This document shows positions 1 through 64,000 of a stretch of 64,000 bases of DNA, in pieces. A program made the position numbers and the translations under genes. The DNA comes from Streptomyces sp. CG1. Lineage in GTDB: Bacteria > Actinomycetota > Actinomycetes > Streptomycetales > Streptomycetaceae. How positions within the stretch are numbered: the stretch's first letter is position 1; every line of letters starts with the position of its first letter. The DNA lies in NCBI RefSeq assembly GCF_041080625.1, contig NZ_CP163518.1, positions 2,046,001 to 2,110,000 on the forward strand. The letters run 5' to 3'. A model generated the notes under the pieces. That model was given only the letters and a program-made list of their open reading frames with translations. It ran no database searches and was not told where the DNA came from.

Positions 1-9
1 AGACAAATC

Positions 10-31
10 CCCGGATCGTCCTCAATCCGGG
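10..31. terminator. Hairpin at left edge
   Basis: A perfect 7-bp stem (CCCGGAT / ATCCGGG) closes an 8-nt loop. It could terminate a gene lying left of the window. There is an A-run after it on the plus strand but no U-tract, so its role is uncertain. The rest of 1-146 holds no gene that I can support. Confidence 0.3.
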
Positions 32-146
32 CGGAAAAACCCCTGATGGCGTGGATGGGCAGGCTAGTTCGCCGGAGTTTCAACGACGTTAACCAGACCT
101 TGATCCACGGATGACCGCGCGATGGGGGCGCCGAAACCCTGGTGGG

Positions 147-479
147 TCAGGGCACGCCGGGACCGCGGTGCTCGGCGGCCATGCCCGGACCGCGGCGTTC
201 GGCCGCCACGCCGTGACCGCGATGCTCCGCCGCGATCCCGAACCGCTGCTGTTCGCGCGGGGCGGAACCGATCTCACGGACCCCCGAGACCGAGCTGACG
301 ATCTGCTCCTCGGCCGGCTCGTCGAGGGCGTCCAGCCGCTCCAGATCGGCGGCCGAGACCAGCGCGACCAGCGGCTTGCCGTGCCGCGTCACGACGACGC
401 GCTCACCGCCGTACACCACCCGGTTGATCAGGTCGGCGAGCTCAGCCCTGGCTTGCGTCACCGGAATCTCGTAGCCCAT
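147..479 (-). CDS. Phd/YefM-type antitoxin with repeat tail
   Basis: This 110-residue protein starts [20 protein letters not shown], the usual opening of Phd/YefM antitoxins, which bind their own promoter and neutralise a RelE, Doc or PIN-type toxin. The fold covers about residues 1-75 and includes the V-V-T-R-H-G-K-P segment typical of the family. Residues after about 80 are a proline/glycine/arginine tail made of three 9-residue repeats ([IVM]AAE[HR]RG[HP]G). No toxin gene follows within the window; the 146 bp downstream hold none, so it is either an orphan or its partner lies beyond the left edge. It is divergent from clpP. Confidence 0.75.
159..239. repeat. Three 27-bp in-frame repeats in antitoxin tail
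   Basis: Three adjacent 27-bp units (159-185, 186-212, 213-239) share the core GACCGCG followed by a CCGCC-like end. They encode the 9-residue repeats of the antitoxin C-terminus. The period is a multiple of three, so copy-number change keeps the frame. Confidence 0.7.
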
Positions 480-505
480 GACCCCATTCTAACGTCACGT
501 ACGTC

Positions 506-522
506 CTGTACATTTTTTACAG
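506..522. promoter_or_regulatory. Inverted repeat CTGTA-N7-TACAG
   Basis: A perfect 5-bp inverted repeat with an AT-rich 7-bp spacer sits in the short region between the divergent antitoxin and clpP genes. It is a plausible operator for the antitoxin or for a clp regulator. No binding protein can be assigned from sequence. Confidence 0.4.
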
Positions 523-566
523 AAGCCGAGCCCGCCAGAGGCCATGCGATGAGAAGGGGTGCGCCC

Positions 567-1202
567 ATGTCCCGCGCTTTCGCCCGTCATGTCCTGCCCG
601 AGTTCACCGAGCGCACCAGCAGCGGCGTGCGCACGCTCGATCCCTACGGCAAGCTCTTCGAGGACCGGATCGTCTTCCTCGGCACCGCGCTCGACGACGC
701 GGCCGCGAATGACGTGATGGCTCAGTTCATGTACCTCGAACACGCGGCCCCGGAGCGGGACATCACGCTGTACGTCAACTCCCCGGGCGGTACGTTCAGC
801 GCCCTGACGGCCGTCTACGACACGATGCGCTACGTCAGTTGCGACGTGTCGACGTACTGCCTGGGCCAGGCCGCGTCCCACGCCGCGCTGCTGCTCGCGG
901 CCGGCACGCCGGGCAAGCGGTTCGCCCTGCCCGGCGCACGCATGGTGCTCGAGCAGCCCCGGCTCCCCGAGCCGGTGGAGGGCCAGCCCAGCGACCTGCT
1001 CATCGAGGCCGAGGAGTTGGCCCGGGTGCGCGCGCTGACGGAGGAGATGCTCGTACGGCACACCGGGCGCACAGCGGAGGAGGTACACCAGGATCTGGAG
1101 CGGGACTTGGTCCTGGACGCCGCCGCGGCGGTGGCCTACGGCCTGGTGGACGGCATCGTGCCCAGCCGGCGGAGCATGCCCGGCGCACCGGACGCGAAGT
1201 GA
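567..1202 (+). CDS. ClpP-family protease subunit, atypical triad
   Basis: A 211-residue ClpP-like (S14) subunit; the family forms tetradecameric chambers that degrade proteins delivered by Clp ATPases. The oxyanion-loop motif NSPGG (71-75), the serine motif GQAASHA (Ser104) and the aspartate in ERD (Asp180) are present. The residue 25 after the serine, His in normal ClpP (V-M-I-H-Q-P), is Glu here (M-V-L-E-Q-P, Glu129), so the Ser-His-Asp triad looks broken. Start chosen at 567, seven bases after GAGAAGGGG; the frame is open upstream but has no better site. Streptomyces carry several clpP paralogues. This may be a structural or regulatory subunit mixing with another ClpP. Numbering among paralogues is not assigned. 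Confidence 0.85.
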
Positions 1203-1209
1203 GCCGCCG

Positions 1210-1515
1210 ATGCTGCCGGACCTGCCGCCGCTGCCCGCACTGACGCGTGCCGAGGGCGATCTGATCGACCGTTATCTGGAGGCGGCCGACCTGCTGGGCC
1301 GTGTCAATCCCGCGCACGGCGGCGACACCTATCGCGGGCTGCGCGCGGCCCAGGCCCTGGTGCGCAAGGCCGCAGAGCTGCGTGACGCCCTCGCGTTGAT
1401 GCACCAGCGGGGCGAGACGGAGCTGCACCGGGACACGCTGGCACGGGCCTTGCGGGTCCTGGACGGTGAACGTCGTACCGCGCGCGTCGCGCTCCCGCCC
1501 GACGGTGTCCGCTGA
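1210..1515 (+). CDS. Small helical protein downstream of clpP
   Basis: This 101-residue protein begins 7 bp after clpP and is probably cotranscribed and coupled with it. It is rich in Ala, Leu, Arg and Glu, has no signal peptide or membrane segment, and should be mostly alpha-helical (for example AAQALVRKAAELRDALALMH). I recognise no family. Its position suggests a role linked to the atypical ClpP, but that is only inference. Confidence 0.65.
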   Translation: MLPDLPPLPALTRAEGDLIDRYLEAADLLGRVNPAHGGDTYRGLRAAQALVRKAAELRDALALMHQRGETELHRDTLARALRVLDGERRTARVALPPDGVR

Positions 1516-1863
1516 TCCGGACGCCCGAGAGGCCGGACATGATCCGCATGTCGACAGGCGCCGTTCGGAACGGACGTGAAACGGCCCGAACGGCGTACCG
1601 CCGACCGGGGTATATCCAGGTCGTTCATCGGATCTCCCGACTTGCGCACCGCGCGGGTCTCCGGCAGGGAACGAGGTGCTCCGCCCCAGGTCCGGGGCTA
1701 CGGCCTGGACCTGACGATGCCTCGAACACCGCGCTGTCCACCCGAACGGGCGAGTGGTGAGTAACGCCACAAATCCCCGATTCCGTTGGGATTTTCAGAC
1801 GTCTGTGAGTGAAGATCCCTGTCTGACGACAAGCCCCCGCCACCGCGGCGGGGCGGTCCGGGC
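1516..1863. other. Intergenic stretch before riboswitch
   Basis: These 348 bases separate the clpP operon from the riboswitch leader. A weak hairpin (TCCGG / CCGGA) just after 1515 may end the clpP transcript. The stretch must also carry the promoter of the NlpC/P60 gene, but I cannot place convincing -35 and -10 boxes. I see no supported coding sequence. Confidence 0.4.
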
Positions 1864-2075
1864 GGACGCCGAGTCCTGCCGCCGCCCGGACGACCGGTCG
1901 ACAGGAGTGGATCGGCAGGAGTGGAGGACCCAAGCAAGTCGGGTCGCCGGAACGGAAGTTCGTCTGTTCGTCGCAGACGGGCGGAGGTTCCGAGCAGCCC
2001 TTGGGGTGAAGCCGCAACAACGCGGCCGGGCAACTTCGCCAGCCCGAATCCGACAGGTCATCCTTCACAGGCGGC
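1864..2075 (+). promoter_or_regulatory. c-di-AMP (ydaO/yuaA) riboswitch
   Basis: The leader contains the landmark blocks of the ydaO class in order: GCCGAGTCCTG near 1868, GGAGGACCCAAGC near 1923, CTTGGGGTGAAGCC near 2000 and AGCCCGAATCCGACAGGTC at 2041-2059. A long arm lies between the second and third blocks (about 1950-1992). The class senses cyclic di-AMP and in actinobacteria commonly sits before NlpC/P60 hydrolase or rpf genes, as here. The NlpC start is 17 bases past the aptamer. Boundaries are approximate. Confidence 0.85.
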
Positions 2076-2091
2076 TGACGAAGGGTTGCGC

Positions 2092-2565
2092 ATGACTGCG
2101 TCCAATCGTGTCCCGTCGCTCATGGCCCGGGCCGGTACGGCCTCGGCACTCACCCTTGCCGCCGTCGGCGGCTCGATCACGGTCCCCGGTCTCGCCCCCG
2201 ACGCCTCGGCCGCGACCCTCGCGTCGAAAGCGCTGCAGGTCGCGGCCTCCCAGAAGGGGGCGCCGTACCAATGGGGAGCCACCGGGCCGCACCGGTTCGA
2301 CTGCTCGGGGCTGACGCTCTACTCGTTCAAGAAGGCGGGCAAGAGCCTGCCGCGCACCGCCGCCGCGCAGTACAACAAGTCGCACCACATCTCCGCCGGT
2401 AGCCGTAGGGCCGGTGACCTGGTGTTCTTCCACTCGGGTTCCTACGTCTACCACGTCGGCATCTACGCCGGCCACGGGAAGATCTGGCACGCGCCGAAGA
2501 CCGGGGACGTGGTGCGGCTCCAGAAGATCTGGACCTCGAGCGTCTGGTACGGACGGATCAACTGA
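2092..2565 (+). CDS. Secreted NlpC/P60 peptidoglycan hydrolase
   Basis: A 157-residue protein with an N-terminal signal peptide (about 1-41, ending DASA-A) and a single NlpC/P60 domain. Catalytic Cys71 lies in FDCSG, His121 in HVGIY, and the third polar residue is probably His133 in WHAP. Such enzymes cleave peptide stems of peptidoglycan outside the membrane, for example D-gamma-Glu-meso-DAP bonds. There is no LysM or coiled-coil domain, so it is a minimal secreted form. The start at 2092 follows GAAGGG. A c-di-AMP riboswitch precedes it, which ties expression to osmotic or cell-wall signalling. It converges on the LysE-like gene. Confidence 0.92.
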   Translation: MTASNRVPSLMARAGTASALTLAAVGGSITVPGLAPDASAATLASKALQVAASQKGAPYQWGATGPHRFDCSGLTLYSFKKAGKSLPRTAAAQYNKSHHISAGSRRAGDLVFFHSGSYVYHVGIYAGHGKIWHAPKTGDVVRLQKIWTSSVWYGRIN

Positions 2566-2572
2566 CCCTGCG

Positions 2573-3088
2573 TCAGCTCAGGAGCGGCTCCAGCAGCAGG
2601 GCCGCTCCCAGCACCGTCAGCGCCACCCCGGTGCCCGCCTGAGCCCACGGGCGGCCCGGGGCCGGCGCATGGCCCCCGGCGGGCATGAACTGCGGCAGCA
2701 GGCTGAGGAAGGTCAGCGTCGCCTTCGGATTGAGGACGTCGGTGACACAGCCCTGGCGCAGCGGGGGCGCCGCCCCGGCCGCCGTCTCCTCGGGCACCTC
2801 GGCGGACCGGCGCGGCGACCACAGGGTGCGCACCCCGAGCTGCAGCACACAGGCGCCGCCGAGCGGCTGCAACGCCCGGAACGACGCGGGCATGGCCATC
2901 GGCACGGCCGCGACACCGGCCACCGCCGGGGTGGTGTGCACCAGGAGTCCGCCCGTGATGCCAAGTCCGCAGACCGCGCCGGCCCGGCGTGAGACCAGCG
3001 CGTTGCCTACGGCCACGGCGAAGTCGGCGCCCGGCATGGCGACCAGTCCGGCGGCGATCCCGGTGCAGGCGATGAGCGGTACGTCCAT
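2573..3088 (-). CDS. Shortened LysE-family amino-acid exporter
   Basis: A 171-residue LysE/RhtB-like membrane protein; intact members run about 205 residues. Typical segments remain: an N-terminal helix, GLLVHTTPAVAGVAA, LGVRTL and DVLNPKATLTFLSLLPQF. The family PGPD motif reads PGAD, and about 30 residues seem missing between the LLPQF helix and the final helix. It is divergent from a frameshifted LysR gene only 9 bp away, so the normal LysE/LysR promoter region is nearly gone. Export activity is doubtful. Confidence 0.7.
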   Translation of the reverse strand: MDVPLIACTGIAAGLVAMPGADFAVAVGNALVSRRAGAVCGLGITGGLLVHTTPAVAGVAAVPMAMPASFRALQPLGGACVLQLGVRTLWSPRRSAEVPEETAAGAAPPLRQGCVTDVLNPKATLTFLSLLPQFMPAGGHAPAPGRPWAQAGTGVALTVLGAALLLEPLLS

Positions 3089-3097
3089 GCCGCCGGC

Positions 3098-4023
3098 GTG
3101 ACCCGGCCGGCCGCGCTGGTGGCCGTGGCGGAGGCCGGCTCGAGCACCCGGGCCGCCGACCGGCTCGGCTGCACCCCGCCCGCCCTCTCCAGCAGCTGGC
3201 CAAGCTGGAACGGGAGGCGGGCACGGCGCTGCTGGTCCGCCACCGCCGCGGGGCCCGGATGACCGAGGCGGGCGAGGTGCTGGTGGCGCGGGCCCGGGTG
3301 GTGCTGGACGAGTTGGAGCGGGCTCGGCACGAACGGGCGGGGCTGACCGGGCTCACTGGTGGGGCCCTGCGGCTCGGCACCTTCCCGACCGCCGGGGTGC
3401 TCTGCTGCCGCCGGCGCTCAGCGCGTTCCGCCGGGCACATCCCGATGTCACGCTGTCGGTCGCGGACCACGACCCGCCGGCCGGGGTCACGGCGGTGGCG
3501 GCCGGCGAGGTGGATCTGGCCCTGGCCCACACCTACCACCCGGCCGAGCCCGTGCCCGTGCCGTCGTCGGTACATCTGGAGCCGGTCCTGGTGGAGGAGC
3601 TGGTGCTGGTGACCGCGCCGGGACACGCTCTGAGCAGTGCCTCGTCCCTGCTGCCGCCGGCAAAGCCGGCCGGGCAGCCGCTGATCAGCATGGCACCGCA
3701 CCATCCGGCCCGCCGGGAGGTCGAGGCCCTGCTCGCGGAGGCGGGTGCCATGCCGGCGCTGCTGGTGCCGATCCCCGGGTACGCCGTGGTGTGCGCGCTT
3801 GTCGGCGCCGGCCTCGGGGTGGCCGTCGTACCGGAGATGGTGGCTCGTACCGCGGCCACGCCGGTCGGGGTACGCCCTCTGGAGGCGGGCCGTCTGCACC
3901 GGACCATCTCGGTGGTCCACCGGGCGGACGAGACGACTCCGGCCGCGGACGCCTTCCGGGCGCTGCTGCGGGGGCCTTCGGCCGAGCCGGGCGATAACGC
4001 TCCTGGAGTGCCACGACGTCTAA
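3098..4023 (+). pseudogene. LysR-family regulator, two frameshifts
   Basis: Three reading frames must be joined to recover a LysR protein. The HTH start (VAVAEAGSSTRAADRLG) is in one frame. A lost base near 3187 (CTCTCC-AGCAG) shifts to the frame carrying LLVRHRRGARMTEAGEVL. A second lost base near 3403 (GTGCTC-TGCTG) shifts to the effector domain (LPPALSAFRRAHPDV then AAGEVDLALAH). The last frame runs past the expected end into the antisense of the next gene, so the 3' limit is approximate. The partner LysE-like gene is also shortened. Sequencing error could mimic the frameshifts. Confidence 0.75.
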
Positions 4024-4457
4024 GGCACCGGCTCCACAGGGGACGTCCACGGGAGTTCGATCGACACCGTCTTGCCGCCCTCGCGGGTGGGGCGGACGCG
4101 GAGTTTGCCGCCGCACTCCGCGGTGAGACAGCGGATGATGACCATGCCGCGGCCGTTGTCCTGCTGGACGGCGGCAGGCAGTCTCTTCGGAAAGCGCGGG
4201 TGACTGTCCGTGACGCCGATGCGCAGATGTTCGTCACGGTCCAGCGCGATGTCGACCGTGAAGGTGGGTGACTGCCCCAAGGTGTGCTGTACGGCGTTCG
4301 TGGCGAGTTCGGAGACGATGAGCCGCACGGTGTCGGCCACGTCGGTGTCCGACGGCAGGCCCCACTCCGCGAGCGTGCCCACGACGTAGGAACGGGCGGC
4401 GGAGACCGAGGCTGGATCGCTCGGCAGAGTGACGGATGCTTCCAGATGGTCTGCCAT
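4020..4457 (-). CDS. Anti-sigma-factor-like ATP-binding protein
   Basis: A 145-residue GHKL/HATPase_c domain of the RsbW/SpoIIAB type. The N box ELATNAVQH (residues 50-58), the D-x-x-x-P G1 region near Asp84 and the G2 segment NGRGM (101-105) are visible. Such small cytoplasmic kinases usually phosphorylate an anti-anti-sigma partner or bind a sigma factor. Many Streptomyces place one next to an XRE/DUF397 pair, exactly as here, where it is divergent from the XRE regulator. The start at 4457 is the first Met of the conserved region. Confidence 0.85.
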   Translation of the reverse strand: MADHLEASVTLPSDPASVSAARSYVVGTLAEWGLPSDTDVADTVRLIVSELATNAVQHTLGQSPTFTVDIALDRDEHLRIGVTDSHPRFPKRLPAAVQQDNGRGMVIIRCLTAECGGKLRVRPTREGGKTVSIELPWTSPVEPVP

Positions 4458-4583
4458 GACGACGCCGTCCCTTTCCCGCGGGACCGCAGTCCGACACGGA
4501 GCGGAAGGTTCGAGTACGGTCCCGGACTGGTGCTTGCTCGTCAGCCTGCCATCACCGGGCCGGTCACGGGGAGCGATCCACCA

Positions 4584-4599
4584 AGATATGCATATATCT
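4584..4599. promoter_or_regulatory. AT-rich palindrome AGATAT-N4-ATATCT
   Basis: A 6-bp inverted repeat around GCAT stands out as an AT island in the divergent region between the ATPase and XRE genes. It is a good candidate operator or promoter element for the XRE protein itself. Confidence 0.4.
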
Positions 4600-4670
4600 G
4601 TCGCCCGAAGCGGTGAACTCTACGACGCGAGACCGTATTTGGGCGGCCCGGAAGGAGTAAGGAGGAGCCC

Positions 4671-5531
4671 ATGCAGAACGGGCCGGCGGTGCGGCGCCGC
4701 AAACTGGGCGCCGAATTGCGCACGCTGCGTACCGGTGCTGGGCTCACGAGCGGTGAGGCGGCCCGGCTGGTCGGCTGGCACCAGTCGAAGGTGAGCCGTA
4801 TCGAGACGGGTGCCAGCGGCGCGAAACCGGTCGACGTGCGGTTACTCCTGGACGCCTACGAGGTGCGGGACGGGCAGCTGCGCGAGCTGCTGCTGATGCT
4901 GGCCGGCTCCGAGGAAGCGGGCGACCGGCACCGCTGGTGGCACGCCTACCGCGGGGTACTGCCGCCCACCTACCGGGACTTCATCAGCCTGGAGTCACAG
5001 GCCAGCGCGATGCGCACCCTGGAGACCACGGTCGTACCCGGCCTGCTGCAGACGCCCGAGTACGCCCGCGCGGTGACCCGGGCCGCCGTGACGGACCTGG
5101 ACGACGAACGCCTGGACACACTGGTGGAGGTACGGCTGGCCCGGCAGGACGTGCTCCGCACCGAACGGCCGCTCAGGCTGAGCGCGGTGCTGGACGAGGC
5201 GGTGCTGCGGCGCGAGATCGGCGGCCCCGAGGTGATGGCCCGGCAGCTGGAGCGGCTGATGGACGCGGCCCGGCTGCCCCAAGTCCGGCTCCAGGTCCTG
5301 CCGTTCGGCGCCGGAGCGCATGTCGGCCTCACTGGACCTTTCGTTATCTTCTCATTTCCGAGCACTTCTGATCTGGACGTGGTTGTTCTCGACCAGTTGA
5401 CGAGTAGCCTCTACCTGGAACGGAAAGAAGACCTCATGGCCTACTCAGAGGCCTTCGACACCCTTCGGATGCACGCCCTTTCACCCGAGGAATCGTTGGA
5501 TTACATCGCCGGGATAGGTGACGGCGCGTAA
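4671..5531 (+). CDS. WhiJ-type XRE regulator (HTH + DUF5753)
   Basis: A 286-residue regulator with an N-terminal Cro/XRE helix-turn-helix (about 8-70, including GEAARLVGWHQSKVSRIETG) and a C-terminal DUF5753 domain (about 95-280; RDFISLESQASAMRTLE, VPGLLQTPEYARA). A GGAGG ribosome site precedes ATG 4671. Paralogues such as whiJ work with a DUF397 protein in developmental control. Codon 58 (4842-4844) is TTA, the rare leucine codon read by the bldA tRNA, so translation should be limited to late growth. The DUF397 gene follows 9 bp later. Confidence 0.9.
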   Translation: MQNGPAVRRRKLGAELRTLRTGAGLTSGEAARLVGWHQSKVSRIETGASGAKPVDVRLLLDAYEVRDGQLRELLLMLAGSEEAGDRHRWWHAYRGVLPPTYRDFISLESQASAMRTLETTVVPGLLQTPEYARAVTRAAVTDLDDERLDTLVEVRLARQDVLRTERPLRLSAVLDEAVLRREIGGPEVMARQLERLMDAARLPQVRLQVLPFGAGAHVGLTGPFVIFSFPSTSDLDVVVLDQLTSSLYLERKEDLMAYSEAFDTLRMHALSPEESLDYIAGIGDGA

Positions 5532-5540
5532 GGAGGCACC

Positions 5541-5762
5541 ATGTCAGCATTGCCTCGGAACGTCCCTGCCAGTACCGATCTGCACGACGTGCGCTGGCTG
5601 CGGAGCAGCTACAGCACGGGAGCCAACAACTGCGTAGAGACGGCCCGGCCGGGCTCCGGCCCCTGGGCCGGACTGCTCGCCGTGCGCGACTCGAAGAGCC
5701 CCGCCGGACCCGCCGTGCTCTTCTCCGCCCGGAGCTGGGCAGGGTTCCTCACCTCGCTCTGA
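5541..5762 (+). CDS. DUF397 protein, partner of XRE regulator
   Basis: A 73-residue DUF397 protein; the W-x-x-S-S-Y-S-x-x-x-N-N-C-V-E signature (WLRSSYSTGANNCVE) and the C-terminal VRDSK and FSARSWAGF blocks are all present. DUF397 proteins are encoded beside DUF5753 regulators throughout Streptomyces and are thought to antagonise them. It starts 9 bp after the regulator with GGAGG before the ATG. It converges on bioF. Confidence 0.9.
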   Translation: MSALPRNVPASTDLHDVRWLRSSYSTGANNCVETARPGSGPWAGLLAVRDSKSPAGPAVLFSARSWAGFLTSL

Positions 5763-5818
5763 TCAGAATCGATCACAGGTAATCATTCATAGGTGAAGCA
5801 CGGCCGTGTCACGCCGAC

Positions 5819-6946
5819 TCATGGTCGCGTTTCGCCGATCACCCGTACAGCGCGTTCGATCTCAGCCCCGGACAGGTCCGCCCGGGCGGTCAGCCGCAGC
5901 CGCGAGATGCCGTCGGGCACGGAAGGAGGACGGAAGCAGCCCACGGCCAGCCCCGCGGTACGGCAGTCGGCCGCCCAGCGCACCGCCTGCTCCGGGGACG
6001 GAGCCCGCACGGAGACCACCGCGGCGTCCGGACGCACCGCTTCCAGACCCGCGGCGGTCAGTCGTGTGTGCAGTTCCGTGGCCACCGTACGGGCGCGCGC
6101 CGCGCGCTCCGGTTCGCGGACGAGCAGCCGCAGAGCCGCGAGCGCGGCACCGGCCGCCGCCGGGGCCAGGCCCGTGTCGAAGATGAAGGTCCGGGCCGCG
6201 TTGACCAGATGGCCGATCACCCGCGCCGAGCCGAGCACCACTCCGCCCTGGCTGCCCAGCGACTTGGACAGGGTGGCCGTGACCACCACGTCCGCGGCGC
6301 CCGCCAGCCCGGCCGCGTACGGCGCGCCCTGGCCACCGTCGCCCAGCACCCCGAGCCCGTGCGCGTCGTCGACGACCAGTCCCGCGCCGTGCTCCCGGCA
6401 GGCCTCGGCCAGCGCCTCCAGCGGGGCCCGGTCGCCGTCGACCGAGAACACGGTGTCGGAGACGACGATCGCCGGTCCCTGGTGGGTGGCCAGGGCCTTG
6501 CGCACCGCCTCCGGGTCGGCGTGCCCGACGACCTGTTTGTCGCCGCGGGCGAGCCGGCAGCCGTCGATGAGGGAGGCGTGGTTGCCGGCGTCGGAGACGA
6601 TCAGCGAGCCGTGCGGGGCCAGCGCGGTGACCGCGGCGAGGTTGGCGGCGTAACCGGAGGAGAAGACCAGCGCGGCCTCGAAGCCGCAGAAGGCGGCCAG
6701 TTCGCGCTCCAGCTCGGTGTGCAGCTCGGTGGTGCCGGTGACCAGCCGGGAGCCGGTGGAACCGCCGCCCCAGAGCCGGGCGGCCCGGGCGGCGCCCTCG
6801 GTGACCTCGGGGTGGTGGGCGAGGCCGAGGTAGTCGTTGCTCGCCATGTCGAGCAGGGGCGAGTCGGCGGGGCGGGGACGCAGGGTGCGTACGAGTCCTG
6901 CGCGGCGGCGCGCCTCGGCCTGCTCGTCGATCCAGCCGAACGCCAT
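5819..6946 (-). CDS. bioF: 8-amino-7-oxononanoate synthase
   Basis: A 375-residue PLP enzyme that condenses pimeloyl thioester with alanine to give 8-amino-7-oxononanoate, a step in biotin synthesis. Visible motifs are SNDYLGLA (36-43), GSTGSRLVTG, the cofactor-stacking NHASLIDG (122-129), DDAHGLGV (193-200) and the Schiff-base lysine Lys228 in TLSKSLGSQGG. Length is normal. GGAGG lies just before ATG 6946. It is divergent from bioBAD, sharing a 147-bp promoter region with two palindromes. Confidence 0.95.
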   Translation of the reverse strand: MAFGWIDEQAEARRRAGLVRTLRPRPADSPLLDMASNDYLGLAHHPEVTEGAARAARLWGGGSTGSRLVTGTTELHTELERELAAFCGFEAALVFSSGYAANLAAVTALAPHGSLIVSDAGNHASLIDGCRLARGDKQVVGHADPEAVRKALATHQGPAIVVSDTVFSVDGDRAPLEALAEACREHGAGLVVDDAHGLGVLGDGGQGAPYAAGLAGAADVVVTATLSKSLGSQGGVVLGSARVIGHLVNAARTFIFDTGLAPAAAGAALAALRLLVREPERAARARTVATELHTRLTAAGLEAVRPDAAVVSVRAPSPEQAVRWAADCRTAGLAVGCFRPPSVPDGISRLRLTARADLSGAEIERAVRVIGETRP

Positions 6947-7007
6947 GGGTCCTCCGGGGCTTTTGTAGGTAGCGGACAGACCCTAACGGCACAGTCGGCC
7001 GCCCAGG

Positions 7008-7025
7008 GTGTGGCAATACCCACAC
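7008..7025. promoter_or_regulatory. Inverted repeat GTGTGG-N6-CCACAC
   Basis: A perfect 6-bp inverted repeat in the bioF-bioB intergenic region, abutting a second palindrome at 7024-7035. It is a candidate operator for a biotin-responsive regulator. No binding protein is encoded in the window. Confidence 0.45.
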
Positions 7026-7035
7026 GGTGAACCGT
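7024..7035. promoter_or_regulatory. Palindrome ACGGTGAACCGT upstream of bioB
   Basis: A 12-bp element of two perfect 5-bp arms around GA, overlapping the neighbouring repeat by two bases. Its place between divergent bio genes makes it a likely operator core. Confidence 0.45.
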
Positions 7036-7093
7036 CTCCGTTGTGCAAACTCTCCTTGGCCCGGAGCGGCCTCGTAGGACAGGATCAGGCCTC

Positions 7094-8284
7094 ATGGACC
7101 TGCTGAAGACGCTGGTGGACAAGGGGCTTCGGCGTGAGCTGCCGACCCGCGAGGAAGCGCTCGCCGTGCTGGCCACCTCTGACGACGATGTGCTCGATGT
7201 GGTGGCCGCGGCCGGAAAGGTGCGCCGGCACTGGTTCGGGCGACGGGTGAAACTCAACTATCTCGTCAACCTCAAGTCGGGCCTGTGCCCGGAGGACTGT
7301 TCCTACTGTTCCCAGCGGCTCGGCTCGAAGGCCGAGATCCTCAAGTACACCTGGCTCAAGCCGGAGGATGCCTCCCAGGCGGCCGCCGCCGGTCTCGCGG
7401 GCGGCGCCAAGCGGGTCTGCCTGGTGGCGAGCGGACGCGGCCCGACGGACCGGGACGTGGACCGGGTCTCGCAGACCATCAAGACGATCAAGGAGCAGAA
7501 CGAGCAGGTCGAGGTGTGTGCCTGCCTCGGTCTGCTCTCCGACGGCCAGGCCGAGCGGCTGCGCGAGGCGGGCGCGGACGCCTACAACCACAACCTCAAC
7601 ACCTCGGAGTCCACATACGGGGACATCACCACCACCCACACCTACGCCGACCGGGTGGACACGGTGAACAAGGCGCACGCGGCCGGCCTGTCCGCCTGCT
7701 CCGGTCTGATCGCGGGCATGGGCGAGAGCGACGAGGACCTGGTCGACGTGGTCTTCTCGCTGCGCGAGCTGGACCCGGACTCGGTGCCGGTCAACTTCCT
7801 CATCCCGTTCGAGGGCACCCCGCTGGCCAAGGAGTGGAACCTCACCCCGCAGCGCTGCCTCAGGATCCTCGCGATGGTCCGCTTCGTCTGCCCGGACGTG
7901 GAGGTCCGCATCGCGGGCGGCCGCGAGGTCCACCTGCGCACGATGCAGCCCCTCGCCCTGAACCTCGCCAACTCGATCTTCCTCGGCGACTACCTGACCA
8001 GCGAGGGCCAGGCCGGCAAGGCCGACCTGGAGATGATCGCCGACGCCGGGTTCGAGGTGGAGGGTGCCGGCGAGGTCACACTGCCCGAGCACCGGGCGAC
8101 GGCGGCCGCGGGTGGCTGCGGTTCGCACGAGAGCGCCGGATGCGGATCCGGATCCGGCTGCGGCTCGCACGAGGGGGCGGACGTGTGCGGTACGGCGGCC
8201 ACGCCGGCCGCTCAGGAGGCGCGCACCGACCTCGTCGCCGTCCGCCGCCGGGGTGCCGGAACGGACCTCGCGCCCAATGCCTGA
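7094..8284 (+). CDS. bioB: Biotin synthase with Cys-rich tail
   Basis: A 396-residue radical-SAM enzyme that inserts sulfur into dethiobiotin. The SAM-cluster motif is CPEDCSYC (Cys65, 69, 72); other conserved blocks are [16 protein letters not shown] and RIAGGRE. After the catalytic barrel ends (about residue 325) there is a non-catalytic tail with Cys342, 350, 356 and 365 and two Cys-Gly-Ser-His units, longer than the roughly 345-residue E. coli enzyme. The ATG at 7094 was chosen because the protein then starts just before the conserved region. It overlaps bioA by 8 bp. Confidence 0.95.
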
Positions 8285-9566
8285 CCTGCCCGGCCTGAGC
8301 GTGCCCGAGCTGCTGGAGCTCGACCGACGGCATGTGTGGCACCCGTACGGCCCGATGCCCGGACGTACCGAGCCGCTGGTCGTGGAGTCGGCCGGCGGGG
8401 TCCGGCTGCGACTGGCCGATGGCTCGGGCGAGTTGGTGGACGGCATGTCGTCCTGGTGGTCGGCGATCCACGGCTACAACCACCCGGTCCTCAACGAGGC
8501 GGCGCACGAGCAGCTCGGGAGGATGAGCCATGTGATGTTCGGCGGGCTCACGCACGAGCCCGCCGTACGGCTCGCGAAGCGCCTTGTCGATATGTCACCA
8601 GAAGGTCTGGAGCACGTCTTCCTCGCCGACTCCGGTTCGGTGTCGGTCGAGGTCGCGGTGAAGATGTGCCTGCAGTACTGGCGCTCGCTCGGCCGGCCCG
8701 GCAAGCAGCGGCTGCTCACCTGGCGGGGCGGCTACCACGGCGACACCTGGCAGCCGATGTCGGTGTGCGACCCGGAGGGCGGGATGCACGGGCTGTGGTC
8801 CGGTGTGCTGCCGCGCCAGTTGTTCGCCGACGCGCCGCCCACGGAGTACGAGGAGTCGTACGCGGACCAGCTGCGGGAGCTGATCGGGCGGCACGCCGAC
8901 GAGCTGGCCGCGGTGATTGTGGAACCGGTCGTGCAGGGCGCGGGCGGGATGCGCTTCCACTCCCCCGCGTATCTGCGGGTGCTGCGCGAGGCGTGCGACG
9001 CGCACGACGTCCTGCTGGTGTTCGACGAGATCGCCACCGGTTTCGGCCGCACGGGCGCGCTGTTCGCGGCGGAGCACGCGGGTGTCACCCCGGATGTCAT
9101 GTGCCTGGGCAAGGCCCTGACCGGCGGCTATCTGACGCTGGCGGCCACGCTGTGCACGGCGCGGATCGCCGAGGGCATCTCGCGGGGCGAGGTGCCGGTG
9201 CTCGCGCACGGGCCGACGTTCATGGGCAACCCGCTGGCGGCCGCGGTGGCCTGCGCCTCGCTCGACCTGCTCCTGGGGCAGGACTGGCGGGCGGAGGTCA
9301 AGCGGATCGAGGCGGGTCTGTGGGAAGGGCTGTCGCCGGCCCGTGAGCTGCCCGGGGTACGGGACGTCCGTGTCCTCGGGGCGATCGGCGTCGTCCAGCT
9401 CGACCACGAGGTGGACATGACCGCGGCCACCGCAGCCGCCGTACGCGAGGGCGTCTGGCTGCGCCCGTTCCGTGATCTGGTCTACACGATGCCGCCGTAC
9501 ATCACCTCGGACGAGGACGTGGCACGGATCGCGCGCGCGGTCTGCGCTGCGGCGCGGGAGGGATGA
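8277..9566 (+). CDS. bioA: DAPA aminotransferase
   Basis: A 429-residue class III aminotransferase making 7,8-diaminopelargonate with SAM as amino donor. Motifs include the substrate-side [11 protein letters not shown], the PLP-binding [11 protein letters not shown] and the lysine segment GKALTGGYL. The start ATG at 8277 lies inside the last codons of bioB (8-bp overlap), implying translational coupling. The stop is one base before the bioD GTG. Confidence 0.95.
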
Positions 9567-9567
9567 C

Positions 9568-10284
9568 GTGCAGGTACTGGTGATCACGGGGACGGGCACG
9601 GAGGTCGGCAAGACCGTCACCACCGCCGCCGTCGCCGCCTCCGCGCTCGCGGCCGGACGCTCGGTGGCCGTGCTGAAGGCCGCCCAGACGGGTGTACGGC
9701 CGGACGAACGCGGGGACGCCGACGAGGTCGCGCGGCTCGCGGGTCGGGTGACGGCCGCCGAAGTCGCCCGCTATCCGGAGCCGTTGGCGCCGGGCACGGC
9801 GGCACGGCGGGCGGGCATGGTCCCGGTTCACCCGCACGACGTGGCCGAGCGGGCGGCCAAGCTGGCCGCAGAGCACGATCTGGTGGTGGTGGAGGGGGCG
9901 GGCGGGCTGCTCGTCCGGTTCGACGCGGCCGGCGGCACGCTGGCCGACGCGGCGGGGCTGCTCGGCGCGCCGGTGCTGGTCGTGGCCTCGGCCGGGCTCG
10001 GCACCCTGAACACCACGGAGCTGACGGCGCGCGAACTGCGGCGCCGGGAGCTGGAGTTGGCCGGCGTGGTCATCGGCAGCTGGCCCGACTCCCCCGACCT
10101 GGCCACCCGCTGCAACGTCGCCGATCTGCCGGAGGTCGCGGGAACTCCACTGCTGGGGGCGATTCCCGCCGGGGCGGGCGGTCTGTCACCGGCCGACTTC
10201 CGCAGGGCGGCGGGCAGCTGGCTCGCACCCCGGCTGGACGGGACGTGGGACGCGGAGGCGTTCCGGGTGCGAGCAGAGCCGTAG
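9568..10284 (+). CDS. bioD: Dethiobiotin synthetase
   Basis: A 238-residue ATP-dependent carboxylase that closes the ureido ring of dethiobiotin. The P-loop GTGTEVGKT (residues 8-16, Lys15), the substrate segment AAQTG and EGAGGLLVR are present. Start is GTG 9568, directly after the bioA stop; it is the last gene of the bioBAD operon. Length is typical. Confidence 0.95.
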   Translation: MQVLVITGTGTEVGKTVTTAAVAASALAAGRSVAVLKAAQTGVRPDERGDADEVARLAGRVTAAEVARYPEPLAPGTAARRAGMVPVHPHDVAERAAKLAAEHDLVVVEGAGGLLVRFDAAGGTLADAAGLLGAPVLVVASAGLGTLNTTELTARELRRRELELAGVVIGSWPDSPDLATRCNVADLPEVAGTPLLGAIPAGAGGLSPADFRRAAGSWLAPRLDGTWDAEAFRVRAEP

Positions 10285-10323
10285 GGGTGCGGGGCGCCGC
10301 CGGAGTGCGGGTGCGTCCGGGCC

Positions 10324-10373
10324 GGTCGCGCCCACGCGGCGGGGCCGCACGTCTGATGCAGTCCCGCGCCCCT
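10324..10373. repeat. Dispersed Streptomyces intergenic repeat, copy 1
   Basis: This 50-bp element contains a GCGGC / GCCGC hairpin and ends CCCGCGCCCCT. A close copy lies at 27051-27101. It follows bioD, so the hairpin may help end the bio operon transcript. Confidence 0.65.
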
Positions 10374-10467
10374 GAGGGCTGCAGGCGACGTCGGCCGGAG
10401 GAGTCGCGGGGGTGCCCCCGTCCTTTCTGGGGGACACTCACCGTAGGAACGTCCTCCGGGAGATGCC

Positions 10468-11160
10468 ATGCGACTGACGTCGGCCGTTTCCGGCAAGGTG
10501 ACGCGGAGTCCCGTCCACCATCCGCTGTTCGCTCGTTTCTATGCGCGGTACAGCGTGAGCGCTGAGACCCGGCTCGGTGTGGCCGGGCTGCGGGAGCGGC
10601 TGCTCGCCGGGCTGTCGGGGCGGGTGATCGAGATCGGTGCGGGCAACGGGCTGAACTTCTCGCACTATCCGGGGACCGTCGCGGAAGTCGTCGCGATCGA
10701 ACCGGAGCCGCTGCTCAGGCAGTTGGCCCTGGAGTCGGCGCTGCGTGCGCAGGTGCCGGTCGACGTGGTGCCGGGCGCCGCCGAGGCGCTGCCGGTCAAG
10801 AGCGAGGCGTTCGACGCGGCGGTGCTGTCCCTGGTGCTGTGCAGTGTGCGGGACGTGGCACGGGCGCTCGGCGAGGTACGGCGCGTGGTCAAGCCGGGCG
10901 GCCAGGTGCGGTTCTTCGAGCACGGGCTGGGCGGCGGCCGCCTGATGACGCTGACCCAGCGCACCCTGGACCGGACGGTGTGGCCCACCCTGACCGGCGG
11001 CTGCCATCTGTCCCGGCAGCCGGTGGCCGCGTTGCGCGCGGCCGGGTTCACCCTCGGCCCCCAGCGACCGGTGCTGTTGCCGGAGAGGGGGCCGGTACTG
11101 CCGTCCTCGTACTGCACACTCGGGGTCGCCTGGCGGCCGGAGGAGCCGGCCGCGCGCTGA
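10468..11160 (+). CDS. Class I SAM methyltransferase
   Basis: A 230-residue UbiE/Coq5-like methyltransferase. Motif I is VIEIGAGNG (about 53-61), the acidic ribose ligand is in VAIEPEP, and the later LSLVLCSV and VVKPGGQVRFFEH strands complete the fold. The HHPLFARFYARYS N-terminus is typical of small phospholipid- or quinone-type enzymes. The substrate cannot be read from sequence. It stands alone between bioD and a convergent toxin-antitoxin pair. Confidence 0.85.
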   Translation: MRLTSAVSGKVTRSPVHHPLFARFYARYSVSAETRLGVAGLRERLLAGLSGRVIEIGAGNGLNFSHYPGTVAEVVAIEPEPLLRQLALESALRAQVPVDVVPGAAEALPVKSEAFDAAVLSLVLCSVRDVARALGEVRRVVKPGGQVRFFEHGLGGGRLMTLTQRTLDRTVWPTLTGGCHLSRQPVAALRAAGFTLGPQRPVLLPERGPVLPSSYCTLGVAWRPEEPAAR

Positions 11161-11535
11161 TCACAGGCTCCAGCTGCGCAACTCGCGCGCGATGTCGTCC
11201 ACGTCGGCCGCGCCCTCCTTCACCAGCCGGGCGAGGTCGCGCACCTGCTCGGGTGAGGTGGCCACCTTCGCGCCGCTGGCGACGAGGTAGGCATAGGCGA
11301 CCGCCGAGGCGAACAGCGCGTTGGACCGCTCCAGCGCCGGCACGTGGATCAGCAGCTGGAGCAGGGCGGCGGCGCGGGCGTACGGGTCGTCGTACACGGG
11401 CACACCGAATATCTCGGCGCGGTGCCGGGCGACGGCGGCGACCAGCGCGCCCCAGTCGGTGACCTGCGGGTCCCCGGGCGTCTTCTGTTCGGCGAGCATG
11501 AGGAGCCAGGCGAGGTCGATGCTGAGCTCGTTCAA
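11161..11535 (-). CDS. Doc-like toxin with degenerate Fic motif
   Basis: A 124-residue all-helical protein that aligns by eye with Doc (ID-x-x-W-L-L opening, FGVPVYDDPYARAAALLQLL). The Fic/Doc active-site loop H-P-F-x-D-G-N-K-R is replaced by H-V-P-A-L-E-R-S-N-A, so only the leading His and a later Asn survive. Doc phosphorylates EF-Tu; with this loop the activity is uncertain. It sits 4 bp downstream of a ribbon-helix-helix antitoxin, and the pair is a recognisable Streptomyces type. Confidence 0.7.
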   Translation of the reverse strand: MNELSIDLAWLLMLAEQKTPGDPQVTDWGALVAAVARHRAEIFGVPVYDDPYARAAALLQLLIHVPALERSNALFASAVAYAYLVASGAKVATSPEQVRDLARLVKEGAADVDDIARELRSWSL

Positions 11536-11539
11536 GGGA

Positions 11540-11779
11540 TCAGCGGCCGTCCCCGGTGCGGGTGCCGCGGGTGTCGGTGAACTCCTCGGCGAACACGGAC
11601 TCGTACTGTTTCATGAAGTCGGCCGCGGCCTCGACGAACGTGCGGCCGGCCTCGCCGGTGTCCTGTCTGACCAGCTCTTCTATGTAGCGGTTGACGCTGA
11701 TGCCGCGGGCCAGGGCGCGTTCACGGGCCGCGCGGGCGGTGCCCTCGTCCACGCGCACATTCAGCTGGGTCTTCGCCAT
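11540..11779 (-). CDS. Ribbon-helix-helix antitoxin
   Basis: A 79-residue protein with an N-terminal RHH DNA-binding fold (TQLNVRVDEGTARAARERA, ISVNRYIEELV) and a C-terminal acidic toxin-binding tail (FMKQYESVFAEEF). It precedes the Doc-like gene, the usual antitoxin-first order. There is no ribosome site. A TAGCGT -10 box ends 6 bases before the ATG, so the mRNA is probably leaderless. Two GCTAGC palindromes overlap that promoter. Confidence 0.75.
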   Translation of the reverse strand: MAKTQLNVRVDEGTARAARERALARGISVNRYIEELVRQDTGEAGRTFVEAAADFMKQYESVFAEEFTDTRGTRTGDGR

Positions 11780-11784
11780 GCCTC

Positions 11785-11807
11785 GACGCTAGCGCCGGGA
11801 CGCTAGC
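11785..11807. promoter_or_regulatory. Two GACGCTAGC repeats over antitoxin promoter
   Basis: Direct copies of GACGCTAGC at 11785-11793 and 11799-11807, each with the GCTAGC palindrome, are spaced 14 bp. They cover the antitoxin -10 region and are a likely RHH autoregulatory operator. Confidence 0.5.
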
Positions 11808-11815
11808 AAAGGCAA

Positions 11816-11869
11816 GGGCGCACGGATGGCAGGGCAAGGGCGCACGGTCGGCACAGCGAGGGCGCACGG
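11816..11869. repeat. Three GGGCGCACGG repeats at 22-bp spacing
   Basis: Identical 10-bp units begin at 11816, 11838 and 11860, exactly two helical turns apart. A TACGCT -10 box for the ABC operon lies at 11898-11903, putting the units at about -90, -68 and -46. This is the geometry of an activator binding one face of the helix. Confidence 0.6.
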
Positions 11870-11941
11870 AAGGGCTGCGCCGGGTCGGTGTGTCCCTTAC
11901 GCTCGCCCGGGACGGGCGGTTCCGGCGACCGGGAGGCGGTC

Positions 11942-12772
11942 TTGTCCACACCTGCTGCACTGCACGCGCCGGAAGGCGCCGTCGCGGCCCGCGCCCGCGG
12001 GCTCACCAAGGCGTACGGCTCCGGCGAGACGGCCGTCATCGCCCTGGACTCGGTGGACGTCGACATCGCGCGCGGCCGTTTCACCGCCGTGATGGGGCCG
12101 TCGGGGTCCGGGAAGTCCACGCTGATGCACTGTCTGGCCGGGCTCGACACGGTGTCGGCCGGCCAGGTGTGGCTGGGCGGCACCGAGATCACCGGGTTGA
12201 GGGAACGGGAGCTGACCCGGCTGAGGCGCGACCGGGTCGGGTTCATGTTCCAGTCGTTCAACCTCATCCCGACGCTGACGGCCGCCGAGAACATCACCCT
12301 GCCCATGGACATCGCGGGCCGCAAGCCCGACGAGCAGTGGCTGCGGCAGGTCATCGACACGCTCGGCCTGCGCGACCGGCTGAAGCACCGGCCCGCCCAG
12401 CTCTCCGGCGGTCAGCAGCAGCGGGTGGCGTGCGCGCGGGCGCTGGCCTCCCGGCCGGAGCTGATCTTCGCCGACGAGCCGACCGGCAACCTCGACTCGC
12501 GGGCCGGCCTCGAGGTGCTGGGCTTCCTGCGAAGCGCGGTGGACGATCTCGGGCAGACGGTCGTCATGGTCACCCACGACCCCGGCGCCGCCGCCCACTC
12601 CGACCTGGTGCTCTTCCTGGGCGACGGGCGGATCGTGGACGGGATGGAACGGCCGACGGCGGAGGCGGTACTGGAACGCATGCACCTCTTTACTGGGGGA
12701 CACCCCCAGACCCCCTGGTTCGATGTCGTCCGGGACCGGCTCGGCGACGACAGCACCGCCCTGGAGGACTGA
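11942..12772 (+). CDS. ABC exporter ATPase, MacB/LolD type
   Basis: A 276-residue ATP-binding subunit. Walker A GPSGSGKST, Q-loop FQSFNLIPTL, signature LSGGQQQRVA, Walker B LIFADEPTGNLD and the H-loop VTHD are all intact. Start TTG at 11942 follows GGGAGG by 5 bases and gives the conventional N-terminus; an upstream Met has no ribosome site. The FtsX-like permease begins 5 bp after the stop. Such pairs export lipophilic compounds or peptides, or act mechanically in the envelope. Confidence 0.9.
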   Translation: MSTPAALHAPEGAVAARARGLTKAYGSGETAVIALDSVDVDIARGRFTAVMGPSGSGKSTLMHCLAGLDTVSAGQVWLGGTEITGLRERELTRLRRDRVGFMFQSFNLIPTLTAAENITLPMDIAGRKPDEQWLRQVIDTLGLRDRLKHRPAQLSGGQQQRVACARALASRPELIFADEPTGNLDSRAGLEVLGFLRSAVDDLGQTVVMVTHDPGAAAHSDLVLFLGDGRIVDGMERPTAEAVLERMHLFTGGHPQTPWFDVVRDRLGDDSTALED

Positions 12773-12776
12773 CCCG

Positions 12777-15347
12777 GTGCTCAAGGCGACCCTGAGGAGT
12801 CTCCTCGCACACAAGGGGCGGCTCGCGCTGTCCGCGCTGGCCGTGATCCTGTCCGTGGCGTTCGTCGCGGGCAGCCTGATCTTCTCCGACACCGTCACCC
12901 GCACGTTCGACCGGCTCTTCGCCTCCACCGCCGCCGATGTGACGGTCCAGCCGAAGCAGCAGGATCTGCGGTCGGCCCGGGTGAGCGGTGCGGTGCAGAC
13001 CCTGCCCGCCGCGCTGCGGGACCGGGTGGCGAAGGTCGAGGGGGTCGCGGCGGCCCGCGCCGAGGTGTCGGTGCAGAACGCCGTCGTGGTCGACAGCCAC
13101 AACAACTCCGTCGGCCCGACCACCGGCGCCCCGACCATAGCCATGGCCTGGCACCTGACCGACCGGAGCCCGGTGAGGCTCACCTCCGGCCGTGCGCCGC
13201 GCGGTGCGGGCGAGGCGCTGCTGGACGCCGACACGGCCGGCAAGAAGCACGTAGGGATCGGCGACACGCTGACCGTGCAGGCACAGCCGGGCACCTTCCG
13301 GGTACGGGTCGTCGGCATCGCCACGTTCACCACCACCAACCCCGGTGCGGCCCTGGTGTTCCTGGACCCGGCGGTGGCGGGCCGCGAGCTGCTGGGGTCG
13401 GCCGCGCAGGCGACCAGCATCACGGCGGACGCGGTGCACGGGGTGTCCGACGCGGAGCTCAAGCGCCGGATCGGCGCGGCGATCGGCACCGGCACCTACG
13501 ACCTGAAGACCGCGAACGAACAGGCCAAATCGGCGGCGGCCAGCCTCGGCGCGTTCCTGGACGTCATCAAGTACGTGATGCTGGGCTTCGCCGGTGTCGC
13601 GCTCCTCGTGGGCGTGTTCCTCATCGTCAACACCTTCTCCATGCTGATCGCCCAGCGCACCCGGGAACTGGGCCTGCTGCGGGCACTCGGCGCGGACCGG
13701 CGGCAGGTGCGGCGCTCGGTGCTCACGGAGGCGCTGCTGCTCGGGCTGGCCGGTTCGACGCTCGGCCTCGCGGCCGGGATCGGGCTGGCGCTCGCACTGA
13801 TCCGGCTGATGACCGCGTTCGGGATGAATCTGAAGGCCACGGAGATGGTCATCGGCTGGGGCACGCCCGTCGCGGCGTACGTCGTCGGTGTCGGCGTCAC
13901 CTTCGTGGCCGCGTATCTGCCCGCCCGGCGCGCCGCGGCGGTGTCGCCCATGGCGGCACTCGCGGATGCCGAAGTCGCCGGTGTGGGCAAGCCGTTGAAG
14001 GTGCGGGCCGTCGTCGGCGGGGTGGTCGGGGCGGCCGGCGCGGCGGCGCTGGCCGGGTGCGCGGCGGCCACGAAGACCGCGCAGGCGGCCTCGCTGCTCG
14101 GGCTCGGGGTGGCCCTGACGCTGATCGCGGCCGTCGTCGCCGGTCCGCTGCTGGTGCGGCCGGTGATCCGGGTGCTGGGCGCGGCCTTCCCCGCGCTGTT
14201 CGGCCCGGTCGGCCGGATGAGCCAGCGCAACGCCCTGCGCAATCCGCGCCGTACCGGCGCCACGGCCGCCGCGCTGATGGTGGGGCTCGCCCTGGTGGGC
14301 GGCATGTCGGTGGCGAGCGCCTCGATGTCCGCGTCGTTCGACCAGCAGATCGACAAGAACCTCGGCGCCGACTTCATCGTCCAGAACACCAACTTCGTCC
14401 CGTTCACCAAGGAGGTGCGGGACGCCGTGGCGGCGACGCACGGCGTGGGGCTCGTCGTACCGCAGCGGCTAACCCAGGTCGCCGTACGGCTGCCGGACGG
14501 CGACCGGGTTCAGACCGCCGCCGCCGCGTACGGCCCGCGGCTCGACGATGTCGTGCACATCAGTTACGCGCAGGGCGGTTCGGCGGCCGCGCTGGCGGAC
14601 GGTCATCTGGCCATGGACGCCGACTTCGCCCGGAACCACGGCGTGCGCGTCGGCAGCGTCCTGCCGGTCGAGTTCCCGGGCGGGCGGCACACCGAGCTGA
14701 CCGTCAAAGCGCTCACCGGCCAGGACACGGCGGACGGGTTCGGCGCCCAGGGCGGCCTCTACTTCGGCCTCGCGACCCTGGAGAAATACCTGCCGGACGC
14801 GCAGGACTCCGTCCTCTACGTCAACGCGGCCCGCGGCACCGCACCGAAGGACCTGCGCCCTCGCCTGGAACGGGCACTCAAGCCGTTCCCCCAGGTCCAG
14901 GTGCGCAACCAGACCGACTACAAGCAACTGGTCCACGACCAGATCGCCGTCCTGCTGTACCTGGTGTACGCGCTGCTCGGGCTGGCCATCGTCATCGCCG
15001 TGCTCGGCGTGGTCAACACCCTCGCGCTGTCGGTGGTGGAGCGGACCCGCGAGATCGGGCTGCTGCGCGCGATCGGGCTGGGGCGGCGGCAGTTGCGGCG
15101 GATGATCCGGCTGGAGTCGGTGGTGATCGCGGTGTTCGGCGCGGTCCTCGGGCTGGGGCTGGGGCTCGTCTGGGGCGTGTGCATGCAGCGAGTGCTGGCC
15201 CTGCGCGGGCTGACGGCGCTGGCGTTCCCCTGGACCACGATCGTCGCCGTCGTGCTCGGCTCGGCGGTGGTCGGCGTGGTGGCGGCTCTGCTGCCGGCGC
15301 TGCGGGCGTCCCGGATGAACGTGCTGGCGGCGATCGCCCACGAGTGA
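12777..15347 (+). CDS. FtsX-like ABC permease, double domain
   Basis: An 856-residue permease with an N-terminal membrane helix, a large extracytoplasmic domain and two FtsX membrane blocks (about 265-410 and 710-856), giving roughly 8-10 helices. Both blocks carry the R-T-R-E-[LI]-G-L-L-R-A-[LI]-G motif (QRTRELGLLRALGADRRQ, ERTREIGLLRAIGLGRRQ). The start is GTG 12777. With the preceding ATPase it forms a complete exporter. No substrate gene is nearby. Confidence 0.9.
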   Translation: MLKATLRSLLAHKGRLALSALAVILSVAFVAGSLIFSDTVTRTFDRLFASTAADVTVQPKQQDLRSARVSGAVQTLPAALRDRVAKVEGVAAARAEVSVQNAVVVDSHNNSVGPTTGAPTIAMAWHLTDRSPVRLTSGRAPRGAGEALLDADTAGKKHVGIGDTLTVQAQPGTFRVRVVGIATFTTTNPGAALVFLDPAVAGRELLGSAAQATSITADAVHGVSDAELKRRIGAAIGTGTYDLKTANEQAKSAAASLGAFLDVIKYVMLGFAGVALLVGVFLIVNTFSMLIAQRTRELGLLRALGADRRQVRRSVLTEALLLGLAGSTLGLAAGIGLALALIRLMTAFGMNLKATEMVIGWGTPVAAYVVGVGVTFVAAYLPARRAAAVSPMAALADAEVAGVGKPLKVRAVVGGVVGAAGAAALAGCAAATKTAQAASLLGLGVALTLIAAVVAGPLLVRPVIRVLGAAFPALFGPVGRMSQRNALRNPRRTGATAAALMVGLALVGGMSVASASMSASFDQQIDKNLGADFIVQNTNFVPFTKEVRDAVAATHGVGLVVPQRLTQVAVRLPDGDRVQTAAAAYGPRLDDVVHISYAQGGSAAALADGHLAMDADFARNHGVRVGSVLPVEFPGGRHTELTVKALTGQDTADGFGAQGGLYFGLATLEKYLPDAQDSVLYVNAARGTAPKDLRPRLERALKPFPQVQVRNQTDYKQLVHDQIAVLLYLVYALLGLAIVIAVLGVVNTLALSVVERTREIGLLRAIGLGRRQLRRMIRLESVVIAVFGAVLGLGLGLVWGVCMQRVLALRGLTALAFPWTTIVAVVLGSAVVGVVAALLPALRASRMNVLAAIAHE

Positions 15348-15428
15348 CAGGCCCCGGAGCGGCTGCGCGAGGAGTCCGCATGGTGGAAACCCCCGCACGG
15401 AACACGCATCCGGTGATGCCATGATCAC

Positions 15429-15854
15429 ATGACTGACCTGTCTGTACGTCCGGCAGCGCACGACGACCTCGACCGCGTCCTCGCCTTCTGGAAGACGGCC
15501 GCCGAAGGCACCAGCATCAGCGACGACCGGACCGGGGTGGAGCGGCTGGTGCACCGCGATCCCGAGGCCCTGATCCTCGCCGAGCGGGAGGGTGAGCTGG
15601 TCGGCACGGTGATCGCCGGCTTCGACGGCTGGCGCTGCCATCTGTACCGGCTCGCGGTGCATCCGGAGCGGCGCCGGCAGGGGATCGGCTCGGCGCTGCT
15701 GGCGGCCGCCGAGGAGCGGTTCGTACGGCTCGGCGGGCGGCGTGCGGACGCGATGGTGCTGGTCCGCAACGAGCGGGCGCAGCACGCCTGGAGCGCGGCC
15801 GGATACGGCCCGGAGGAGCACTGGCGGCGCTGGGTGAAGCCGCTCACCGACTGA
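15429..15854 (+). CDS. GNAT acetyltransferase
   Basis: A 141-residue single GNAT domain. The acetyl-CoA loop reads RRRQGIGSALL (consensus R/Q-x-x-G-x-G/A), followed by the C-terminal AQHAWSAAGYGPEEHWRRW strand-helix typical of RimI-like enzymes. The substrate is unknown. It stands alone between the ABC exporter and the CorC-like pair. Confidence 0.88.
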   Translation: MTDLSVRPAAHDDLDRVLAFWKTAAEGTSISDDRTGVERLVHRDPEALILAEREGELVGTVIAGFDGWRCHLYRLAVHPERRRQGIGSALLAAAEERFVRLGGRRADAMVLVRNERAQHAWSAAGYGPEEHWRRWVKPLTD

Positions 15855-15966
15855 GACACCGAACCCTCTTTGCTGATCCTTTACTATTGAGGGAGCACTC
15901 GGTCCTCCATGAAAGGTTGTGAGCGTCCGCCCATGGGCGAGCCTCCCAGTCCGCGCCACCGCGCGT

Positions 15967-15997
15967 CCCGTCCGGCCCTGTCCGATCATGGGACGGG
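15967..15997 (+). promoter_or_regulatory. Hairpin at the ribosome site of CNNM gene
   Basis: A 7-bp stem (CCCGTCC / GGACGGG) with a 17-nt loop ends 9 bases before ATG 16007 and overlaps the G-rich ribosome site. It could regulate translation. The leader of about 110 nt upstream shows no riboswitch class that I recognise. Confidence 0.35.
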
Positions 15998-16006
15998 GGT
16001 GACGCG

Positions 16007-17350
16007 ATGACCGAAGTGCTCCTCCTGCTGGTGGCGATCCTGCTGTCGCTGGCCTGCGGTGCCTTCGTGGCGGCGGAGTTCTCGCTGACCACGGTCGAGC
16101 GCGGCGAGCTGGAGCGTGCCGCCGAGCGCGGCGAGCGCGGCGCCGCGGGCGCCCTGAAGGCCGCACGGAACCTGACCTTCCAGCTCTCCGGCGCCCAGCT
16201 CGGCATCACGGTCACCAACCTGGTCGTCGGCATGCTCTCCGAGCCGTCCATCGCCAAGCTGCTCGCCGGGCCGTTCCGGGCGATGGGTCTGTCGGCCGAC
16301 GCGGCGGGGTCCGTCGCCCTGGTGCTCGGTACGGCCCTGTCGACGGTGTTCCTGATGGTCGTCGGCGAGCTGGTGCCGAAGAACTGGGCGATCTCCTCGC
16401 CGCTGGCCGTGGCCAAGCGGGTGGGCAACCCGCAGCGCTGGTTCAGCGCGGCCTTCCGGCCCTTCATCACACACCTGAACAACACGGCCAACCATGTGGT
16501 GCGCCGGTTCGGCATCGAGCCCGCCGAGGAGCTGGCCTCCGCGCGCGGTCCGCAGGAGCTTGCGGCGCTCGCGCGGCACTCCGCCAAGGCGGGCGCGCTG
16601 GAGGCGGACACCGCCGAGCTGTTCGTACGGACGCTGAACCTGGCCGACCTGACCGCGGAGAACGTGATGACCCCGCGCGTCCAGGTCGTCGCCCTCGACA
16701 CCCAGGCGAGCTGCGAGGACGTGGCGAACGCGACCCGGGCCACGGGTCTGTCCCGGTTCCCGGTCTACCGGGGCAGCCTGGACTCGGTCGTCGGCGTCGC
16801 CCACATCAAGGACGTGCTGGCGGTTCCGGCCGAGCAGCGCCGCCACCGCCGTGTCGCACAGGTGATGCGCGAGCCGCTGCTGGTCCCCGAGTCGCTGACC
16901 GTCGACCGGCTGCTGGACCGGCTCGGCGGCAGGCGCACCATGGCCGTCGTCATCGACGAGTACGGCGGCACGGCCGGCGTGGCGACCCTGGAGGACATCG
17001 TCGAGGAGGTCGTCGGCGAGGTGCGGGACGAGCACGACCCGCACGAGACGCCCGACCTCGCTCCCGCCGGCGCGGACCAGGACGGCCGGGCCCTGTACTC
17101 GGCAGACGGCGCTGCCCGCATCGACCAGCTCGCACGCGTGGGTCTGCGGGTGCCCGAGGGGCCGTACGAGACCCTGGCCGGTCTGGTCGCGACCCTGCTG
17201 GGCCGGATACCGCAGGCGGGTGACACGGTCGAGGTCGCCGGCTGGCGGCTGGATGTGGTGGATGCCGCGGGCCGCCGGGCGGCGCGGGTGCTGCTGCACG
17301 CGCCGCTGGACGACGAACGGGCCGACGAGACCGCGGAGGGGACGCGATGA
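16007..17350 (+). CDS. CNNM/CorC-type membrane protein (DUF21-CBS-CorC)
   Basis: A 447-residue protein, often misnamed hemolysin. It has an N-terminal DUF21 membrane domain (about 1-200; QLGITVTNLVVGMLSEP, GELVPKNWA), a tandem CBS pair (about 215-340; VMTPRVQVVALD, VAHIKDVL, VIDEYGGTAGVATLEDIVEE) and a C-terminal CorC_HlyC domain. Relatives transport or sense magnesium. Its stop overlaps the next start (ATGA), so the two paralogues are coupled and may form a heteromer. Confidence 0.9.
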   Translation: MTEVLLLLVAILLSLACGAFVAAEFSLTTVERGELERAAERGERGAAGALKAARNLTFQLSGAQLGITVTNLVVGMLSEPSIAKLLAGPFRAMGLSADAAGSVALVLGTALSTVFLMVVGELVPKNWAISSPLAVAKRVGNPQRWFSAAFRPFITHLNNTANHVVRRFGIEPAEELASARGPQELAALARHSAKAGALEADTAELFVRTLNLADLTAENVMTPRVQVVALDTQASCEDVANATRATGLSRFPVYRGSLDSVVGVAHIKDVLAVPAEQRRHRRVAQVMREPLLVPESLTVDRLLDRLGGRRTMAVVIDEYGGTAGVATLEDIVEEVVGEVRDEHDPHETPDLAPAGADQDGRALYSADGAARIDQLARVGLRVPEGPYETLAGLVATLLGRIPQAGDTVEVAGWRLDVVDAAGRRAARVLLHAPLDDERADETAEGTR

Positions 17351-18366
17351 CCGCCGTACAGCTGCTGATCGGCCTGGCCACCCTGGTCGTCAACGCCTTC
17401 TTCGTCGGTGCCGAGTTCGCGCTGATCTCCGTGCGCCGCTCGCAGATCGAGCCGTTGGCCCAAGAGGGCGACCGGCGGGCCAAGGCCGTGCTGTGGGGCC
17501 TGGAACATGTCTCGGCGCTGCTGGCCGCCGCCCAGCTCGGCATCACGCTGTGCACACTGGTCCTGGGTGTGGTCGCCGAGCCGGCGATCGCGCATCTGCT
17601 GGAGCCCGTGTTCCACGCGATCGGCGTGCCCGAGAGCGCGGGGCACGTCGTGTCCTTCGTGATCGCGCTGACCCTCGCGACCTATCTGCACATGCTGCTC
17701 GGCGAGATGGTCCCGAAGAACATCGCGCTCGCGGAACCGGTGCGCAGCGCGCTGCTGCTCGGCCCGCCGCTGGTCGCGCTGTCCCGGGCGCTGCGTCCGG
17801 TGATCTTCACCATCAACGCCTTCGCGAACGGGCTGCTGAAGCTGCTCAGGGTGGAGGCGAAGGGCGAGGTCGCGGCGACGTTCACGGACGCCGAGCTGGC
17901 CGAGATCGTCCGGGACGCGGGCGAGGCGGGCCTGATCGACGACCGCGCGCGGGAGCGGCTGCACGACGCCCTGGAGCTGGGCAGCCGGCCGGTGCGCGAC
18001 GTCGTGGTGCCGCTGGAGCGGGTGGTGTACGCGCATGTGGGCGTCACTCCGGAACAGGTGGAGGGGCTGTCGGCCGAGTCGGGCTTCTCGCGGTTCCCGG
18101 TGGTCGACGTGGGCCGTCGGATCGTGGGCTATCTGCACGTGAAGGACGCGCTGGACGCCTCGCCGCGGGACATGCCGTTCCGGCTGCGGGACATGCGGCC
18201 CATCGCGCGGGTACGGGAGCGGACCCCGCTGGACGACGTGCTGACCGCGATGCGAGGCAGCCGTACGCATCTCGCGGCGGTGCTCGGTGACGACGGCCGG
18301 CTGGCCGGCCTGGTGACCATGGAGGACGTGCTGCGGGAGCTGTTCGGACAGCCTGCACCAGGGTGA
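17347..18366 (+). CDS. Second CNNM-type protein (DUF21-CBS)
   Basis: A 339-residue paralogue of the preceding gene with DUF21 (AQLGITLCTLVLGVVAEP, GEMVPKNIA) and two CBS repeats (ending LAAVLGDDGRLAGLVTMEDVLREL) but without the C-terminal CorC domain. The ATG overlaps the upstream stop by 4 bp. The long/short pairing recurs in actinobacteria and suggests a two-subunit cation transporter or sensor. Confidence 0.88.
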   Translation: MTAVQLLIGLATLVVNAFFVGAEFALISVRRSQIEPLAQEGDRRAKAVLWGLEHVSALLAAAQLGITLCTLVLGVVAEPAIAHLLEPVFHAIGVPESAGHVVSFVIALTLATYLHMLLGEMVPKNIALAEPVRSALLLGPPLVALSRALRPVIFTINAFANGLLKLLRVEAKGEVAATFTDAELAEIVRDAGEAGLIDDRARERLHDALELGSRPVRDVVVPLERVVYAHVGVTPEQVEGLSAESGFSRFPVVDVGRRIVGYLHVKDALDASPRDMPFRLRDMRPIARVRERTPLDDVLTAMRGSRTHLAAVLGDDGRLAGLVTMEDVLRELFGQPAPG

Positions 18367-18428
18367 CGCCGAGCGTTCACGGGGCGACCGACCGCCGGGT
18401 ATGGAGCCGGGATACCATCGCTCACGCC

Positions 18429-19217
18429 ATGCAGACGAATCCCACACCTCCCCCGTACAGCAGCCTGGTCGCGGTCGGCGACTCCTTCACCGAGGGCATG
18501 TCGGACCTGCTGCCCGACGGCTCCTACCGGGGCTGGGCCGACCTGCTCGCCGCGCGGATGGCTGCCCGCACGCCGGGGTTCCGGTACGCGAACCTGGCCG
18601 TGCGCGGGAAGCTGATCGGGCAGATCGTCGACGAGCAGGTGGATGTGGCGTCGGCCATGAACGCCGACGTGGTCACGCTGGTCGGCGGGCTCAACGACAC
18701 CCTGCGGCCCAGCTGCGACATGGGCCGGGTGAAGGGCCTGCTGACCGAGGCCGTGGAGCGGCTGGCCCCGTCCTGCAAGCAGCTCGTGCTCATGCGCAGC
18801 CCCGGCCGCCAGGGCCCGGTGCTGGAGCGGTTCCGGCCGCGCATGGAGGAGCTGTTCGTCTGCATCGAGGAGCTGGCGGCGCAGCACGGTGCGGTCGTCG
18901 TCGACCTGTACGGGGCGCCCTCGCTCGGCGACCCGCGGCTGTGGGACGTGGACCGGCTGCATCTGACGGCGGAGGGGCACCGCCGGGTCGCCGAGGCGGT
19001 GTGGCAGACGCTCGGGTACGAGCCGGAGGACACCGAGTGGCGCATGCCGATGCCGGCCACGCCCCCGCCGGGCTGGATGACACGCCGGGCCGCGGACGCA
19101 CGGTTCGCCCGGCAGCACCTGCTGCCCTGGATCGGGCGGCGCCTGACCGGCCGCTCCTCGGGGGACGGCCGGCCGGCGAAGCGCCCGGAGCTGCTGCCGT
19201 ACGAGGGCCAGGCGTAG
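18429..19217 (+). CDS. SGNH/GDSL-family hydrolase
   Basis: A 262-residue esterase-like protein. The nucleophile block is VAVGDSFTEGM, the oxyanion Asn lies in GGLNDTLRP, and the Asp-His pair lies in DRLHLTAEGH. No signal peptide is visible, so it is probably cytoplasmic. The ATG at 18429 gives the usual start a few residues before the GDS block; a TACCAT -10-like box lies 10 bases upstream. The substrate is unknown. Confidence 0.88.
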   Translation: MQTNPTPPPYSSLVAVGDSFTEGMSDLLPDGSYRGWADLLAARMAARTPGFRYANLAVRGKLIGQIVDEQVDVASAMNADVVTLVGGLNDTLRPSCDMGRVKGLLTEAVERLAPSCKQLVLMRSPGRQGPVLERFRPRMEELFVCIEELAAQHGAVVVDLYGAPSLGDPRLWDVDRLHLTAEGHRRVAEAVWQTLGYEPEDTEWRMPMPATPPPGWMTRRAADARFARQHLLPWIGRRLTGRSSGDGRPAKRPELLPYEGQA

Positions 19218-19228
19218 CGTCTTCTGCC

Positions 19229-19570
19229 ATGACCACGCGGGTGATCAGCGTCCGGGGCCGGATCCACGAATTCGGCCCCCGGCTGGAGCACGCGCCCGAC
19301 GACGTGGTCTACGTCGGCCGGCGGTGGACGATGGGCGGCTGGGATCTGCCCCGGCATCCGCTGTACAACCCGTTCGCCTACGACACCCCGAAGAAGAAGC
19401 GGGACGGCACCCGCGCGGAGGTCATGGCGATGCACCGGGCCCATCTGCTGGAGCGGCCGGAGCTGCTGGAACTGGTCGCGGAGCTGCGCGGGAAGACGCT
19501 GGCCTGCTGGTGCGCGCCACAGCTGTGCCACGCGGATGTGCTCGCGGAGCTGGCCGACAGCGACCAGTGA
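19229..19570 (+). CDS. DUF4326 protein
   Basis: A 113-residue protein matching DUF4326: YVGRRWTMGGWDLPRHPLYNPF, then a helical part and the C-terminal GKTLACWCAPQLCHADVLAEL motif with three cysteines. Function is unknown; the Cys-Trp-Cys and Cys-His cluster hints at metal binding. A TAGCGT box at 19215-19220 ends 8 bases before the ATG, so the transcript may be leaderless. Confidence 0.85.
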   Translation: MTTRVISVRGRIHEFGPRLEHAPDDVVYVGRRWTMGGWDLPRHPLYNPFAYDTPKKKRDGTRAEVMAMHRAHLLERPELLELVAELRGKTLACWCAPQLCHADVLAELADSDQ

Positions 19571-19643
19571 CGCGGGTCTCGTAGCTTCCGCCGAGCGGGG
19601 GCGTGGGGCTGGCCTGCACAAAACGCCAGTAGAATCTGGACAC

Positions 19644-21086
19644 GTGACTTCTGCGCCCGCCAAGCCCCGCATCCCGAACGTCCTCGCCGGACGCTACGCC
19701 TCCGCCGAGCTCGCCACGCTCTGGTCCCCCGAGCAGAAGGTGAAGCTGGAGCGTCAGCTCTGGCTCGCTGTGCTGCGCGCCCAGAAGGACCTCGGCATCG
19801 AGGTGCCGGACGCGGCGATCGCCGACTACGAGCGTGTCCTCGACACCGTCGACCTGGCCTCGATCGCCGAGCGCGAGAAGGTCACCCGGCACGATGTGAA
19901 GGCCCGGATCGAGGAGTTCAACGCCCTCGCCGGGCACGAGCACGTGCACAAGGGCATGACCTCCCGCGACCTCACGGAGAACGTCGAGCAGCTGCAGGTC
20001 CGGCTCTCGCTGGAGCTGATGCGTGACCGTACGGTCGCCGTGCTGGCGCGTCTCGGCAAGCTGGCGGGCGAGTACGCCGAGCTGGTCATGGCCGGCCGCT
20101 CGCACAACGTGGCCGCGCAGGCCACCACCCTGGGCAAGCGGTTCGCGACCGCCGCCGACGAGCTGCTCGTCGCCTACGGCCGCGTCGAGGAACTGCTCGG
20201 CCGCTACCCGCTGCGCGGCATCAAGGGCCCGGTCGGCACCGCGCAGGACATGCTGGACCTGCTCGGCGGTGACGCGGTCAAGCTCGCCGAGCTGGAGGAC
20301 CGGATCGCCGGGCACCTGGGCTTCTCGCAGGCGTTCACCTCGGTCGGTCAGGTCTACCCGCGCTCGCTGGACTACGAGGTCGTGACCGCGCTGGTGCAGC
20401 TGGCGGCGGCGCCGTCCTCGCTGGCCAAGACGATCCGGCTGATGGCCGGGCACGAGCTGGTCACCGAGGGCTTCAAGCCGGGCCAGGTCGGCTCCTCGGC
20501 GATGCCGCACAAGATGAACACCCGCTCCTGCGAGCGCGTCAACGGTCTCATGGTCATCCTGCGCGGCTACGCCTCGATGACCGGCGAGCTGGCGGGCGAC
20601 CAGTGGAACGAGGGTGACGTGTCCTGCTCGGTGGTGCGCCGGGTGGCCCTCCCCGACGCCTTCTTCGCCCTGGACGGTCTGCTGGAGACCTTCCTGACGG
20701 TCCTGGACGAGTTCGGCGCCTTCCCGGCGGTCATCGCCCGCGAGCTGGACCGCTACCTGCCGTTCCTGGCCACCACCAAGGTGCTCATGGGCGCGGTGCG
20801 GGCCGGGGTGGGGCGCGAGGTCGCGCACGAGGCGATCAAGGAGAACGCCGTCGCCACCGCGCTCGCGATGCGCGAGCAGGGCGCCGAGCGCAACGACCTG
20901 CTCGACAAGCTGGCCGACGACGAGCGCCTCCCGCTCGACCGGGAGCAGCTGGCGGCCCTGATGGCCGACAAGCTGTCCTTCACCGGCGCTGCGGCCGCCC
21001 AGGTCGGCGTGGTCGTCGGCCGGATCGAAGAGTTGGTCAAGCAGCACCCGGAGGCCGCCGGTTACACCCCCGGAGCGATCCTCTGA
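19644..21086 (+). CDS. purB: Adenylosuccinate lyase
   Basis: A 480-residue fumarase-superfamily lyase that removes fumarate from SAICAR and adenylosuccinate in purine synthesis. The signature GSSAMPHKMN and upstream HVHKGMTSRDLTEN (catalytic His) are present. Start GTG 19644 has no ribosome site; a TAGAAT -10 box at 19630-19635 lies 8 bases before it, so translation is probably leaderless. The next gene may begin at its stop. Confidence 0.95.
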   Translation: MTSAPAKPRIPNVLAGRYASAELATLWSPEQKVKLERQLWLAVLRAQKDLGIEVPDAAIADYERVLDTVDLASIAEREKVTRHDVKARIEEFNALAGHEHVHKGMTSRDLTENVEQLQVRLSLELMRDRTVAVLARLGKLAGEYAELVMAGRSHNVAAQATTLGKRFATAADELLVAYGRVEELLGRYPLRGIKGPVGTAQDMLDLLGGDAVKLAELEDRIAGHLGFSQAFTSVGQVYPRSLDYEVVTALVQLAAAPSSLAKTIRLMAGHELVTEGFKPGQVGSSAMPHKMNTRSCERVNGLMVILRGYASMTGELAGDQWNEGDVSCSVVRRVALPDAFFALDGLLETFLTVLDEFGAFPAVIARELDRYLPFLATTKVLMGAVRAGVGREVAHEAIKENAVATALAMREQGAERNDLLDKLADDERLPLDREQLAALMADKLSFTGAAAAQVGVVVGRIEELVKQHPEAAGYTPGAIL

Positions 21087-21685
21087 CCCGCGCATCCCAC
21101 GCACCCCGCTCGCCGCGCTTCACGAAGGCGGAGCTGGAGGCCGCCCGCGACCGTCTCGTACCGGACGTCGTCGCGGACGGCCTCCGGGTGCTGTTCTGCG
21201 GCATCAACCCCGGGCTGATGACGGCGGCCACAGGACACCACTTCGCCCGCCCCGGCAACCGCTTCTGGCCGGTGCTGCACCTGTCCGGCTTCACGCCGAG
21301 GCTGATGCAGCCGGCGGAGCAGCGGGAACTGCTGTCGTACGGCCTGGGCATCACGAATGTCGTGGCGCGGGCGACGGCGCGGGCCGACGAGCTGAGCGCC
21401 GAGGAGTACGTCGAGGGCGGGCGGCTGCTGGCCGAGAAGGTGACACGGCTGCGGCCGCGATGGCTGGCCGTGGTCGGGGTGACTGCGTACCGGGCCGCCT
21501 TCGGTGACCGGACGGCCCAAGTGGGGCCGCAGGAGCGGACGTTCGGGAACACCCGGGTGTGGGTACTGCCCAATCCCAGCGGGCTGAACGCGCACTGGAC
21601 GGCGGCGAGCATGGCGGAGGAGTTCGCCCGCCTGCGCGACGCTGCGCCGGCCTGGAAGCAGGTCACGGCGGGTCCACGGTGGTGA
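21083..21685 (+). CDS. Mug/TDG-type mismatch uracil-DNA glycosylase
   Basis: A G:T/U mismatch glycosylase homologue. The core GINPGL motif (VLFCGINPGL), FARPGNRFWPVLH and the C-terminal LPNPSGLNAHW are clear. Homology to E. coli Mug (GLRVVFCGINPGL) starts before the only canonical start, GTG 21188, which would delete part of the first strand. The frame is open back to a CTG at 21083 overlapping the purB stop, with no ATG, GTG or TTG between. I place the start there, provisionally. The 3' end overlaps a convergent gene by 23 bp. Confidence 0.75.
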   Translation: MTRASHAPRSPRFTKAELEAARDRLVPDVVADGLRVLFCGINPGLMTAATGHHFARPGNRFWPVLHLSGFTPRLMQPAEQRELLSYGLGITNVVARATARADELSAEEYVEGGRLLAEKVTRLRPRWLAVVGVTAYRAAFGDRTAQVGPQERTFGNTRVWVLPNPSGLNAHWTAASMAEEFARLRDAAPAWKQVTAGPRW

Positions 21686-22106
21686 CCACCGCCAGCAGCT
21701 GGAACGGCGCGTGATCGGTCCACTGGGACACCCCGAGGGCGAGCCAGCCGCCGCTTCCGGGCATTTGCCAGAGCTTGACGTCCGGGACATGCCCGCCGAG
21801 GCCGGCCCACGGCTCCGGTATGTCCTCGCCGAGTGTCGTCCGCTCCAGGACGCTGCACAGGCTGATGTACCGCGCGGGCCCCCACCGCTCCGACATCCGC
21901 TCGGCCAGTGCGTCCCGGTCGGCTTCGAACTGCGCCGCCGTCTCCTCCCGCCCGGTCCCGTCGTCCTCCGAGAAGTCGCTGCTCGTCTCTAAGGCGGCTA
22001 TGTGGAATCCGGGCCCGCTCTCGCCCTGTTCCGTTCTGCTGTGCGCCGTGGGGAACTCCCGTGCGCACAGCGACTCGATGGCGGTCAGGCACGTCGCGAT
22101 GTCCAT
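21663..22106 (-). CDS. Hypothetical protein with TTA codon
   Basis: A 147-residue soluble acidic protein of no family that I recognise; tryptophan-rich C-terminal half (WGPARYISL, PWAGLGG, SGGWLALGVSQW). It has no signal or membrane segment. Leu39 is encoded by TTA (21990-21992 on the reverse strand), so expression probably depends on bldA and is developmental. The start at 22106 lacks a clear ribosome site. The frame upstream is open, but codon use and the next gene end argue for this start. Confidence 0.65.
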   Translation of the reverse strand: MDIATCLTAIESLCAREFPTAHSRTEQGESGPGFHIAALETSSDFSEDDGTGREETAAQFEADRDALAERMSERWGPARYISLCSVLERTTLGEDIPEPWAGLGGHVPDVKLWQMPGSGGWLALGVSQWTDHAPFQLLAVVTTVDPP

Positions 22107-22147
22107 GCGATCCAGTAAACCGGGCGGCACTGACAATTGGCGGGCTG

Positions 22148-22858
22148 TCAGGCGTCCCGGCGGTCCAGTCTCCACGCGCCCGCGAGCAGCGCGGCCGCCG
22201 TCCACAGCGCGGTCACCGCGAGCCCACTCCATGGGCCGAGGGCGCCGTCCCAGGTGCTGTGCAGGGCGACTTGACCGGCCCGGTCGGGAAGGTAGTCGGC
22301 GACGCTGCCGGACAGGTCGCCGATGACGAAGGACACGATCAGCACGAACGGGATCAGGACGGACAGGGTGGCGACGCCGCTGCGCAGCACGGCCGCGAGT
22401 CCGGCGGCGAACAGCGCCATCAGCGTCAGCTGGAGGCCGCACCCGACGGCCCCGCGCAGGCCCTCGCCCCACGTCGGACCGCCGGCGCCCAGGACCGCCT
22501 TGCCGACCAGCAGGGTGGCCAGCCCGGTGAGGAGGCCGACGGCCAGCGCGGGCAGGGCGATCGCGGTGGCCTTGGCGGCGAACCACCGTCGGCGGTCGGG
22601 CACCGCCGACAGGGTCAGCCGCAGCGCGCCGCCCCGGAACTCCGCCGAGACGGCCGTCGCACCGAAGGCGATCGCGGCGATCTGGCCGAGGCTCACGCCG
22701 AAGAACGCGGAGTACAGCGGGTCCGAACCGTCGGCGCCGGCCGCCGAGAAGGCAGAGAACCCGGTGGTGGCGAGGAGGATCCCGGCCAGGCCGCCGAGGA
22801 GCGACGGCAGGGTACGGATCTTGATCCATTCGGCGTGCAGTACGGGTGCGAACGGCAT
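22148..22858 (-). CDS. ABC-2 type permease
   Basis: A 236-residue membrane protein with about six helices and the AEWIKIRTLPS N-terminus typical of Streptomyces ABC-2 exporters, plus EFRGGALRLTLSAVPDRRRWFAAK between helices 2 and 3 (read as two adjoining blocks). It follows its ATPase by 2 bp. The two-component system on the opposite strand probably controls it. Confidence 0.88.
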   Translation of the reverse strand: MPFAPVLHAEWIKIRTLPSLLGGLAGILLATTGFSAFSAAGADGSDPLYSAFFGVSLGQIAAIAFGATAVSAEFRGGALRLTLSAVPDRRRWFAAKATAIALPALAVGLLTGLATLLVGKAVLGAGGPTWGEGLRGAVGCGLQLTLMALFAAGLAAVLRSGVATLSVLIPFVLIVSFVIGDLSGSVADYLPDRAGQVALHSTWDGALGPWSGLAVTALWTAAALLAGAWRLDRRDA

Positions 22859-22860
22859 GG

Positions 22861-23781
22861 TCAGACCTCCTGGGTCAGTGCGGTGAACTCGGCCTCGGCC
22901 GCGGTCAGATCGAGATAGGCCTCCTCCAAGGTGGCCTCCTGCGCGGCGAGTTCCAGGACGGGTACGCCCGCCTCGGCCATGATCCGGCCGAGGTCGTCCA
23001 CGCCCGCGTGCCGCACGGTCCGGGCTCCGTCGGCGTCCCGGGAGGCGTCGAGGCCGTGGCGGGCGAGGAGGTCGTCCAGCGCGGCGGGGTCGGTGGAGCG
23101 GATCCGGACGTGGGGCTGCACACGCGCGTGGATGAACTCCTGGACGGGCGTGTCGGCCAGCAGCCGCCCCTTGCCCAGGATCACGAGATGGTCGGCGAAG
23201 GTGGCGGTCTCACCCATCAGATGGCTGGAGACCAGGACCGTACGGCCCTGTGCGGCGAGGCGGCGGAGCAGGGTGCGGATCCAGACGATGCCCTCGGGGT
23301 CGAGGCCGTTGGCGGGCTCGTCGAGCAGGATCACCTCGGGGTCGCCGAGCAGGGCGGCGGCGATGCCGAGCCGCTGGCGCATGCCGAGGGAGTACGTCCG
23401 CACCCGGCGCCGTGCCACCGCGGCCAGCCCGGTCTCCTCCAGGACGGCGTCGACCCTGCGGTCCGGGATGCGGTTGCTCGCGGCGAGGGCGCGCAGATGG
23501 TCGCGGGCGGTGCGGGAGCCGTGCGCGGCCCGCGCGTCGAGCAACGCGCCCACCGTGCGCAGGGGTTCGCCGATCCCGGCGTAGGCCCGGCCGCCGATGG
23601 TGGCGGTGCCGGAGGTGGGCCGGTCGAGGCCGAGGACGAGGCGCATGGTGGTGGACTTGCCGGCGCCGTTGGGGCCGAGGAATCCGGTGACGCGGCCGGG
23701 GCGCACGCTGAAGGTGAGCTGGTCCACGGCCCGCAGTCCGCCGTACTCCTTGGTCAGGTCGCGTACGTCGATGCTGGTCAT
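22861..23781 (-). CDS. ABC-2 exporter ATP-binding subunit
   Basis: A 306-residue ATPase of the drug/bacitracin-export group. Walker A GPNGAGKST, signature YSLGMRQRLG, Walker B VILLDEPANGLD and the switch SSHLMGE are intact. A C-terminal extension of about 90 residues is usual for this group. It is first in the operon, with the permease 2 bp downstream, and is divergent from a histidine kinase gene 107 bp away. Confidence 0.92.
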   Translation of the reverse strand: MTSIDVRDLTKEYGGLRAVDQLTFSVRPGRVTGFLGPNGAGKSTTMRLVLGLDRPTSGTATIGGRAYAGIGEPLRTVGALLDARAAHGSRTARDHLRALAASNRIPDRRVDAVLEETGLAAVARRRVRTYSLGMRQRLGIAAALLGDPEVILLDEPANGLDPEGIVWIRTLLRRLAAQGRTVLVSSHLMGETATFADHLVILGKGRLLADTPVQEFIHARVQPHVRIRSTDPAALDDLLARHGLDASRDADGARTVRHAGVDDLGRIMAEAGVPVLELAAQEATLEEAYLDLTAAEAEFTALTQEV

Positions 23782-23888
23782 GGCACCAGCCTCGCCGTGC
23801 GGGGACGCCGGGGCCTCCCCCGCCGGTGGAGAGTGTCTCCCCCGTGCGGGGGAGGCCCGTTGTCCGTGCCGGCTGCGACGATGTCCGC

Positions 23889-25043
23889 ATGGTCCGCTTC
23901 CTGCGCCCGCTGCTGCGCGGGACGACGTACACGCGCCTGCTGCACCAGTGGGTGCCCATGCTGATCCAGAGCATGTGGATGTTCATCGACATGTCGAAGC
24001 CCTGGGTCCCGGGCGCGATGCTCGTCCTGCTGGGCCTCGTGCCCGCCGTGCGCAGGGGCGAAGGGGTGCAGGCGCGGCTGTTGCTGACGCCCGGTGAGCA
24101 GGAGCCGGGCATCTCCGAGGCGCCGTCGACGACATGGCGCGACCGGACGCGCACGGTGGTGTGGCTGGAACTGCGCTGGGTCCTCGGCTGGATCAGCATG
24201 TTCGTCACGGTGTGGCTGCTCGTCATCGCGTTCGAGCTGGCGCGGGCCGCTTGGGGGCGGGCGCCGTCCGGGCTTCCCCTGCTGGGCCACCTGCCGCCGC
24301 ACCGCGCCTGGGCACTGCTGACGCCGCTCCCTCTGCTCGTCCTGTACGGCGTGGTCGTGGGCCTCGGCATGCTGATCACCGTCTGCGCGCGCCGCCTGCT
24401 GGGGCCGTCGGCGGCCGAGCGGCTGGCCGCGCTGGAGGAGCGTACCGAGCAGTTGCTGGAACGCACGCGTATCGCGCGCGAGTTGCACGACTCGATCGGG
24501 CACGCCCTGACGGTGGCGGTGGTGCAGGCCGGTGCCGCGCGGGCTGCGGGCGACCCTGAGTTCACCGAGCGGGCGCTGGACGCCATCGAGGAGACCGGCC
24601 GGGCGGCCCTGGAGGACCTGGAGCGGGTGCTGGGCATTCTGCGCGAGAGCGAGCGGCCGGTGAGCGCCCGGCCCACGCTCGCCGACGCGGGCCGGCTGCT
24701 GGAGTCAGCTCGGGCCTCCGGTGCGAAGGTGGACGCCGAGGTGACGGGTCCGGTGGCGGCCGTGCCCGGGCCGGTGTCCCGCGAGGGGTACCGGATCCTT
24801 CAGGAGGCGCTGACCAACGTGCTGCGGCATGCCGGGGCCGTCCCGGTGCGTGTCCGGGTCACGGTCGGCGACGGCACACTCGCCCTGGAGGTGCGCAATC
24901 CCCAGACGGGCGCGATACCCGGCCCCGGGCGGGGCAGCGGTCTGCGCGGCATACGGGAGCGCGCCGCCCTGCTGGGCGGCAGCGCCCGCACCGGCCCGGA
25001 CGAGGGCGACTGGCAGGTGCGGGCGGAGCTGCCGCTCGGCTGA
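23889..25043 (+). CDS. NarL-type sensor histidine kinase
   Basis: A 384-residue membrane kinase with two or three hydrophobic segments in the first 180 residues, a coiled region (ERLAALEERTEQLLERTRIA), the HisKA_3 phospho-acceptor in ARELHDSIGHALT, and a HATPase domain (EALTNVLRHAG, GSGLRGIRERAALLGG). It probably senses an envelope signal and phosphorylates the response regulator 41 bp downstream. The divergent ABC exporter is the likely target. Confidence 0.92.
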   Translation: MVRFLRPLLRGTTYTRLLHQWVPMLIQSMWMFIDMSKPWVPGAMLVLLGLVPAVRRGEGVQARLLLTPGEQEPGISEAPSTTWRDRTRTVVWLELRWVLGWISMFVTVWLLVIAFELARAAWGRAPSGLPLLGHLPPHRAWALLTPLPLLVLYGVVVGLGMLITVCARRLLGPSAAERLAALEERTEQLLERTRIARELHDSIGHALTVAVVQAGAARAAGDPEFTERALDAIEETGRAALEDLERVLGILRESERPVSARPTLADAGRLLESARASGAKVDAEVTGPVAAVPGPVSREGYRILQEALTNVLRHAGAVPVRVRVTVGDGTLALEVRNPQTGAIPGPGRGSGLRGIRERAALLGGSARTGPDEGDWQVRAELPLG

Positions 25044-25084
25044 TCGGGGCGGGTGGGCCCGCTCACCTGATCTAGGCTGGCGGG

Positions 25085-25741
25085 ATGCCGCTCACCGTAC
25101 TCCTGGTCGACGACGAACCCCTGGTCCGCGCGGGTCTGCGGGCCGTGCTGGAGGCGCAGCCCGACATCGAGGTGGTGGGTGAGGCGGCCGACGGGGCCGC
25201 GGTCGTCCCGCTGGTGCGGCAACTGCGGCCGGACGTGGTCGCCATGGATGTGCGTATGCCGTTGCTGGACGGCATCGAGGCCACGCGCGTGGTGCTGCGC
25301 ACCGTGCCCGATCCGCCGAAGATCCTCGTGGTGACGACCTTCGAGGACGACGAGTTCGTGTACGAGGCGCTGCGTGCGGGTGCCGACGGGTTTCTGCTGA
25401 AGCGGGCCCGGCCGGCCGAGATCGTGCACGCGGTGCGGCTGGTCGCGGAGGGCGAGTCGCTGCTGTTCCCGGCTTCCGTACGCCGTCTGGCCGCCCGGTA
25501 CGGCGACGGCGACCGTCCGGCGCGGGCCGTGCTGGAGCGGGCCCGGCTGACGGATCGGGAGGCGGAGGTGCTGCGGCTGATGGCGCGGGGGCTGTCGAAC
25601 GCGGAGATCGCCGCCCGGCTGGTCGTGGGCACGGAGACGGTCAAGTCGCATGTGAGCGCCGTACTGGCCAAGCTCGGCGCGCGCGACCGCACCCAGGCGG
25701 TGATCGCGGCCTACGAGTCGGGGTTCGTGGCACCGGACTGA
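25085..25741 (+). CDS. NarL/FixJ response regulator
   Basis: A 218-residue regulator with a receiver domain (phospho-Asp in [13 protein letters not shown], conserved Lys in FLLKRA) and a LuxR-type HTH ([35 protein letters not shown]). A TAGGCT box at 25073-25078 ends 6 bases before the ATG, so besides read-through from the kinase it probably has its own leaderless promoter. Confidence 0.93.
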
Positions 25742-25842
25742 GCCCCGCCGGAGGCCGCCTTGTACGGAACCCGGCACTCGCCGGGGTGGGCGTGGCCGAG
25801 TACGATCCGGCCAACACCCCCGCGAGCTGGAAGGACGGACGG

Positions 25843-26997
25843 GTGGCGCAGCTGACCGGCGGCGATCCCTCGCTGCTGCGAAGGATCAATTCCGCGGTGG
25901 TGCTGCACGCTCTGCGTGCCACGGACTGCGCGACGCTCACCGAGATCACCCGGGTCACCGGGCTCTCCCGGCCGACCGTGGAGGGCGTCGTCGAAGGGCT
26001 CATCGAGGCCGGGCTCGTCGTGGAGACGGCTGCCGACGAGGGCAGTGCCCGCCGTCAGGGGCGCCCCGCTCGCCGGTTCCGGTTCCGGGCCGAGGCGGGG
26101 CATCTGCTGGGCCTGGAGATCGGGCCGCACCGGGTCGCCGCGCTGCTGTCCGACCTGGACGGGCGGGTGCTGGGCACGCAGGCGAAGGACGTCGCCGAGA
26201 CGGCCGCGGCGGACGAGCGGCTCGACCGGTTGCGCGGCGCGGTCGCCGAGCTGCTGCGGCGCGCCGGGGTCGCCCGCAGCTCGCTGCGGGCCGTGGGCGT
26301 GGGCACGCCGGGGATCGTGGAGGCCGATGGCACGGTGCGGCTGAGTACGGCGCTGCCGCAGTGGACGGGTCTGAAGCTGGGCGAGCGGCTCAGCCGCTCC
26401 TTCAAGTGCCCGGTGCTGGTGGAGAACGACGCCAACGCCGCGGCCGTGGCGGAGCACTGGAAGGGCGCGGCGGCCGAGACGGACGACGTGGTGTTCGTGC
26501 TGGCCGGGCTGAGCCCGGGCGCGGGTTCACTGATCGGCGGCCGGCTGCACCGCGGCTTCGGCGGCGCCGCAGGGGAGATCGGCGCACTGCATCTGCTGGG
26601 CCGGGAGGTGACTCCGGAGACGCTGCTGTCCACCACCGACGAGCCGCTGCACCCGCTGGACGAGCAGGCGGTCGCCGAGGTGTTCGCGCTGGCCCGGGAG
26701 GGCGACCAGCGGGCGCGGGCGGCCGTCGAGCGGTTCATCCAGCGGCTCGTGCACGACGTGGCGGCGCTGGTGCTGGCGCTCGATCCTGAGCTGGTCGTGA
26801 TCGGCGGCTGGGCGGCCGGTCTCGACGGCGTCCTGGAACCGCTGCGGCGCGAACTGGCCCGCTATTGCCTGCGGCCGCCTCGGGTGGCGTTGTCGCTGTT
26901 GGGTGAGGCGGCCGTGGCCACGGGGGCGCTGCGCTTGGCTCTGGACCATGTGGAGGAGCAGTTGTTCGCCGTGGACGGCACGGTGACTCGGCGCTGA
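25843..26997 (+). CDS. ROK-family transcriptional regulator
   Basis: A 384-residue regulator with an N-terminal winged HTH (ATLTEITRVTGLSRPTVEGVVEGL) and a ROK sugar-kinase-like domain (VGVGTPGIV, VENDANAAAVAEHW, GAAGEIGALHLLG). The C-x-C-G-x-x-G-C zinc site found in many ROK proteins is absent. The start at GTG 25843 was chosen for GGAAGGA 7 bases upstream and the family-typical opening; a GTG 57 bases upstream has none. The sugar effector and targets are unknown. Confidence 0.88.
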   Translation: MAQLTGGDPSLLRRINSAVVLHALRATDCATLTEITRVTGLSRPTVEGVVEGLIEAGLVVETAADEGSARRQGRPARRFRFRAEAGHLLGLEIGPHRVAALLSDLDGRVLGTQAKDVAETAAADERLDRLRGAVAELLRRAGVARSSLRAVGVGTPGIVEADGTVRLSTALPQWTGLKLGERLSRSFKCPVLVENDANAAAVAEHWKGAAAETDDVVFVLAGLSPGAGSLIGGRLHRGFGGAAGEIGALHLLGREVTPETLLSTTDEPLHPLDEQAVAEVFALAREGDQRARAAVERFIQRLVHDVAALVLALDPELVVIGGWAAGLDGVLEPLRRELARYCLRPPRVALSLLGEAAVATGALRLALDHVEEQLFAVDGTVTRR

Positions 26998-27050
26998 GCG
27001 CTTCGTCACGGCGGTGCGGGCCGTCGTGACGCTGCGGGAGCATCGTGGCT

Positions 27051-27101
27051 GGTCGCGCCCGCGCGGCGGTAGCCGCACATCGAACACAGCCCCGCGCCCC
27101 T
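27051..27101. repeat. Dispersed Streptomyces intergenic repeat, copy 2
   Basis: This 51-bp sequence is closely similar to 10324-10373, with the same GGTCGCGCCC start, GCGGC/GCCGC hairpin and CCCGCGCCCCT end. It sits between the convergent ROK and GntR genes and may act as a terminator for both. Confidence 0.65.
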
Positions 27102-27143
27102 CCGGGAGTCGTCCGCGCCCGGCGTTCCGTTGACACCCCGGGA

Positions 27144-27905
27144 TCAGGAAGCCTGGCGCTCCGGGTCGTGGTGTATTTCGACCTCCGGTGAGTCACCGAA
27201 GGTCAGCCGGCAGGTGTCGGCGCGGTAGGTCGCGACGGACAGCGCGGCGGTGCGGCCCGCGGCGAAGAAGCGGGTGGTGACGACCAGGACGGGTGAGCCG
27301 GGCAACCGGTCGAGTTCCTTGGCGTCGTCCGCGCGGGCGGAGCCCAGCTCGACGGCGCGGTCCTGGCCCTCGAGCGTCAGGTGCTGGAGTTCGCGCAGCA
27401 CCGCACGCGCGCGTGCCGGGCCGGAGGGGGCGTCGATCGCGGTGAGGTCGGGCACCGAGGCAGCCGGGATGTAGAGCAGTTCGGTGGCGACCGGCTGGCC
27501 ATGGGACATCCGGGAGCGGCGCACGGTGTGGACGGGCTCGTCCGCGCCGGTCTCCAGGGCCGTGGCGACGGCTGCGGGCGGCGCGGCCTGCTCGCAGTCG
27601 ACGGACTGCCAGGCGTCCGAGGCGGCGCCCGGCCAGGCGTGCTGTTCGGTGCCGACGGCCACGCCCACACGCGGCGGCGCGACGGTCGTACCGACGCCGC
27701 GGCGGCGCTGCAGCCGGCCTTCCAGCTCCAGTTGTTCGAGGGCCTGGCGGAGCGTGGCGCGGGCCACGCCGAAGCGGGCGGCGAGGTCGCGTTCGTTGGG
27801 CAGGATCTCGCCGACCGAGAACTCGGAGTCGAGTGCTTCGGTGAGCACGGTCTTGAGATGCCAGTACTTCGGTTCCGGCACCGATTCCAGCTGCGTGGTC
27901 CCCAC
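27144..27905 (-). CDS. GntR/HutC-type regulator (DasR-like)
   Basis: A 253-residue regulator with a winged HTH (residues about 10-80; PNERDLAARFGVARATLRQALEQLELEGRLQRRRGVGT) and a UTRA effector domain that binds small sugars or amino acids. The start at GTG 27905 was chosen because GGAGG lies 5 bases upstream; the frame is open further with no such site. Its promoter carries a 14-bp palindrome resembling the DasR-responsive element, so it probably represses itself. Confidence 0.88.
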   Translation of the reverse strand: MGTTQLESVPEPKYWHLKTVLTEALDSEFSVGEILPNERDLAARFGVARATLRQALEQLELEGRLQRRRGVGTTVAPPRVGVAVGTEQHAWPGAASDAWQSVDCEQAAPPAAVATALETGADEPVHTVRRSRMSHGQPVATELLYIPAASVPDLTAIDAPSGPARARAVLRELQHLTLEGQDRAVELGSARADDAKELDRLPGSPVLVVTTRFFAAGRTAALSVATYRADTCRLTFGDSPEVEIHHDPERQAS

Positions 27906-27980
27906 CCTGTCCTCCGCAAGAGCCGTGGTCCGGCGGTTTTTAGCGCCCTTGTTTATTAAAGGTTGTTGCACTTCTCTGCG

Positions 27981-28009
27981 ACCATAGGGCGGCCGTCACC
28001 CTTGGTCAA
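27981..28009 (-). promoter_or_regulatory. gntR promoter TTGACC-N17-TATGGT
   Basis: Reading leftward, the -35 box TTGACC (28009-28004) and -10 box TATGGT (27986-27981) are 17 bp apart, near the HrdB consensus. Transcription should start near 27974 and reach GTG 27905. Confidence 0.7.
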
Positions 28010-28015
28010 GACCAA
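28002..28015. promoter_or_regulatory. GntR operator TTGGTCAAGACCAA
   Basis: A perfect 14-bp palindrome covering the -35 box of gntR. Its core TGGTC-AA-GACCA differs in one of 12 positions from the DasR-responsive-element core TGGTCTAGACCA. It is the likely autoregulatory site. Confidence 0.65.
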
Positions 28016-28105
28016 TCCTCGATCCCTTGCGCAACCCGAAGGTGACCTGCCGCGGAGCGTTCATGAGGCGTTCGTACGCGACGGTGTGTGTGACATTGCG
28101 GCAAA

Positions 28106-28127
28106 GCCCCCGTCGCAGGACGGGGGC
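28106..28127 (-). terminator. Terminator hairpin after ECF41 gene
   Basis: A perfect 9-bp GC-rich stem (GCCCCCGTC / GACGGGGGC) with a GCAG loop, 19 bp past the sigma-factor stop. There is no U-tract, as is common in Streptomyces. Confidence 0.65.
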
Positions 28128-28145
28128 GCGCGGGGCGCGCGGGGG

Positions 28146-29030
28146 TCAGCCGTCGGCGAGGTGCCGCAGCTTGTCCGGGTTGCGGACGACGTACACGGTC
28201 GTGACACGGCCGTCGGCGACGTCCAGCTGGACCAGGCTGTCGGGGGTGCCGCCGGACAGCAGCAGCACGGCCGGGCCGCCGTTGGTCTCCAGCAGGCGCG
28301 GGGACAGGTCCGGCGGGGAATGCCGCGCGACGCCGACCAGGAAGCGGGCGACTTTGTCGGCGGTGTGCACGATCCGCAGCGCTGCCTTGGCCTTTCCGCC
28401 GCTGTCGCTGACCAGGCGGACGTCCGGGGCGAGCAGGGACACGAGTCCGTCCAGGTCGCCCTCTGCCGCGGCGGCGAGGAAACGATCGGTCAGCTCGCGT
28501 CGCCGGGCCGGGTCGACCTCGTAGCGCGGCCGGCGTTCGTCGACGTGCCGCCGCGCCCGCCCGGCGAGTTGCCGTACGGCCGCCTCGCCGCGGCCGAGGA
28601 GGGCGGCGATCTCGGCGTACGGGTAGCCGAACGCCTCCCGGAGCACGAAGACGGCCCGCTCCAGCGGCGACAGCGACTCCAGGACGACCAGTACGGCGAG
28701 CGAGACGCTGTCGGCGAGCACGGCGTGGTCCGCCGAGTCCGGGGCGGCGGCGCCGAACTCGGTGAGGTAGGGCTCCGGCAGCCATGGCCCCACGTACGCC
28801 TCGCCGCGCGCCCGCACCTGGCGCATCCGGTCGATGGCCAGGCGGGTGGTGATCCGCACCAGGTAGGCGCGGGGTTCGCGGACCCCCGCGAGATCGGCGC
28901 CGGACCAGCGCAGCCAGGCGTCCTGGACCACGTCCTCGGCATCGGCGACGCGGCCCAGCATGCGATAGGCGACGCCCATGAGCAGGGGCCGGTGCTCTTC
29001 GAAGACGTCGGTCGCGATGTCGGCGGTCAC
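28146..29030 (-). CDS. ECF41-family sigma factor (SigJ type)
   Basis: A 294-residue extracytoplasmic-function sigma factor with sigma2 (VAYRMLGRVADAEDVVQDAWLR read as adjoining blocks), sigma4 (SLSPLERAVFVLREAFGYPY) and a fused SnoaL-like C-terminal domain. The ECF41 marks are visible: WLPEP between the sigma domains, a DSGGK form of the DGGGK motif and NPDKL near the C-terminus. In this group the extension replaces a separate anti-sigma factor. GTG 29030 is the chosen start; the longer frame adds non-conserved residues. The divergent oxidoreductase is the expected target. Confidence 0.9.
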   Translation of the reverse strand: MTADIATDVFEEHRPLLMGVAYRMLGRVADAEDVVQDAWLRWSGADLAGVREPRAYLVRITTRLAIDRMRQVRARGEAYVGPWLPEPYLTEFGAAAPDSADHAVLADSVSLAVLVVLESLSPLERAVFVLREAFGYPYAEIAALLGRGEAAVRQLAGRARRHVDERRPRYEVDPARRRELTDRFLAAAAEGDLDGLVSLLAPDVRLVSDSGGKAKAALRIVHTADKVARFLVGVARHSPPDLSPRLLETNGGPAVLLLSGGTPDSLVQLDVADGRVTTVYVVRNPDKLRHLADG

Positions 29031-29045
29031 TGCTCCATCCCATCC

Positions 29046-29064
29046 GACACGCGACGGATGTGTC
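29046..29064. promoter_or_regulatory. Inverted repeat GACAC-N9-GTGTC
   Basis: A 5-bp inverted repeat just upstream of the sigma-factor start, in the 122-bp region shared with the oxidoreductase. I did not find the published ECF41 promoter (TGTCACA then CGTC) in consensus form, so this may be a separate operator. Confidence 0.3.
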
Positions 29065-29152
29065 CACCCGGAATCGGCCCGTCCGGCGCAGGTCCGGATC
29101 ACAATGACCGCGGGTCGCCGGGGGTCGGCGGCCGGTGACCTGGAGGTGGCCG

Positions 29153-29806
29153 ATGCGGTATGCGGTGCTGGGCACGGGCGAGGTGGGCCGCACCCTGGGC
29201 GGCAGGCTGGTGGAGCTGGGGCACGAGGTGACCCTCGGGTCCCGTACCAAGGACAACCCGGTGGCGCTGGAGTGGGCCACGGCCGCGGCGGAGCGTGCCC
29301 GCGCGGGCACGTTCGCGGAGGCGGCCGCGGCGGCCGAGGTGGTCGTCAACGCGGTGAGCGGCCGGGTGGCGCTCGACGCCCTGCGGGCGGCCGGCGCGGA
29401 GAACCTCGACGGCAAGATCCTGGTGGACGTGTGCAATCCGCTGGCCTTCGAGGACGGGGAACCACGGCTGGATCCGGTGGAGTCGGACAGCGTGGGCGAG
29501 CAGATCCAGCGCGCCTTCCCGCACGCGCGCGTGGTGAAGACGCTGAACACGGTCAACTGTCAGGTGATGGTGGATCCGGGGCGGGTGCCGGGCGCGCACC
29601 ACCTGTTCGTGTGCGGTCAGGACGCGGGGGCCAAGGAGCAGGTGACGGCCATGCTCGGGGAGTTCGGGTGGCCGGCGGAGCGGGTGCTGGACCTGGGCGG
29701 CATCCAGGCGGCCCGGACGGTGGAGATGTATCTGCCGCTGTGGCTGACCATGATGCGGCGGTTCGGGACCGCGGACTTCAACATCGAGGTACGCCGGGCC
29801 GGTTGA
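29153..29806 (+). CDS. F420/NADP-type oxidoreductase, FNO-like
   Basis: A 217-residue Rossmann protein opening with GTGEVGRTLGGRL (residues 7-19), then TLGSR, the NADP-side segment, and the KILVDVCNPL and KTLNTVNCQVM blocks typical of the NADPH-dependent F420-reductase-like group. ECF41 genes are often next to carbohydrate- or oxidoreductase-type genes, which fits. GGAGGTGG precedes ATG 29153. Confidence 0.85.
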   Translation: MRYAVLGTGEVGRTLGGRLVELGHEVTLGSRTKDNPVALEWATAAAERARAGTFAEAAAAAEVVVNAVSGRVALDALRAAGAENLDGKILVDVCNPLAFEDGEPRLDPVESDSVGEQIQRAFPHARVVKTLNTVNCQVMVDPGRVPGAHHLFVCGQDAGAKEQVTAMLGEFGWPAERVLDLGGIQAARTVEMYLPLWLTMMRRFGTADFNIEVRRAG

Positions 29807-29911
29807 CCGGCGCGGGAGAACGCGGCCTACGCCCATCGGGGGCTACCGGCAGGTAGCAATTGCTGACAAGCTGTCTACAGCGTCGGTCAGCACCCAGACG
29901 AGGAGCACACC

Positions 29912-30745
29912 ATGTCCGCCACCGTCTCCTTCAAGGTCCCCGCTCCGCACGGCCCGAAGGACGTGACCGTGTCCTACGCGCGCGTGGGACACGGGGAACC
30001 GCTGGTCCTGCTGCACGGGATCGGCCATCACCGGCAAGCCTGGGACCCGGTCGTGGACATCCTCGCCACCGAGCGCGACGTCATCGCCGTCGACCTTCCG
30101 GGCTTCGGCGCGTCCCCGGGCCTGCCGGACGGCCTCGCCTACGACCTTGCGACCACCGACTCCGTGCTCGGCGCCCTGTTCGAGGCGCTGGAGCTGGACC
30201 GCCCGCACATCGCGGGCAACTCGCTGGGCGGCCTGCTCGCCCTGGAGCTGGGCCGGGAGAAGCTCGTGCGGTCCGTCACCGCCCTCTCCCCGGCCGGGTT
30301 CTGGACGGATGCCGAACGCCGGTACGCCTTCGCGGTGCTGCTCGCGATGCGGGGCATCGCCCAGCGGCTCCCGCTGCCGCTGGTGGAGCGGCTGTCGCGC
30401 ACCGCGGCGGGCCGAACCGCGCTGACGAGCACCATCTACGCACGCCCCGCGCGGCGTACCCCCGAGGCCGTCGTCGCCGAGACGCTCGCGCTGGCGGGTG
30501 CCACCGGGTTCGACGCGACGCTGCGGGCGGGCGCCACCGTCCGGTTCACCGACGGACTGCCCGGTCTGCCGGTCACGGTGGCCTGGGGCGCGCAGGACCG
30601 GCTCCTCGTACGCCGGCAGGGTGTGCGCGCCAAGCAGCTCATCCCGCACGCCCGGCTGGTGCGGCTGCCCGGTTGCGGCCACTGCCCGATGAGCGATGAC
30701 CCGGCGCTGGTCGCCCGGGTCATCCTGGACGGCAGCAGCCGCTGA
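29912..30745 (+). CDS. Alpha/beta hydrolase
   Basis: A 277-residue alpha/beta-hydrolase. Oxyanion strand LVLLHGIGHH, nucleophile elbow GNSLGG (Ser), and the terminal His in GCGHCPM are present; the acid is probably in WGAQDRLLV. No signal peptide. GAGGAG lies before the ATG. The substrate is unknown; the next gene is separated by about 165 bp with its own promoter. Confidence 0.88.
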   Translation: MSATVSFKVPAPHGPKDVTVSYARVGHGEPLVLLHGIGHHRQAWDPVVDILATERDVIAVDLPGFGASPGLPDGLAYDLATTDSVLGALFEALELDRPHIAGNSLGGLLALELGREKLVRSVTALSPAGFWTDAERRYAFAVLLAMRGIAQRLPLPLVERLSRTAAGRTALTSTIYARPARRTPEAVVAETLALAGATGFDATLRAGATVRFTDGLPGLPVTVAWGAQDRLLVRRQGVRAKQLIPHARLVRLPGCGHCPMSDDPALVARVILDGSSR

Positions 30746-30823
30746 ACCGGGCGGCGGACTGTACTCAGGCAGGGCGCCGCGAAGGCAGGGTGCGGCAGCC
30801 CGCGTGGCGCCCCAAGGACCGTT

Positions 30824-30841
30824 GTTCACTGCGGGTTTCCG
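30824..30841 (+). promoter_or_regulatory. Putative PHO box before phoD
   Basis: GTTCACT at 30824 and GTTTCCG at 30835 are exactly 11 bp apart, the unit spacing of Streptomyces PHO boxes (consensus GTTCACC repeats bound by PhoP). The second unit is weak. It lies 71 bp upstream of a phosphatase gene. Confidence 0.55.
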
Positions 30842-30911
30842 CACGCGCCGCAGCGTCCCAGTAGGTGTTGGTTCGACACACCGGCCGGATCCTTTCCCTG
30901 GAGGCGCAGCC

Positions 30912-32495
30912 ATGTCAGACCGTTCGCTCCCCGGCCGCCGCAGCGTGCTGCGCGGCTCCCTCGCCGCGTCGGCGGCCCTCGCCCTGCCCGTCGGCCTCGG
31001 CGCGGCCCCGGCGTTCGCCCGCTCCGGGCGCCCGCAGGCCGACTGGGGTGTGCAGGCGGGTGACGTGACCACCGATTCCGGCTTGGTGTGGGTGCGTTCG
31101 GACAGGCCGGCCCGGATGATCGTGGAGACCGCGGCCACCGAGTCGTTCCGCAATCCGCGCAGATGGCACGGTCCGGTGCTGGGCGCCGGCACGGACTTCA
31201 CCGGCACCACCCGGCTGCACCGCCTGCCGTCGGGCGAGCAGATCCACTACCGCGTACTGCTCGCCGACCCGGACGACCCGCGCCGCACCGGCGAGCCGGT
31301 GACCGGCACCTTGCGTACGGCGCCGGTCAAGCGGCGCCAGGGCGTGCGGTTCGTGTGGTCGGGCGACCTGGCCGGACAGGGCTGGGGCATCAACGAGTCC
31401 ATCGGCGGCTACCGCATCTTCGACGCGATGGCGAAGGTCGACCCGGACTTCTTCCTGTGCAGCGGCGACAACATCTACGCCGACGGCCCGATCGCGGCGA
31501 CCGCGGCGCTGCCCGGCGGCAAGGTCTACGGGAACGTCACCACCGAGGAGAAGTCGCACGTCGCGACCACCCTGGACGACTACCGGGGCAACTTCCGTTA
31601 CAACCTGCTGGACGCGGCGCTGCGCCGGTTCAACGCCCAGGTGCCGAACATCATCCAGTGGGACGACCACGAGGTCCGCAACAACTGGTACCCGGGCGAG
31701 GTCATCGGCGCCGGCACCCCCTACCCGGCCGGCACCAGGCTCGACGACCTGGCGCTGCGCTCCCGGCAGGCGTTCTCCGAGTACTTCCCGGTCTCCACGA
31801 TCAGCGGGCACCCGGACGGCCGCATCTACCGCGTGGTCAACCACGGTCCGCTGCTGGACGTGTTCGTGCTCGACATGCGCACCTACCGCAACGCGAACTC
31901 GCCGGACAACCAGACCACGGACCCGGTGGGCATCCTCGGCCGCGAGCAGCTGGAGTGGCTCAAGCGCGAGCTGGCGAAGTCCCGTGCGGTGTGGAAGGTG
32001 ATCGCCAACGACATGCCGCTCGGTCTTGTCGTGCCCGACCCGGTGGAGGGCAAGCCGAACTTCGAGGCCGTGGCACAGGGCGACCCGGGCACCCCGCTCG
32101 GCCGTGAGCTGCAGATCGCCGAGCTGCTGCGCTTCATCAAGCACCGGCGGATCACCGGCACGGTGTGGCTGACGGCCGACGTGCACCACACCTCGGCCCA
32201 GCACTACGACCCCTCTCGGGCCGCGTTCAAGGACTTCGAGCCGTTCTGGGAGTTCGTCTCCGGCCCGCTCAACGCAGGCGCCTTCCCGGCCAACGCGCTG
32301 GACGGCACGTTCGGCCCGGACCGGGTGTTCGTCAAGGCGCCCACCACCGCGAACGTGTCGCCGGCGGAGGGCTACCAGTTCTTCGGCGAGGTGGACATCG
32401 ACGGCGAGAGCGGCGAACTGACGGTCAGGCTGCGTGAGTACGACGGCACGGTGCTGTTCACGCAGACGCTCCAGCCGGGTCGGGTCGGCCAGTAG
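30912..32495 (+). CDS. phoD: PhoD-type alkaline phosphatase, Tat-exported
   Basis: A 527-residue secreted phosphodiesterase/phosphatase. The Tat signal has the twin arginine GRRSVLRGS and ends near AFA-RS (about 37). Metal-binding blocks follow: WSGDLAGQG, CSGDNIYADG, WDDHEVRNNW and TADVHHTSAQHY. It releases phosphate from extracellular phosphodiesters using iron and calcium, by family knowledge. A PHO-box-like repeat upstream fits PhoP control. GGAG precedes ATG 30912. Confidence 0.93.
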   Translation: MSDRSLPGRRSVLRGSLAASAALALPVGLGAAPAFARSGRPQADWGVQAGDVTTDSGLVWVRSDRPARMIVETAATESFRNPRRWHGPVLGAGTDFTGTTRLHRLPSGEQIHYRVLLADPDDPRRTGEPVTGTLRTAPVKRRQGVRFVWSGDLAGQGWGINESIGGYRIFDAMAKVDPDFFLCSGDNIYADGPIAATAALPGGKVYGNVTTEEKSHVATTLDDYRGNFRYNLLDAALRRFNAQVPNIIQWDDHEVRNNWYPGEVIGAGTPYPAGTRLDDLALRSRQAFSEYFPVSTISGHPDGRIYRVVNHGPLLDVFVLDMRTYRNANSPDNQTTDPVGILGREQLEWLKRELAKSRAVWKVIANDMPLGLVVPDPVEGKPNFEAVAQGDPGTPLGRELQIAELLRFIKHRRITGTVWLTADVHHTSAQHYDPSRAAFKDFEPFWEFVSGPLNAGAFPANALDGTFGPDRVFVKAPTTANVSPAEGYQFFGEVDIDGESGELTVRLREYDGTVLFTQTLQPGRVGQ

Positions 32496-32537
32496 GCAAC
32501 TCCTCGACTCTACGGGCCTTTTCGCAGGTCAGGCCGA

Positions 32538-32560
32538 TTGTCAGTGGTCGCGGCTACGGT
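32538..32560 (+). promoter_or_regulatory. RecA-independent DNA-damage promoter (PafBC type)
   Basis: TTGTCAGTG (32538-32546), an 8-bp spacer and TACGGT (32555-32560) match the actinobacterial RecA-NDp consensus TTGTCRGTG-N8-TANNNT at every defined position. In mycobacteria this promoter class is activated by PafBC after DNA damage. An ATG lies 6 bases after the -10 box. Confidence 0.75.
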
Positions 32561-32566
32561 TTTCGC

Positions 32567-32770
32567 ATGAAGCGATCACTGCAGGCCATGACCCTTTCCC
32601 TGCCCTCCGCGCCGAAGTCGGCGGAGGACGACAACGCCACGATCTGGGGCCGTACGACGCGGGCGCACCCGACCGTAAGAATGAACACAAAAAGGACGGA
32701 GCATGCTTTACCCATCGGTCACAAACAGTTCGTGATCACGCAACACCGTTCCTTCACAGTGGGTGCATGA
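32567..32770 (+). CDS. Small leaderless ORF with TTA codon
   Basis: A 67-residue basic protein of no recognised family. Its ATG lies 6 bases after the TACGGT box, so the message would be leaderless. Its stop overlaps the ATG of the ACT-GNAT gene (ATGA), which has no ribosome site of its own, so this ORF could act as a translational feeder. Leu48 is TTA (32708-32710), adding possible bldA control. A 10-residue ORF with a good AAAGGACGGAG site starts inside it at 32703 in another frame. GC bias is weak, so it may instead be leader RNA. Confidence 0.45.
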   Translation: MKRSLQAMTLSLPSAPKSAEDDNATIWGRTTRAHPTVRMNTKRTEHALPIGHKQFVITQHRSFTVGA

Positions 32771-34200
32771 GTGCAGACATGTCTGATGTGATCCGAGCGA
32801 AGCACGGTCGGCCCGTGCACCATTGGCGGCGTGATCTCGTGGAACTCGCCGCCCTGTTCACCGCCGTGGCGGTCGCCGACGGAGTGGCGAATCTGATCGG
32901 GCACGGCCCCGACGGCCCCGCTCTGCTGGTGATCTCGGCCCTCGTGCTGGCCGCGACCGCCGGCTTCCACACCTGGTGGGCACGGCGCCACGGACACGCA
33001 CCGCCGACCGAGGATACCGGCGCCCGGCCGTCCGCCGAGACGCGGTCGGCCGGGCCCTCCGAGCAGCCGGGCGAGCCGGCGGACGCCGGTGCCCTGTGGC
33101 GGATGCGGACGACGGTCAAGGACGAGCCGGGGTCGCTCGCGGCGCTGTGCACGGCGCTGGCCGAGCGGCACGTCGACATCCTGAGCCTCCAGACGCACCC
33201 GCTGGCCGACGGCACCGTGGACGAGTTCCTGCTCCGGGCACCCAGCGCGCTGGCGGCGGCCGAGATCAACCGAGTGGTCTCGCTGGCCGGCGGCACGTCC
33301 ACCTGGATCGAGCGGGCCGACGCCCACGACCTGGTCGACGCCCCCACCCGGGTGCTCGGCCTGGCCGCGCGCACCGCGCTGGACGCCGCCGAACTGCCCC
33401 TGGCACTGCGTCAGTTGCTGGGCCGGTGCACGATCCGCTCGCTGCCCGGGAGGCCGGCCGGCAGGGACCGCGGGCCGCAGCCGGTGCCGGTGCCGGTCGA
33501 GGGCGTGCTGGAGGACACCGTGATGCGGCTGCGGGCGCCGGAGGGCGGAGTGCTCACCGTGGAGCGGCCGTATCTGCCGTTCACGCCGACCGAGTTCGCC
33601 AGGGCCCGGGCCCTGGTGGAGCTGGACAACCGGCTCGGTCCGCGCATCCCGCGCGGCAAGGACGTGCTGACGCTGCCCGAGGGCAACGACATCACGGTCC
33701 GCCGGGTCGACACCTCGGACCTGGCCGCCGCGAAGGCGATGCACGAGCGGTGCTCGCCGCGCACCCTCGACATGCGCTACCACGGCCCGGTCAGCGACGC
33801 GGACCGCTATCTGAACCACCTGCTCAGCCCCCGTTTCGGCCGCACACTGGCCGCGCAGACCGCCTCCGACCGCATAGTCGGCCTCGGGCATCTGCTGTGG
33901 GACGGCGACGAGACCGAGGTCGCGCTGCTGATCGAGGACGAATGGCAGCAGCGCGGCATCGGTGGCGAGCTGCTCGGCCGGCTCGTGGCCATGGCCGTGG
34001 AAGCCGGCTGCGACAGCGTGTACGCCGTGACGCAGGCCTCCAACACGGGCATGGTCACCGCGATGCGCGGCCTCGGGCTGCCACTGGACTACCAGATCGA
34101 GGAGGGCACGCTGGTGATCACGGCCCGCCTGGAGGCAGCCTCGGCCGGCTCCCACGGGGACGCCCGTACGCTGCTGGGTGAGAAGGTCCACCGCGACTGA
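32767..34200 (+). CDS. Membrane-anchored ACT-GNAT protein
   Basis: A 477-residue protein with two predicted N-terminal membrane helices (about 22-65), an ACT-like ligand-binding domain (about 108-185; TTVKDEPGSLAALCTALAERHVDI as adjoining blocks), a linker region, and a C-terminal GNAT domain (about 310-455; VRRVDTSDL, WQQRGIGGELLGRL). This suggests an acetyltransferase allosterically controlled by an amino acid, as in some mycobacterial and Streptomyces lysine acetyltransferases. Its start overlaps the upstream small ORF. Confidence 0.8.
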   Translation: MSADMSDVIRAKHGRPVHHWRRDLVELAALFTAVAVADGVANLIGHGPDGPALLVISALVLAATAGFHTWWARRHGHAPPTEDTGARPSAETRSAGPSEQPGEPADAGALWRMRTTVKDEPGSLAALCTALAERHVDILSLQTHPLADGTVDEFLLRAPSALAAAEINRVVSLAGGTSTWIERADAHDLVDAPTRVLGLAARTALDAAELPLALRQLLGRCTIRSLPGRPAGRDRGPQPVPVPVEGVLEDTVMRLRAPEGGVLTVERPYLPFTPTEFARARALVELDNRLGPRIPRGKDVLTLPEGNDITVRRVDTSDLAAAKAMHERCSPRTLDMRYHGPVSDADRYLNHLLSPRFGRTLAAQTASDRIVGLGHLLWDGDETEVALLIEDEWQQRGIGGELLGRLVAMAVEAGCDSVYAVTQASNTGMVTAMRGLGLPLDYQIEEGTLVITARLEAASAGSHGDARTLLGEKVHRD

Positions 34201-34221
34201 CGCCCGCCACGAAGGCACCGC

Positions 34222-35499
34222 TCAGAGGACTCCGCCGCAACGGCACTCAGCCACGACGGCGGTGCTGGGGGTCCCACCACGCCCTTGAGGCAGTGGGGCG
34301 GTGCCCGACTCGGCGCAACCCACCGGCTGGCCCTCCGGCGGAGCGCCCAGCGCTTGGTCCAGATCCGCCCACAGATCGTCCACGTCCTCCAGACCTACCG
34401 ACAACCGCAGCAACCGATCGCTCACCCCGGCCCCGCGCCGGTCGCCGGCGTCGACGATGCGGTGGCTGATGGAGGCGGGGTGCTGGATGAGCGTGTCGAC
34501 GCTGCCGAGGCTGACCGCCGGGGTGACGAGCCGGACCCGGGAGATGACCTCGTGGGGGTCGCCGTACACCTCGAAGGCGATCATCGCGCCGCCGAGCCGT
34601 GGGTAGTGGACGCGGGCCACGCGCGGGTCGGCGGCGAGCCGGCGAGCCAGTTCGGCGGCGTTCGCGGAGGCCGCCCGCACCCGCACCGGCAGGGTGGACA
34701 GCCCGCGCAGCAGCAGATAGCCGGCCAGCGGATGCAGCACACCGCCGGTGGCGAACCGTATCTGGCGGAGCCGGCCCGCGAACTCCTCGTCGCAGGCGAC
34801 CACTCCGGCGAGGACATCGCCGTGCCCGCCGAGGTACTTGGTCGCGCTGTGCAGCACCATACGGGCGCCGTGCTCGGCCGGTCGTTGCAGTACGGGTGTG
34901 GCGAAGGTGTTGTCGGCGAGCAGCGGGACCGAGCCGCAGGCGTGCGCGATGGCCCGCAGGTCCAGCTCGGCGAGGGTCGGGTTGGCCGGGGACTCGACCA
35001 TGACCAGGCCGGTGTCCGGGCGCACCGCGTCGGCGATGCCGGCCGGATCGGTCCAGGTGACCTCGGTGCCGAGCAGCCCGGCGGTGAGCAGATGGTCGCT
35101 GCAGCCGTACAGGGGCCGTACCGCGACCACATGGCGCAGGCCCAGGGAGGAGCGAGCCAGCAGGACGGCGCTGAGCGCCGCCATGCCGCTGGCGAAGGCG
35201 ACCGCGGACTCGGTGCCCTCCAGGCGGGCGAGAGCGGTCTCGAAGCGGGCGACCGTGGGGTTGCCGAGGCGGCCGTAGACGGGCGGTCCGACCGGGTCGG
35301 CGCCGTCGGTGGCGAAGGCGTCGATACGGGCGGCCTCGGCCCGGCTGTCGTAGGAGGGGTAGGTCGTGGACAGGTCGATCGGCGGGGCGTGCAGGCCCTG
35401 GCGGGCGAGATCGTCGCGTCCGGCGTGCACGGCCTCGGTGGCGAGGGCTCTCGATGCGGTGCGTACGCCGTCGTAGGCACCGGTGGTCGCTGTGTCCAT
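34222..35499 (-). CDS. Trans-sulfuration PLP enzyme
   Basis: A 425-residue Cys/Met-metabolism PLP enzyme. Conserved blocks are YGRLGNPTVARFE, SGMAALSAV, YGCSDHL, ADNTFATPVLQRP, the lysine in HSATKYLGGHGDV, and VSLGSVDTLIQHPASISH. It could be cystathionine gamma-lyase, gamma-synthase or methionine gamma-lyase; residues alone do not decide. A non-conserved tail of about 35 residues ends with a Cys-rich ECRCGG. The divergent Lrp-type regulator suggests methionine- or amino-acid-responsive control, as for methionine gamma-lyase genes. Confidence 0.9.
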   Translation of the reverse strand: MDTATTGAYDGVRTASRALATEAVHAGRDDLARQGLHAPPIDLSTTYPSYDSRAEAARIDAFATDGADPVGPPVYGRLGNPTVARFETALARLEGTESAVAFASGMAALSAVLLARSSLGLRHVVAVRPLYGCSDHLLTAGLLGTEVTWTDPAGIADAVRPDTGLVMVESPANPTLAELDLRAIAHACGSVPLLADNTFATPVLQRPAEHGARMVLHSATKYLGGHGDVLAGVVACDEEFAGRLRQIRFATGGVLHPLAGYLLLRGLSTLPVRVRAASANAAELARRLAADPRVARVHYPRLGGAMIAFEVYGDPHEVISRVRLVTPAVSLGSVDTLIQHPASISHRIVDAGDRRGAGVSDRLLRLSVGLEDVDDLWADLDQALGAPPEGQPVGCAESGTAPLPQGRGGTPSTAVVAECRCGGVL

Positions 35500-35516
35500 G
35501 GGCGGAAGAGTGAACA

Positions 35517-35529
35517 GTGAACGGTTCAC
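35517..35529. promoter_or_regulatory. Palindrome GTGAAC-G-GTTCAC
   Basis: A perfect 6-1-6 palindrome in the 60-bp region between the trans-sulfuration and Lrp genes. It overlaps the TTCACC -35 box of the Lrp gene (17 bp before its TACGTT -10 box), so it is the likely Lrp operator. An extra TGAAC half-site lies just to the left. Confidence 0.6.
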
Positions 35530-35559
35530 CGGAATCGAACACCGTGCTACGTTCGAGCC

Positions 35560-36045
35560 GTGGCCGAATCTGTCGTACTGGATCCGGTTGATCTTCATCT
35601 GCTGCGGCTGCTGCAGAACGACGCCCGGACCACTTACCGCGACCTTGCCGAGCAGGTCGGCGTGGCGCCGTCGACCTGTCTGGACCGGGTGACGCGGCTG
35701 CGCCGCTCGGGCGTGATCCTCGGGCATCAGCTGCGGCTGGATCCGGCCAAGCTGGGGCGCGGGCTGCAGGCGCTGCTGCTGGTGCAGGTCAGGCCGCACC
35801 GGCGGGAACTGGTCGGTCCGTTCGTCGAGCGGATCCGGGCGCTGCCGGAGGCACGGACGGTGTTCCATCTGACGGGGCCGGACGACTATCTGGTGCACGT
35901 GGCCGTCGCGGACATGGCCGATCTGCAGCGGCTGGTGCTCGACGAGTTCACCGCGCGGCGCGAGGTGGCACGGGTCGAGACCCGGTTGATCTTCCAGCAG
36001 TGGGAGTGCGGTCCGCTGCTGCCTCCCGGCCACGCCCAGAGCTGA
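35560..36045 (+). CDS. Lrp/AsnC-family regulator
   Basis: A 161-residue regulator with an N-terminal HTH (DLHLLRLLQNDARTTYRDLA, GVAPSTCLDRVTRLRRSGVI as separate blocks) and a C-terminal RAM ligand domain (VFHLTGPDDYLVHVAVAD). The GTG at 35560 follows a TACGTT -10 box by 6 bases, so it is probably leaderless. It most likely controls the divergent sulfur amino-acid enzyme. Confidence 0.9.
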   Translation: MAESVVLDPVDLHLLRLLQNDARTTYRDLAEQVGVAPSTCLDRVTRLRRSGVILGHQLRLDPAKLGRGLQALLLVQVRPHRRELVGPFVERIRALPEARTVFHLTGPDDYLVHVAVADMADLQRLVLDEFTARREVARVETRLIFQQWECGPLLPPGHAQS

Positions 36046-36097
36046 ATCCGCTGAACGTGGGTGACGCGGAGATCGTTGTCGTACGAGGATGGGCGAC

Positions 36098-37789
36098 ATG
36101 TCTGAGACGAAGAGCCCGCTGCCCCGTCAGGTCGCCGACGCGTACGTGGACGACCTCATCGCCCTCGACCCGGTCACCGGCACCTACCTCGGTGTGAAGG
36201 AGAGTTCGAGCCGGCTGCCCGACTACTCGCCCGCGGGCCAGACGGCCCTGGCGGAGCTGGCCCGGACCACCCTCGCGAAGCTGGACGAGGCGGAGGGGCA
36301 GCCGGGTGCGGACAGTGACGTGGAGCGGCGCTGCGGGCGGCTGCTGCGGGAGCGGCTGACCGCCGAACTCGCTGTGCACGAGGCGGACGAGCACCTGCGC
36401 GCGGTCGGCAACATGAGCACACCGGGCCACTCGGTGCGGGACGTCTTCACGGTCACCCCGGCGCAGACGGACGAGGACTGGGCGGCGATCGCCGAGCGGC
36501 TGCGCGCGGTGCCTGGCGCGCTCGCGGGCTACCGTGAGTCGCTGCAACTGGGCCTGGACCGCAAGCTGTTCGCGGCGCCGCGGCCCACGGCGACGTACAT
36601 CCAGCAGCTCACCGAGTGGACGGACACGGACGGCCAGGGCCGCGGCTGGTACGAGGACTTCGCCGCCGCAGGTCCCGAGGCGCTGCGCGCGGAGCTGGAC
36701 GAGGCGGCCCGCGCGGCGACCGGCGCGCTGGTCGAGCTGCGGGACTGGCTGCGGGACGTGTACGCGCCGGCGATCGAGGGCGCCCCGAACACGGTGGGCC
36801 GCGAGCGGTACGCGCGCTGGTCCCGCTACTTCAACGGCACCGATCTGGACCTGGACGAGGCGTACGCGTACGGCTGGGCGGAGTTCCACCGGATCCTCGG
36901 CGAGATGAAGCAGGAGGCGGAGAAGATCCTGCCCGGCGCCGAGACCCCCTGGGTGGCGCTCGCGCACCTCGACGAGCACGGCCGCCACATCGAGGGCGTG
37001 GAAGAGGTCCGGGAGTGGCTGCAGGGCCTGATGGACAAGGCCATCGAGGACCTGGACGGCACGCACTTCGAACTCGCGGAGCGGGTGCGGAAGGTGGAGT
37101 CGCGCATCGCGCCGCCCGGCGGTGCCGCGGCCCCCTACTACACGGCGCCGTCGGAGGACTTCTCCCGCCCGGGCCGCACCTGGCTGCCGACGATGGGCCA
37201 GACCCGGTTCCCGGTCTACGACCTCGTCTCGACCTGGTACCACGAGGGCGTGCCCGGGCATCACCTCCAGCTCGCGCAGTGGGCGCACGTGGCCGAGAAC
37301 CTCTCCCGCTACCAGGCGACGATCGGCGGGGTCAGCGCCAACGCCGAGGGCTGGGCGCTGTACGCGGAGCGGCTGATGGACGAGCTGGGCTACCTCACCA
37401 ATCCCGAGGAGCGGATCGGCTACCTGGACGCGCAGATGATGCGGGCGGCCCGGGTGATCGTGGACATCGGCATGCATCTGGAGCTGGAGATCCCCGCCGA
37501 CTCGCCGTTCCACCCAGGTGAGCGGTGGACGCCGGAGCTGGCGCAGGAGTTCTTCGGCTCGCACAGCAGCCGGCCGGCGGACTTCGTGGAGAGCGAGCTG
37601 ACCCGGTACCTGACGATTCCGGGCCAGGCGATCGGCTACAAGCTCGGTGAACGGGCGTGGCTGCTGGGCCGGGAGAACGCCCGCAAGCGGCACGGTGACG
37701 CCTTCGACCTGAAGGCGTGGCACATGGCGGCCCTGTCCCAGGGCTCGCTGGGCCTGGACGACCTGGTGGACGAACTGTCCCAGCTCTGA
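36098..37789 (+). CDS. DUF885 peptidase-like protein
   Basis: A 563-residue helical DUF885 protein, related to gluzincin peptidases. The zinc-site-like W-Y-H-E-G-V-P-G-H-H and the downstream ANAEGWALYAERL block carry the expected His/Glu residues. No signal peptide is visible, so it is cytoplasmic. ATG 36098 has GAGG 9 bases upstream; an ATG three codons earlier is less well placed. It stands alone. Confidence 0.88.
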   Translation: MSETKSPLPRQVADAYVDDLIALDPVTGTYLGVKESSSRLPDYSPAGQTALAELARTTLAKLDEAEGQPGADSDVERRCGRLLRERLTAELAVHEADEHLRAVGNMSTPGHSVRDVFTVTPAQTDEDWAAIAERLRAVPGALAGYRESLQLGLDRKLFAAPRPTATYIQQLTEWTDTDGQGRGWYEDFAAAGPEALRAELDEAARAATGALVELRDWLRDVYAPAIEGAPNTVGRERYARWSRYFNGTDLDLDEAYAYGWAEFHRILGEMKQEAEKILPGAETPWVALAHLDEHGRHIEGVEEVREWLQGLMDKAIEDLDGTHFELAERVRKVESRIAPPGGAAAPYYTAPSEDFSRPGRTWLPTMGQTRFPVYDLVSTWYHEGVPGHHLQLAQWAHVAENLSRYQATIGGVSANAEGWALYAERLMDELGYLTNPEERIGYLDAQMMRAARVIVDIGMHLELEIPADSPFHPGERWTPELAQEFFGSHSSRPADFVESELTRYLTIPGQAIGYKLGERAWLLGRENARKRHGDAFDLKAWHMAALSQGSLGLDDLVDELSQL

Positions 37790-37802
37790 CGGTCAGACAT
37801 CC

Positions 37803-37822
37803 CTGGCTCCCCAAGGAGCCAG
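37803..37822. terminator. Terminator hairpin after DUF885 gene
   Basis: A perfect 8-bp stem (CTGGCTCC / GGAGCCAG) with a CCAA loop, 13 bp past the stop. It lies between convergent genes and can serve both. Confidence 0.6.
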
Positions 37823-37905
37823 AAGGTCCCAGAGGTCCCAGGGATCCCAGAAGGTACTCAAGGACCCCAGAAGGTCTCAGGGATCCCAGGCGTCCCAGAA
37901 AGTTC
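37823..37905. repeat. Imperfect tandem repeat of GGTCCCAGA-like units
   Basis: About eight degenerate units of 9-12 bp (GGTCCCAGA, GGATCCCAGAA, GGACCCCAGAA, GCGTCCCAGAA) run from the terminator almost to the SDR stop. It is non-coding. It looks like slippage expansion of a CCCAGAAGG core. Confidence 0.65.
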
Positions 37906-37911
37906 CCGGCC

Positions 37912-38754
37912 TCAACGCCGGAAGCCGCCCTCCGAGTTGATGACCTCCCCGGTGATCCACCCGGCCTCATCCGTCGCCAGCCAGGCGATGAGACGGGCCG
38001 GATCGTCGGGGAGGCCCCAGCGTCCGCCGGGGAACCGCGCGGCCACGGCCGCGTGGACCTCGCCGGTCGCGTAACCGGTGTCCACCGGGCCCGGGTTGAC
38101 GGCGTTCACCGTGATGCCGTGCTCGGCGAGCGGACCGGCCAGGGATCGGGTGACCGAGGCGAGGGCGCCCTTCTGGAGGGCGTAGGCGATCTCGCCCGGC
38201 ATACCGCCGGCGATGTCCTGCCCCGAGGTCATCAGCACCACACGCCCACCGGGGACGCCGTCGGGCAGTGCGGCGCGCGCTCGGGCGTAGGCCTGCACGA
38301 GCAGCAGGACCGAGCGGGTGTCGACCGCCCAGTGCGCGTCGAGCATCGAGGCGTCGATCTCGTCCAGGGTGCCGTCCGCACCGCTGAGGGCGTGATTGGC
38401 GACGAGGATGTCCAGTCGGCCGAACTCACCGACGACGGTGTCGATCAGCCGTGCCGGTTCGGCCGCGTCGGCCAGATCACCGGGTCCCGACACGACCCGC
38501 GCCCCGGGATCCCCCACGACCTCACGCACCGAACCGACGACCGCCTCCATGCTGTCGGCACCCCACGGCATGGCCCTGTCGTGCGCCACATGATGATGCA
38601 GATACACGCTCGCCCCATACGCGACCAGCCGCCTCGCCACGGCATGCCCGATCCCGGCACGCCGACTCGCACCGGTCACGAGGGCGGTACGACCGCGCAG
38701 AGGCAGCGGGTCACGACGCAGGTCTTCCGGGGCCGGGCGCACAGGGGATGGCAT
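37912..38754 (-). CDS. Short-chain dehydrogenase/reductase
   Basis: A 280-residue SDR. The cofactor motif is TGASRRAGIG (with two extra residues versus TGxxxGxG), NH-A follows at LVANHAL, and the catalytic pair is in YALQK with Ser in MTSGQ. NPGPVDTGY is the post-catalytic loop. It probably uses NAD(P)H on a carbonyl or alcohol of unknown identity; FabG-like enzymes are the nearest type. Confidence 0.88.
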   Translation of the reverse strand: MPSPVRPAPEDLRRDPLPLRGRTALVTGASRRAGIGHAVARRLVAYGASVYLHHHVAHDRAMPWGADSMEAVVGSVREVVGDPGARVVSGPGDLADAAEPARLIDTVVGEFGRLDILVANHALSGADGTLDEIDASMLDAHWAVDTRSVLLLVQAYARARAALPDGVPGGRVVLMTSGQDIAGGMPGEIAYALQKGALASVTRSLAGPLAEHGITVNAVNPGPVDTGYATGEVHAAVAARFPGGRWGLPDDPARLIAWLATDEAGWITGEVINSEGGFRR

Positions 38755-38951
38755 GGCGGATCACCCTAGGGGGCGTGCGGAGCGCCGCGCGAGCGAATTG
38801 AGAGGCGAGGGCGCCGATCGAGCCTGCTGTCGGCACGCGCCAACGGTGCCATGGGACGAGCCGGAGAGCTGGTGCCGGCAAGGCGCCGACATGGCGCGCC
38901 TCCTCGACAGTCTCGGCATGGAGTACGAGCACGCCTTCGCCGACCGGAAAC

Positions 38952-39329
38952 AGGCCCAGCCTGCCCGGACCGCGCTTCGGCGCCGCCTCGGCCGCCGGTG
39001 CCGTCCTCGCGGTCACGCATCCCGCCGGTACGACACCCGCGCTGTCCTCCTGGGACTTCAGCCGGCATTTCGCGTACACGCTGATGACGGAGTACGCAAC
39101 GCGGATGGCAGCGGTCTTCTCCTGCTCCATGTCGGTGATCGGCCACCGCCTCGGCATCCTGCCCCGCTGGCTGTCGATCCTGGGTCTGCCGGCCGCCCTC
39201 ACACTGCTCTTCGCCGCGTCCAACGTGCCCTGGGCGGAGCTGATCTTCCCCGCCTGGTCGCTGGTGCTGAGTGTCCACATCGTCCTGACGGGCGGTCGCC
39301 CCCGGTCCGGCACCGCGGCGGACCCGTGA
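38952..39329 (+). pseudogene. Remnant of a membrane protein
   Basis: The frame ending at 39329 encodes two hydrophobic helices (WLSILGLPAALTLLFAA, AELIFPAWSLVLSVHIVL) and an upstream segment that reads like the rest of a four-helix protein (GAASAAGAVLAVTHPAGTT, FSRHFAYTLMTEYATRMAAV). No start codon precedes that segment in frame; ATG 39084 would lose half the homologous part. I read it as an N-terminally truncated gene with an uncertain left end. Confidence 0.5.
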
Positions 39330-39570
39330 CGGACGGATCGCCGCAGCGCCTGTGCGCCCGTGCACCGGGCGGGCCCGTATGCCGACTGCCCGGCGGCTCC
39401 GCAGCCCGGCGCCACGGCGACCCGGCCGCACCACGGCCCGGATGGGGTTTCCCGACGGGCGATGTTGCTCCGTCGCACGCATGCTGGCAAACGGGACATG
39501 ACCGCCGTCCGGGAGTGCCGTGCGAAAGACCGGTGCGCGCCGGACCTGCCACCGGAAGGGCGGAGCGTCG
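39330..39570. other. Promoter region of the P450 operon
   Basis: These 241 bases hold no supported gene. They must carry the promoter of the ferredoxin-reductase-P450 operon, but I see no clear boxes or palindrome. Confidence 0.35.
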
Positions 39571-39816
39571 ATGCGGCTCGTCGTCGATCTCAACAAATGT
39601 CAGGGGTACGCCCAGTGCGCGTTCCTCGCTCCCGATGTCTTCGCCATGCACGGCGAGGAGTCACTGGTCTACAACCCGCACGCGCCCGAGGAACAGCGCG
39701 AGCGGCTGGCCCGGGCCGTCGCGGCCTGCCCGGTACAGGCGATCACGGCGGACGGCCTGGACGGCGCGGGTGAGCAGGGCACCGGCTCCGCTCAGGAGGC
39801 GCGCGATGCCCGCTGA
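39571..39816 (+). CDS. Ferredoxin, C-x2-Y-x2-C type
   Basis: An 81-residue single-cluster ferredoxin. Cys10, Cys16 and Cys53 (followed by Pro) are conserved; Tyr13 stands where a second motif cysteine would be, so a [3Fe-4S] or a non-canonical [4Fe-4S] cluster is expected. Such ferredoxins deliver electrons to actinobacterial P450s. GGAAGGGCGGAG precedes ATG 39571. It overlaps the reductase gene by 11 bp. Confidence 0.9.
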   Translation: MRLVVDLNKCQGYAQCAFLAPDVFAMHGEESLVYNPHAPEEQRERLARAVAACPVQAITADGLDGAGEQGTGSAQEARDAR

Positions 39817-41197
39817 CCATGTCGACTGGCTCAGGCGCGAGGGCCGGATCGTGATCGTCGGCGCCTCGCTGGCGGGTCTGCGGGCCGCCGAGACCCTGCG
39901 TGCGGAGGGCTTCGCCGGTGAGCTGACCCTGATCGGTGACGAGCCGTACGAGCCGTACGACCGGCCGCCGCTGTCCAAGTCGGTCCTGCTGGGCAAGGCG
40001 TCCCCGCACCGGACCGAGCTGCCGCACCGCCGGGAGATCGACGCCAAGTGGCGGCTCGGCGTCGCGGCGACCGGTCTGGATCTGTCGGCCAAACGGGTCA
40101 AGCTGGCCGACGGGGACGAGGTGGAGTACGACCGGCTGCTCATCGCGACCGGGGTGCGCGCCCGGCCCTGGCTGAAGGCGGACGAGGCCCGGCTGGACGG
40201 CGTCTGTCTGCTGCGCACGCGGGACGACGCGGCCGATCTGTACCAGCGGCTCAAGGCGGGGCCGCGCCGGGTGTTCGTGATCGGCGCCGGGTTCGCCGGT
40301 TCGGAGGTCGCCTCGGCATGCCGGGAGATGGGCGTCCCCGTGACCGTGGCGGAGCGCGCGGGGGCGCCGCTGGTGGGTGCGCTCGGCGGGGTGATCGGCG
40401 CGGTCGCCGCCGATCTGCAGACCGAGAACGGCGTGGATCTGCGCCCCCATGTCACGGTGACCTCGCTGGAGGGCGACCCGGTCGGCAGGGTGCGTGCCGT
40501 CCATCTGTCCGACGAGAGTGTCGTCGAGGTGGACGTGGTCGTGGTCTCGCTGGGCTCGGTGCGCAACACCGACTGGCTGACCGGGTCGGGGCTGGGTGCC
40601 GGGCCCCGGGGCATCGCCTGTGACGCGGGCTGCCGTGCCTTCGACTTCCGGGGCATCGTCACCGACGACGTGTTCGTCGCGGGCGATGTCGCGCGTTCCC
40701 CGCACGCGCTGTTCGGCTATCAGTTCCTCTCGCTGGAGCACTGGGGCAACGCCGTCGCCCAGGCGGAGACGGCCGCGCACAACATGATCTGCCACGGCGC
40801 CGACCGGCGCCCGCATCTGTGGATGCCCGCCTTCTGGTCGTCGATGTTCGGTGTGAACATCAAGTCGGTCGGGGTGCCGCCCATGGGTGACCAGCTCATG
40901 ATCACGCAGGGTTCGCTGGCCGAACGCCGGTTCGTCGGCGTGTACGGCTACCAGGGACGCGTCATCGCCGCCGTGAGCTTCGACAACACCCGGTGGCTGG
41001 AGTTCTATGCGCGGCAGATCGAACGGGGCGCGCCGTTCCCGGTGGAGTTCCCGACGATGGACCGGCGTCCCGAGGGCCGGCAACCGGTGGCGGCGGACTT
41101 CCCCGACCCGTCCCTGCCGACGCACGGCCCGACCGTGACCCTCACCGGTTACTCACCGGCCGACCAACAGCTGGTCTTCCACCCGGCGCGGCACTGA
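39806..41197 (+). CDS. FAD-dependent ferredoxin reductase
   Basis: A 463-residue reductase of the putidaredoxin-reductase type. The FAD dinucleotide fold is IVIVGASLAGLRAAE, the NAD fold is VFVIGAGFAGSEVA, and the second FAD block is DVFVAGDVA. YEPYDRPPLSK is diagnostic for the group. The ATG at 39806 lies inside the ferredoxin gene, with AGGAGG upstream. It moves electrons from NAD(P)H to the ferredoxin and so to the P450. Confidence 0.92.
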   Translation: MPADHVDWLRREGRIVIVGASLAGLRAAETLRAEGFAGELTLIGDEPYEPYDRPPLSKSVLLGKASPHRTELPHRREIDAKWRLGVAATGLDLSAKRVKLADGDEVEYDRLLIATGVRARPWLKADEARLDGVCLLRTRDDAADLYQRLKAGPRRVFVIGAGFAGSEVASACREMGVPVTVAERAGAPLVGALGGVIGAVAADLQTENGVDLRPHVTVTSLEGDPVGRVRAVHLSDESVVEVDVVVVSLGSVRNTDWLTGSGLGAGPRGIACDAGCRAFDFRGIVTDDVFVAGDVARSPHALFGYQFLSLEHWGNAVAQAETAAHNMICHGADRRPHLWMPAFWSSMFGVNIKSVGVPPMGDQLMITQGSLAERRFVGVYGYQGRVIAAVSFDNTRWLEFYARQIERGAPFPVEFPTMDRRPEGRQPVAADFPDPSLPTHGPTVTLTGYSPADQQLVFHPARH

Positions 41198-41231
41198 TCG
41201 CCGCCCGGCCCCGACGCTCCGAGGACCTGTC

Positions 41232-42467
41232 ATGACGCAAGCCCCGCTGTTCCACCAGATCACCGACTTCGCCAACCGTGCCAACCCGTACCCGCTGTAC
41301 GAGGAGCTGCGCAAGAATCCGGTCCTGCACGAGGAGGAGGGCGGCCCGTACGTCTTCAGCTCGTACTGGGACATCGAGGCGCTGCTCCACGATCCGCGGA
41401 TCAGCTCCGACGCCGCCAATCTGGCCGCCGGGGACGACGAGCTGTCCGGGCCGGAGGCGACGGGGCTGCCTCCGAGCTTCATCCGACTCGACCCGCCGGA
41501 GCACGACCGGCTGCGGAGGATCGCCAACAGCTCCTTCGGGCCACCGCACCGGCCGCGCCGGATCGACAACATGCGGGGCGAGCTGGGTGAGATCGTCACC
41601 GGGCTGATCGACGGCTTCGGGGACGCGCGGCAGATCGACCTGGTGGACCAGTTCGCGTACCCCTTCCCGGTGACGGTGATCTGCCGGCTGCTCGGTGTGC
41701 CGCGCGAGGACGAGCCCCGCTTCCGTGCCTGGGTCGACCCGATCGTCGCCGGCCTGGACCCCGACTCCCGCACGAGCGCGGAGTCCCAGCGGACGGCGCA
41801 GGAGGCGCGGTTGCAGCTCGGCATGTACCTGAATGGGCTGGTTGAGCAGCGCGCCAAGGAACCTCGCGACGACATGCTCTCCGACCTGGTGAACAGTCAC
41901 GGTCCGGACGGCGCCATGACGACGATGGAAGTACTCAGCACAGCGGTACTGCTCCTCATCGCGGGCCACGAGACGACCGTCAACCTCATCACCAACGGCA
42001 TGCTCACCCTGCTGCGCCACCCGGACATCCTGCAGCGCCTGAGCCAGGACCCGGGCCTGTCGGTGAAGATCGTGGAGGAACTGCTGCGCTACGAGCCGCC
42101 CGTGCAGATCGTGCCGCAGCGCACCAACATCACCGACATCGAGGTGCGCGGCGTCACGATCCCCAAGGGCTCGCGGATCTGGCTGGTCCTGGCCGCGGGC
42201 AACCGCGACCCCGAGCGGTTCACGGACCCCGAGCGCTTCGACCCGGACCGCGGTGACATCCAGCATCTCGGTTTCGGCAGCGGCATCCACAGCTGCTTCG
42301 GCGCTCCGCTGGCCCGGCTGGAGACCCAGATCGCGCTGTCCGAGCTGGCCCGGCGGCTGGAGAATCCCCGGCTGGTGGCGGATCCGCCGCCGTACCGGCA
42401 GAACGCGGTGCTGCGCGGCCCCCGGCATCTGGAGATCGCCTTCGACGGGTTGCGTCAGGCCGCGTGA
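41232..42467 (+). CDS. Cytochrome P450
   Basis: A 411-residue soluble bacterial P450. The I-helix oxygen-activation motif is AGHETT, the K-helix E-x-x-R is in EELLRYEPP, and the heme ligand Cys355 lies in FGSGIHSCFGAPLAR. It begins 34 bp after the reductase, completing a class I electron chain in one operon. No biosynthetic genes flank it apart from an upstream SDR on the other strand, so the substrate is unknown. Confidence 0.94.
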   Translation: MTQAPLFHQITDFANRANPYPLYEELRKNPVLHEEEGGPYVFSSYWDIEALLHDPRISSDAANLAAGDDELSGPEATGLPPSFIRLDPPEHDRLRRIANSSFGPPHRPRRIDNMRGELGEIVTGLIDGFGDARQIDLVDQFAYPFPVTVICRLLGVPREDEPRFRAWVDPIVAGLDPDSRTSAESQRTAQEARLQLGMYLNGLVEQRAKEPRDDMLSDLVNSHGPDGAMTTMEVLSTAVLLLIAGHETTVNLITNGMLTLLRHPDILQRLSQDPGLSVKIVEELLRYEPPVQIVPQRTNITDIEVRGVTIPKGSRIWLVLAAGNRDPERFTDPERFDPDRGDIQHLGFGSGIHSCFGAPLARLETQIALSELARRLENPRLVADPPPYRQNAVLRGPRHLEIAFDGLRQAA

Positions 42468-42475
42468 CGTCAGAG

Positions 42476-42492
42476 CGCCGGTTCAGCCGGCG
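42476..42492. terminator. Convergent terminator hairpin after P450
   Basis: A 6-bp stem (CGCCGG / CCGGCG) with a 5-nt loop lies between the convergent P450 and Imm21-like genes and overlaps the latter's last codons. Confidence 0.4.
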
Positions 42493-42998
42493 AGCCGGGT
42501 GAGCCGCACCAGCCCGACCCAGGTCTCCGGCCCCGGCTGCACATACGCGGCCCGCACCGCGTACGTGCCCGCCTCCAGCGGCACCCGGAGGTGTTCGGTG
42601 CGGCCGGCCGCCTGACCGGGCCAGGCCGAGTCGAACAGCAGCACCGGGCCGGGCACCCGCCAGTGCACCTCGCTCCCCCATGCCGCCGTGTCGAGGGCGG
42701 CGGGGACGGTGGCGAGCAGTTCCGCCTCGGAGTTCGCCGCGGACCACCGTACGAAGGTGGCGTGGTCCGGCAGGAACGAGGTGGAGGCGGGCTCGTCGCC
42801 GAACACCAGGGCCGCGCTGTCACCGACGGGCAGCAGGCCGACGTACCCGTCGACCTCGCACGCCCGGTCGTAGTCGGTGTCGAGTTCCTCGCTGTCGGCG
42901 CCCGCCCAGAACGGCAGCACCGTCTCCGGGACGGCTATGAGCGGGCCGCCGCCCGATTCCACCCACTCCAGCGCGCCTGGATCCGCGTATCGAGCCAT
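42483..42998 (-). CDS. Imm21-like immunity-family protein
   Basis: A 171-residue acidic, tryptophan-containing protein resembling the Imm21 family (WVESGGGPLIAVPE, GYVGLLPVGDSAALVFGDEPAST, FVRWSAANSEAEL as separate blocks). Imm families usually protect against a polymorphic toxin, but none is adjacent; isolated copies are common in Streptomyces. A TAGGTT box 8 bases before the ATG suggests a leaderless mRNA. Confidence 0.65.
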   Translation of the reverse strand: MARYADPGALEWVESGGGPLIAVPETVLPFWAGADSEELDTDYDRACEVDGYVGLLPVGDSAALVFGDEPASTSFLPDHATFVRWSAANSEAELLATVPAALDTAAWGSEVHWRVPGPVLLFDSAWPGQAAGRTEHLRVPLEAGTYAVRAAYVQPGPETWVGLVRLTRLAG

Positions 42999-43023
42999 GG
43001 GCAGAGAACCTACACGGCGTTCG

Positions 43024-43509
43024 TCAGCAGCCGCACTCGCCTTCGAGGGGCGCGGTCAGCGGGTCGGCGTCGCGGCGGGCGGGGCCCTGCCAGGTCTCGT
43101 AGGCGAAGCCCTCGCGGGCCCAGTACTCGAAGCCGCCGAGCATCTCCTTGACCTGGTAGCCGAGTTCGGCGAGGGCGAGCGCGGCGCGGGTGGCGCCGTT
43201 GCAGCCGGGGCCCCAGCAGTACGTCACCACCGGCACGGACCTGTCGAGGAGTTGCTCGGCCTGCTCGGGGATGAGCGCGGTGGGCAGGTGGACGGCGCCG
43301 GGGATGTGTCCCTGGTCCCAGGACTCGGTCGAGCGGGTGTCGACGACGGCGAAGCCGGGGTCTCCGCCGGCCGCGAGTGCGGCGGCCACGTCGGAGACGT
43401 CGGCGTGGAAGGCCAGGCTCGCCCGGAAGTAGGCGGCGGCCTCGGCGGGAGCGGCGGGGGCGACCCGCAGGACGGGATGCGCGGAGGTCTGGGTGGTCTT
43501 GGTGATCAT
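43024..43509 (-). CDS. Rhodanese-like protein
   Basis: A 161-residue single rhodanese domain with VVDTRSTESWDQGHIPGAVHL (split around Ser) and the active loop Y-C98-W-G-P-G-C103-N-G-A-T. It ends in a Cys-rich GECGC tail. It may transfer sulfur or handle thiol stress. The start at ATG 43509 has TAGATT 7 bases upstream and no ribosome site, so it is probably leaderless. It is divergent from an Lrp-type gene. Confidence 0.88.
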   Translation of the reverse strand: MITKTTQTSAHPVLRVAPAAPAEAAAYFRASLAFHADVSDVAAALAAGGDPGFAVVDTRSTESWDQGHIPGAVHLPTALIPEQAEQLLDRSVPVVTYCWGPGCNGATRAALALAELGYQVKEMLGGFEYWAREGFAYETWQGPARRDADPLTAPLEGECGC

Positions 43510-43577
43510 GACGGGAAATCTACGGCGCGGGGCCGAGTCCCTGAAGTGAGAATCCACGGCGTCATCCTTGCCCGAGC

Positions 43578-43590
43578 CAGGAATTCCCTG
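43578..43590. promoter_or_regulatory. Near-palindrome CAGGAATTCCCTG
   Basis: An almost perfect palindrome centred on GAATTC in the 94-bp region between the rhodanese and Lrp genes. It is a candidate Lrp operator. Confidence 0.4.
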
Positions 43591-43603
43591 CTATCCATCC
43601 GGG

Positions 43604-44050
43604 ATGACCGTGTATTCCCCGGACGCCACCGACTGGCGCATTCTCGAGGTCCTCCAGCGGGAGGGCCGGGCCAGCTATGCCGAGCTGGCGCGTGCCGTCT
43701 CCATGTCGCCGAGCGCCGTGACCGAGCGGGTCAGGCGGCTGGAGGAGGCCGGCGTGATCCAGGGGTACGCGGCGGTCGTCGCCCCCGAGCGGCTCGGGCT
43801 GCCGATCCTGGCGTTCGTACGGCTGCGGTATCCGAACGGCAACTACAAGCCGTTCCACGACCTGGTGGCCGCGACGCCCGAGATCCTGGAGGCGCACCAT
43901 GTCACGGGCGACGACTGTTTCGTCATCAAGGTCGCCGCGCGGTCCATGGCGCATCTGGAGGAGATCTCCGGGAGGATCGGCGCGCTGGGCTCCGTGACCA
44001 CCAGCGTCGTGTACTCCTCCCCCCTGCCCCGACGCGCGCTGGGCCGCTGA
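43604..44050 (+). CDS. Lrp/AsnC-family regulator
   Basis: A 148-residue regulator with an N-terminal HTH (DWRILEVLQREGRASYAELA, SMSPSAVTERVRRLEEAGVI) and a RAM domain (VTGDDCFVIKVAA). TATCCA ends 6 bases before ATG 43604 and there is no ribosome site. It most likely controls the divergent rhodanese gene. It converges on sbcC with a 3-bp gap. Confidence 0.9.
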   Translation: MTVYSPDATDWRILEVLQREGRASYAELARAVSMSPSAVTERVRRLEEAGVIQGYAAVVAPERLGLPILAFVRLRYPNGNYKPFHDLVAATPEILEAHHVTGDDCFVIKVAARSMAHLEEISGRIGALGSVTTSVVYSSPLPRRALGR

Positions 44051-44053
44051 CGG

Positions 44054-47044
44054 TCAGACACCCCGCTGTCGCAGCGTCGACCCCGCTCTGCCCTTGACGA
44101 CCTCCAGCTGGGCGTGGATGCGCCGCCGCAGGTCGGGGACGTGGCTGACGATGCCGACGCTGCGGTCGCGTTCGCGAAGCGAGTCGAGGACGTCGAGGAC
44201 TTCGTCGAGGGTCTGGTCGTCGAGGCTGCCGAAGCCCTCGTCGATGAACAGCGTGTCGAGGCGGACGCCGCCGGCCTCGTCGGTGACGACGTCCGCGAGG
44301 CCGAGGGCGAGGGCGAGCGAGGCGAAGAAGGTCTCGCCGCCGGACAGGGTGGCGGTGTCGCGTTCGCGTCCGGTCCAGGCGTCGACCACGTGCAGTCCGA
44401 GGCCGCTGCGGCCGCGTCCGGTGCGGTCGTCGGAGTGGACGAGGGTGTAGCGGCCCGCCGACATGCGCTGCAGCCGGGCGGTCGCGGCGGCGGCGACCTG
44501 CTCCAGCCGGGCCGCGAGCACATACGACTCCAGGCGCATCTTGCGTTCGTTGTCGGCGGAGGTGCCCGCGGTGAGGGCGGCGAGGCGGGCGACCCGGTCG
44601 TACTCCTCGCGGAGCGGGGCGAGGCGTCGTACGGCCTCGGTGGCGCGCGCGGAGAGGCGGTCCAGCTCGGTGCAGCGGCGGGCGGCCGCGTCGCGCGCGG
44701 AGGCCGCCTCGCGGAGCCGGTGTTCGGCCCTCTTCGCCGCGTGTTCGGCAGTGGCCGGGTCGGCGGCCGGTCGCTGGGCGGCGGCCGCCGTGTCGGCTTC
44801 CGCGAGCACCGCGCGTACGGCGGTCTCCTCCGTCTGCCAGGCGTCCAGGCGGTGCTGCAGTTCACGGTGGGCGTCGGCGTCCAGCAGGGCGGCTGCCGCG
44901 GCCTGCGGGGTGTCGAAACCCGCGCGGTAGGCGGCGTTGGCGAGGCGGGCATCGGCGTCCTTCAGGCGCTGTGCGGTGTCCTCGGCGGTGCGCGCGGCGT
45001 CGGCGGCGTCGGTGAGCAGCGCCACCTGCCGCTCCAGCTGTGCGGCACGCGCGGCCACGCTGCCCGAGCTGCCGCGCGCCTTGCTCAACTCCTCCTCCAG
45101 CTGGCCCTGTTCATGCTCCAGGGTCTCGCGTCGGGTGACCCGGGACGCGGCCCGCACGGCGGCCTGCTGGCGGTCGGCGAGGCGCTGCTCGCGCTCCCGC
45201 TCGGCGCGCCGCAGCTCTTCGTGGGCGGCGTGCAGGGCGGAGGCGGCACGGCGGGCGTGGGCGTACTCCTGTTCCAACTCGGCGGCGGCCTCTTCGAGTT
45301 GCTCGGTGGGCGTGTCGCCGGCTTCGGCGGTGGCGGCGGCCAGGGCCTCGCGGACGACGCCGAGCCGCCGCGCGTCCTCGGTGTGCTGCCGGTCGGCCTG
45401 CTGGGAGGCCTTGTGGGCCCTTTCCTCGGCCTCGCGGTCGACGTGTCCGGCGACCTTGCGGGCCGGTGCGGGGTGTTCGGTGGCTCCGCAGACGGCGCAG
45501 GGCTCGCCGTCGGTGAGGTGGGCGGCCAGCTCGGCAGCGATGCCGTTCAGGCGCTGTTCCTTGAGGTCGAGCCAGCGGGCGCGGGAATCGAGCGCCTGCT
45601 GCTCGGAGGCGAGCGCCCGGCGCTGTGCGTCCTCCAGGTCCGCGGCCAGCGCGTCCCGGGTGCGGGCCGCGGTGAGCCGGCTGCGCATCGGATCCCGCTG
45701 TACGGCGAGCTGCTCGGCGCGGGTGGCGGCCTCCTGGGCGGAGTCGACGCGGGACTGCAGGCCGGCGCGCATGGCGTCCCACGCGTCCAGCCAGGCGTCG
45801 GCCTCGCGCAGCACCTCCTCGTCGGCGCGCTCCTGGCGGTCGAGCCCGGACCGCTCCCCGGCGAGGTCGGCGAGCCGCCGCTCGGCGCGGCGGGCCGCGT
45901 CCAGGCCGCCCAGCTCCTCCGCGGCCCGGCGGGCGGCGGAGGCGAGTCCGGCCGCGCCCGCGTCGGCGTAGGAGTCGGGCAGCGTGCCACGCGCGTGTGC
46001 TTCGGCACGGGCCGCCCTGTGGTGCTCTTCCTCGGCGGCCTCGCGCAGCTCCAGCGCGGGCGCGACCGCCTCCGCCTTGCGGGACAGCTCCATGCGGTGC
46101 TGCGCCTCGTGGTGGGCGCCGGCCCGCTCCTGGAGCCGCTCGGCGCGCTGCCGGGCCTCGGTGAACCGGCTCTGCAGCCGGGCGAGTTCACGTACGTCGT
46201 CCAGGGCGCGCCGGGTCTCGGTGTGCGCGGTCTCGGCGGCGGCGAGGCGGCAGTGGGCGACGGTGAGCCGCTCGCGGGCGGTGGCGCGGGCGAGGGCGGC
46301 GGCGCCGAGGACGGCGTCGGCCAGGCCGGGATCGCCGGGGGCCAGCTCGGGCAGCTCCATGGCGTCGCCGGCCGCCTGCTGCATGCGGTGGGCGTCGGCG
46401 AGCAGCGCCGCGTCGCCTTCCCGTACGCGTGCCTCGGTGGCCCGGCGGCGCTCGGCGAGGCGCTTTTCGACATCGGCGAACCGCTGGGTGTCGAAGAGGC
46501 GGCCCAGCAGCTTGCCGCGGGCCTCGGCGTCGGCGCGCAGAAAGCGGGCGAAGTCGCCCTGGGGCAGCAGCACGACCTGGCAGAACTGCTCGCGGCTCAT
46601 GCCGAGGAGCTGGGTGATCTCCTCGCCGGTCTCCTGGTGGGAGCGGCTGAGGTCCTTCCAGGCGCCGGCCGTGGCGTCGTATTCGCGCAGCCAGGTCTGG
46701 GCCTTGTCGACGGTCGTGCCCGTGCCGCGCAGTTTGGGCCGCTCCCAGGGCGGCTGCCGGGTGATCTCCAGCCGGCGTCCGGCGACGGTGAGGTCGAGGC
46801 GGATCTCGGTGCGGGTGCGCGGCTCGGCGTGGTCGCTGCGCAGGTGCATGCCCTGGCCGCTCTGCCGGGCGCCTGGGACGGAGCCGTACAGGGCGTAACA
46901 GACGGCGTCCAGGACGGAGGTCTTGCCGGCGCCGGTGGGGCCGTGCAGCAGGAAGAGCCCGGCGGCGGACAGAGCGTCGAAATCGACGCTGCGGGAGCCG
47001 CCGAAGGGCCCGAAGGCGGTGATGTCGAGCCGGTGCAGCCTCAT
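44054..47044 (-). CDS. sbcC: SbcC/Rad50-like nuclease ATPase
   Basis: A 996-residue SMC-like ATPase. Walker A is GPTGAGKTS, followed by long coiled coils with the zinc-hook C-A-V-C-G near the middle, and C-terminal signature LSGGETFFASLALALGLAD plus Walker B LFIDEGFGSLD. With SbcD it cleaves hairpins and processes DNA ends. Its ATG overlaps the sbcD stop by 4 bp. Confidence 0.95.
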   Translation of the reverse strand: MRLHRLDITAFGPFGGSRSVDFDALSAAGLFLLHGPTGAGKTSVLDAVCYALYGSVPGARQSGQGMHLRSDHAEPRTRTEIRLDLTVAGRRLEITRQPPWERPKLRGTGTTVDKAQTWLREYDATAGAWKDLSRSHQETGEEITQLLGMSREQFCQVVLLPQGDFARFLRADAEARGKLLGRLFDTQRFADVEKRLAERRRATEARVREGDAALLADAHRMQQAAGDAMELPELAPGDPGLADAVLGAAALARATARERLTVAHCRLAAAETAHTETRRALDDVRELARLQSRFTEARQRAERLQERAGAHHEAQHRMELSRKAEAVAPALELREAAEEEHHRAARAEAHARGTLPDSYADAGAAGLASAARRAAEELGGLDAARRAERRLADLAGERSGLDRQERADEEVLREADAWLDAWDAMRAGLQSRVDSAQEAATRAEQLAVQRDPMRSRLTAARTRDALAADLEDAQRRALASEQQALDSRARWLDLKEQRLNGIAAELAAHLTDGEPCAVCGATEHPAPARKVAGHVDREAEERAHKASQQADRQHTEDARRLGVVREALAAATAEAGDTPTEQLEEAAAELEQEYAHARRAASALHAAHEELRRAEREREQRLADRQQAAVRAASRVTRRETLEHEQGQLEEELSKARGSSGSVAARAAQLERQVALLTDAADAARTAEDTAQRLKDADARLANAAYRAGFDTPQAAAAALLDADAHRELQHRLDAWQTEETAVRAVLAEADTAAAAQRPAADPATAEHAAKRAEHRLREAASARDAAARRCTELDRLSARATEAVRRLAPLREEYDRVARLAALTAGTSADNERKMRLESYVLAARLEQVAAAATARLQRMSAGRYTLVHSDDRTGRGRSGLGLHVVDAWTGRERDTATLSGGETFFASLALALGLADVVTDEAGGVRLDTLFIDEGFGSLDDQTLDEVLDVLDSLRERDRSVGIVSHVPDLRRRIHAQLEVVKGRAGSTLRQRGV

Positions 47045-48204
47045 CGGGCCACCTCCCGTACGGCGGCGTCGGCGCGCACGGCGTCGAAGGCCTCGCGCAG
47101 GACGGCCGTCTCGCGCTCGTCGGGACCGGCGCCGCGCACATGGGCGACGAAGTCCTGGGCGATCTGCTGGTCGCCGCGGCCGGCGAGGCGCCGGGCGTAC
47201 GACACCGAGGGGTCGTCTGGGGCGCGCTCGGGGGCGAAGACGAGGCTGAGAGTGTGCGGGAAGCGCTCGGTGAGCCGGGCCATGGGGTCGGCGGGGCGGA
47301 CCGGGTCGGTGAGGGTGGCCTCGACCCAGGCGTCCTCGTGCCTGGCGAGGCCGGGATCGGCGAGGAGGCCGTCCAGCGTGCCCCTGATGCGGGCCAGCGG
47401 GCGGGGCACCGGGCACTCGACGCGCTCGGCCGAGACGGAGCCGTCGGCACCGAGGTCGATCAGCCACATGCTCTTGCGGTGGTCGGCCTCGGAGAAGGAG
47501 TAGGCGAGCGGGGAGCCGGAGTAGCGCACGCGCTCGGTGATGGTCTGGCAGCCGTGCAGATGGCCGAGCGCCACATAGTCGACCCCGTCGAAGACCCCGG
47601 CCGGTACGGCGGCGACCCCGCCCACGGTGATGTCCCGCTCGCTGTCGCTGGCCTGGCCGCCGGTGACGAAGGCGTGGGCGAGGACGACCGAGCGGGTGCC
47701 GGGCGCGCGCGTGGCGAGGTCGGCGCGGACGCGGTCCATGGCGGCGCCGAGCACGGCCTCGTGACCGGCCGTCTCGACCGCGAACTCGTCCCTCACCAGG
47801 GCCGGTTCGAGATAGGGCAGGCCGTAGAAGGCGACATCGCCGTGGGCGTCGGTGAGGACGACCGGGGTGGCGGCGGCGGACGGCTCGGTGCGCAGGTGGA
47901 TGCCGGCGCGGTCGATGAGTCCGGCGCCGACGCCGAGGCGGCGGGCCGAGTCGTGGTTGCCGGAGATCATCACCGTGGGCACGCCGAGGCCGGCGAGGCG
48001 GTGCAGGGCGTCGTCGAACAGCTCGACCGCGGCGAGCGGCGGCACCGCCCGGTCGTACACATCGCCCGACACGACCACCGCGTCCACCTCGCGCTCGCGC
48101 ACGGTGGTGACGAGGTGACCGATGAACTCGGCCTGGGCCCCGAGCATGTTCACCCGGTGGAAGGCCCGGCCGAGATGCCAGTCGGACGTGTGCAGGAGTC
48201 TCAT
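47041..48204 (-). CDS. sbcD: SbcD/Mre11-like exonuclease
   Basis: A 387-residue calcineurin-like phosphoesterase. Metal motifs are TSDWHLG, VVSGDVYDR, SGNHDSARR, VLAHAFV and GHLHGCQ. It forms the nuclease head of the SbcCD complex. The start at 48204 has a TAGTCT -10 box 8 bases upstream and no ribosome site, so the operon message is probably leaderless. Confidence 0.95.
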   Translation of the reverse strand: MRLLHTSDWHLGRAFHRVNMLGAQAEFIGHLVTTVREREVDAVVVSGDVYDRAVPPLAAVELFDDALHRLAGLGVPTVMISGNHDSARRLGVGAGLIDRAGIHLRTEPSAAATPVVLTDAHGDVAFYGLPYLEPALVRDEFAVETAGHEAVLGAAMDRVRADLATRAPGTRSVVLAHAFVTGGQASDSERDITVGGVAAVPAGVFDGVDYVALGHLHGCQTITERVRYSGSPLAYSFSEADHRKSMWLIDLGADGSVSAERVECPVPRPLARIRGTLDGLLADPGLARHEDAWVEATLTDPVRPADPMARLTERFPHTLSLVFAPERAPDDPSVSYARRLAGRGDQQIAQDFVAHVRGAGPDERETAVLREAFDAVRADAAVREVAR

Positions 48205-48310
48205 GATCCCCGAGACTAACGGCCGGGTCTGACAGCACGGGCGGTTACTCCCGTATCAGCCCGTCATGACCGGCTACTTCGTGCCCCCTATGCCTGATTA
48301 GGGCTGTATG

Positions 48311-48937
48311 TCACGCATCTCCATAGGCTTCTCCGCCCAGTTCGAATCCCGCCGTGCCCGACGTCGCGTCCGCCAGCCAGGCGCGGAAGGCGTCCACGTC
48401 GGCGTCGGGCAGGCCGATCTCGATGGTGACGGCCTCGCCGTAGCGGACGTCCCGCACCTCGCGTCCGGTGGCGCGCAGGTCGTTCTGGACCTTCCCCGCG
48501 CGCTGGTGGTCGACGGTCACCGTGGCGAGGCGGAAGCGGCGCCGGGTGAGTGTGCCGAGTGTGTCGAGGGCCTCGCCCACGGCGCCGCCGTAGGCGCGGA
48601 TGAGTCCGCCGGCGCCGAGCTTGACGCCTCCGTAGTAGCGGGTGACGACCGCGACGACGTAGCGCATCTCACGGCGCAGCAGCATCTGGAGCATGGGGAC
48701 ACCGGCGGTGCCGCCCGGTTCGCCGTCGTCGCTCGCCTTCTGTACGGAGGCGTCGGCGCCGATGACGTACGCCCAGCAGTTGTGGGTGGCGTCGGCGTGC
48801 TCCTTGCGCACGGAGGCGATGAAGTCCTGCGCCTCCTGCTCGGTGGCGGCCGGGGCGAGGGCGCACAGAAAGCGGGAGCGGTTGATCTCGGTCTCGTGCA
48901 CGCCCGCGCGGGCGACTGTGCGGTACTCGTCCTGCAT
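48311..48937 (-). CDS. YigZ/IMPACT-family protein
   Basis: A 208-residue member of the YigZ/IMPACT family: the NCWAYVIG, SDDGEPGGTAG and TRYYGGVKLGAGGLIRAYGGA blocks (the last split at GG) are present, plus the C-terminal DUF1949-like domain. Members may modulate translation stress responses. A TAGGGT box 6 bases before the ATG suggests a leaderless mRNA. Confidence 0.92.
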   Translation of the reverse strand: MQDEYRTVARAGVHETEINRSRFLCALAPAATEQEAQDFIASVRKEHADATHNCWAYVIGADASVQKASDDGEPGGTAGVPMLQMLLRREMRYVVAVVTRYYGGVKLGAGGLIRAYGGAVGEALDTLGTLTRRRFRLATVTVDHQRAGKVQNDLRATGREVRDVRYGEAVTIEIGLPDADVDAFRAWLADATSGTAGFELGGEAYGDA

Positions 48938-49038
48938 CCCGTCACCCTATGCGGTGACGGGATGTGCCGGATGCGGACGGATGCCGGTGGCGGGGAGGTA
49001 CGCGCGCGTGCCGGTAGCGCAAAGGTACGCGCGTGGGG

Positions 49039-49581
49039 TTACTGCTTGCTCCCGCGCGGCACGGTCAGTGACGTCAGGAGGGCCGTGCCGGTGCCGAGGG
49101 CCGGCCAGCCGGTGCCGTGCCAGGACAGGACGGCGATCGCGGACGTGGGGAACTTCGTCCGCACCCGGTCCAGCGTGTCGTCGAGACCGTCCCGCGCCAG
49201 CTCCAGGACCAGTTCCTCCAGCCCGGGGTTGTGCCCGACCACCAGCAGCGTCTCCACCTCGGGCGGCGCCTCCCGGACCACCTCCAGCAGATCCGGTACG
49301 TCGGCCGCGTACAGCCGCTCGTCGTAGCGCACCGGCGGCGGCGTGCCCCACTCGGCGGAGGCCAGCTCCCAGGTGCGGCGGGCGCGCCTGGCCGTGGAGC
49401 ACAGGGCCAGGTCGGGCAGGCAGTCGGCCTCGGCGAGCGCGCGTCCGGCGGCCGGGGCGTCGCGCAGACCGCGCGGCGCGAGTGGCCTCTCGTGGTCCTC
49501 GACGCCCTCGGGCCAGGCGGACTTGGCGTGCCGCAGCACCACCAGCCGACGCAGCGGGCCGGTGCCCGCCCGCGCGATCAC
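49039..49581 (-). CDS. SixA-like histidine phosphatase
   Basis: A 180-residue histidine-phosphatase-superfamily protein with the catalytic RHAKS block and the second His in VVGHNPGLE. This layout is that of SixA phosphohistidine phosphatases. The GTG start overlaps the stop of the upstream CysRS-like gene by 4 bp, so the two are coupled. Confidence 0.88.
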   Translation of the reverse strand: MIARAGTGPLRRLVVLRHAKSAWPEGVEDHERPLAPRGLRDAPAAGRALAEADCLPDLALCSTARRARRTWELASAEWGTPPPVRYDERLYAADVPDLLEVVREAPPEVETLLVVGHNPGLEELVLELARDGLDDTLDRVRTKFPTSAIAVLSWHGTGWPALGTGTALLTSLTVPRGSKQ

Positions 49582-50906
49582 GCGAGGCTCCCGATGTCAC
49601 GGGCGAGGTCGAGGGCCAGCAGGCGGTCGGCGTAGACGTACGTTTCGAAGCTGGCTCCGTCGGGCAGGCCGGGGGCGCTCGCCACGTCCCGCAGCACCTC
49701 CAGCACCGCGGGCAGGTCGAGGTCGTCCTCCCAGGCGGAGCGCAGCCCCGCCCGCACCTCGTCGGGCACCGGCCGCGAGGGCTGCCGCGCCCACCCGGCC
49801 ACGTCCCGCCGCCGGCGCGCCAGCCACCCGGCGGCCTCGTCCAGCGTCGAGGGGTCCAACCGGACGGGCGCACTGCGCGGGACGGCGAGCAGGGCGAGCC
49901 GGAGGGCAGCGGGATCGGCGAGCAGGGCCGGGAGGGCGGGGTGGGCGGTGGGCTCGGTTGTGGGACTGGGAGCGGGCCGGGACGCGGACTCGGCCGCACG
50001 GCCCTCAGCGGACCCGGACGCACGCCCTGCGGCGGGCTCAGACGCGCCGCCCGGAGCCGGCCGGGACCCAGACCCGGACACCCACCCCGAACCGGACTCG
50101 GCCGCACGGCCCGCAGCGGACTCGGCCGCACGGCCCACAGCAGGCCCGGACGCACGCCCAGGAGCAGGCTCAGACGCGCCGCCCGAAGCCGGCCGGGACC
50201 CAGACCCGGACACCCACCCCGAACCGGACTCGGCCGCACGGCCCACAGCGGACTCGGCCGCACGGCCCGCACCGGGCCCGGACGCACGCCCAGGAGCAGG
50301 CTCAGACGCGCCGCCCGAAGCCGGCCGGGACGCAGGCTCGGACGCCCGCCCCGAAGCGGACTCGGCCGCACGGCCCACAGCGGGCTCGGACGCACAGCCA
50401 GAAGCGGGCCGGGATGCGGGCTCCGTCCGGCCCGGAACGGCGGGCTCACCGGTGCCGCCGGACGAGTCGGCCGCACCCGAAGACGCATCCGCCTCCCCCG
50501 CCGGAGACCACCCCGCCCCCCAGCTCCCCGACCGCTCCCCCGTCCACTCCACCGGGGCAACCCACACCACCGGCCCGCCGCCGGGGACGTCCTCGCTCTC
50601 GGCCGTCACCTGGATCGCCTGGGCCTCGCCCAGCCCTGAGGCCAGGTCGCGGCCGTCCTCGAAGGGGCGGATGGACAGTGCTGTCGCGGCGGCGCGCAGC
50701 TCGGCGTGGCGGTGGGGCGCGGTCAGGATCGTCCAGACCGGGGTGCCGCCCAGTTCCAGGGCTCGGACGAGCAGGTCGGCGGTGAGCAGCACCCGCAGGG
50801 CCGTGGGGTCGAGGCCGGAGGCACGGGCCTCGATGCGGGTCAGGCCACGGCGGGCGGGCGCGGCGGGGACGGGCTGACCGGTTCGGGCGTCGAGGATGTG
50901 CAGCAC
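49578..50906 (-). CDS. CysRS-like protein with 132-bp repeat insert
   Basis: A 442-residue protein. The N-terminal part (LHILDARTGQPVP, then a helix and LELGGTPVWTIL) and the C-terminal DLDLPAVLEVLRDVA resemble class I cysteinyl-tRNA synthetase ends, but the HIGH and KMSKS motifs and zinc cysteines are absent, so it cannot aminoacylate. Between them is a low-complexity Ala/Ser/Gly/Arg/Pro/Glu region built from 44-residue repeats. GTG 50906 lies 6 bases after a TACGCT box, so it is probably leaderless. Function is unknown; coupling to the SixA-like gene is the only clue. Confidence 0.65.
   Translation of the reverse strand: MLHILDARTGQPVPAAPARRGLTRIEARASGLDPTALRVLLTADLLVRALELGGTPVWTILTAPHRHAELRAAATALSIRPFEDGRDLASGLGEAQAIQVTAESEDVPGGGPVVWVAPVEWTGERSGSWGAGWSPAGEADASSGAADSSGGTGEPAVPGRTEPASRPASGCASEPAVGRAAESASGRASEPASRPASGGASEPAPGRASGPGAGRAAESAVGRAAESGSGWVSGSGSRPASGGASEPAPGRASGPAVGRAAESAAGRAAESGSGWVSGSGSRPAPGGASEPAAGRASGSAEGRAAESASRPAPSPTTEPTAHPALPALLADPAALRLALLAVPRSAPVRLDPSTLDEAAGWLARRRRDVAGWARQPSRPVPDEVRAGLRSAWEDDLDLPAVLEVLRDVASAPGLPDGASFETYVYADRLLALDLARDIGSLA
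49981..50425. repeat. 132-bp coding tandem repeat
   Basis: Full units begin at 50041 and 50173 (period exactly 132 bp, 44 codons, about 94% alike), with a partial unit to the left (49981-50040) and a third diverged unit from 50305. Each starts GACGCGCCGCCCG and contains repeated GACTCGGCCGCACGG sub-units. Confidence 0.85.
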
Positions 50907-51052
50907 GGGCTGAGCGTAGGCGCGCGGACGGCCGTACGCAGGCACCTTGCTCCGATTCCGGACATGGTGGCGGGCTCGGCGGGCCGGGAATCCGGATCCG
51001 CCGGGGTGCTGTTGGTGGGGGAAACAGTTCCCCGCAGCCCGAGGAGGCAGCC

Positions 51053-51463
51053 GTGTACGGCGACGACGCGACCATCCGCAGGATCCTGGACGAGCTGGGC
51101 GACACCTGGGCGGTCGTGGGCCTGTCCACCAACCAGAACCGGATCGCCCACCGGGTGGCGCAGGTGCTCCAGCGGTACGGCAAGCGGATCGTGCCGGTGC
51201 ACCCCAAGGCCGAGACGGTCCACGGCGAACAGGGCTACGCCTCCCTCGCGGACATCCCCTTCGACGTCGACGTGGTCGATGTCTTCGTCAACAGCGAGCT
51301 GGCCGGTGTGGTGGCCGATGAGGCCGTGGCGAAGGGCGCGCGGGCGGTGTGGTTCCAGCTCGGCGTGGTGGACGAAGCCGCCTACGAGCGGACCCGGGCC
51401 GCTGGTCTGGACATGGTCATGGACCGCTGCCCGGCTATCGAAATTCCCCTGCTGAGGAAGTGA
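51053..51463 (+). CDS. CoA-binding domain protein
   Basis: A 136-residue Rossmann-type CoA-binding protein of the YccU group: WAVVGLSTNQNRIAHRVAQ, VPVHPKAE, DVVDVFVN and the C-terminal MDRCPAIE are diagnostic. The GTG start follows GAGGAGG. Its cellular role is not established. It stands alone. Confidence 0.9.
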   Translation: MYGDDATIRRILDELGDTWAVVGLSTNQNRIAHRVAQVLQRYGKRIVPVHPKAETVHGEQGYASLADIPFDVDVVDVFVNSELAGVVADEAVAKGARAVWFQLGVVDEAAYERTRAAGLDMVMDRCPAIEIPLLRK

Positions 51464-51468
51464 ATCTC

Positions 51469-51499
51469 GGCGAATCTCTCCTTCTACTTACAATTCGCC
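51469..51499. terminator. Weak hairpin after CoA-binding gene
   Basis: A 7-bp stem (GGCGAAT / ATTCGCC) with a 17-nt loop begins 6 bp past the stop codon. It is modest in stability and may end the transcript or be part of the permease leader. Confidence 0.35.
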
Positions 51500-51605
51500 G
51501 CTGAATATTGACATTCCGAGTGGGCGTCTGAGCTGTGACAAGTCGGTGACCGAACGTGCGCCCAAGACACCTAAGATCGAAGGTCAAAACTTGGTTAACA
51601 CTCTT

Positions 51606-51633
51606 TTGCTCGCTCGGAATGCATCCCTAGCCT
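51606..51633 (+). promoter_or_regulatory. Permease promoter TTGCTC-N16-TAGCCT
   Basis: A good HrdB-type match in an AT-rich 224-bp intergenic region: -35 at 51606-51611 and -10 at 51628-51633. It would give a leader of about 48 nt before ATG 51688. The upstream part holds no gene. Confidence 0.6.
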
Positions 51634-51687
51634 GTGGCAGCTCCATCCCCGTTAAACCTGCGTTTACGATCTGAGAGGCCACTTGAC

Positions 51688-53328
51688 ATGGCGAATGTCG
51701 ACCAGGCTGCACCGGTAGCCACAAGCGACACCGGTGGTGGTCTGCGCCGCGACGTCGGACTCATCGGTCTGATGTGGGCCTCCGTTGGCTCGATCATCGG
51801 GTCCGGCTGGCTCTTCGGCGCCGAGAAGGCGGTCGTGGCGGCGGGCCCCGCGGCGATCATCTCGTGGGTGATCGGTGCGGTGGCCATCGTGCTGCTCGCG
51901 CTCGTGCACGCCGAGCTCGGCGGCATGTTCCCGGTGGCCGGCGGTACCGCCCGATACCCGCACTACGCCTTCGGCGGCCTGGCCGGTATGTCCTTCGGCT
52001 GGTTCTCCTGGCTCCAAGCCGCGACGGTGGCCCCGATCGAGGTCGAGGCCATGATCGGCTATGCCAAGCACTGGCACTTCGCCGACGGCCTGCAGAACGC
52101 CAACGGCACGCTGACGACCAGCGGCATCGTCGTCGCGGTCATCCTCATGGCGGTGTTCGTCGCGGTGAACTTCCTCGGCGTCCGTGTCCTGGCACACACC
52201 AACAGCGCCGCCACCTGGTGGAAGATCGCCGTCCCGCTCGCCGCGATCTTCATCATCGCCATCGGCAACTTCCACCCGGCCAACTTCACCTCCGAGGGCT
52301 TCGCGCCGTTCGGTGCCAAGGGCGTCCTCACCGCGATCAGCTCCAGCGGCATCATCTTCGCGCTGCTCGGCTTCGAGCAGGCGATCCAGCTGGCCGGCGA
52401 GAGCCGCAACCCGAAGCGTGACCTGCCGCGCGCGACGCTCGGTTCCGTCGCGATCGGCGCCACGATCTACGTCCTGCTCCAGGTCGTGTTCATCGCCGCC
52501 CTGCCGCACGCCTCCTTCGCCAAGGGCTGGGCGAACCTGGCCTACGCCGGCATCAGCGGCCCCTGGGCAGGTCTCGCCTCCGTGGTCGGCCTGGGCTGGC
52601 TGGCCTGGGTGCTGTACGCCGACGCGATCATCTCCCCCGGTGGCACCGGCCTGATCTACACCACCGCCACCTCCCGCATCTCCTACGGCCTGGCCAAGAA
52701 CGGCTACGCCCCGAAGCTGTTCGCCAAGACCGACTCGCGCGGTGTGCCGTGGTTCGGCCTGGCGATGTCGTTCGTGACCGGTGTGATCTGCTTCGCGCCG
52801 TTCCCGAGCTGGCAGACGCTGGTCGGCTTCATCACCTCGGCGAGCGTGCTGATGTACGCGGGTGCCCCGCTGGCCTACGGCGTGTTCAAGGACCGGCTCC
52901 CGAACCACGACCGTCCGTACAAGCTGCCCTTCGGCAACTTCATCTCGCCGCTGTCGTTCGTGGTCGCCAACCTGATCATCTTCTGGTCCGGCTGGGACAC
53001 CCTGTGGCGCCTGGGCTGCGCGATCCTGATCGGCTACGTGCTGCTCGGCTCGTACGCCGCCTACGCGATCCGCAAGGGCCTGCCCGACGCGCCGCGGCTG
53101 GACTTCAAGGCCGCGCAGTGGCTGCCGCCCTACCTGGTGGGCATCGGCGTGATCTCCTACCTGAGCACCTTCGGCGGTAACGGTGATCTGCCGCTGTGGT
53201 GGGACATTCTGGTCGTCGCGGTGTTCTCGCTCGTCATCTACTACTGGGCCAAGGCGACCGCCTCCAAGCCCGAGGCGATCGAGCTCAGCATCGAGGAGGT
53301 CGTGGTCACCGACGCCCCGGCGCACTGA
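51688..53328 (+). CDS. APC-family amino-acid permease
   Basis: A 546-residue membrane protein with about 12-13 helices. The helix-1 GSIIGSGWLFG motif, helix-6 GIIFALLGFEQAIQLAGE and ESRNPKRDLPRA loop identify an amino acid/polyamine/organocation permease. ATG 51688 gives a short cytoplasmic N-terminus. A strong hairpin ends the transcript. The substrate is unknown. Confidence 0.9.
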   Translation: MANVDQAAPVATSDTGGGLRRDVGLIGLMWASVGSIIGSGWLFGAEKAVVAAGPAAIISWVIGAVAIVLLALVHAELGGMFPVAGGTARYPHYAFGGLAGMSFGWFSWLQAATVAPIEVEAMIGYAKHWHFADGLQNANGTLTTSGIVVAVILMAVFVAVNFLGVRVLAHTNSAATWWKIAVPLAAIFIIAIGNFHPANFTSEGFAPFGAKGVLTAISSSGIIFALLGFEQAIQLAGESRNPKRDLPRATLGSVAIGATIYVLLQVVFIAALPHASFAKGWANLAYAGISGPWAGLASVVGLGWLAWVLYADAIISPGGTGLIYTTATSRISYGLAKNGYAPKLFAKTDSRGVPWFGLAMSFVTGVICFAPFPSWQTLVGFITSASVLMYAGAPLAYGVFKDRLPNHDRPYKLPFGNFISPLSFVVANLIIFWSGWDTLWRLGCAILIGYVLLGSYAAYAIRKGLPDAPRLDFKAAQWLPPYLVGIGVISYLSTFGGNGDLPLWWDILVVAVFSLVIYYWAKATASKPEAIELSIEEVVVTDAPAH

Positions 53329-53344
53329 CCCCGCTCTCTCCCCC

Positions 53345-53380
53345 GGTGTCCCGTCAGCCGTTCCCGGCTGACGGGACACC
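53345..53380. terminator. Strong terminator, 16-bp perfect stem
   Basis: GGTGTCCCGTCAGCCG pairs perfectly with its complement across a TTCC loop, 16 bp after the permease stop. The next gene's -10 box starts 3 bp beyond it. Confidence 0.85.
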
Positions 53381-53382
53381 GT

Positions 53383-53430
53383 CATAATGCGGGGGTGATC
53401 TCCCCAGTGATCTCCCCAGTGATCTCCCCC
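53383..53430 (+). repeat. Tripled 12-bp start region of pobA-like gene
   Basis: A CATAAT -10 box (53383-53388) is followed 6 bases later by three tandem copies of GTGATCTCCCCA, giving in-frame GTG codons at 53395, 53407 and 53419 and the peptide M-I-S-P-V-I-S-P-V-I-S-P. The third copy ends with C in place of A. Confidence 0.75.
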
Positions 53431-54642
53431 TCCCCCCGCCCCGGCTCCGCTCCGGAGGAACGCCGTACGGTCGTCGTCGTGGGCGCCGGGCCCGCCGGGC
53501 TCACCCTCGGCAACATCCTGCGGGCCGCCTCCGTCGACTGTGTGGTCCTGGAGACCGAGAGCAGGCAGTTCATCGAGACACGGCCGCGAGCCGGTGTCAT
53601 CGAGGAATGGGCGGTGCGCGAACTCGGCCGGCGCGGACTGGCCGAACGGCTGCGGCAGCGCGCCGAGCTGCACAGCGCCTGCGAGTTCCGCTTCGGCGGC
53701 GAACGCCACCGCTTCCCCTACGCCGACCTGACCGGCAGCCATCACTACGTCTACCCACAGCCGTTGCTGGTGACGGACCTGGTGCGGGAGTACGCCGACG
53801 TGCGCGGCGGCGACATCCGCTTCGGCGTGCGCGAGGTCGCGCTGCACGATCTGGACTCGGACCGGCCGGCGGTGTCGTACCGCTGCCCGGAGACGGGTGA
53901 ACGGCGGCTGCTGCGCTGCGACTTCGTGGCGGGCTGCGACGGGGCGCGCGGAGTGGCACGGGACGCGATACCTGCGGAGCACAGGCGGATCGCGCGGCAG
54001 GACGACGGCATCGGCTGGCTGGCGCTGCTCGCGGAGGTACCGCCGTCGACGGACTGCGTCCTGTTCGGCGTCCATCCGCGCGGTTTCGCCGGGCAGATGC
54101 CCCGCAGCCCCGAGGTCACCCGGTTCTACCTGCAGTGCCCGCCAGGCGACGATCCGGAGAACTGGTCCCATGACAGGGTCTGGACCGAGCTGCGCGAGCG
54201 GCTCGCCGCGGCCGGAGCGCCCCCGCTCACCGAGGGCCGGCTGATCGAGAGACGCGTCCTGGACATGCACCACTACGTCGTCGAACCGCTCGCCCACGGA
54301 CGGCTGTTCCTGGCCGGGGACGCCGGGCACCTGGTCGCGCCCATCGCCGCGAAAGGCATGAACCTCGCCCTGCACGACGCCTTCCTGCTCGGTGACGCGC
54401 TCACCGCGTTTGTGACACGGGGCGACAGCGGCGGCCTGGACGGCTACTCGGCGGCGAGTCTGCGGCGGGTGTGGGACTACCAGGAGTTCTCGCAGTGGCT
54501 GTCGGACATCTATCACGGTGTCGCGTCGGGCGACCCGTTCCGCGCCGGTACGACACTGGCCCGGCTGCGCCGGCTGTTCACCTCGCCGGCCGCGGGGGCG
54601 GCCTTCGCCGAGCAGTACCTCGGCACCGCGGCCGCCTACTGA
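53395..54642 (+). CDS. pobA: 4-hydroxybenzoate 3-monooxygenase-like flavoprotein
   Basis: A 415-residue FAD monooxygenase. GAGPAGL (dinucleotide fold), the PHBH-type RAGVIE, YPQPLLVTDLV, the GCDGARGVAR block and GDAGHLVAPIAAKGMNLA fit p-hydroxybenzoate hydroxylase, which makes protocatechuate. It is about 20 residues longer than typical (394), all at the repeat-coded N-terminus. The first GTG follows a -10 box by 6 bases, so it is probably leaderless. No protocatechuate-pathway genes are adjacent. Confidence 0.85.
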   Translation: MISPVISPVISPSPRPGSAPEERRTVVVVGAGPAGLTLGNILRAASVDCVVLETESRQFIETRPRAGVIEEWAVRELGRRGLAERLRQRAELHSACEFRFGGERHRFPYADLTGSHHYVYPQPLLVTDLVREYADVRGGDIRFGVREVALHDLDSDRPAVSYRCPETGERRLLRCDFVAGCDGARGVARDAIPAEHRRIARQDDGIGWLALLAEVPPSTDCVLFGVHPRGFAGQMPRSPEVTRFYLQCPPGDDPENWSHDRVWTELRERLAAAGAPPLTEGRLIERRVLDMHHYVVEPLAHGRLFLAGDAGHLVAPIAAKGMNLALHDAFLLGDALTAFVTRGDSGGLDGYSAASLRRVWDYQEFSQWLSDIYHGVASGDPFRAGTTLARLRRLFTSPAAGAAFAEQYLGTAAAY

Positions 54643-54998
54643 TCTCCGGTGTGCCGTTCGGCGAGGTGGTGGTCCGCCGTCTTCAGGGCCTCCTCCACCA
54701 GCCGGCGCAGATGGCCGTGCGGGAGCGAGTAGATCACCCGGCGGCCCTCCTTGCGGGTCTTCACCAGGCCCGCGAGGCGCAGCCGCGCCAGATGCTGGCT
54801 GACGGCGGGCCGGGCCGCGCCGCAGGCCTCGGTGAGGGTCGTGACGTCGGCCTCGCCGGCCGTCAGGGCGTGCATCAGGATGAGCCGGGTGCGGTCGCCG
54901 AGCAGGGCCATCAGCTCGGCCGCGAGCGCGAACTGCTCCTCGCCCGGGGTACGCGGATGCGCATGGTGTGCAGGTGACAGGTGCATGCGTGCGCTCAT
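54636..54998 (-). CDS. ArsR-family metal sensor
   Basis: A 120-residue winged-helix repressor: LGDRTRLILMHALTAGEADVTTL (two blocks), HTH CGAARPAVSQHLARLRLAGLV and the wing RKEGRRVIYSL. His residues at both ends (HLSPAHHAHP, TADHHLAERH) suit a CzrA/NmtR-type zinc, nickel or cobalt site on the last helix. It is divergent from a CDF exporter. ATG 54998 follows CATTAT by 6 bases, so it is probably leaderless; its 3' end overlaps the convergent pobA-like stop. Confidence 0.88.
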   Translation of the reverse strand: MSARMHLSPAHHAHPRTPGEEQFALAAELMALLGDRTRLILMHALTAGEADVTTLTEACGAARPAVSQHLARLRLAGLVKTRKEGRRVIYSLPHGHLRRLVEEALKTADHHLAERHTGDQ

Positions 54999-55003
54999 AC
55001 GCA
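54986..55003. promoter_or_regulatory. Inverted repeat TGCGT-N8-ACGCA
   Basis: A perfect 5-bp inverted repeat spanning the ArsR start codon and abutting its -10 box. It is a likely metal-responsive operator for the arsR/CDF divergent pair. Confidence 0.45.
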
Positions 55004-55059
55004 CATAATGGTCCCGTGGACGCCCCGCGTCCACACCCGCACACCGGAAGGGGACCCAC

Positions 55060-56202
55060 GTGAACGAGCACGACGGGCAGGGCCACGCCGAACACGCGCA
55101 CCGGCACGGCGGGCACCGGCACACCGTCCACGCGCACGGGCACGGCGGGCCGGAGCACGGCGAGCACGCACACCGGCACCACCACGACCACACCGGCCAT
55201 ACCCACGCCCGCACCCCCGGTCTCCGGCACCGGATCACGCATCTCCTCACCCCGCACTCCCACGACAGCGCCGACAAGCTGGACCCGGCGATGGAGGCCT
55301 CGGCGCGCGGGATGCGGGCGCTGTGGGTGTCGCTGGGCGTGCTCGGGGTGACCGCACTGGCGCAGGCGGCCGTGGTAGTCGTCTCCGGGTCGGTGGCGCT
55401 GCTCGGGGACTCCGTGCACAACGCCGCCGACGCCCTGACCGCCGTACCTCTCGGTATCGCCTTCGTGCTGGGGCGGCGCGCGGCGACCCGCCGGTTCACC
55501 TATGGCTACGGGCGTGCCGAGGATCTCGCGGGGCTGGTGATCGTGCTGACCATCGCCGCCTCGGCGGCCTTCGCGGCGTGGGCGGCGGTGGGGCGGCTGC
55601 TCGATCCGCGCCCGGTCGCGCAGTTGCCGGCGGTCGCGGCGGCCGCGCTGGTCGGGTTCGCCGGCAACGAGTGGGTGGCCCGGTACCGGATCCGGGTGGG
55701 CCGGGAGATCGGCTCGGCCGCGCTCGTCGCCGACGGGCTGCACGCCCGGACCGACGGATTCACCTCGCTGGCGGTGCTGGCGGGCGCGGGCGGGTCGGCC
55801 CTCGGGTGGCAACCGGCCGACCCGGTCGTCGGGCTGGCGATCACGGTGGCGATCGTGCTGGTGCTGCGGGACGCGGCGCGGGAGGTGTTCCGGCGAATGC
55901 TGGACGCCGTCGACCCGGCGCTGGTGGACCGGGCCGAGCGGGCGGTCCTGGTGGTGCCGGGCGTACGCGAGGTGAGCGAGCTGCGGCTGCGGTGGATCGG
56001 GCACCGGCTGCGGGCCGAACTCGCGGTGGTGGTGGACGGCGAGGCGACGCTACGACAGGCGCACGCGGTCGCCGTCGAGGCCGAGCACGCCCTGCTGCAC
56101 GCCGTACCGAAGCTGACGGCGGCCCTGGTGCACGCCGATCCGGCACCGGCGCCGGGCGAACGGGACCCGCATCTGGCGCTGGCCCACCATCTGACGGCCT
56201 GA
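55060..56202 (+). CDS. CDF cation exporter with His-rich N-terminus
   Basis: A 380-residue cation diffusion facilitator. About 50 N-terminal residues are packed with His (for example HAEHAHRHGGHRHTVHAHGH), then six helices with the metal-site pairs LLGDSVHNAADA (D-x-x-H-N-x-x-D) and VADGLHARTDGF (D-x-x-H-x-x-x-D), then a cytoplasmic domain. It probably expels zinc, nickel or cobalt using the proton gradient. The GTG start follows GGAAGGGG. The divergent ArsR protein is the expected repressor. Confidence 0.92.
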   Translation: MNEHDGQGHAEHAHRHGGHRHTVHAHGHGGPEHGEHAHRHHHDHTGHTHARTPGLRHRITHLLTPHSHDSADKLDPAMEASARGMRALWVSLGVLGVTALAQAAVVVVSGSVALLGDSVHNAADALTAVPLGIAFVLGRRAATRRFTYGYGRAEDLAGLVIVLTIAASAAFAAWAAVGRLLDPRPVAQLPAVAAAALVGFAGNEWVARYRIRVGREIGSAALVADGLHARTDGFTSLAVLAGAGGSALGWQPADPVVGLAITVAIVLVLRDAAREVFRRMLDAVDPALVDRAERAVLVVPGVREVSELRLRWIGHRLRAELAVVVDGEATLRQAHAVAVEAEHALLHAVPKLTAALVHADPAPAPGERDPHLALAHHLTA

Positions 56203-56204
56203 CC

Positions 56205-56762
56205 TCAGGCGACCCCGAGGCCCTCCAGCACCACGGCGCCCGGCAGTTCCGCGAGGGCCTTGCCAGGGACCAGGAGCTTGCCGCTGCGGCGTCCGCTGCC
56301 GACGAGGACGTAGGGCAGGTCGACGACGGCCGAGTCGATCAGCAGCGGCCAGCCGGCGGGGAGTCCGACCGGGGTGATGCCGCCGTACTCCATGCCGGTC
56401 TCGCCGGTCGCCGTCTCCATCGAGGCGAACGACGCCTTGCGCGCGCCGAGTTGGCGGCGCACGAGGCCGTTGACGTCGGCCCGGGTGGTGGAGAGCACCA
56501 GACACGCGGCGAGGGTGGTCTCGCCGCCCCGCTTGCCCGCGACCACCACACAGTTCGCCGACCGCTCCAGCAGATCGCGGCCGTAGTGCTCCACGAAGAC
56601 GGCGGTGTCCGCCCACTGCGGGTCGGTCTCGACGTAGAGGATGCGGTCGACGGGGCTCGCGCCCTGCCAGTGGCGTACGGCGTCGGCGACCGGGGCGGTC
56701 AGCTCCTCCAGGCAGTCCGGGACCGGGGTGGCGGTGTCGAAGTCTCCGATGGGTGCGCGCAT
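56205..56762 (-). CDS. YbaK/EbsC-type tRNA deacylase
   Basis: A 185-residue YbaK-family protein that hydrolyses mischarged aminoacyl-tRNA. The conserved Lys is in VVVAGKRGGETTLAA, and GGITPVGLPAGWPLLID is the family signature. TAGCGT ends 6 bases before the ATG, so it is probably leaderless. It converges on the CDF gene with a 2-bp gap. Confidence 0.88.
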   Translation of the reverse strand: MRAPIGDFDTATPVPDCLEELTAPVADAVRHWQGASPVDRILYVETDPQWADTAVFVEHYGRDLLERSANCVVVAGKRGGETTLAACLVLSTTRADVNGLVRRQLGARKASFASMETATGETGMEYGGITPVGLPAGWPLLIDSAVVDLPYVLVGSGRRSGKLLVPGKALAELPGAVVLEGLGVA

Positions 56763-56794
56763 GGCCGCACGCTAACAGCCCACAGTGGGGCGGT

Positions 56795-57367
56795 TCAGCG
56801 CACGGGCGGCACCGAGACGGCCATCACCATCTCCATCGGTACGTCGCCCTCGTTGCCGTAGGTGTGCGCGGTGCTCGCCTCGAACGTGGCGCTGGCGCCG
56901 GTCGGCACGAGGTGCTTCACCCCGTCCACGGTGAGGGTCAGTTCGCCGGCGGTGACGTGGACGAGTTCCACCGTGCCCGCGGGGTGCGGCTCGGAGGGGC
57001 TCTGCTCGCCGGGCATCAGCCGCCAGTCCCACATCTCCAGCGGACCGGGTGCCTCCGTGCCCGCCAGGAGGCGGTTGTAGCTGCCGGCGTCGGTGTGCCA
57101 CAGCCGTACGGCCTTGTCGGCGGGGACGACGCGGACGGTGGGGCCCTGCTCGTAGTCGAGCAGGGTGGTGATGCTGATGCCGAGCGCGTCGCCGATCTTG
57201 ACGACGGTGCCGATGCTGGGGTTCGTCCGGGCCTGCTCGATCTGGATGAGCATGCCGCGGCTGACCCCGGCCCGGGCCGCGAGCACATCCAGGGTGAAGC
57301 CGCGCACCGTGCGCCAGTGCTTGACATTGCGGGCCAGGGACTGGGTCAGCAGGTCGAGGTCCGACAC
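56795..57367 (-). CDS. XRE-cupin regulator
   Basis: A 190-residue regulator with an N-terminal HTH (RTVRGFTLDVLAARAGVSRG, then IEQARTNPSIGTVVKIGDAL) and a C-terminal cupin (WDWRLMPGEQSPSEPH, HVTAGELTLTVDG). Such proteins sense small ligands, often amines or amino acids. GTG 57367 is the preferred start; the open frame upstream is not conserved-looking. It is divergent from an EamA transporter and shares a 15-bp palindrome with it. Confidence 0.9.
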   Translation of the reverse strand: MSDLDLLTQSLARNVKHWRTVRGFTLDVLAARAGVSRGMLIQIEQARTNPSIGTVVKIGDALGISITTLLDYEQGPTVRVVPADKAVRLWHTDAGSYNRLLAGTEAPGPLEMWDWRLMPGEQSPSEPHPAGTVELVHVTAGELTLTVDGVKHLVPTGASATFEASTAHTYGNEGDVPMEMVMAVSVPPVR

Positions 57368-57406
57368 ATCACGTCCATCGATGAGAGTTAAATATATGGG
57401 ATGACA

Positions 57407-57421
57407 CAGTTCACTGAACTG
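57407..57421. promoter_or_regulatory. Palindrome CAGTTCA-C-TGAACTG
   Basis: A perfect 7-1-7 palindrome in the 107-bp region between the XRE-cupin and EamA genes, followed by a further GAAC-half repeat. It is the likely operator of the XRE-cupin protein. Confidence 0.65.
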
Positions 57422-57474
57422 AACTACGGTGAGGTGTACTCGACCGTTCATCAAACTGTACTGCGAGGCCGGCC

Positions 57475-58332
57475 GTGACCGCATTCTTCGCTCTGACCAC
57501 CAGTCTTCTGTGGGGGCTGGCCGACTTCGGCGGCGGGCTGCTGACCCGACGCACGCCCGCACTGACGGTCGTGGTCGTCTCACAGACCATCGCGGCGACG
57601 GTGCTGGGCGCGATCGTCGTCGCGACCGGCGGGTGGAGCGAGGCCGGGCCCCGCCTATGGTTCGCGTTCGCCGCGGGGCTGGCGGGACCGGTGGCGCTGC
57701 TCTCCTTCTACAAGGCCCTCGCGCTCGGCCCCATGGGGGTCGTCTCACCGCTCGCCACGCTGAGTGTCGCCGTGCCGGTCGGTGTGGGCCTGGTCCTCGG
57801 CGAGCGGCCCGGGCTGCTCCAGGTCACGGGTATCGCGGTCGCCGTCACCGGTGTCGTCCTCGCGGGCGGTCCACAGCTGCGCGGCGCGCCCGTACAGCGC
57901 CGGGCGATCCTGCTCACGCTGGTCGCGGCACTGGGCTTCGGCACGGTCTTCGCCCTGATCACCGAGGCCTCGGCCAACGTCACAGGCCTGTTCCTCGCCC
58001 TGTTCGTGCAGCGGCTGACGAACGTCGCCGTCGGCGGGGCCGCGCTCGCCGTCTCCGTCCGCCGGGGCGGCCGGGCGGTACCGGAGAGCGGCCTCCCCTG
58101 GGCCTCGCTGCCCGCGCTGGCCCTCGTCGGGCTGGCCGACGTGGCCGCCAACGGCACCTACGCCATCGCCGCCCAGCACGGCCCGGTCACCGTGGCGGCC
58201 GTTCTCGCCTCGCTGTATCCCGTGGTCACCGCGCTGGCGGCGCGCGGCTTCCTCAGCGAGCGGTTGCGTGCGGTGCAGGCGGCAGGTGCGGGGCTCGCAC
58301 TGGTCGGCACGCTGCTGCTGGCCACCGGGTGA
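57475..58332 (+). CDS. EamA/DMT-family transporter
   Basis: A 285-residue membrane protein with about ten helices in two EamA repeats (SFYKALALGPMGVVSPLATL, then TYAIAAQHGPVTVAAVLASL). The family exports amino acids and other metabolites. The start is GTG 57475. The XRE-cupin protein is the likely regulator. A GC-rich hairpin (GGCC-TTC-GGCC) near 58368 may terminate it. Confidence 0.9.
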   Translation: MTAFFALTTSLLWGLADFGGGLLTRRTPALTVVVVSQTIAATVLGAIVVATGGWSEAGPRLWFAFAAGLAGPVALLSFYKALALGPMGVVSPLATLSVAVPVGVGLVLGERPGLLQVTGIAVAVTGVVLAGGPQLRGAPVQRRAILLTLVAALGFGTVFALITEASANVTGLFLALFVQRLTNVAVGGAALAVSVRRGGRAVPESGLPWASLPALALVGLADVAANGTYAIAAQHGPVTVAAVLASLYPVVTALAARGFLSERLRAVQAAGAGLALVGTLLLATG

Positions 58333-58390
58333 GCCGGCCTGCGGCTTCGAGGCCGGGCTGAGCCGGCCTTCGGCCGCCGGTTCCGGCGAA

Positions 58391-58416
58391 GTCAGTCAGC
58401 GGAGTCAGTCAGCGGA
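58391..58416. repeat. Perfect 13-bp tandem duplication
   Basis: GTCAGTCAGCGGA occurs twice head to tail between convergent genes. The unit itself contains GTCA-GTCA. It is non-coding and probably a recent slippage event. Confidence 0.7.
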
Positions 58417-58459
58417 TTCGGGGTACGGCTTCACCACCGTGCTTCGCATTCCGGCTGCG

Positions 58460-59224
58460 TCAGCTCTCGGTTTCGAGTTCCGCGAGGCGGGCCACTCCGG
58501 CCTCGTCCAGGTCCGCCAGCGCGCGCAGTTGCTCCGGGGTCGTCCCGTCCGGGATCGGCACCGGGGCCGGAGTCCGCAGCGGCGGCTGCCAGCCCTCCTC
58601 GGGCGTCCAGCGCCGCACGACCCGGGCGGGCGCACCGGCCACCACGGCATGATCGGGCACCGTGCCGCGCACCACCGCGCCTGCCGCGACGACCACGTTC
58701 CGGCCGATCCGCGCGCCCGGCAGGATCACCGCGCCGGTGCCGATCCAGCAGCCGGGGCCTATCTCCACGGGCTCCATGCGCGGCCACTGCTTGCCGATCG
58801 GCTGGTGCGGGTCGTCGTAGGAGTGGTTGGTGGAGGTGACATAGACGTACGGACCGAAGTAGCAGTCGCTCCCGATGGTGACCGTCGTGTCCGCGATGAC
58901 ATGGCTGCCGCGGCCGAGGACCACTCCGTCCCCGATGCGCAGGATCGGCTCCGGGCCGAGGTCCAGGTCGGGCATCAGACCGGCGGTCAGCGTCACCTGC
59001 TCGCCGATGATGCAGTGCGAGCCGAGGTGGATCCAGGGCTCACCGAAGACCGTGCCGAGCGGGAAGGCGAGGCGGGTGGCTTCGCCGATGGCGCCGAATT
59101 TCAGGCGGCCGGGGTGATGGGCGGTGACGGAGCCGGTGCGCTGGACCCAGGCCCAGGCCGCGTGTACGGCGCGCTGGGCGAGGCCCTGCCTCCAGGATGA
59201 GAACGTGTTCTTGCGCTTCGGCAC
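58460..59224 (-). CDS. Hexapeptide-repeat acyltransferase
   Basis: A 254-residue left-handed beta-helix protein of the xenobiotic/maltose acetyltransferase type: IGDGVVLGRGSHV, VTSTNHSYDDPHQPIG with the catalytic-type His, then IGPGCWIGTGAVILPGARIG. The C-terminal 45 residues form a separate helical tail. A TAACGT box 6 bases before GTG 59224 suggests a leaderless mRNA. The acceptor is unknown. Confidence 0.85.
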   Translation of the reverse strand: MPKRKNTFSSWRQGLAQRAVHAAWAWVQRTGSVTAHHPGRLKFGAIGEATRLAFPLGTVFGEPWIHLGSHCIIGEQVTLTAGLMPDLDLGPEPILRIGDGVVLGRGSHVIADTTVTIGSDCYFGPYVYVTSTNHSYDDPHQPIGKQWPRMEPVEIGPGCWIGTGAVILPGARIGRNVVVAAGAVVRGTVPDHAVVAGAPARVVRRWTPEEGWQPPLRTPAPVPIPDGTTPEQLRALADLDEAGVARLAELETES

Positions 59225-59333
59225 GGGGTCACGTTACTCAGCGGTTGCCTTCGGCGAGAGGGTGGGCTGCTGTGATCTTTGCCCCACGCTCTGTCGTACC
59301 GTGCGGGGTACTTACGGATGCGAGGAGACGGTG

Positions 59334-59879
59334 ATGACACAGCAGGCGCTGATCGTGGGCATCGGGGGCAAGGAGCCGCAGGTCGATCCGGAGGCGTTCG
59401 TGGCGCCTACGGCCTCTGTGATCGGGGACGTTTCGCTCCGCTCCGGGGCGAGCGTCTGGTACGGGGCGGTCGTGCGCGGTGATGTCGAGACGATCACCGT
59501 GGGGGCGAACGCGAATGTGCAGGACAACGTGACGCTGCACGCCGATCCCGGGTTCCCGGTTTCGGTCGGCGAGCGGGTTTCCATCGGGCACAACGCGGTG
59601 GTGCACGGGGCGACCGTGGAGGACGACTGCCTCATCGGGATGGGGGCGACCGTGCTGAACGGTGCGGTGATCGGGGCCGGTTCGCTGGTCGCCGCGCAGG
59701 CGCTGGTGCCTCAGGGGATGGTGGTGCCGGCCGGGTCTCTTGTGGCTGGGGTGCCGGCCAAGGTGAAGCGGCCCCTCTCCGAGGAGGAGCGGCAGGGGGT
59801 CACGCTCAACGGCACCATGTATGCGGAGTTGGCGAAGGCGCACAAGGATGTGCATCGAGACAGCCCCGCAGCCCCTTAG
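59334..59879 (+). CDS. Gamma-carbonic-anhydrase-family protein
   Basis: A 181-residue hexapeptide-repeat protein with zinc-ligand histidines in NVQDNVTLHAD and SIGHNAVVHG, as in gamma-class carbonic anhydrases (YrdA/PaaY type). GAGGAG precedes ATG 59334; a GTG one codon earlier is possible. It is divergent from the acyltransferase and converges on the DedA gene. Confidence 0.88.
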   Translation: MTQQALIVGIGGKEPQVDPEAFVAPTASVIGDVSLRSGASVWYGAVVRGDVETITVGANANVQDNVTLHADPGFPVSVGERVSIGHNAVVHGATVEDDCLIGMGATVLNGAVIGAGSLVAAQALVPQGMVVPAGSLVAGVPAKVKRPLSEEERQGVTLNGTMYAELAKAHKDVHRDSPAAP

Positions 59880-59885
59880 GGAGTT

Positions 59886-60533
59886 TCACTCACCGGCGCT
59901 TACAGGTTCTGCCTCTCGGTCGTTCTGCTGCTGGGCCTTCTTCGCCTTGCGCTTCACGAGGAGCATGGACGCCAGGCCGATCAGGACCGCTGCCGCGAGG
60001 CCCACGTAGGAGAACTTCTTCAGCCAGCCCTCGGCCACGACGCCCACGTAGTAGATGACGGCCGTGGTGCCGCCCGCCCAGCAGATGCCGCCGAGGACGT
60101 TGGCGATCAGGAACTTCCAGTACGGCATGTGGAGGACGCCCGCGAGCGGGCCGGCGAAGATGCGCAGAAGGGCGATGAAGCGGCCGAAGAAGACGGCCCA
60201 CATGCCCCACTTCTCGAAGGACCGCTCGGCGGTGGCCACATGGCCCTCGCTGAAGTGCCTCGGGAACTTCCCGCCCAGCCAGGCGAGCAGGGGGCGGCCG
60301 CCCTTGCGGCCGATGGCGTAGCCGATGGAGTCGCCGGCCACGGCGCCGGCGGTCGCGCACGCGCCGAGGACGATCGGGTTGATGTCCGAGTGCTGGGAGG
60401 ACATCAGAGCCGCCGAGACCAGGACGATCTCTCCCGGGAGCGGGATGCCCAGGCTCTCCAGACCGATCACCAGGGCCACCGCGGCGTAGACGGCGACCGC
60501 CGGCACCGAGTCGAGCCATTCCTGGACGTGCAC
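59886..60533 (-). CDS. DedA-family membrane protein
   Basis: A 215-residue DedA/SNARE-associated protein: LESLGIPLPGEIVL, GDSIGYAIGRKGG and the signature FFGRFIALLRIFAGPLAG are present, with about five helices. Members are implicated in recycling polyprenyl phosphate or phospholipid across the membrane. GTG 60533 follows GGGAGGA by 7 bases, which decides the start over a longer open frame. Confidence 0.88.
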   Translation of the reverse strand: MHVQEWLDSVPAVAVYAAVALVIGLESLGIPLPGEIVLVSAALMSSQHSDINPIVLGACATAGAVAGDSIGYAIGRKGGRPLLAWLGGKFPRHFSEGHVATAERSFEKWGMWAVFFGRFIALLRIFAGPLAGVLHMPYWKFLIANVLGGICWAGGTTAVIYYVGVVAEGWLKKFSYVGLAAAVLIGLASMLLVKRKAKKAQQQNDREAEPVSAGE

Positions 60534-60782
60534 CGCCGGATCCTCCCCTGTCGCTGTCCTTGCGTGCGGGCGCCGCATGTAAAGGGCGTCCCAAGGGAAG
60601 GCTACCTGGTCGGCGGTGAACGGCGGATTGCGCGCGTCCGCCCAGCGGCACCGTCCCGCCCTCGGCCCTTCGGTTTTCGGACATCCCGGTGTCATGCGGG
60701 AGGGGAAGGCTCCTCGCTGTTCGCCCGACCCGCCTCCCTCAGGTCCCCGTCGAGGGGCCCGCTGCGGAAGGACGACGTCCCC

Positions 60783-61811
60783 GTGTCCTCACCGTCCCCG
60801 TCCTCTCTCTCCTCGCTCCCCCTGTCTCCGCCCTCCTCGCTCACGCGGGGAACGGTTTGGCCCCGGCTCACGTCTTCCATGGCGGGCCGGTCCGTACGGC
60901 TGACCCTGTGCCTGGCTCCGCTGCTGCTGGCCGGCGGCTGGGCGATGACCAACCGGCCCGTGGTGTACGAGGGGGTCCGGCGGCTCGTCGCCGCGGATCC
61001 CTGGTGGCTGCTGGCCGGGGGCGGTTTCACCTGTCTGAACTGGGTGGCGGCCTCCTGCGTACGGCAGGGCGCCCTGCCCGACCGGGTGCCGCCGGGACTG
61101 CTGCTGGCCTCGCAGTTCGCCGCCGGTGCCGCCAACCACGCGCTCCCCGCCGGGTTCGGCGCCCATGCCGTCACCGTGCGCTTTCTGCGGGCGCGCGGGG
61201 TGCCGCTGGACCGTGCGACCGCGTCCATCGGGCTGTACTCGCTGGCGAAGTCCTCCGCCAAGACGGTCGTGCTGGTCGTCCTTCTCGCTGCGTCACCGGC
61301 CTGGCGGCGCCTCGGCGAGCTGGTCCCGGACGGGCGCCTGCTGGTGCCGCTCGCTGCGATCGCCGGCGGTGCCCTCGCGGTCGCGGGCGTGCTGCTGACG
61401 GTCGTACGACCGTTGCGGCGGCCGGTGACCGGGCTGCTGCACTCCGCCCTCGCCGATGCGCGGGAGGTGCACACGCGGCCCGCCCGGGTGGCCGCGCTGT
61501 GGGGCGGGGCGGTGGCGATGCCGTTGCTCCAGGGGACCGCCCTCGCCTGTATCGGTGTCTCGCTCGGGCTGGAGCTGCCCTGGGCGCACATGGTGCTCGC
61601 CTATCTCGCGGCGGGTACGGCCGTCGGGGCAGTGCCGGCACCGGGCGGGCTCGCGGTCGACGCGGCACTGGTGTGGACACTGGTCACCTTCGGCTCCCCA
61701 CTGGCGCTGGCCACCGCGACCGTCATCGGCTACCGCGTGCTGACCGACTGGATACCCCTGCTGCCGGGCACCCTGATGCTCTCGGCACTCATCCGCGCCA
61801 AGGTGCTGTGA
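60783..61811 (+). CDS. Flippase-like membrane protein (LPG-synthase TM family)
   Basis: A 342-residue integral membrane protein of the AglD/UPF0104 group: FAAGAANHALPAGFGAHAVTVRF (two blocks), GTAVGAVPAPGGLAVDAAL and the C-terminal YRVLTDWIPLLPGTLML, seven or eight helices. Relatives sit in glycolipid and exopolysaccharide loci. GTG 60783 has GGAAGGA 12 bases upstream and adds a Ser/Pro-rich tail; ATG 60879 is the alternative. It converges on a methyltransferase-glycosyltransferase pair. Confidence 0.75.
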   Translation: MSSPSPSSLSSLPLSPPSSLTRGTVWPRLTSSMAGRSVRLTLCLAPLLLAGGWAMTNRPVVYEGVRRLVAADPWWLLAGGGFTCLNWVAASCVRQGALPDRVPPGLLLASQFAAGAANHALPAGFGAHAVTVRFLRARGVPLDRATASIGLYSLAKSSAKTVVLVVLLAASPAWRRLGELVPDGRLLVPLAAIAGGALAVAGVLLTVVRPLRRPVTGLLHSALADAREVHTRPARVAALWGGAVAMPLLQGTALACIGVSLGLELPWAHMVLAYLAAGTAVGAVPAPGGLAVDAALVWTLVTFGSPLALATATVIGYRVLTDWIPLLPGTLMLSALIRAKVL

Positions 61812-61818
61812 TCCCTCG

Positions 61819-62913
61819 TCACTCCCGGCGGGCCACCAGGCGGTAGGCGTTGGACAGGCCGAGACGGTGGGACAGGGGGCGGATCGCGAAACGGTCGAGG
61901 AGCGTCGCCGTGACGAGCGCGGGTACGCCGGCGAGGAGGAGCGCGGTGCGGGCGGCGCGGCGCAGGGCGCCGGGCGGTTCGGGCAGCCAGGGGGCGTCGT
62001 CGCGCGGGGCGGTGTGGTCGAGGGCCAGCCAGACGGCGGCGAGCAGGTCGACCGGGTCGTGCGCCTCGGCGTGCTGCTCGGCGACCACCGAGAAGCCCAG
62101 CTCTATCAGCCGCAGCCGGAGATTGGCGACCGGCATGAAGTGCAGGTGCTGCGGCTGGAGCCAGGGCAGCCACCAGCGGCCGAGCAGCCGGGCGTAACCG
62201 CTCTCGGGGTCCGGCACCTCGATGAGGAGGTGACCGCCCGGGCGTACGGCCTCGTGGGCGGCGCGCAGTTCGCGGTCCGGGTCGGTGCTGTGCTCCAGGT
62301 AGTGGAACATGCTCACCACGTCGTAGCGGGCGGCGAGTTCGGGGGCGAGGGCCGGGAAGGCACCGCGGTAGGCGTGGTCCACGCGGCCCTCGCGGGCAGC
62401 GAGTTCGACGCCGTCGGTGAAGTCGAGCCCGTCGAAGGAGGTGCCCGGCAGGACGGTGCGGGCGGTCGCGCAGAAGTGGCCGTGACCGGTGCCGACGTCC
62501 AGCCAGGTCTTCGGGGCGGGGTCGTGCGGCAGCATCGCCTCGGCACGGCCCCGGTACATGGCGCCACGGCCGCCGAAGGTGCCGCTCATGCGCTGCTCGC
62601 CGAGGCCGTCGTAGAAGTCCCGGTAGTAGAACTCCAGCCCCTCTTCGGTCAGTCGGGGGTTCTGGAAGGTGTGGCCGCAGTCGGCGCAGTGGTCGAGGGC
62701 GAAACGGCCGGGCTTGTGCTGGAGCAGGTCGGTGGTGCGCAGGCGGGCGGCGATACGGGCCGAGCCGCACCAGGGGCAGTCGGGACGCGGGGTGGCGAAG
62801 AAGCGGTCCGTGCCGGTGGCCAGGTCGTCCTGGTAGGCGGGGCGCAGGGCGGCGATGCGCGCTGCCCTGTCACTCTTGCCGGTCTTCTCGTTCTTTCCGC
62901 TGTGGTCGCTCAT
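61819..62913 (-). CDS. Zinc-ribbon class I methyltransferase
   Basis: A 364-residue methyltransferase with an N-terminal zinc-ribbon-like region (C-P-W-C-G and C-A-D-C-G-H), motif I DVGTGHGHF, and VSMFHYLEHSTDP / RPGGHLLIEVPDP. This layout is common among sugar or glycolipid C-methyltransferase relatives. Its ATG overlaps the stop of the upstream glycosyltransferase by 4 bp, so the two probably act on one product. Confidence 0.87.
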   Translation of the reverse strand: MSDHSGKNEKTGKSDRAARIAALRPAYQDDLATGTDRFFATPRPDCPWCGSARIAARLRTTDLLQHKPGRFALDHCADCGHTFQNPRLTEEGLEFYYRDFYDGLGEQRMSGTFGGRGAMYRGRAEAMLPHDPAPKTWLDVGTGHGHFCATARTVLPGTSFDGLDFTDGVELAAREGRVDHAYRGAFPALAPELAARYDVVSMFHYLEHSTDPDRELRAAHEAVRPGGHLLIEVPDPESGYARLLGRWWLPWLQPQHLHFMPVANLRLRLIELGFSVVAEQHAEAHDPVDLLAAVWLALDHTAPRDDAPWLPEPPGALRRAARTALLLAGVPALVTATLLDRFAIRPLSHRLGLSNAYRLVARRE

Positions 62914-64000
62914 CGGCTCTCCGCTGCGAGGTCTGCGAGGTCTGCGAGGTGGGCCGCCGCGGCCCGGGCGCCGCCCGCCGCGCGGAACGCGATGCGGATC
63001 CGGGCGGCGGCGGCCCGGTGGGCGGGGTCGGTGAGTACGGTGTCCAGGGCAGCGCCCAGCTGGGGAGCGCGGACCCGGCCGAAGCGGACCCGGACTCCGG
63101 CGCCCGCGTCCACGACCTGTCCGGCCACCACGGGCTGATCGTCACGGATGGGCGCGACGACGAGCGGCACGCCGTGCCACAGAGCCTCGCACACGGTGTT
63201 GTGCCCGGCGTGGCAGATGACCGCGTCCGCCCGCTCCAGCAGCGGGAGTTGGGGCACGGACGGGAGGACGAGGACGTCCTTGTCGTCGATTGGCACCGTG
63301 AGGAGGCCCCCGGGGTCGGCGATCACCGCCTGCACCCGGTCGGCGCGCTCACGCAGCGCGATGCGGCACTCGGCGAGGAACCGGCCTCCAGCGTCGGCAT
63401 TCGCCGTGCCCAGAGTCACCAGGACCTTCGCCCGGCCCTGGTCCAGTCGCTCCCACGGGAAGCCGGGACCCGTCGGGCGGTCGGCGAGGGAGGGGCCGAC
63501 GTAGTGGATGTGCGGAGCCAACGGCGCCTGGGGGCCGATGAGTTCGGGTGTGCTGAACACCAGCAGCAGATGCGGCGAGTACCGGGGGTCGGCGGTGCCG
63601 GACGGGTCGCCGATGCGGGCGCGCAGCTCGGTCAGGCGCCCGCTCAGCCAGGCGGCGACCTTCGGCAGGCCGTCGTAGGCGCCGCTGAACTCCGCCGAGG
63701 TGGTGGCCGAGGTGGCCCACGGCAGACCGAGGCGTTCGGCAACCAGCGCGCCGGCGAAGGCCTGTTGGTCGGCCACGACCACATCCGGGCGGAACGCCTC
63801 GGCCGCCGCGCGGACGCCCGGTGCCATGCCGTCGGCGAGCGGCAGCAGGTACCACTCCCACAGAAACCTCAGCGCCTCCGCGCCCCGCAGGTCCGGCGGT
63901 CGTACGACACCCTCGGCGCCCGGCACCGGGCCCGCGCAGCCGAACACCTCGGCATCCGCGCCCGCGAGCCGGCGCACCAGTGCCGGGTCCGCGCAGGCCC
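62910..64000 (-). CDS. MGT-type glycosyltransferase, partial
   Basis: The C-terminal 363 or so residues of a GT1/MGT-like glycosyltransferase that uses a nucleotide sugar on a lipophilic acceptor. The acceptor-domain segment DVVVADQQAFAGALVAERLGLPWA (two blocks), the donor-domain VLVTLGTAN and the CHAGHNTVCEALWHGVPLVVAP motif (split) are clear. The N-terminus (about 50-60 residues) lies beyond the right edge. It precedes the methyltransferase with a 4-bp overlap. Confidence 0.9.
   Translation of the reverse strand, partial: ACADPALVRRLAGADAEVFGCAGPVPGAEGVVRPPDLRGAEALRFLWEWYLLPLADGMAPGVRAAAEAFRPDVVVADQQAFAGALVAERLGLPWATSATTSAEFSGAYDGLPKVAAWLSGRLTELRARIGDPSGTADPRYSPHLLLVFSTPELIGPQAPLAPHIHYVGPSLADRPTGPGFPWERLDQGRAKVLVTLGTANADAGGRFLAECRIALRERADRVQAVIADPGGLLTVPIDDKDVLVLPSVPQLPLLERADAVICHAGHNTVCEALWHGVPLVVAPIRDDQPVVAGQVVDAGAGVRVRFGRVRAPQLGAALDTVLTDPAHRAAAARIRIAFRAAGGARAAAAHLADLADLAAESR

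Follow-up and report, generated by a model that had tools for sequence, protein, structure and literature searches.

The locus described here raises the question of whether a short open reading frame, lying between a promoter-like sequence of DNA-damage type and an acetyltransferase gene, is itself a gene. In the window, that is, the whole stretch of 64,000 nucleotides of Streptomyces sp. CG1 DNA that was analysed, a gene for a PhoD-like phosphatase (phoD, 30909–32495; Pfam PhoD, 1e-87) is followed, on the same forward strand, by the promoter box (32538–32560), a 67-codon micro-ORF (32567–32770) and the ACT-GNAT gene patA (32767–34200). The original prediction took the micro-ORF to be a leaderless, damage-induced small gene, coupled translationally to patA and subject to bldA control through a TTA codon. 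Its description of the sequence is correct: the ATG (32567) occurs 6 bases past the box, there are 67 codons, of which one is TTA (32708–32710), and the TGA (32768–32770) overlaps the patA ATG at 32767. Correct too is the statement that the micro-ORF belongs to no known family, matches having been found neither in Pfam (E up to 1) nor in NCBIfam (E up to 0.01).

The box has the form TTGTCAGTG-N8-TACGGT, and positions 32538–32560 read TTGTCAGTGGTCGCGGCTACGGT. The consensus of the RecA-independent damage promoters of mycobacteria, as given in PMC5656591, is tTGTCRgtg-N8-TannnT, and the window box shares with these PafBC/RecA-NDp (recA P1-type) promoters every defined base, just as had been claimed. 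With up to one mismatch allowed, two matches are present in the window compared with 0.03 in shuffled windows. The whole genome contains 34 exact matches and none to the reversed pattern which served as a control, so that the box represents a PafBC-type motif occurring far above chance. Seven Streptomyces genomes holding other loci of this study possess 19–38 exact boxes each, again with none for the reversed pattern. Of the 34 boxes, 20 have loci, and from these we chose by hand, and named, ten ORFs situated 3′ of a box, the locus under discussion not being one of them. Eight of the ten specify proteins of DNA repair, replication or recombination (UDG, MgsA, RuvC, UvrA, UvrB, MGMT, DnaX and a RecD2-HHH protein), the remaining two being a HAD hydrolase and ribosomal protein S6. 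A PafC-family regulator is also encoded in the genome (HTH_PafC, 97 bits, G000:C1:2568985). Elsewhere in the window a second box-like site, TTGTCAGTGCCGCCCGGTTTACT, is found on the reverse strand at 22114–22136 with one mismatch. The product of the forward-strand ORF at 21188–21685 resembles a mismatch-specific uracil-DNA glycosylase.

The motif has a history in this genus. In S. rimosus the recA promoter inducible by UV is TTGTCAGTGGC-N6-TAGggT, and the Streptomyces version of the motif, along with DNA-repair genes bearing it, had already been described (PMC2375139). Taken together, its sequence and position support the assignment of the window box as a putative promoter of the PafBC/RecA-independent type, placed for leaderless initiation. 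It differs from the known PafBC/RecA-NDp promoters in that the gene which it served has been deleted, and the box now stands before a different one, some 200 bases upstream of patA.

The product of patA has 477 residues and possesses an ACT domain (residues 115–148; 26.9 bits, just under the Pfam cut-off of 27) and a GNAT domain (residues 310–438, above cut-off), together with two hydrophobic stretches near the N-terminus (residues 27–45 and 49–71). In these respects the original prediction of an ACT-GNAT protein is supported, as is the statement that the gene lacks a ribosome binding site of its own, no evident Shine-Dalgarno sequence being seen by eye before it. It carries the sequences DXPGXL (at residue 119) and QXXGXG (at residue 394), which were both present in 80/80 relatives as well. 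These relatives, which were fetched with the ACT-GNAT protein and are used throughout, are the best 80 of 580 and therefore lean to close kin. The order ACT-then-GNAT and both motifs are shared with the AAPatA family (SvePatA, ScoPatA), the tested Streptomyces members of which are activated by asparagine and acetylate an acetyl-CoA synthetase in vitro, according to PMC6434083. By domain order and motifs the window protein is a predicted AAPatA-type lysine acetyltransferase.

What the box formerly served can be seen in three intact loci (L131–L133). Here the box, TTGTCAGTGGTCGCCTCTACGGT, is followed 6–7 bases on by the ATG of a gene for a SWIM zinc-finger protein, then by a second gene, the upstream element of patA, and the ACT-GNAT gene. 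The SWIM protein is 468–472 amino acids in length and begins MTRS.QAVAYRRPS.LES. In addition to Pfam SWIM it has weak matches, below cut-off, to PafC-HTH and to the DprA winged helix. The product of the second gene possesses DUF7824, DUF7825 and DUF6493 motifs; these matches are modest, and all are above cut-off. In two of the three stretches (L131 and L133) the end of phoD lies 5′ of the box.

The SWIM protein was matched in 26/61 genomes, two of them weakly and in part, and had no match in the genome from which the window derives (E up to 0.001). The two weak partial matches (L158 and L159), in which no box was found on the one strand scanned, were left out, and the other 24 loci were examined. 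A box was located 6–7 bp before the SWIM ATG in 22/24, with no mismatch in 13 and one mismatch in nine; in the two loci without a box the match lacks the N-terminus of the protein. The second gene is present in 23/24, and phoD lies 5′ of the box in 11/24 (L134–L144). The 22 loci with a box include another family of the order. There, genome G038 has a SWIM frame followed by a frame of 905 amino acids, and the stretch from G045 gave nothing clear on operon context. As an observation in its own right, the SWIM and DUF6493/7824/7825 pair behind a PafBC-type box recurs in L131–L157 and L217, in Streptomyces and in another family of the order. We found no literature tying a SWIM zinc finger to DNA damage in Streptomyces.

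Among the best 80 of 580 relatives, phoD lies directly upstream of the acetyltransferase gene in 40, as it does in the window, and a SWIM-type gene plus the second gene lie upstream of patA in 29; the stretches for these 29 end before the box, which was seen in L131–L133. Of the rest of the same 80, three have phoD and a piece of the second gene, one has phoD and pieces of both genes, one has the second gene alone, and six have none of phoD, SWIM and second gene. By comparison of these loci, the SWIM and DUF6493/7824/7825 pair is judged to have been deleted from between phoD and patA in several lineages. Both genes are missing from the window locus, where the scar contains the start of the SWIM gene and a small fragment of its partner.

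The first of these pieces comprises about 20 codons of the SWIM gene (32567–32630). Positions 32538–32630, box included, align with 452–545 of L131 at 79.8% over 94 columns (E 1e-17), and the start of the micro-ORF, MKRSLQAMTLSLPSAPKSAED, aligns to SWIM codons 1–20, the intact SWIM start being MTRSLQAVAYRRPSALESAAD. The second piece, AACGCCACGATCTGGGG at 32633–32649, is identical at 17/17 bases to the second gene of L041 and is in the same frame (codons NATIWG). Its match score of 34 was reached in 0/300 shuffles, the highest score being 31, where the shuffles preserved base composition only. This piece falls within a 26-bp block (32627–32652) which is nearly invariant among genomes carrying the scar. 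Beyond NATIWG the micro-ORF consists of intergenic DNA and then of the promoter region of the acetyltransferase gene. The final third of the ORF, with the TTA codon and the overlapping ATGA in it, coincides with the conserved putative promoter region of patA.

Other remnants of the pair were encountered. In L026, phoD is followed by a box carrying a single substitution (in TTGTC) and by the C-terminal 71 residues of the second gene. In L211 the end of phoD and the box precede five codons of the SWIM gene, after which come residues 382–450 and 557–651 of the second gene in different frames. L099 retains pieces of both genes.

The putative promoter region of patA (32706–32760; CTTTACC..GTCACA..GTTCGTGATCACGCAACAC..CACAGT) is defined by its conservation. 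In the best 80 of 580 relatives (L021–L100), mean identity to the window is 86% from −66 to −1 relative to the patA ATG, in contrast to 40% from −100 to −67 and 32% from −160 to −101. The per-base agreement in this set is 75–80/80 for GTCACA, GTTCGTGATCACGCAACAC and CACAGT, and 69–80/80 for CTTTACC. The −10-like CACAGT (32755–32760) is located at exactly −12 to −7, that is, 6 bases before the ATG. Since this is the place of a −10 sequence if transcription starts at the ATG, and the spacing is that between the box and its own ATG, the patA transcript is probably leaderless. A plain sigma-70 scan of 32400–32900 revealed no consensus promoter-like site, and an activator would therefore be expected. 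Thus patA appears to have its own conserved and probably leaderless promoter, and translational coupling, which the original prediction had proposed as the route of its expression, is not supported. The conserved stretch upstream of patA, about 60 bp long (32706–32766), contains a CGTGATCACG palindrome. It was considered as a regulon motif and rejected: the 19-bp core occurs exactly just once in the genome, and the five further sites each have three mismatches.

The remaining features which had made the micro-ORF look like a regulated gene are shared with strains which have no box. An exact box occurs within 450 bp upstream of patA in only three of the best 80 of 580 relatives, and the micro-ORF is in this sense not conserved. 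In the window plus these 80 relatives, the TTA occurs at the same position in 69/81 sequences and within one base of it in 81/81, and 77 of the 81 have no exact box within 450 bp. The TTA is part of CTTTACC, in the upstream element of patA, and as a bldA switch it was rejected on this ground. The TGA at +1, which forms the ATGA overlap, is likewise found in 81/81. Where no box is near (77 of the best 80 relatives), reading backwards from the ATGA meets no stop for at least 22 codons in 62, and none in any of the 53 codons examined in 28, so that a frame may stay open through the promoter without there being a gene. TTA, ATGA and open frame, being common to box-less relatives, are thus properties of this DNA and not of an ORF.

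For an assessment of selection we counted six distinct genomes with the scar (the window, L021, L022, L023, L210 and L212), all related by descent. Several entries are probably the same strains (G177 and L021, G142 and L026, G033 and G061, G020 and G063), hence this count. A search with the scar DNA matched 90/392 genomes, and from these matches six stretches were chosen by eye, a procedure by which further scars may be missed. Two of the six were new scars (L210 and L212), one was L021, L211 had another deletion, L214 had an intact SWIM gene, and L213, from the genome of L026, had no box by the filter used. A pattern running from the box to ATGACNCG had matches in 11/61 genomes. A gapped pattern, run over 395 relatives of G148, matched G148 alone, its gap length excluding the longer form present in the window.

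In the 26 codons that can be aligned upstream of the patA element, variable sites are distributed 11/11/11 over codon positions 1, 2 and 3, and pairwise codon differences over the scar among the six genomes amount to 42 synonymous versus 132 non-synonymous. In the part of the ORF lying outside constrained DNA, dN is 0.095 and dS 0.127 between the window and L021, and 0.197 and 0.089 between L022 and L023. This pattern is unlike that of constrained coding sequence and gives no indication of selection on codons. In 6/6 scar genomes the frame is open and the box shows no change at its defined bases (12/12), the sole indel block among them being one of 42 nt which keeps the frame. The 26-bp block is invariant at 23/26 columns, whereas the 53-bp spacer between it and the patA element, in which there is no indel, is invariant at 23/53. 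The mean pairwise difference is 0.038 for the block, 0.044 for the patA promoter and 0.307 for the spacer. The undefined bases of the box (8/11 invariant) and the 25 bp preceding it (17/25) also change slowly, and the conservation of the box is in consequence less striking than a comparison with the spacer alone would suggest.

These observations are, we believe, very probably explained by deletion: the micro-ORF would be what was left of the SWIM-DUF pair behind a damage-type promoter, with patA expressed mainly from its own promoter. The ancestral order would have been phoD, the PafBC-type promoter, the SWIM gene, the DUF6493/7824/7825 gene, the promoter of patA, and patA. Comparison of the loci indicates that the window lineage lost both middle genes, with the left break some 20 codons past the SWIM start and the right breaks both within and beyond the 3′ end of the second. 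The survivors would be a damage-type promoter, a leaderless ATG, and a frame which by chance is open through the patA promoter to the ATGA. Transcription of patA would then begin mainly at its conserved promoter, probably leaderless from the patA ATG. Transcripts from the orphan box, if made, would be leaderless, may enter patA, and would specify a short peptide with no function under selection. For patA and the box alike, we infer leaderless transcription from spacing only. As a gene, then, the micro-ORF is not supported, its parts coming from two deleted genes and no codon constraint having been seen; it is very probably a composite deletion remnant. The idea of a conserved small protein was rejected on the same grounds and for want of a family match in Pfam or NCBIfam. 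Against a plain decaying scar it must be said that in all six genomes the box is perfect and the frame open, and that the block is conserved like the patA promoter. The invariant box, open frame and conserved block leave room for continued activity of the promoter or for a new DNA or RNA element.

The reading nearest to the original prediction, that of a functional, leaderless and damage-induced micro-ORF coupled to patA and dependent on bldA through its TTA, could draw on the frame being open in 6/6 scar genomes and preserved both by the 42-nt indel block and by the spacer. We consider it highly improbable. Variable sites fall evenly on the three codon positions (11/11/11), non-synonymous differences exceed synonymous ones, and the dN and dS values above (0.095 and 0.127; 0.197 and 0.089) do not favor it; the TTA is within one base in 81/81 sequences (the window and the best 80 of 580 relatives), 77 of them lacking an exact box within 450 bp; and the pieces of the ORF come from two deleted genes. 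More might be said for promoter capture, in which the deletion set a PafBC-type promoter before patA and selection keeps it there, so that damage raises amino-acid-sensing lysine acetylation by read-through in this clade. The box is perfect in 6/6 scar genomes (12/12 defined bases, against 23/53 spacer columns), a PafC-family regulator is present in the genome, and a scan of 32400–32900 revealed no site resembling a terminator between the box and patA. An intact box with no such site downstream means that damage-induced read-through into patA could occur, and damage control of patA by this route in the scar clade is possible. That selection maintains it strikes us as rather unlikely, given that patA retains a strongly conserved upstream element of its own, that 8/11 undefined box bases and 17/25 of the preceding bp are also invariant, which reduces the contrast, and that L026, in which the operon is also deleted, has a substitution in the TTGTC of its box. 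Furthermore, there are only six genomes, kin by descent, and the intact L133 is likewise without a terminator-like site before patA (4400–4900), so that read-through may be old and not new.

The block itself might be a new non-coding element, either a site for a regulator or an RNA element in the 5′ region, with the PafBC transcript or patA as its target. With 23/26 columns invariant and a constant distance to the patA ATG in the six genomes, beside a 53-bp spacer at 0.307, it would be a natural candidate. Part of the block, however, derives from the coding DNA of a deleted gene, the clade is small, and a search of 32450–32900 against Rfam (E up to 1) gave no match, the result on which an RNA element in this region was rejected; we hold a non-coding element to be quite improbable. 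One might also combine these notions and suppose that the deletion rewired a RecA-independent damage promoter onto patA, with the block from the deleted genes kept between the two promoters as a new regulatory element, such that in this clade protein acetylation answers to both asparagine and DNA damage. This too we think unlikely.

With the deletion reading, the small-gene and bldA claims for the micro-ORF fall away, and the locus illustrates how a promoter left by a deletion, plus a few leaderless codons, can mimic a conserved regulatory micro-ORF. The SWIM-DUF pair emerges as a likely target of the RecA-independent damage promoter of Streptomyces, one which has been lost in several lineages, and this bears on a question left open for S. 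venezuelae in PMC9380542. Should the orphan box be active still, the scar clade would constitute a natural experiment in promoter capture.
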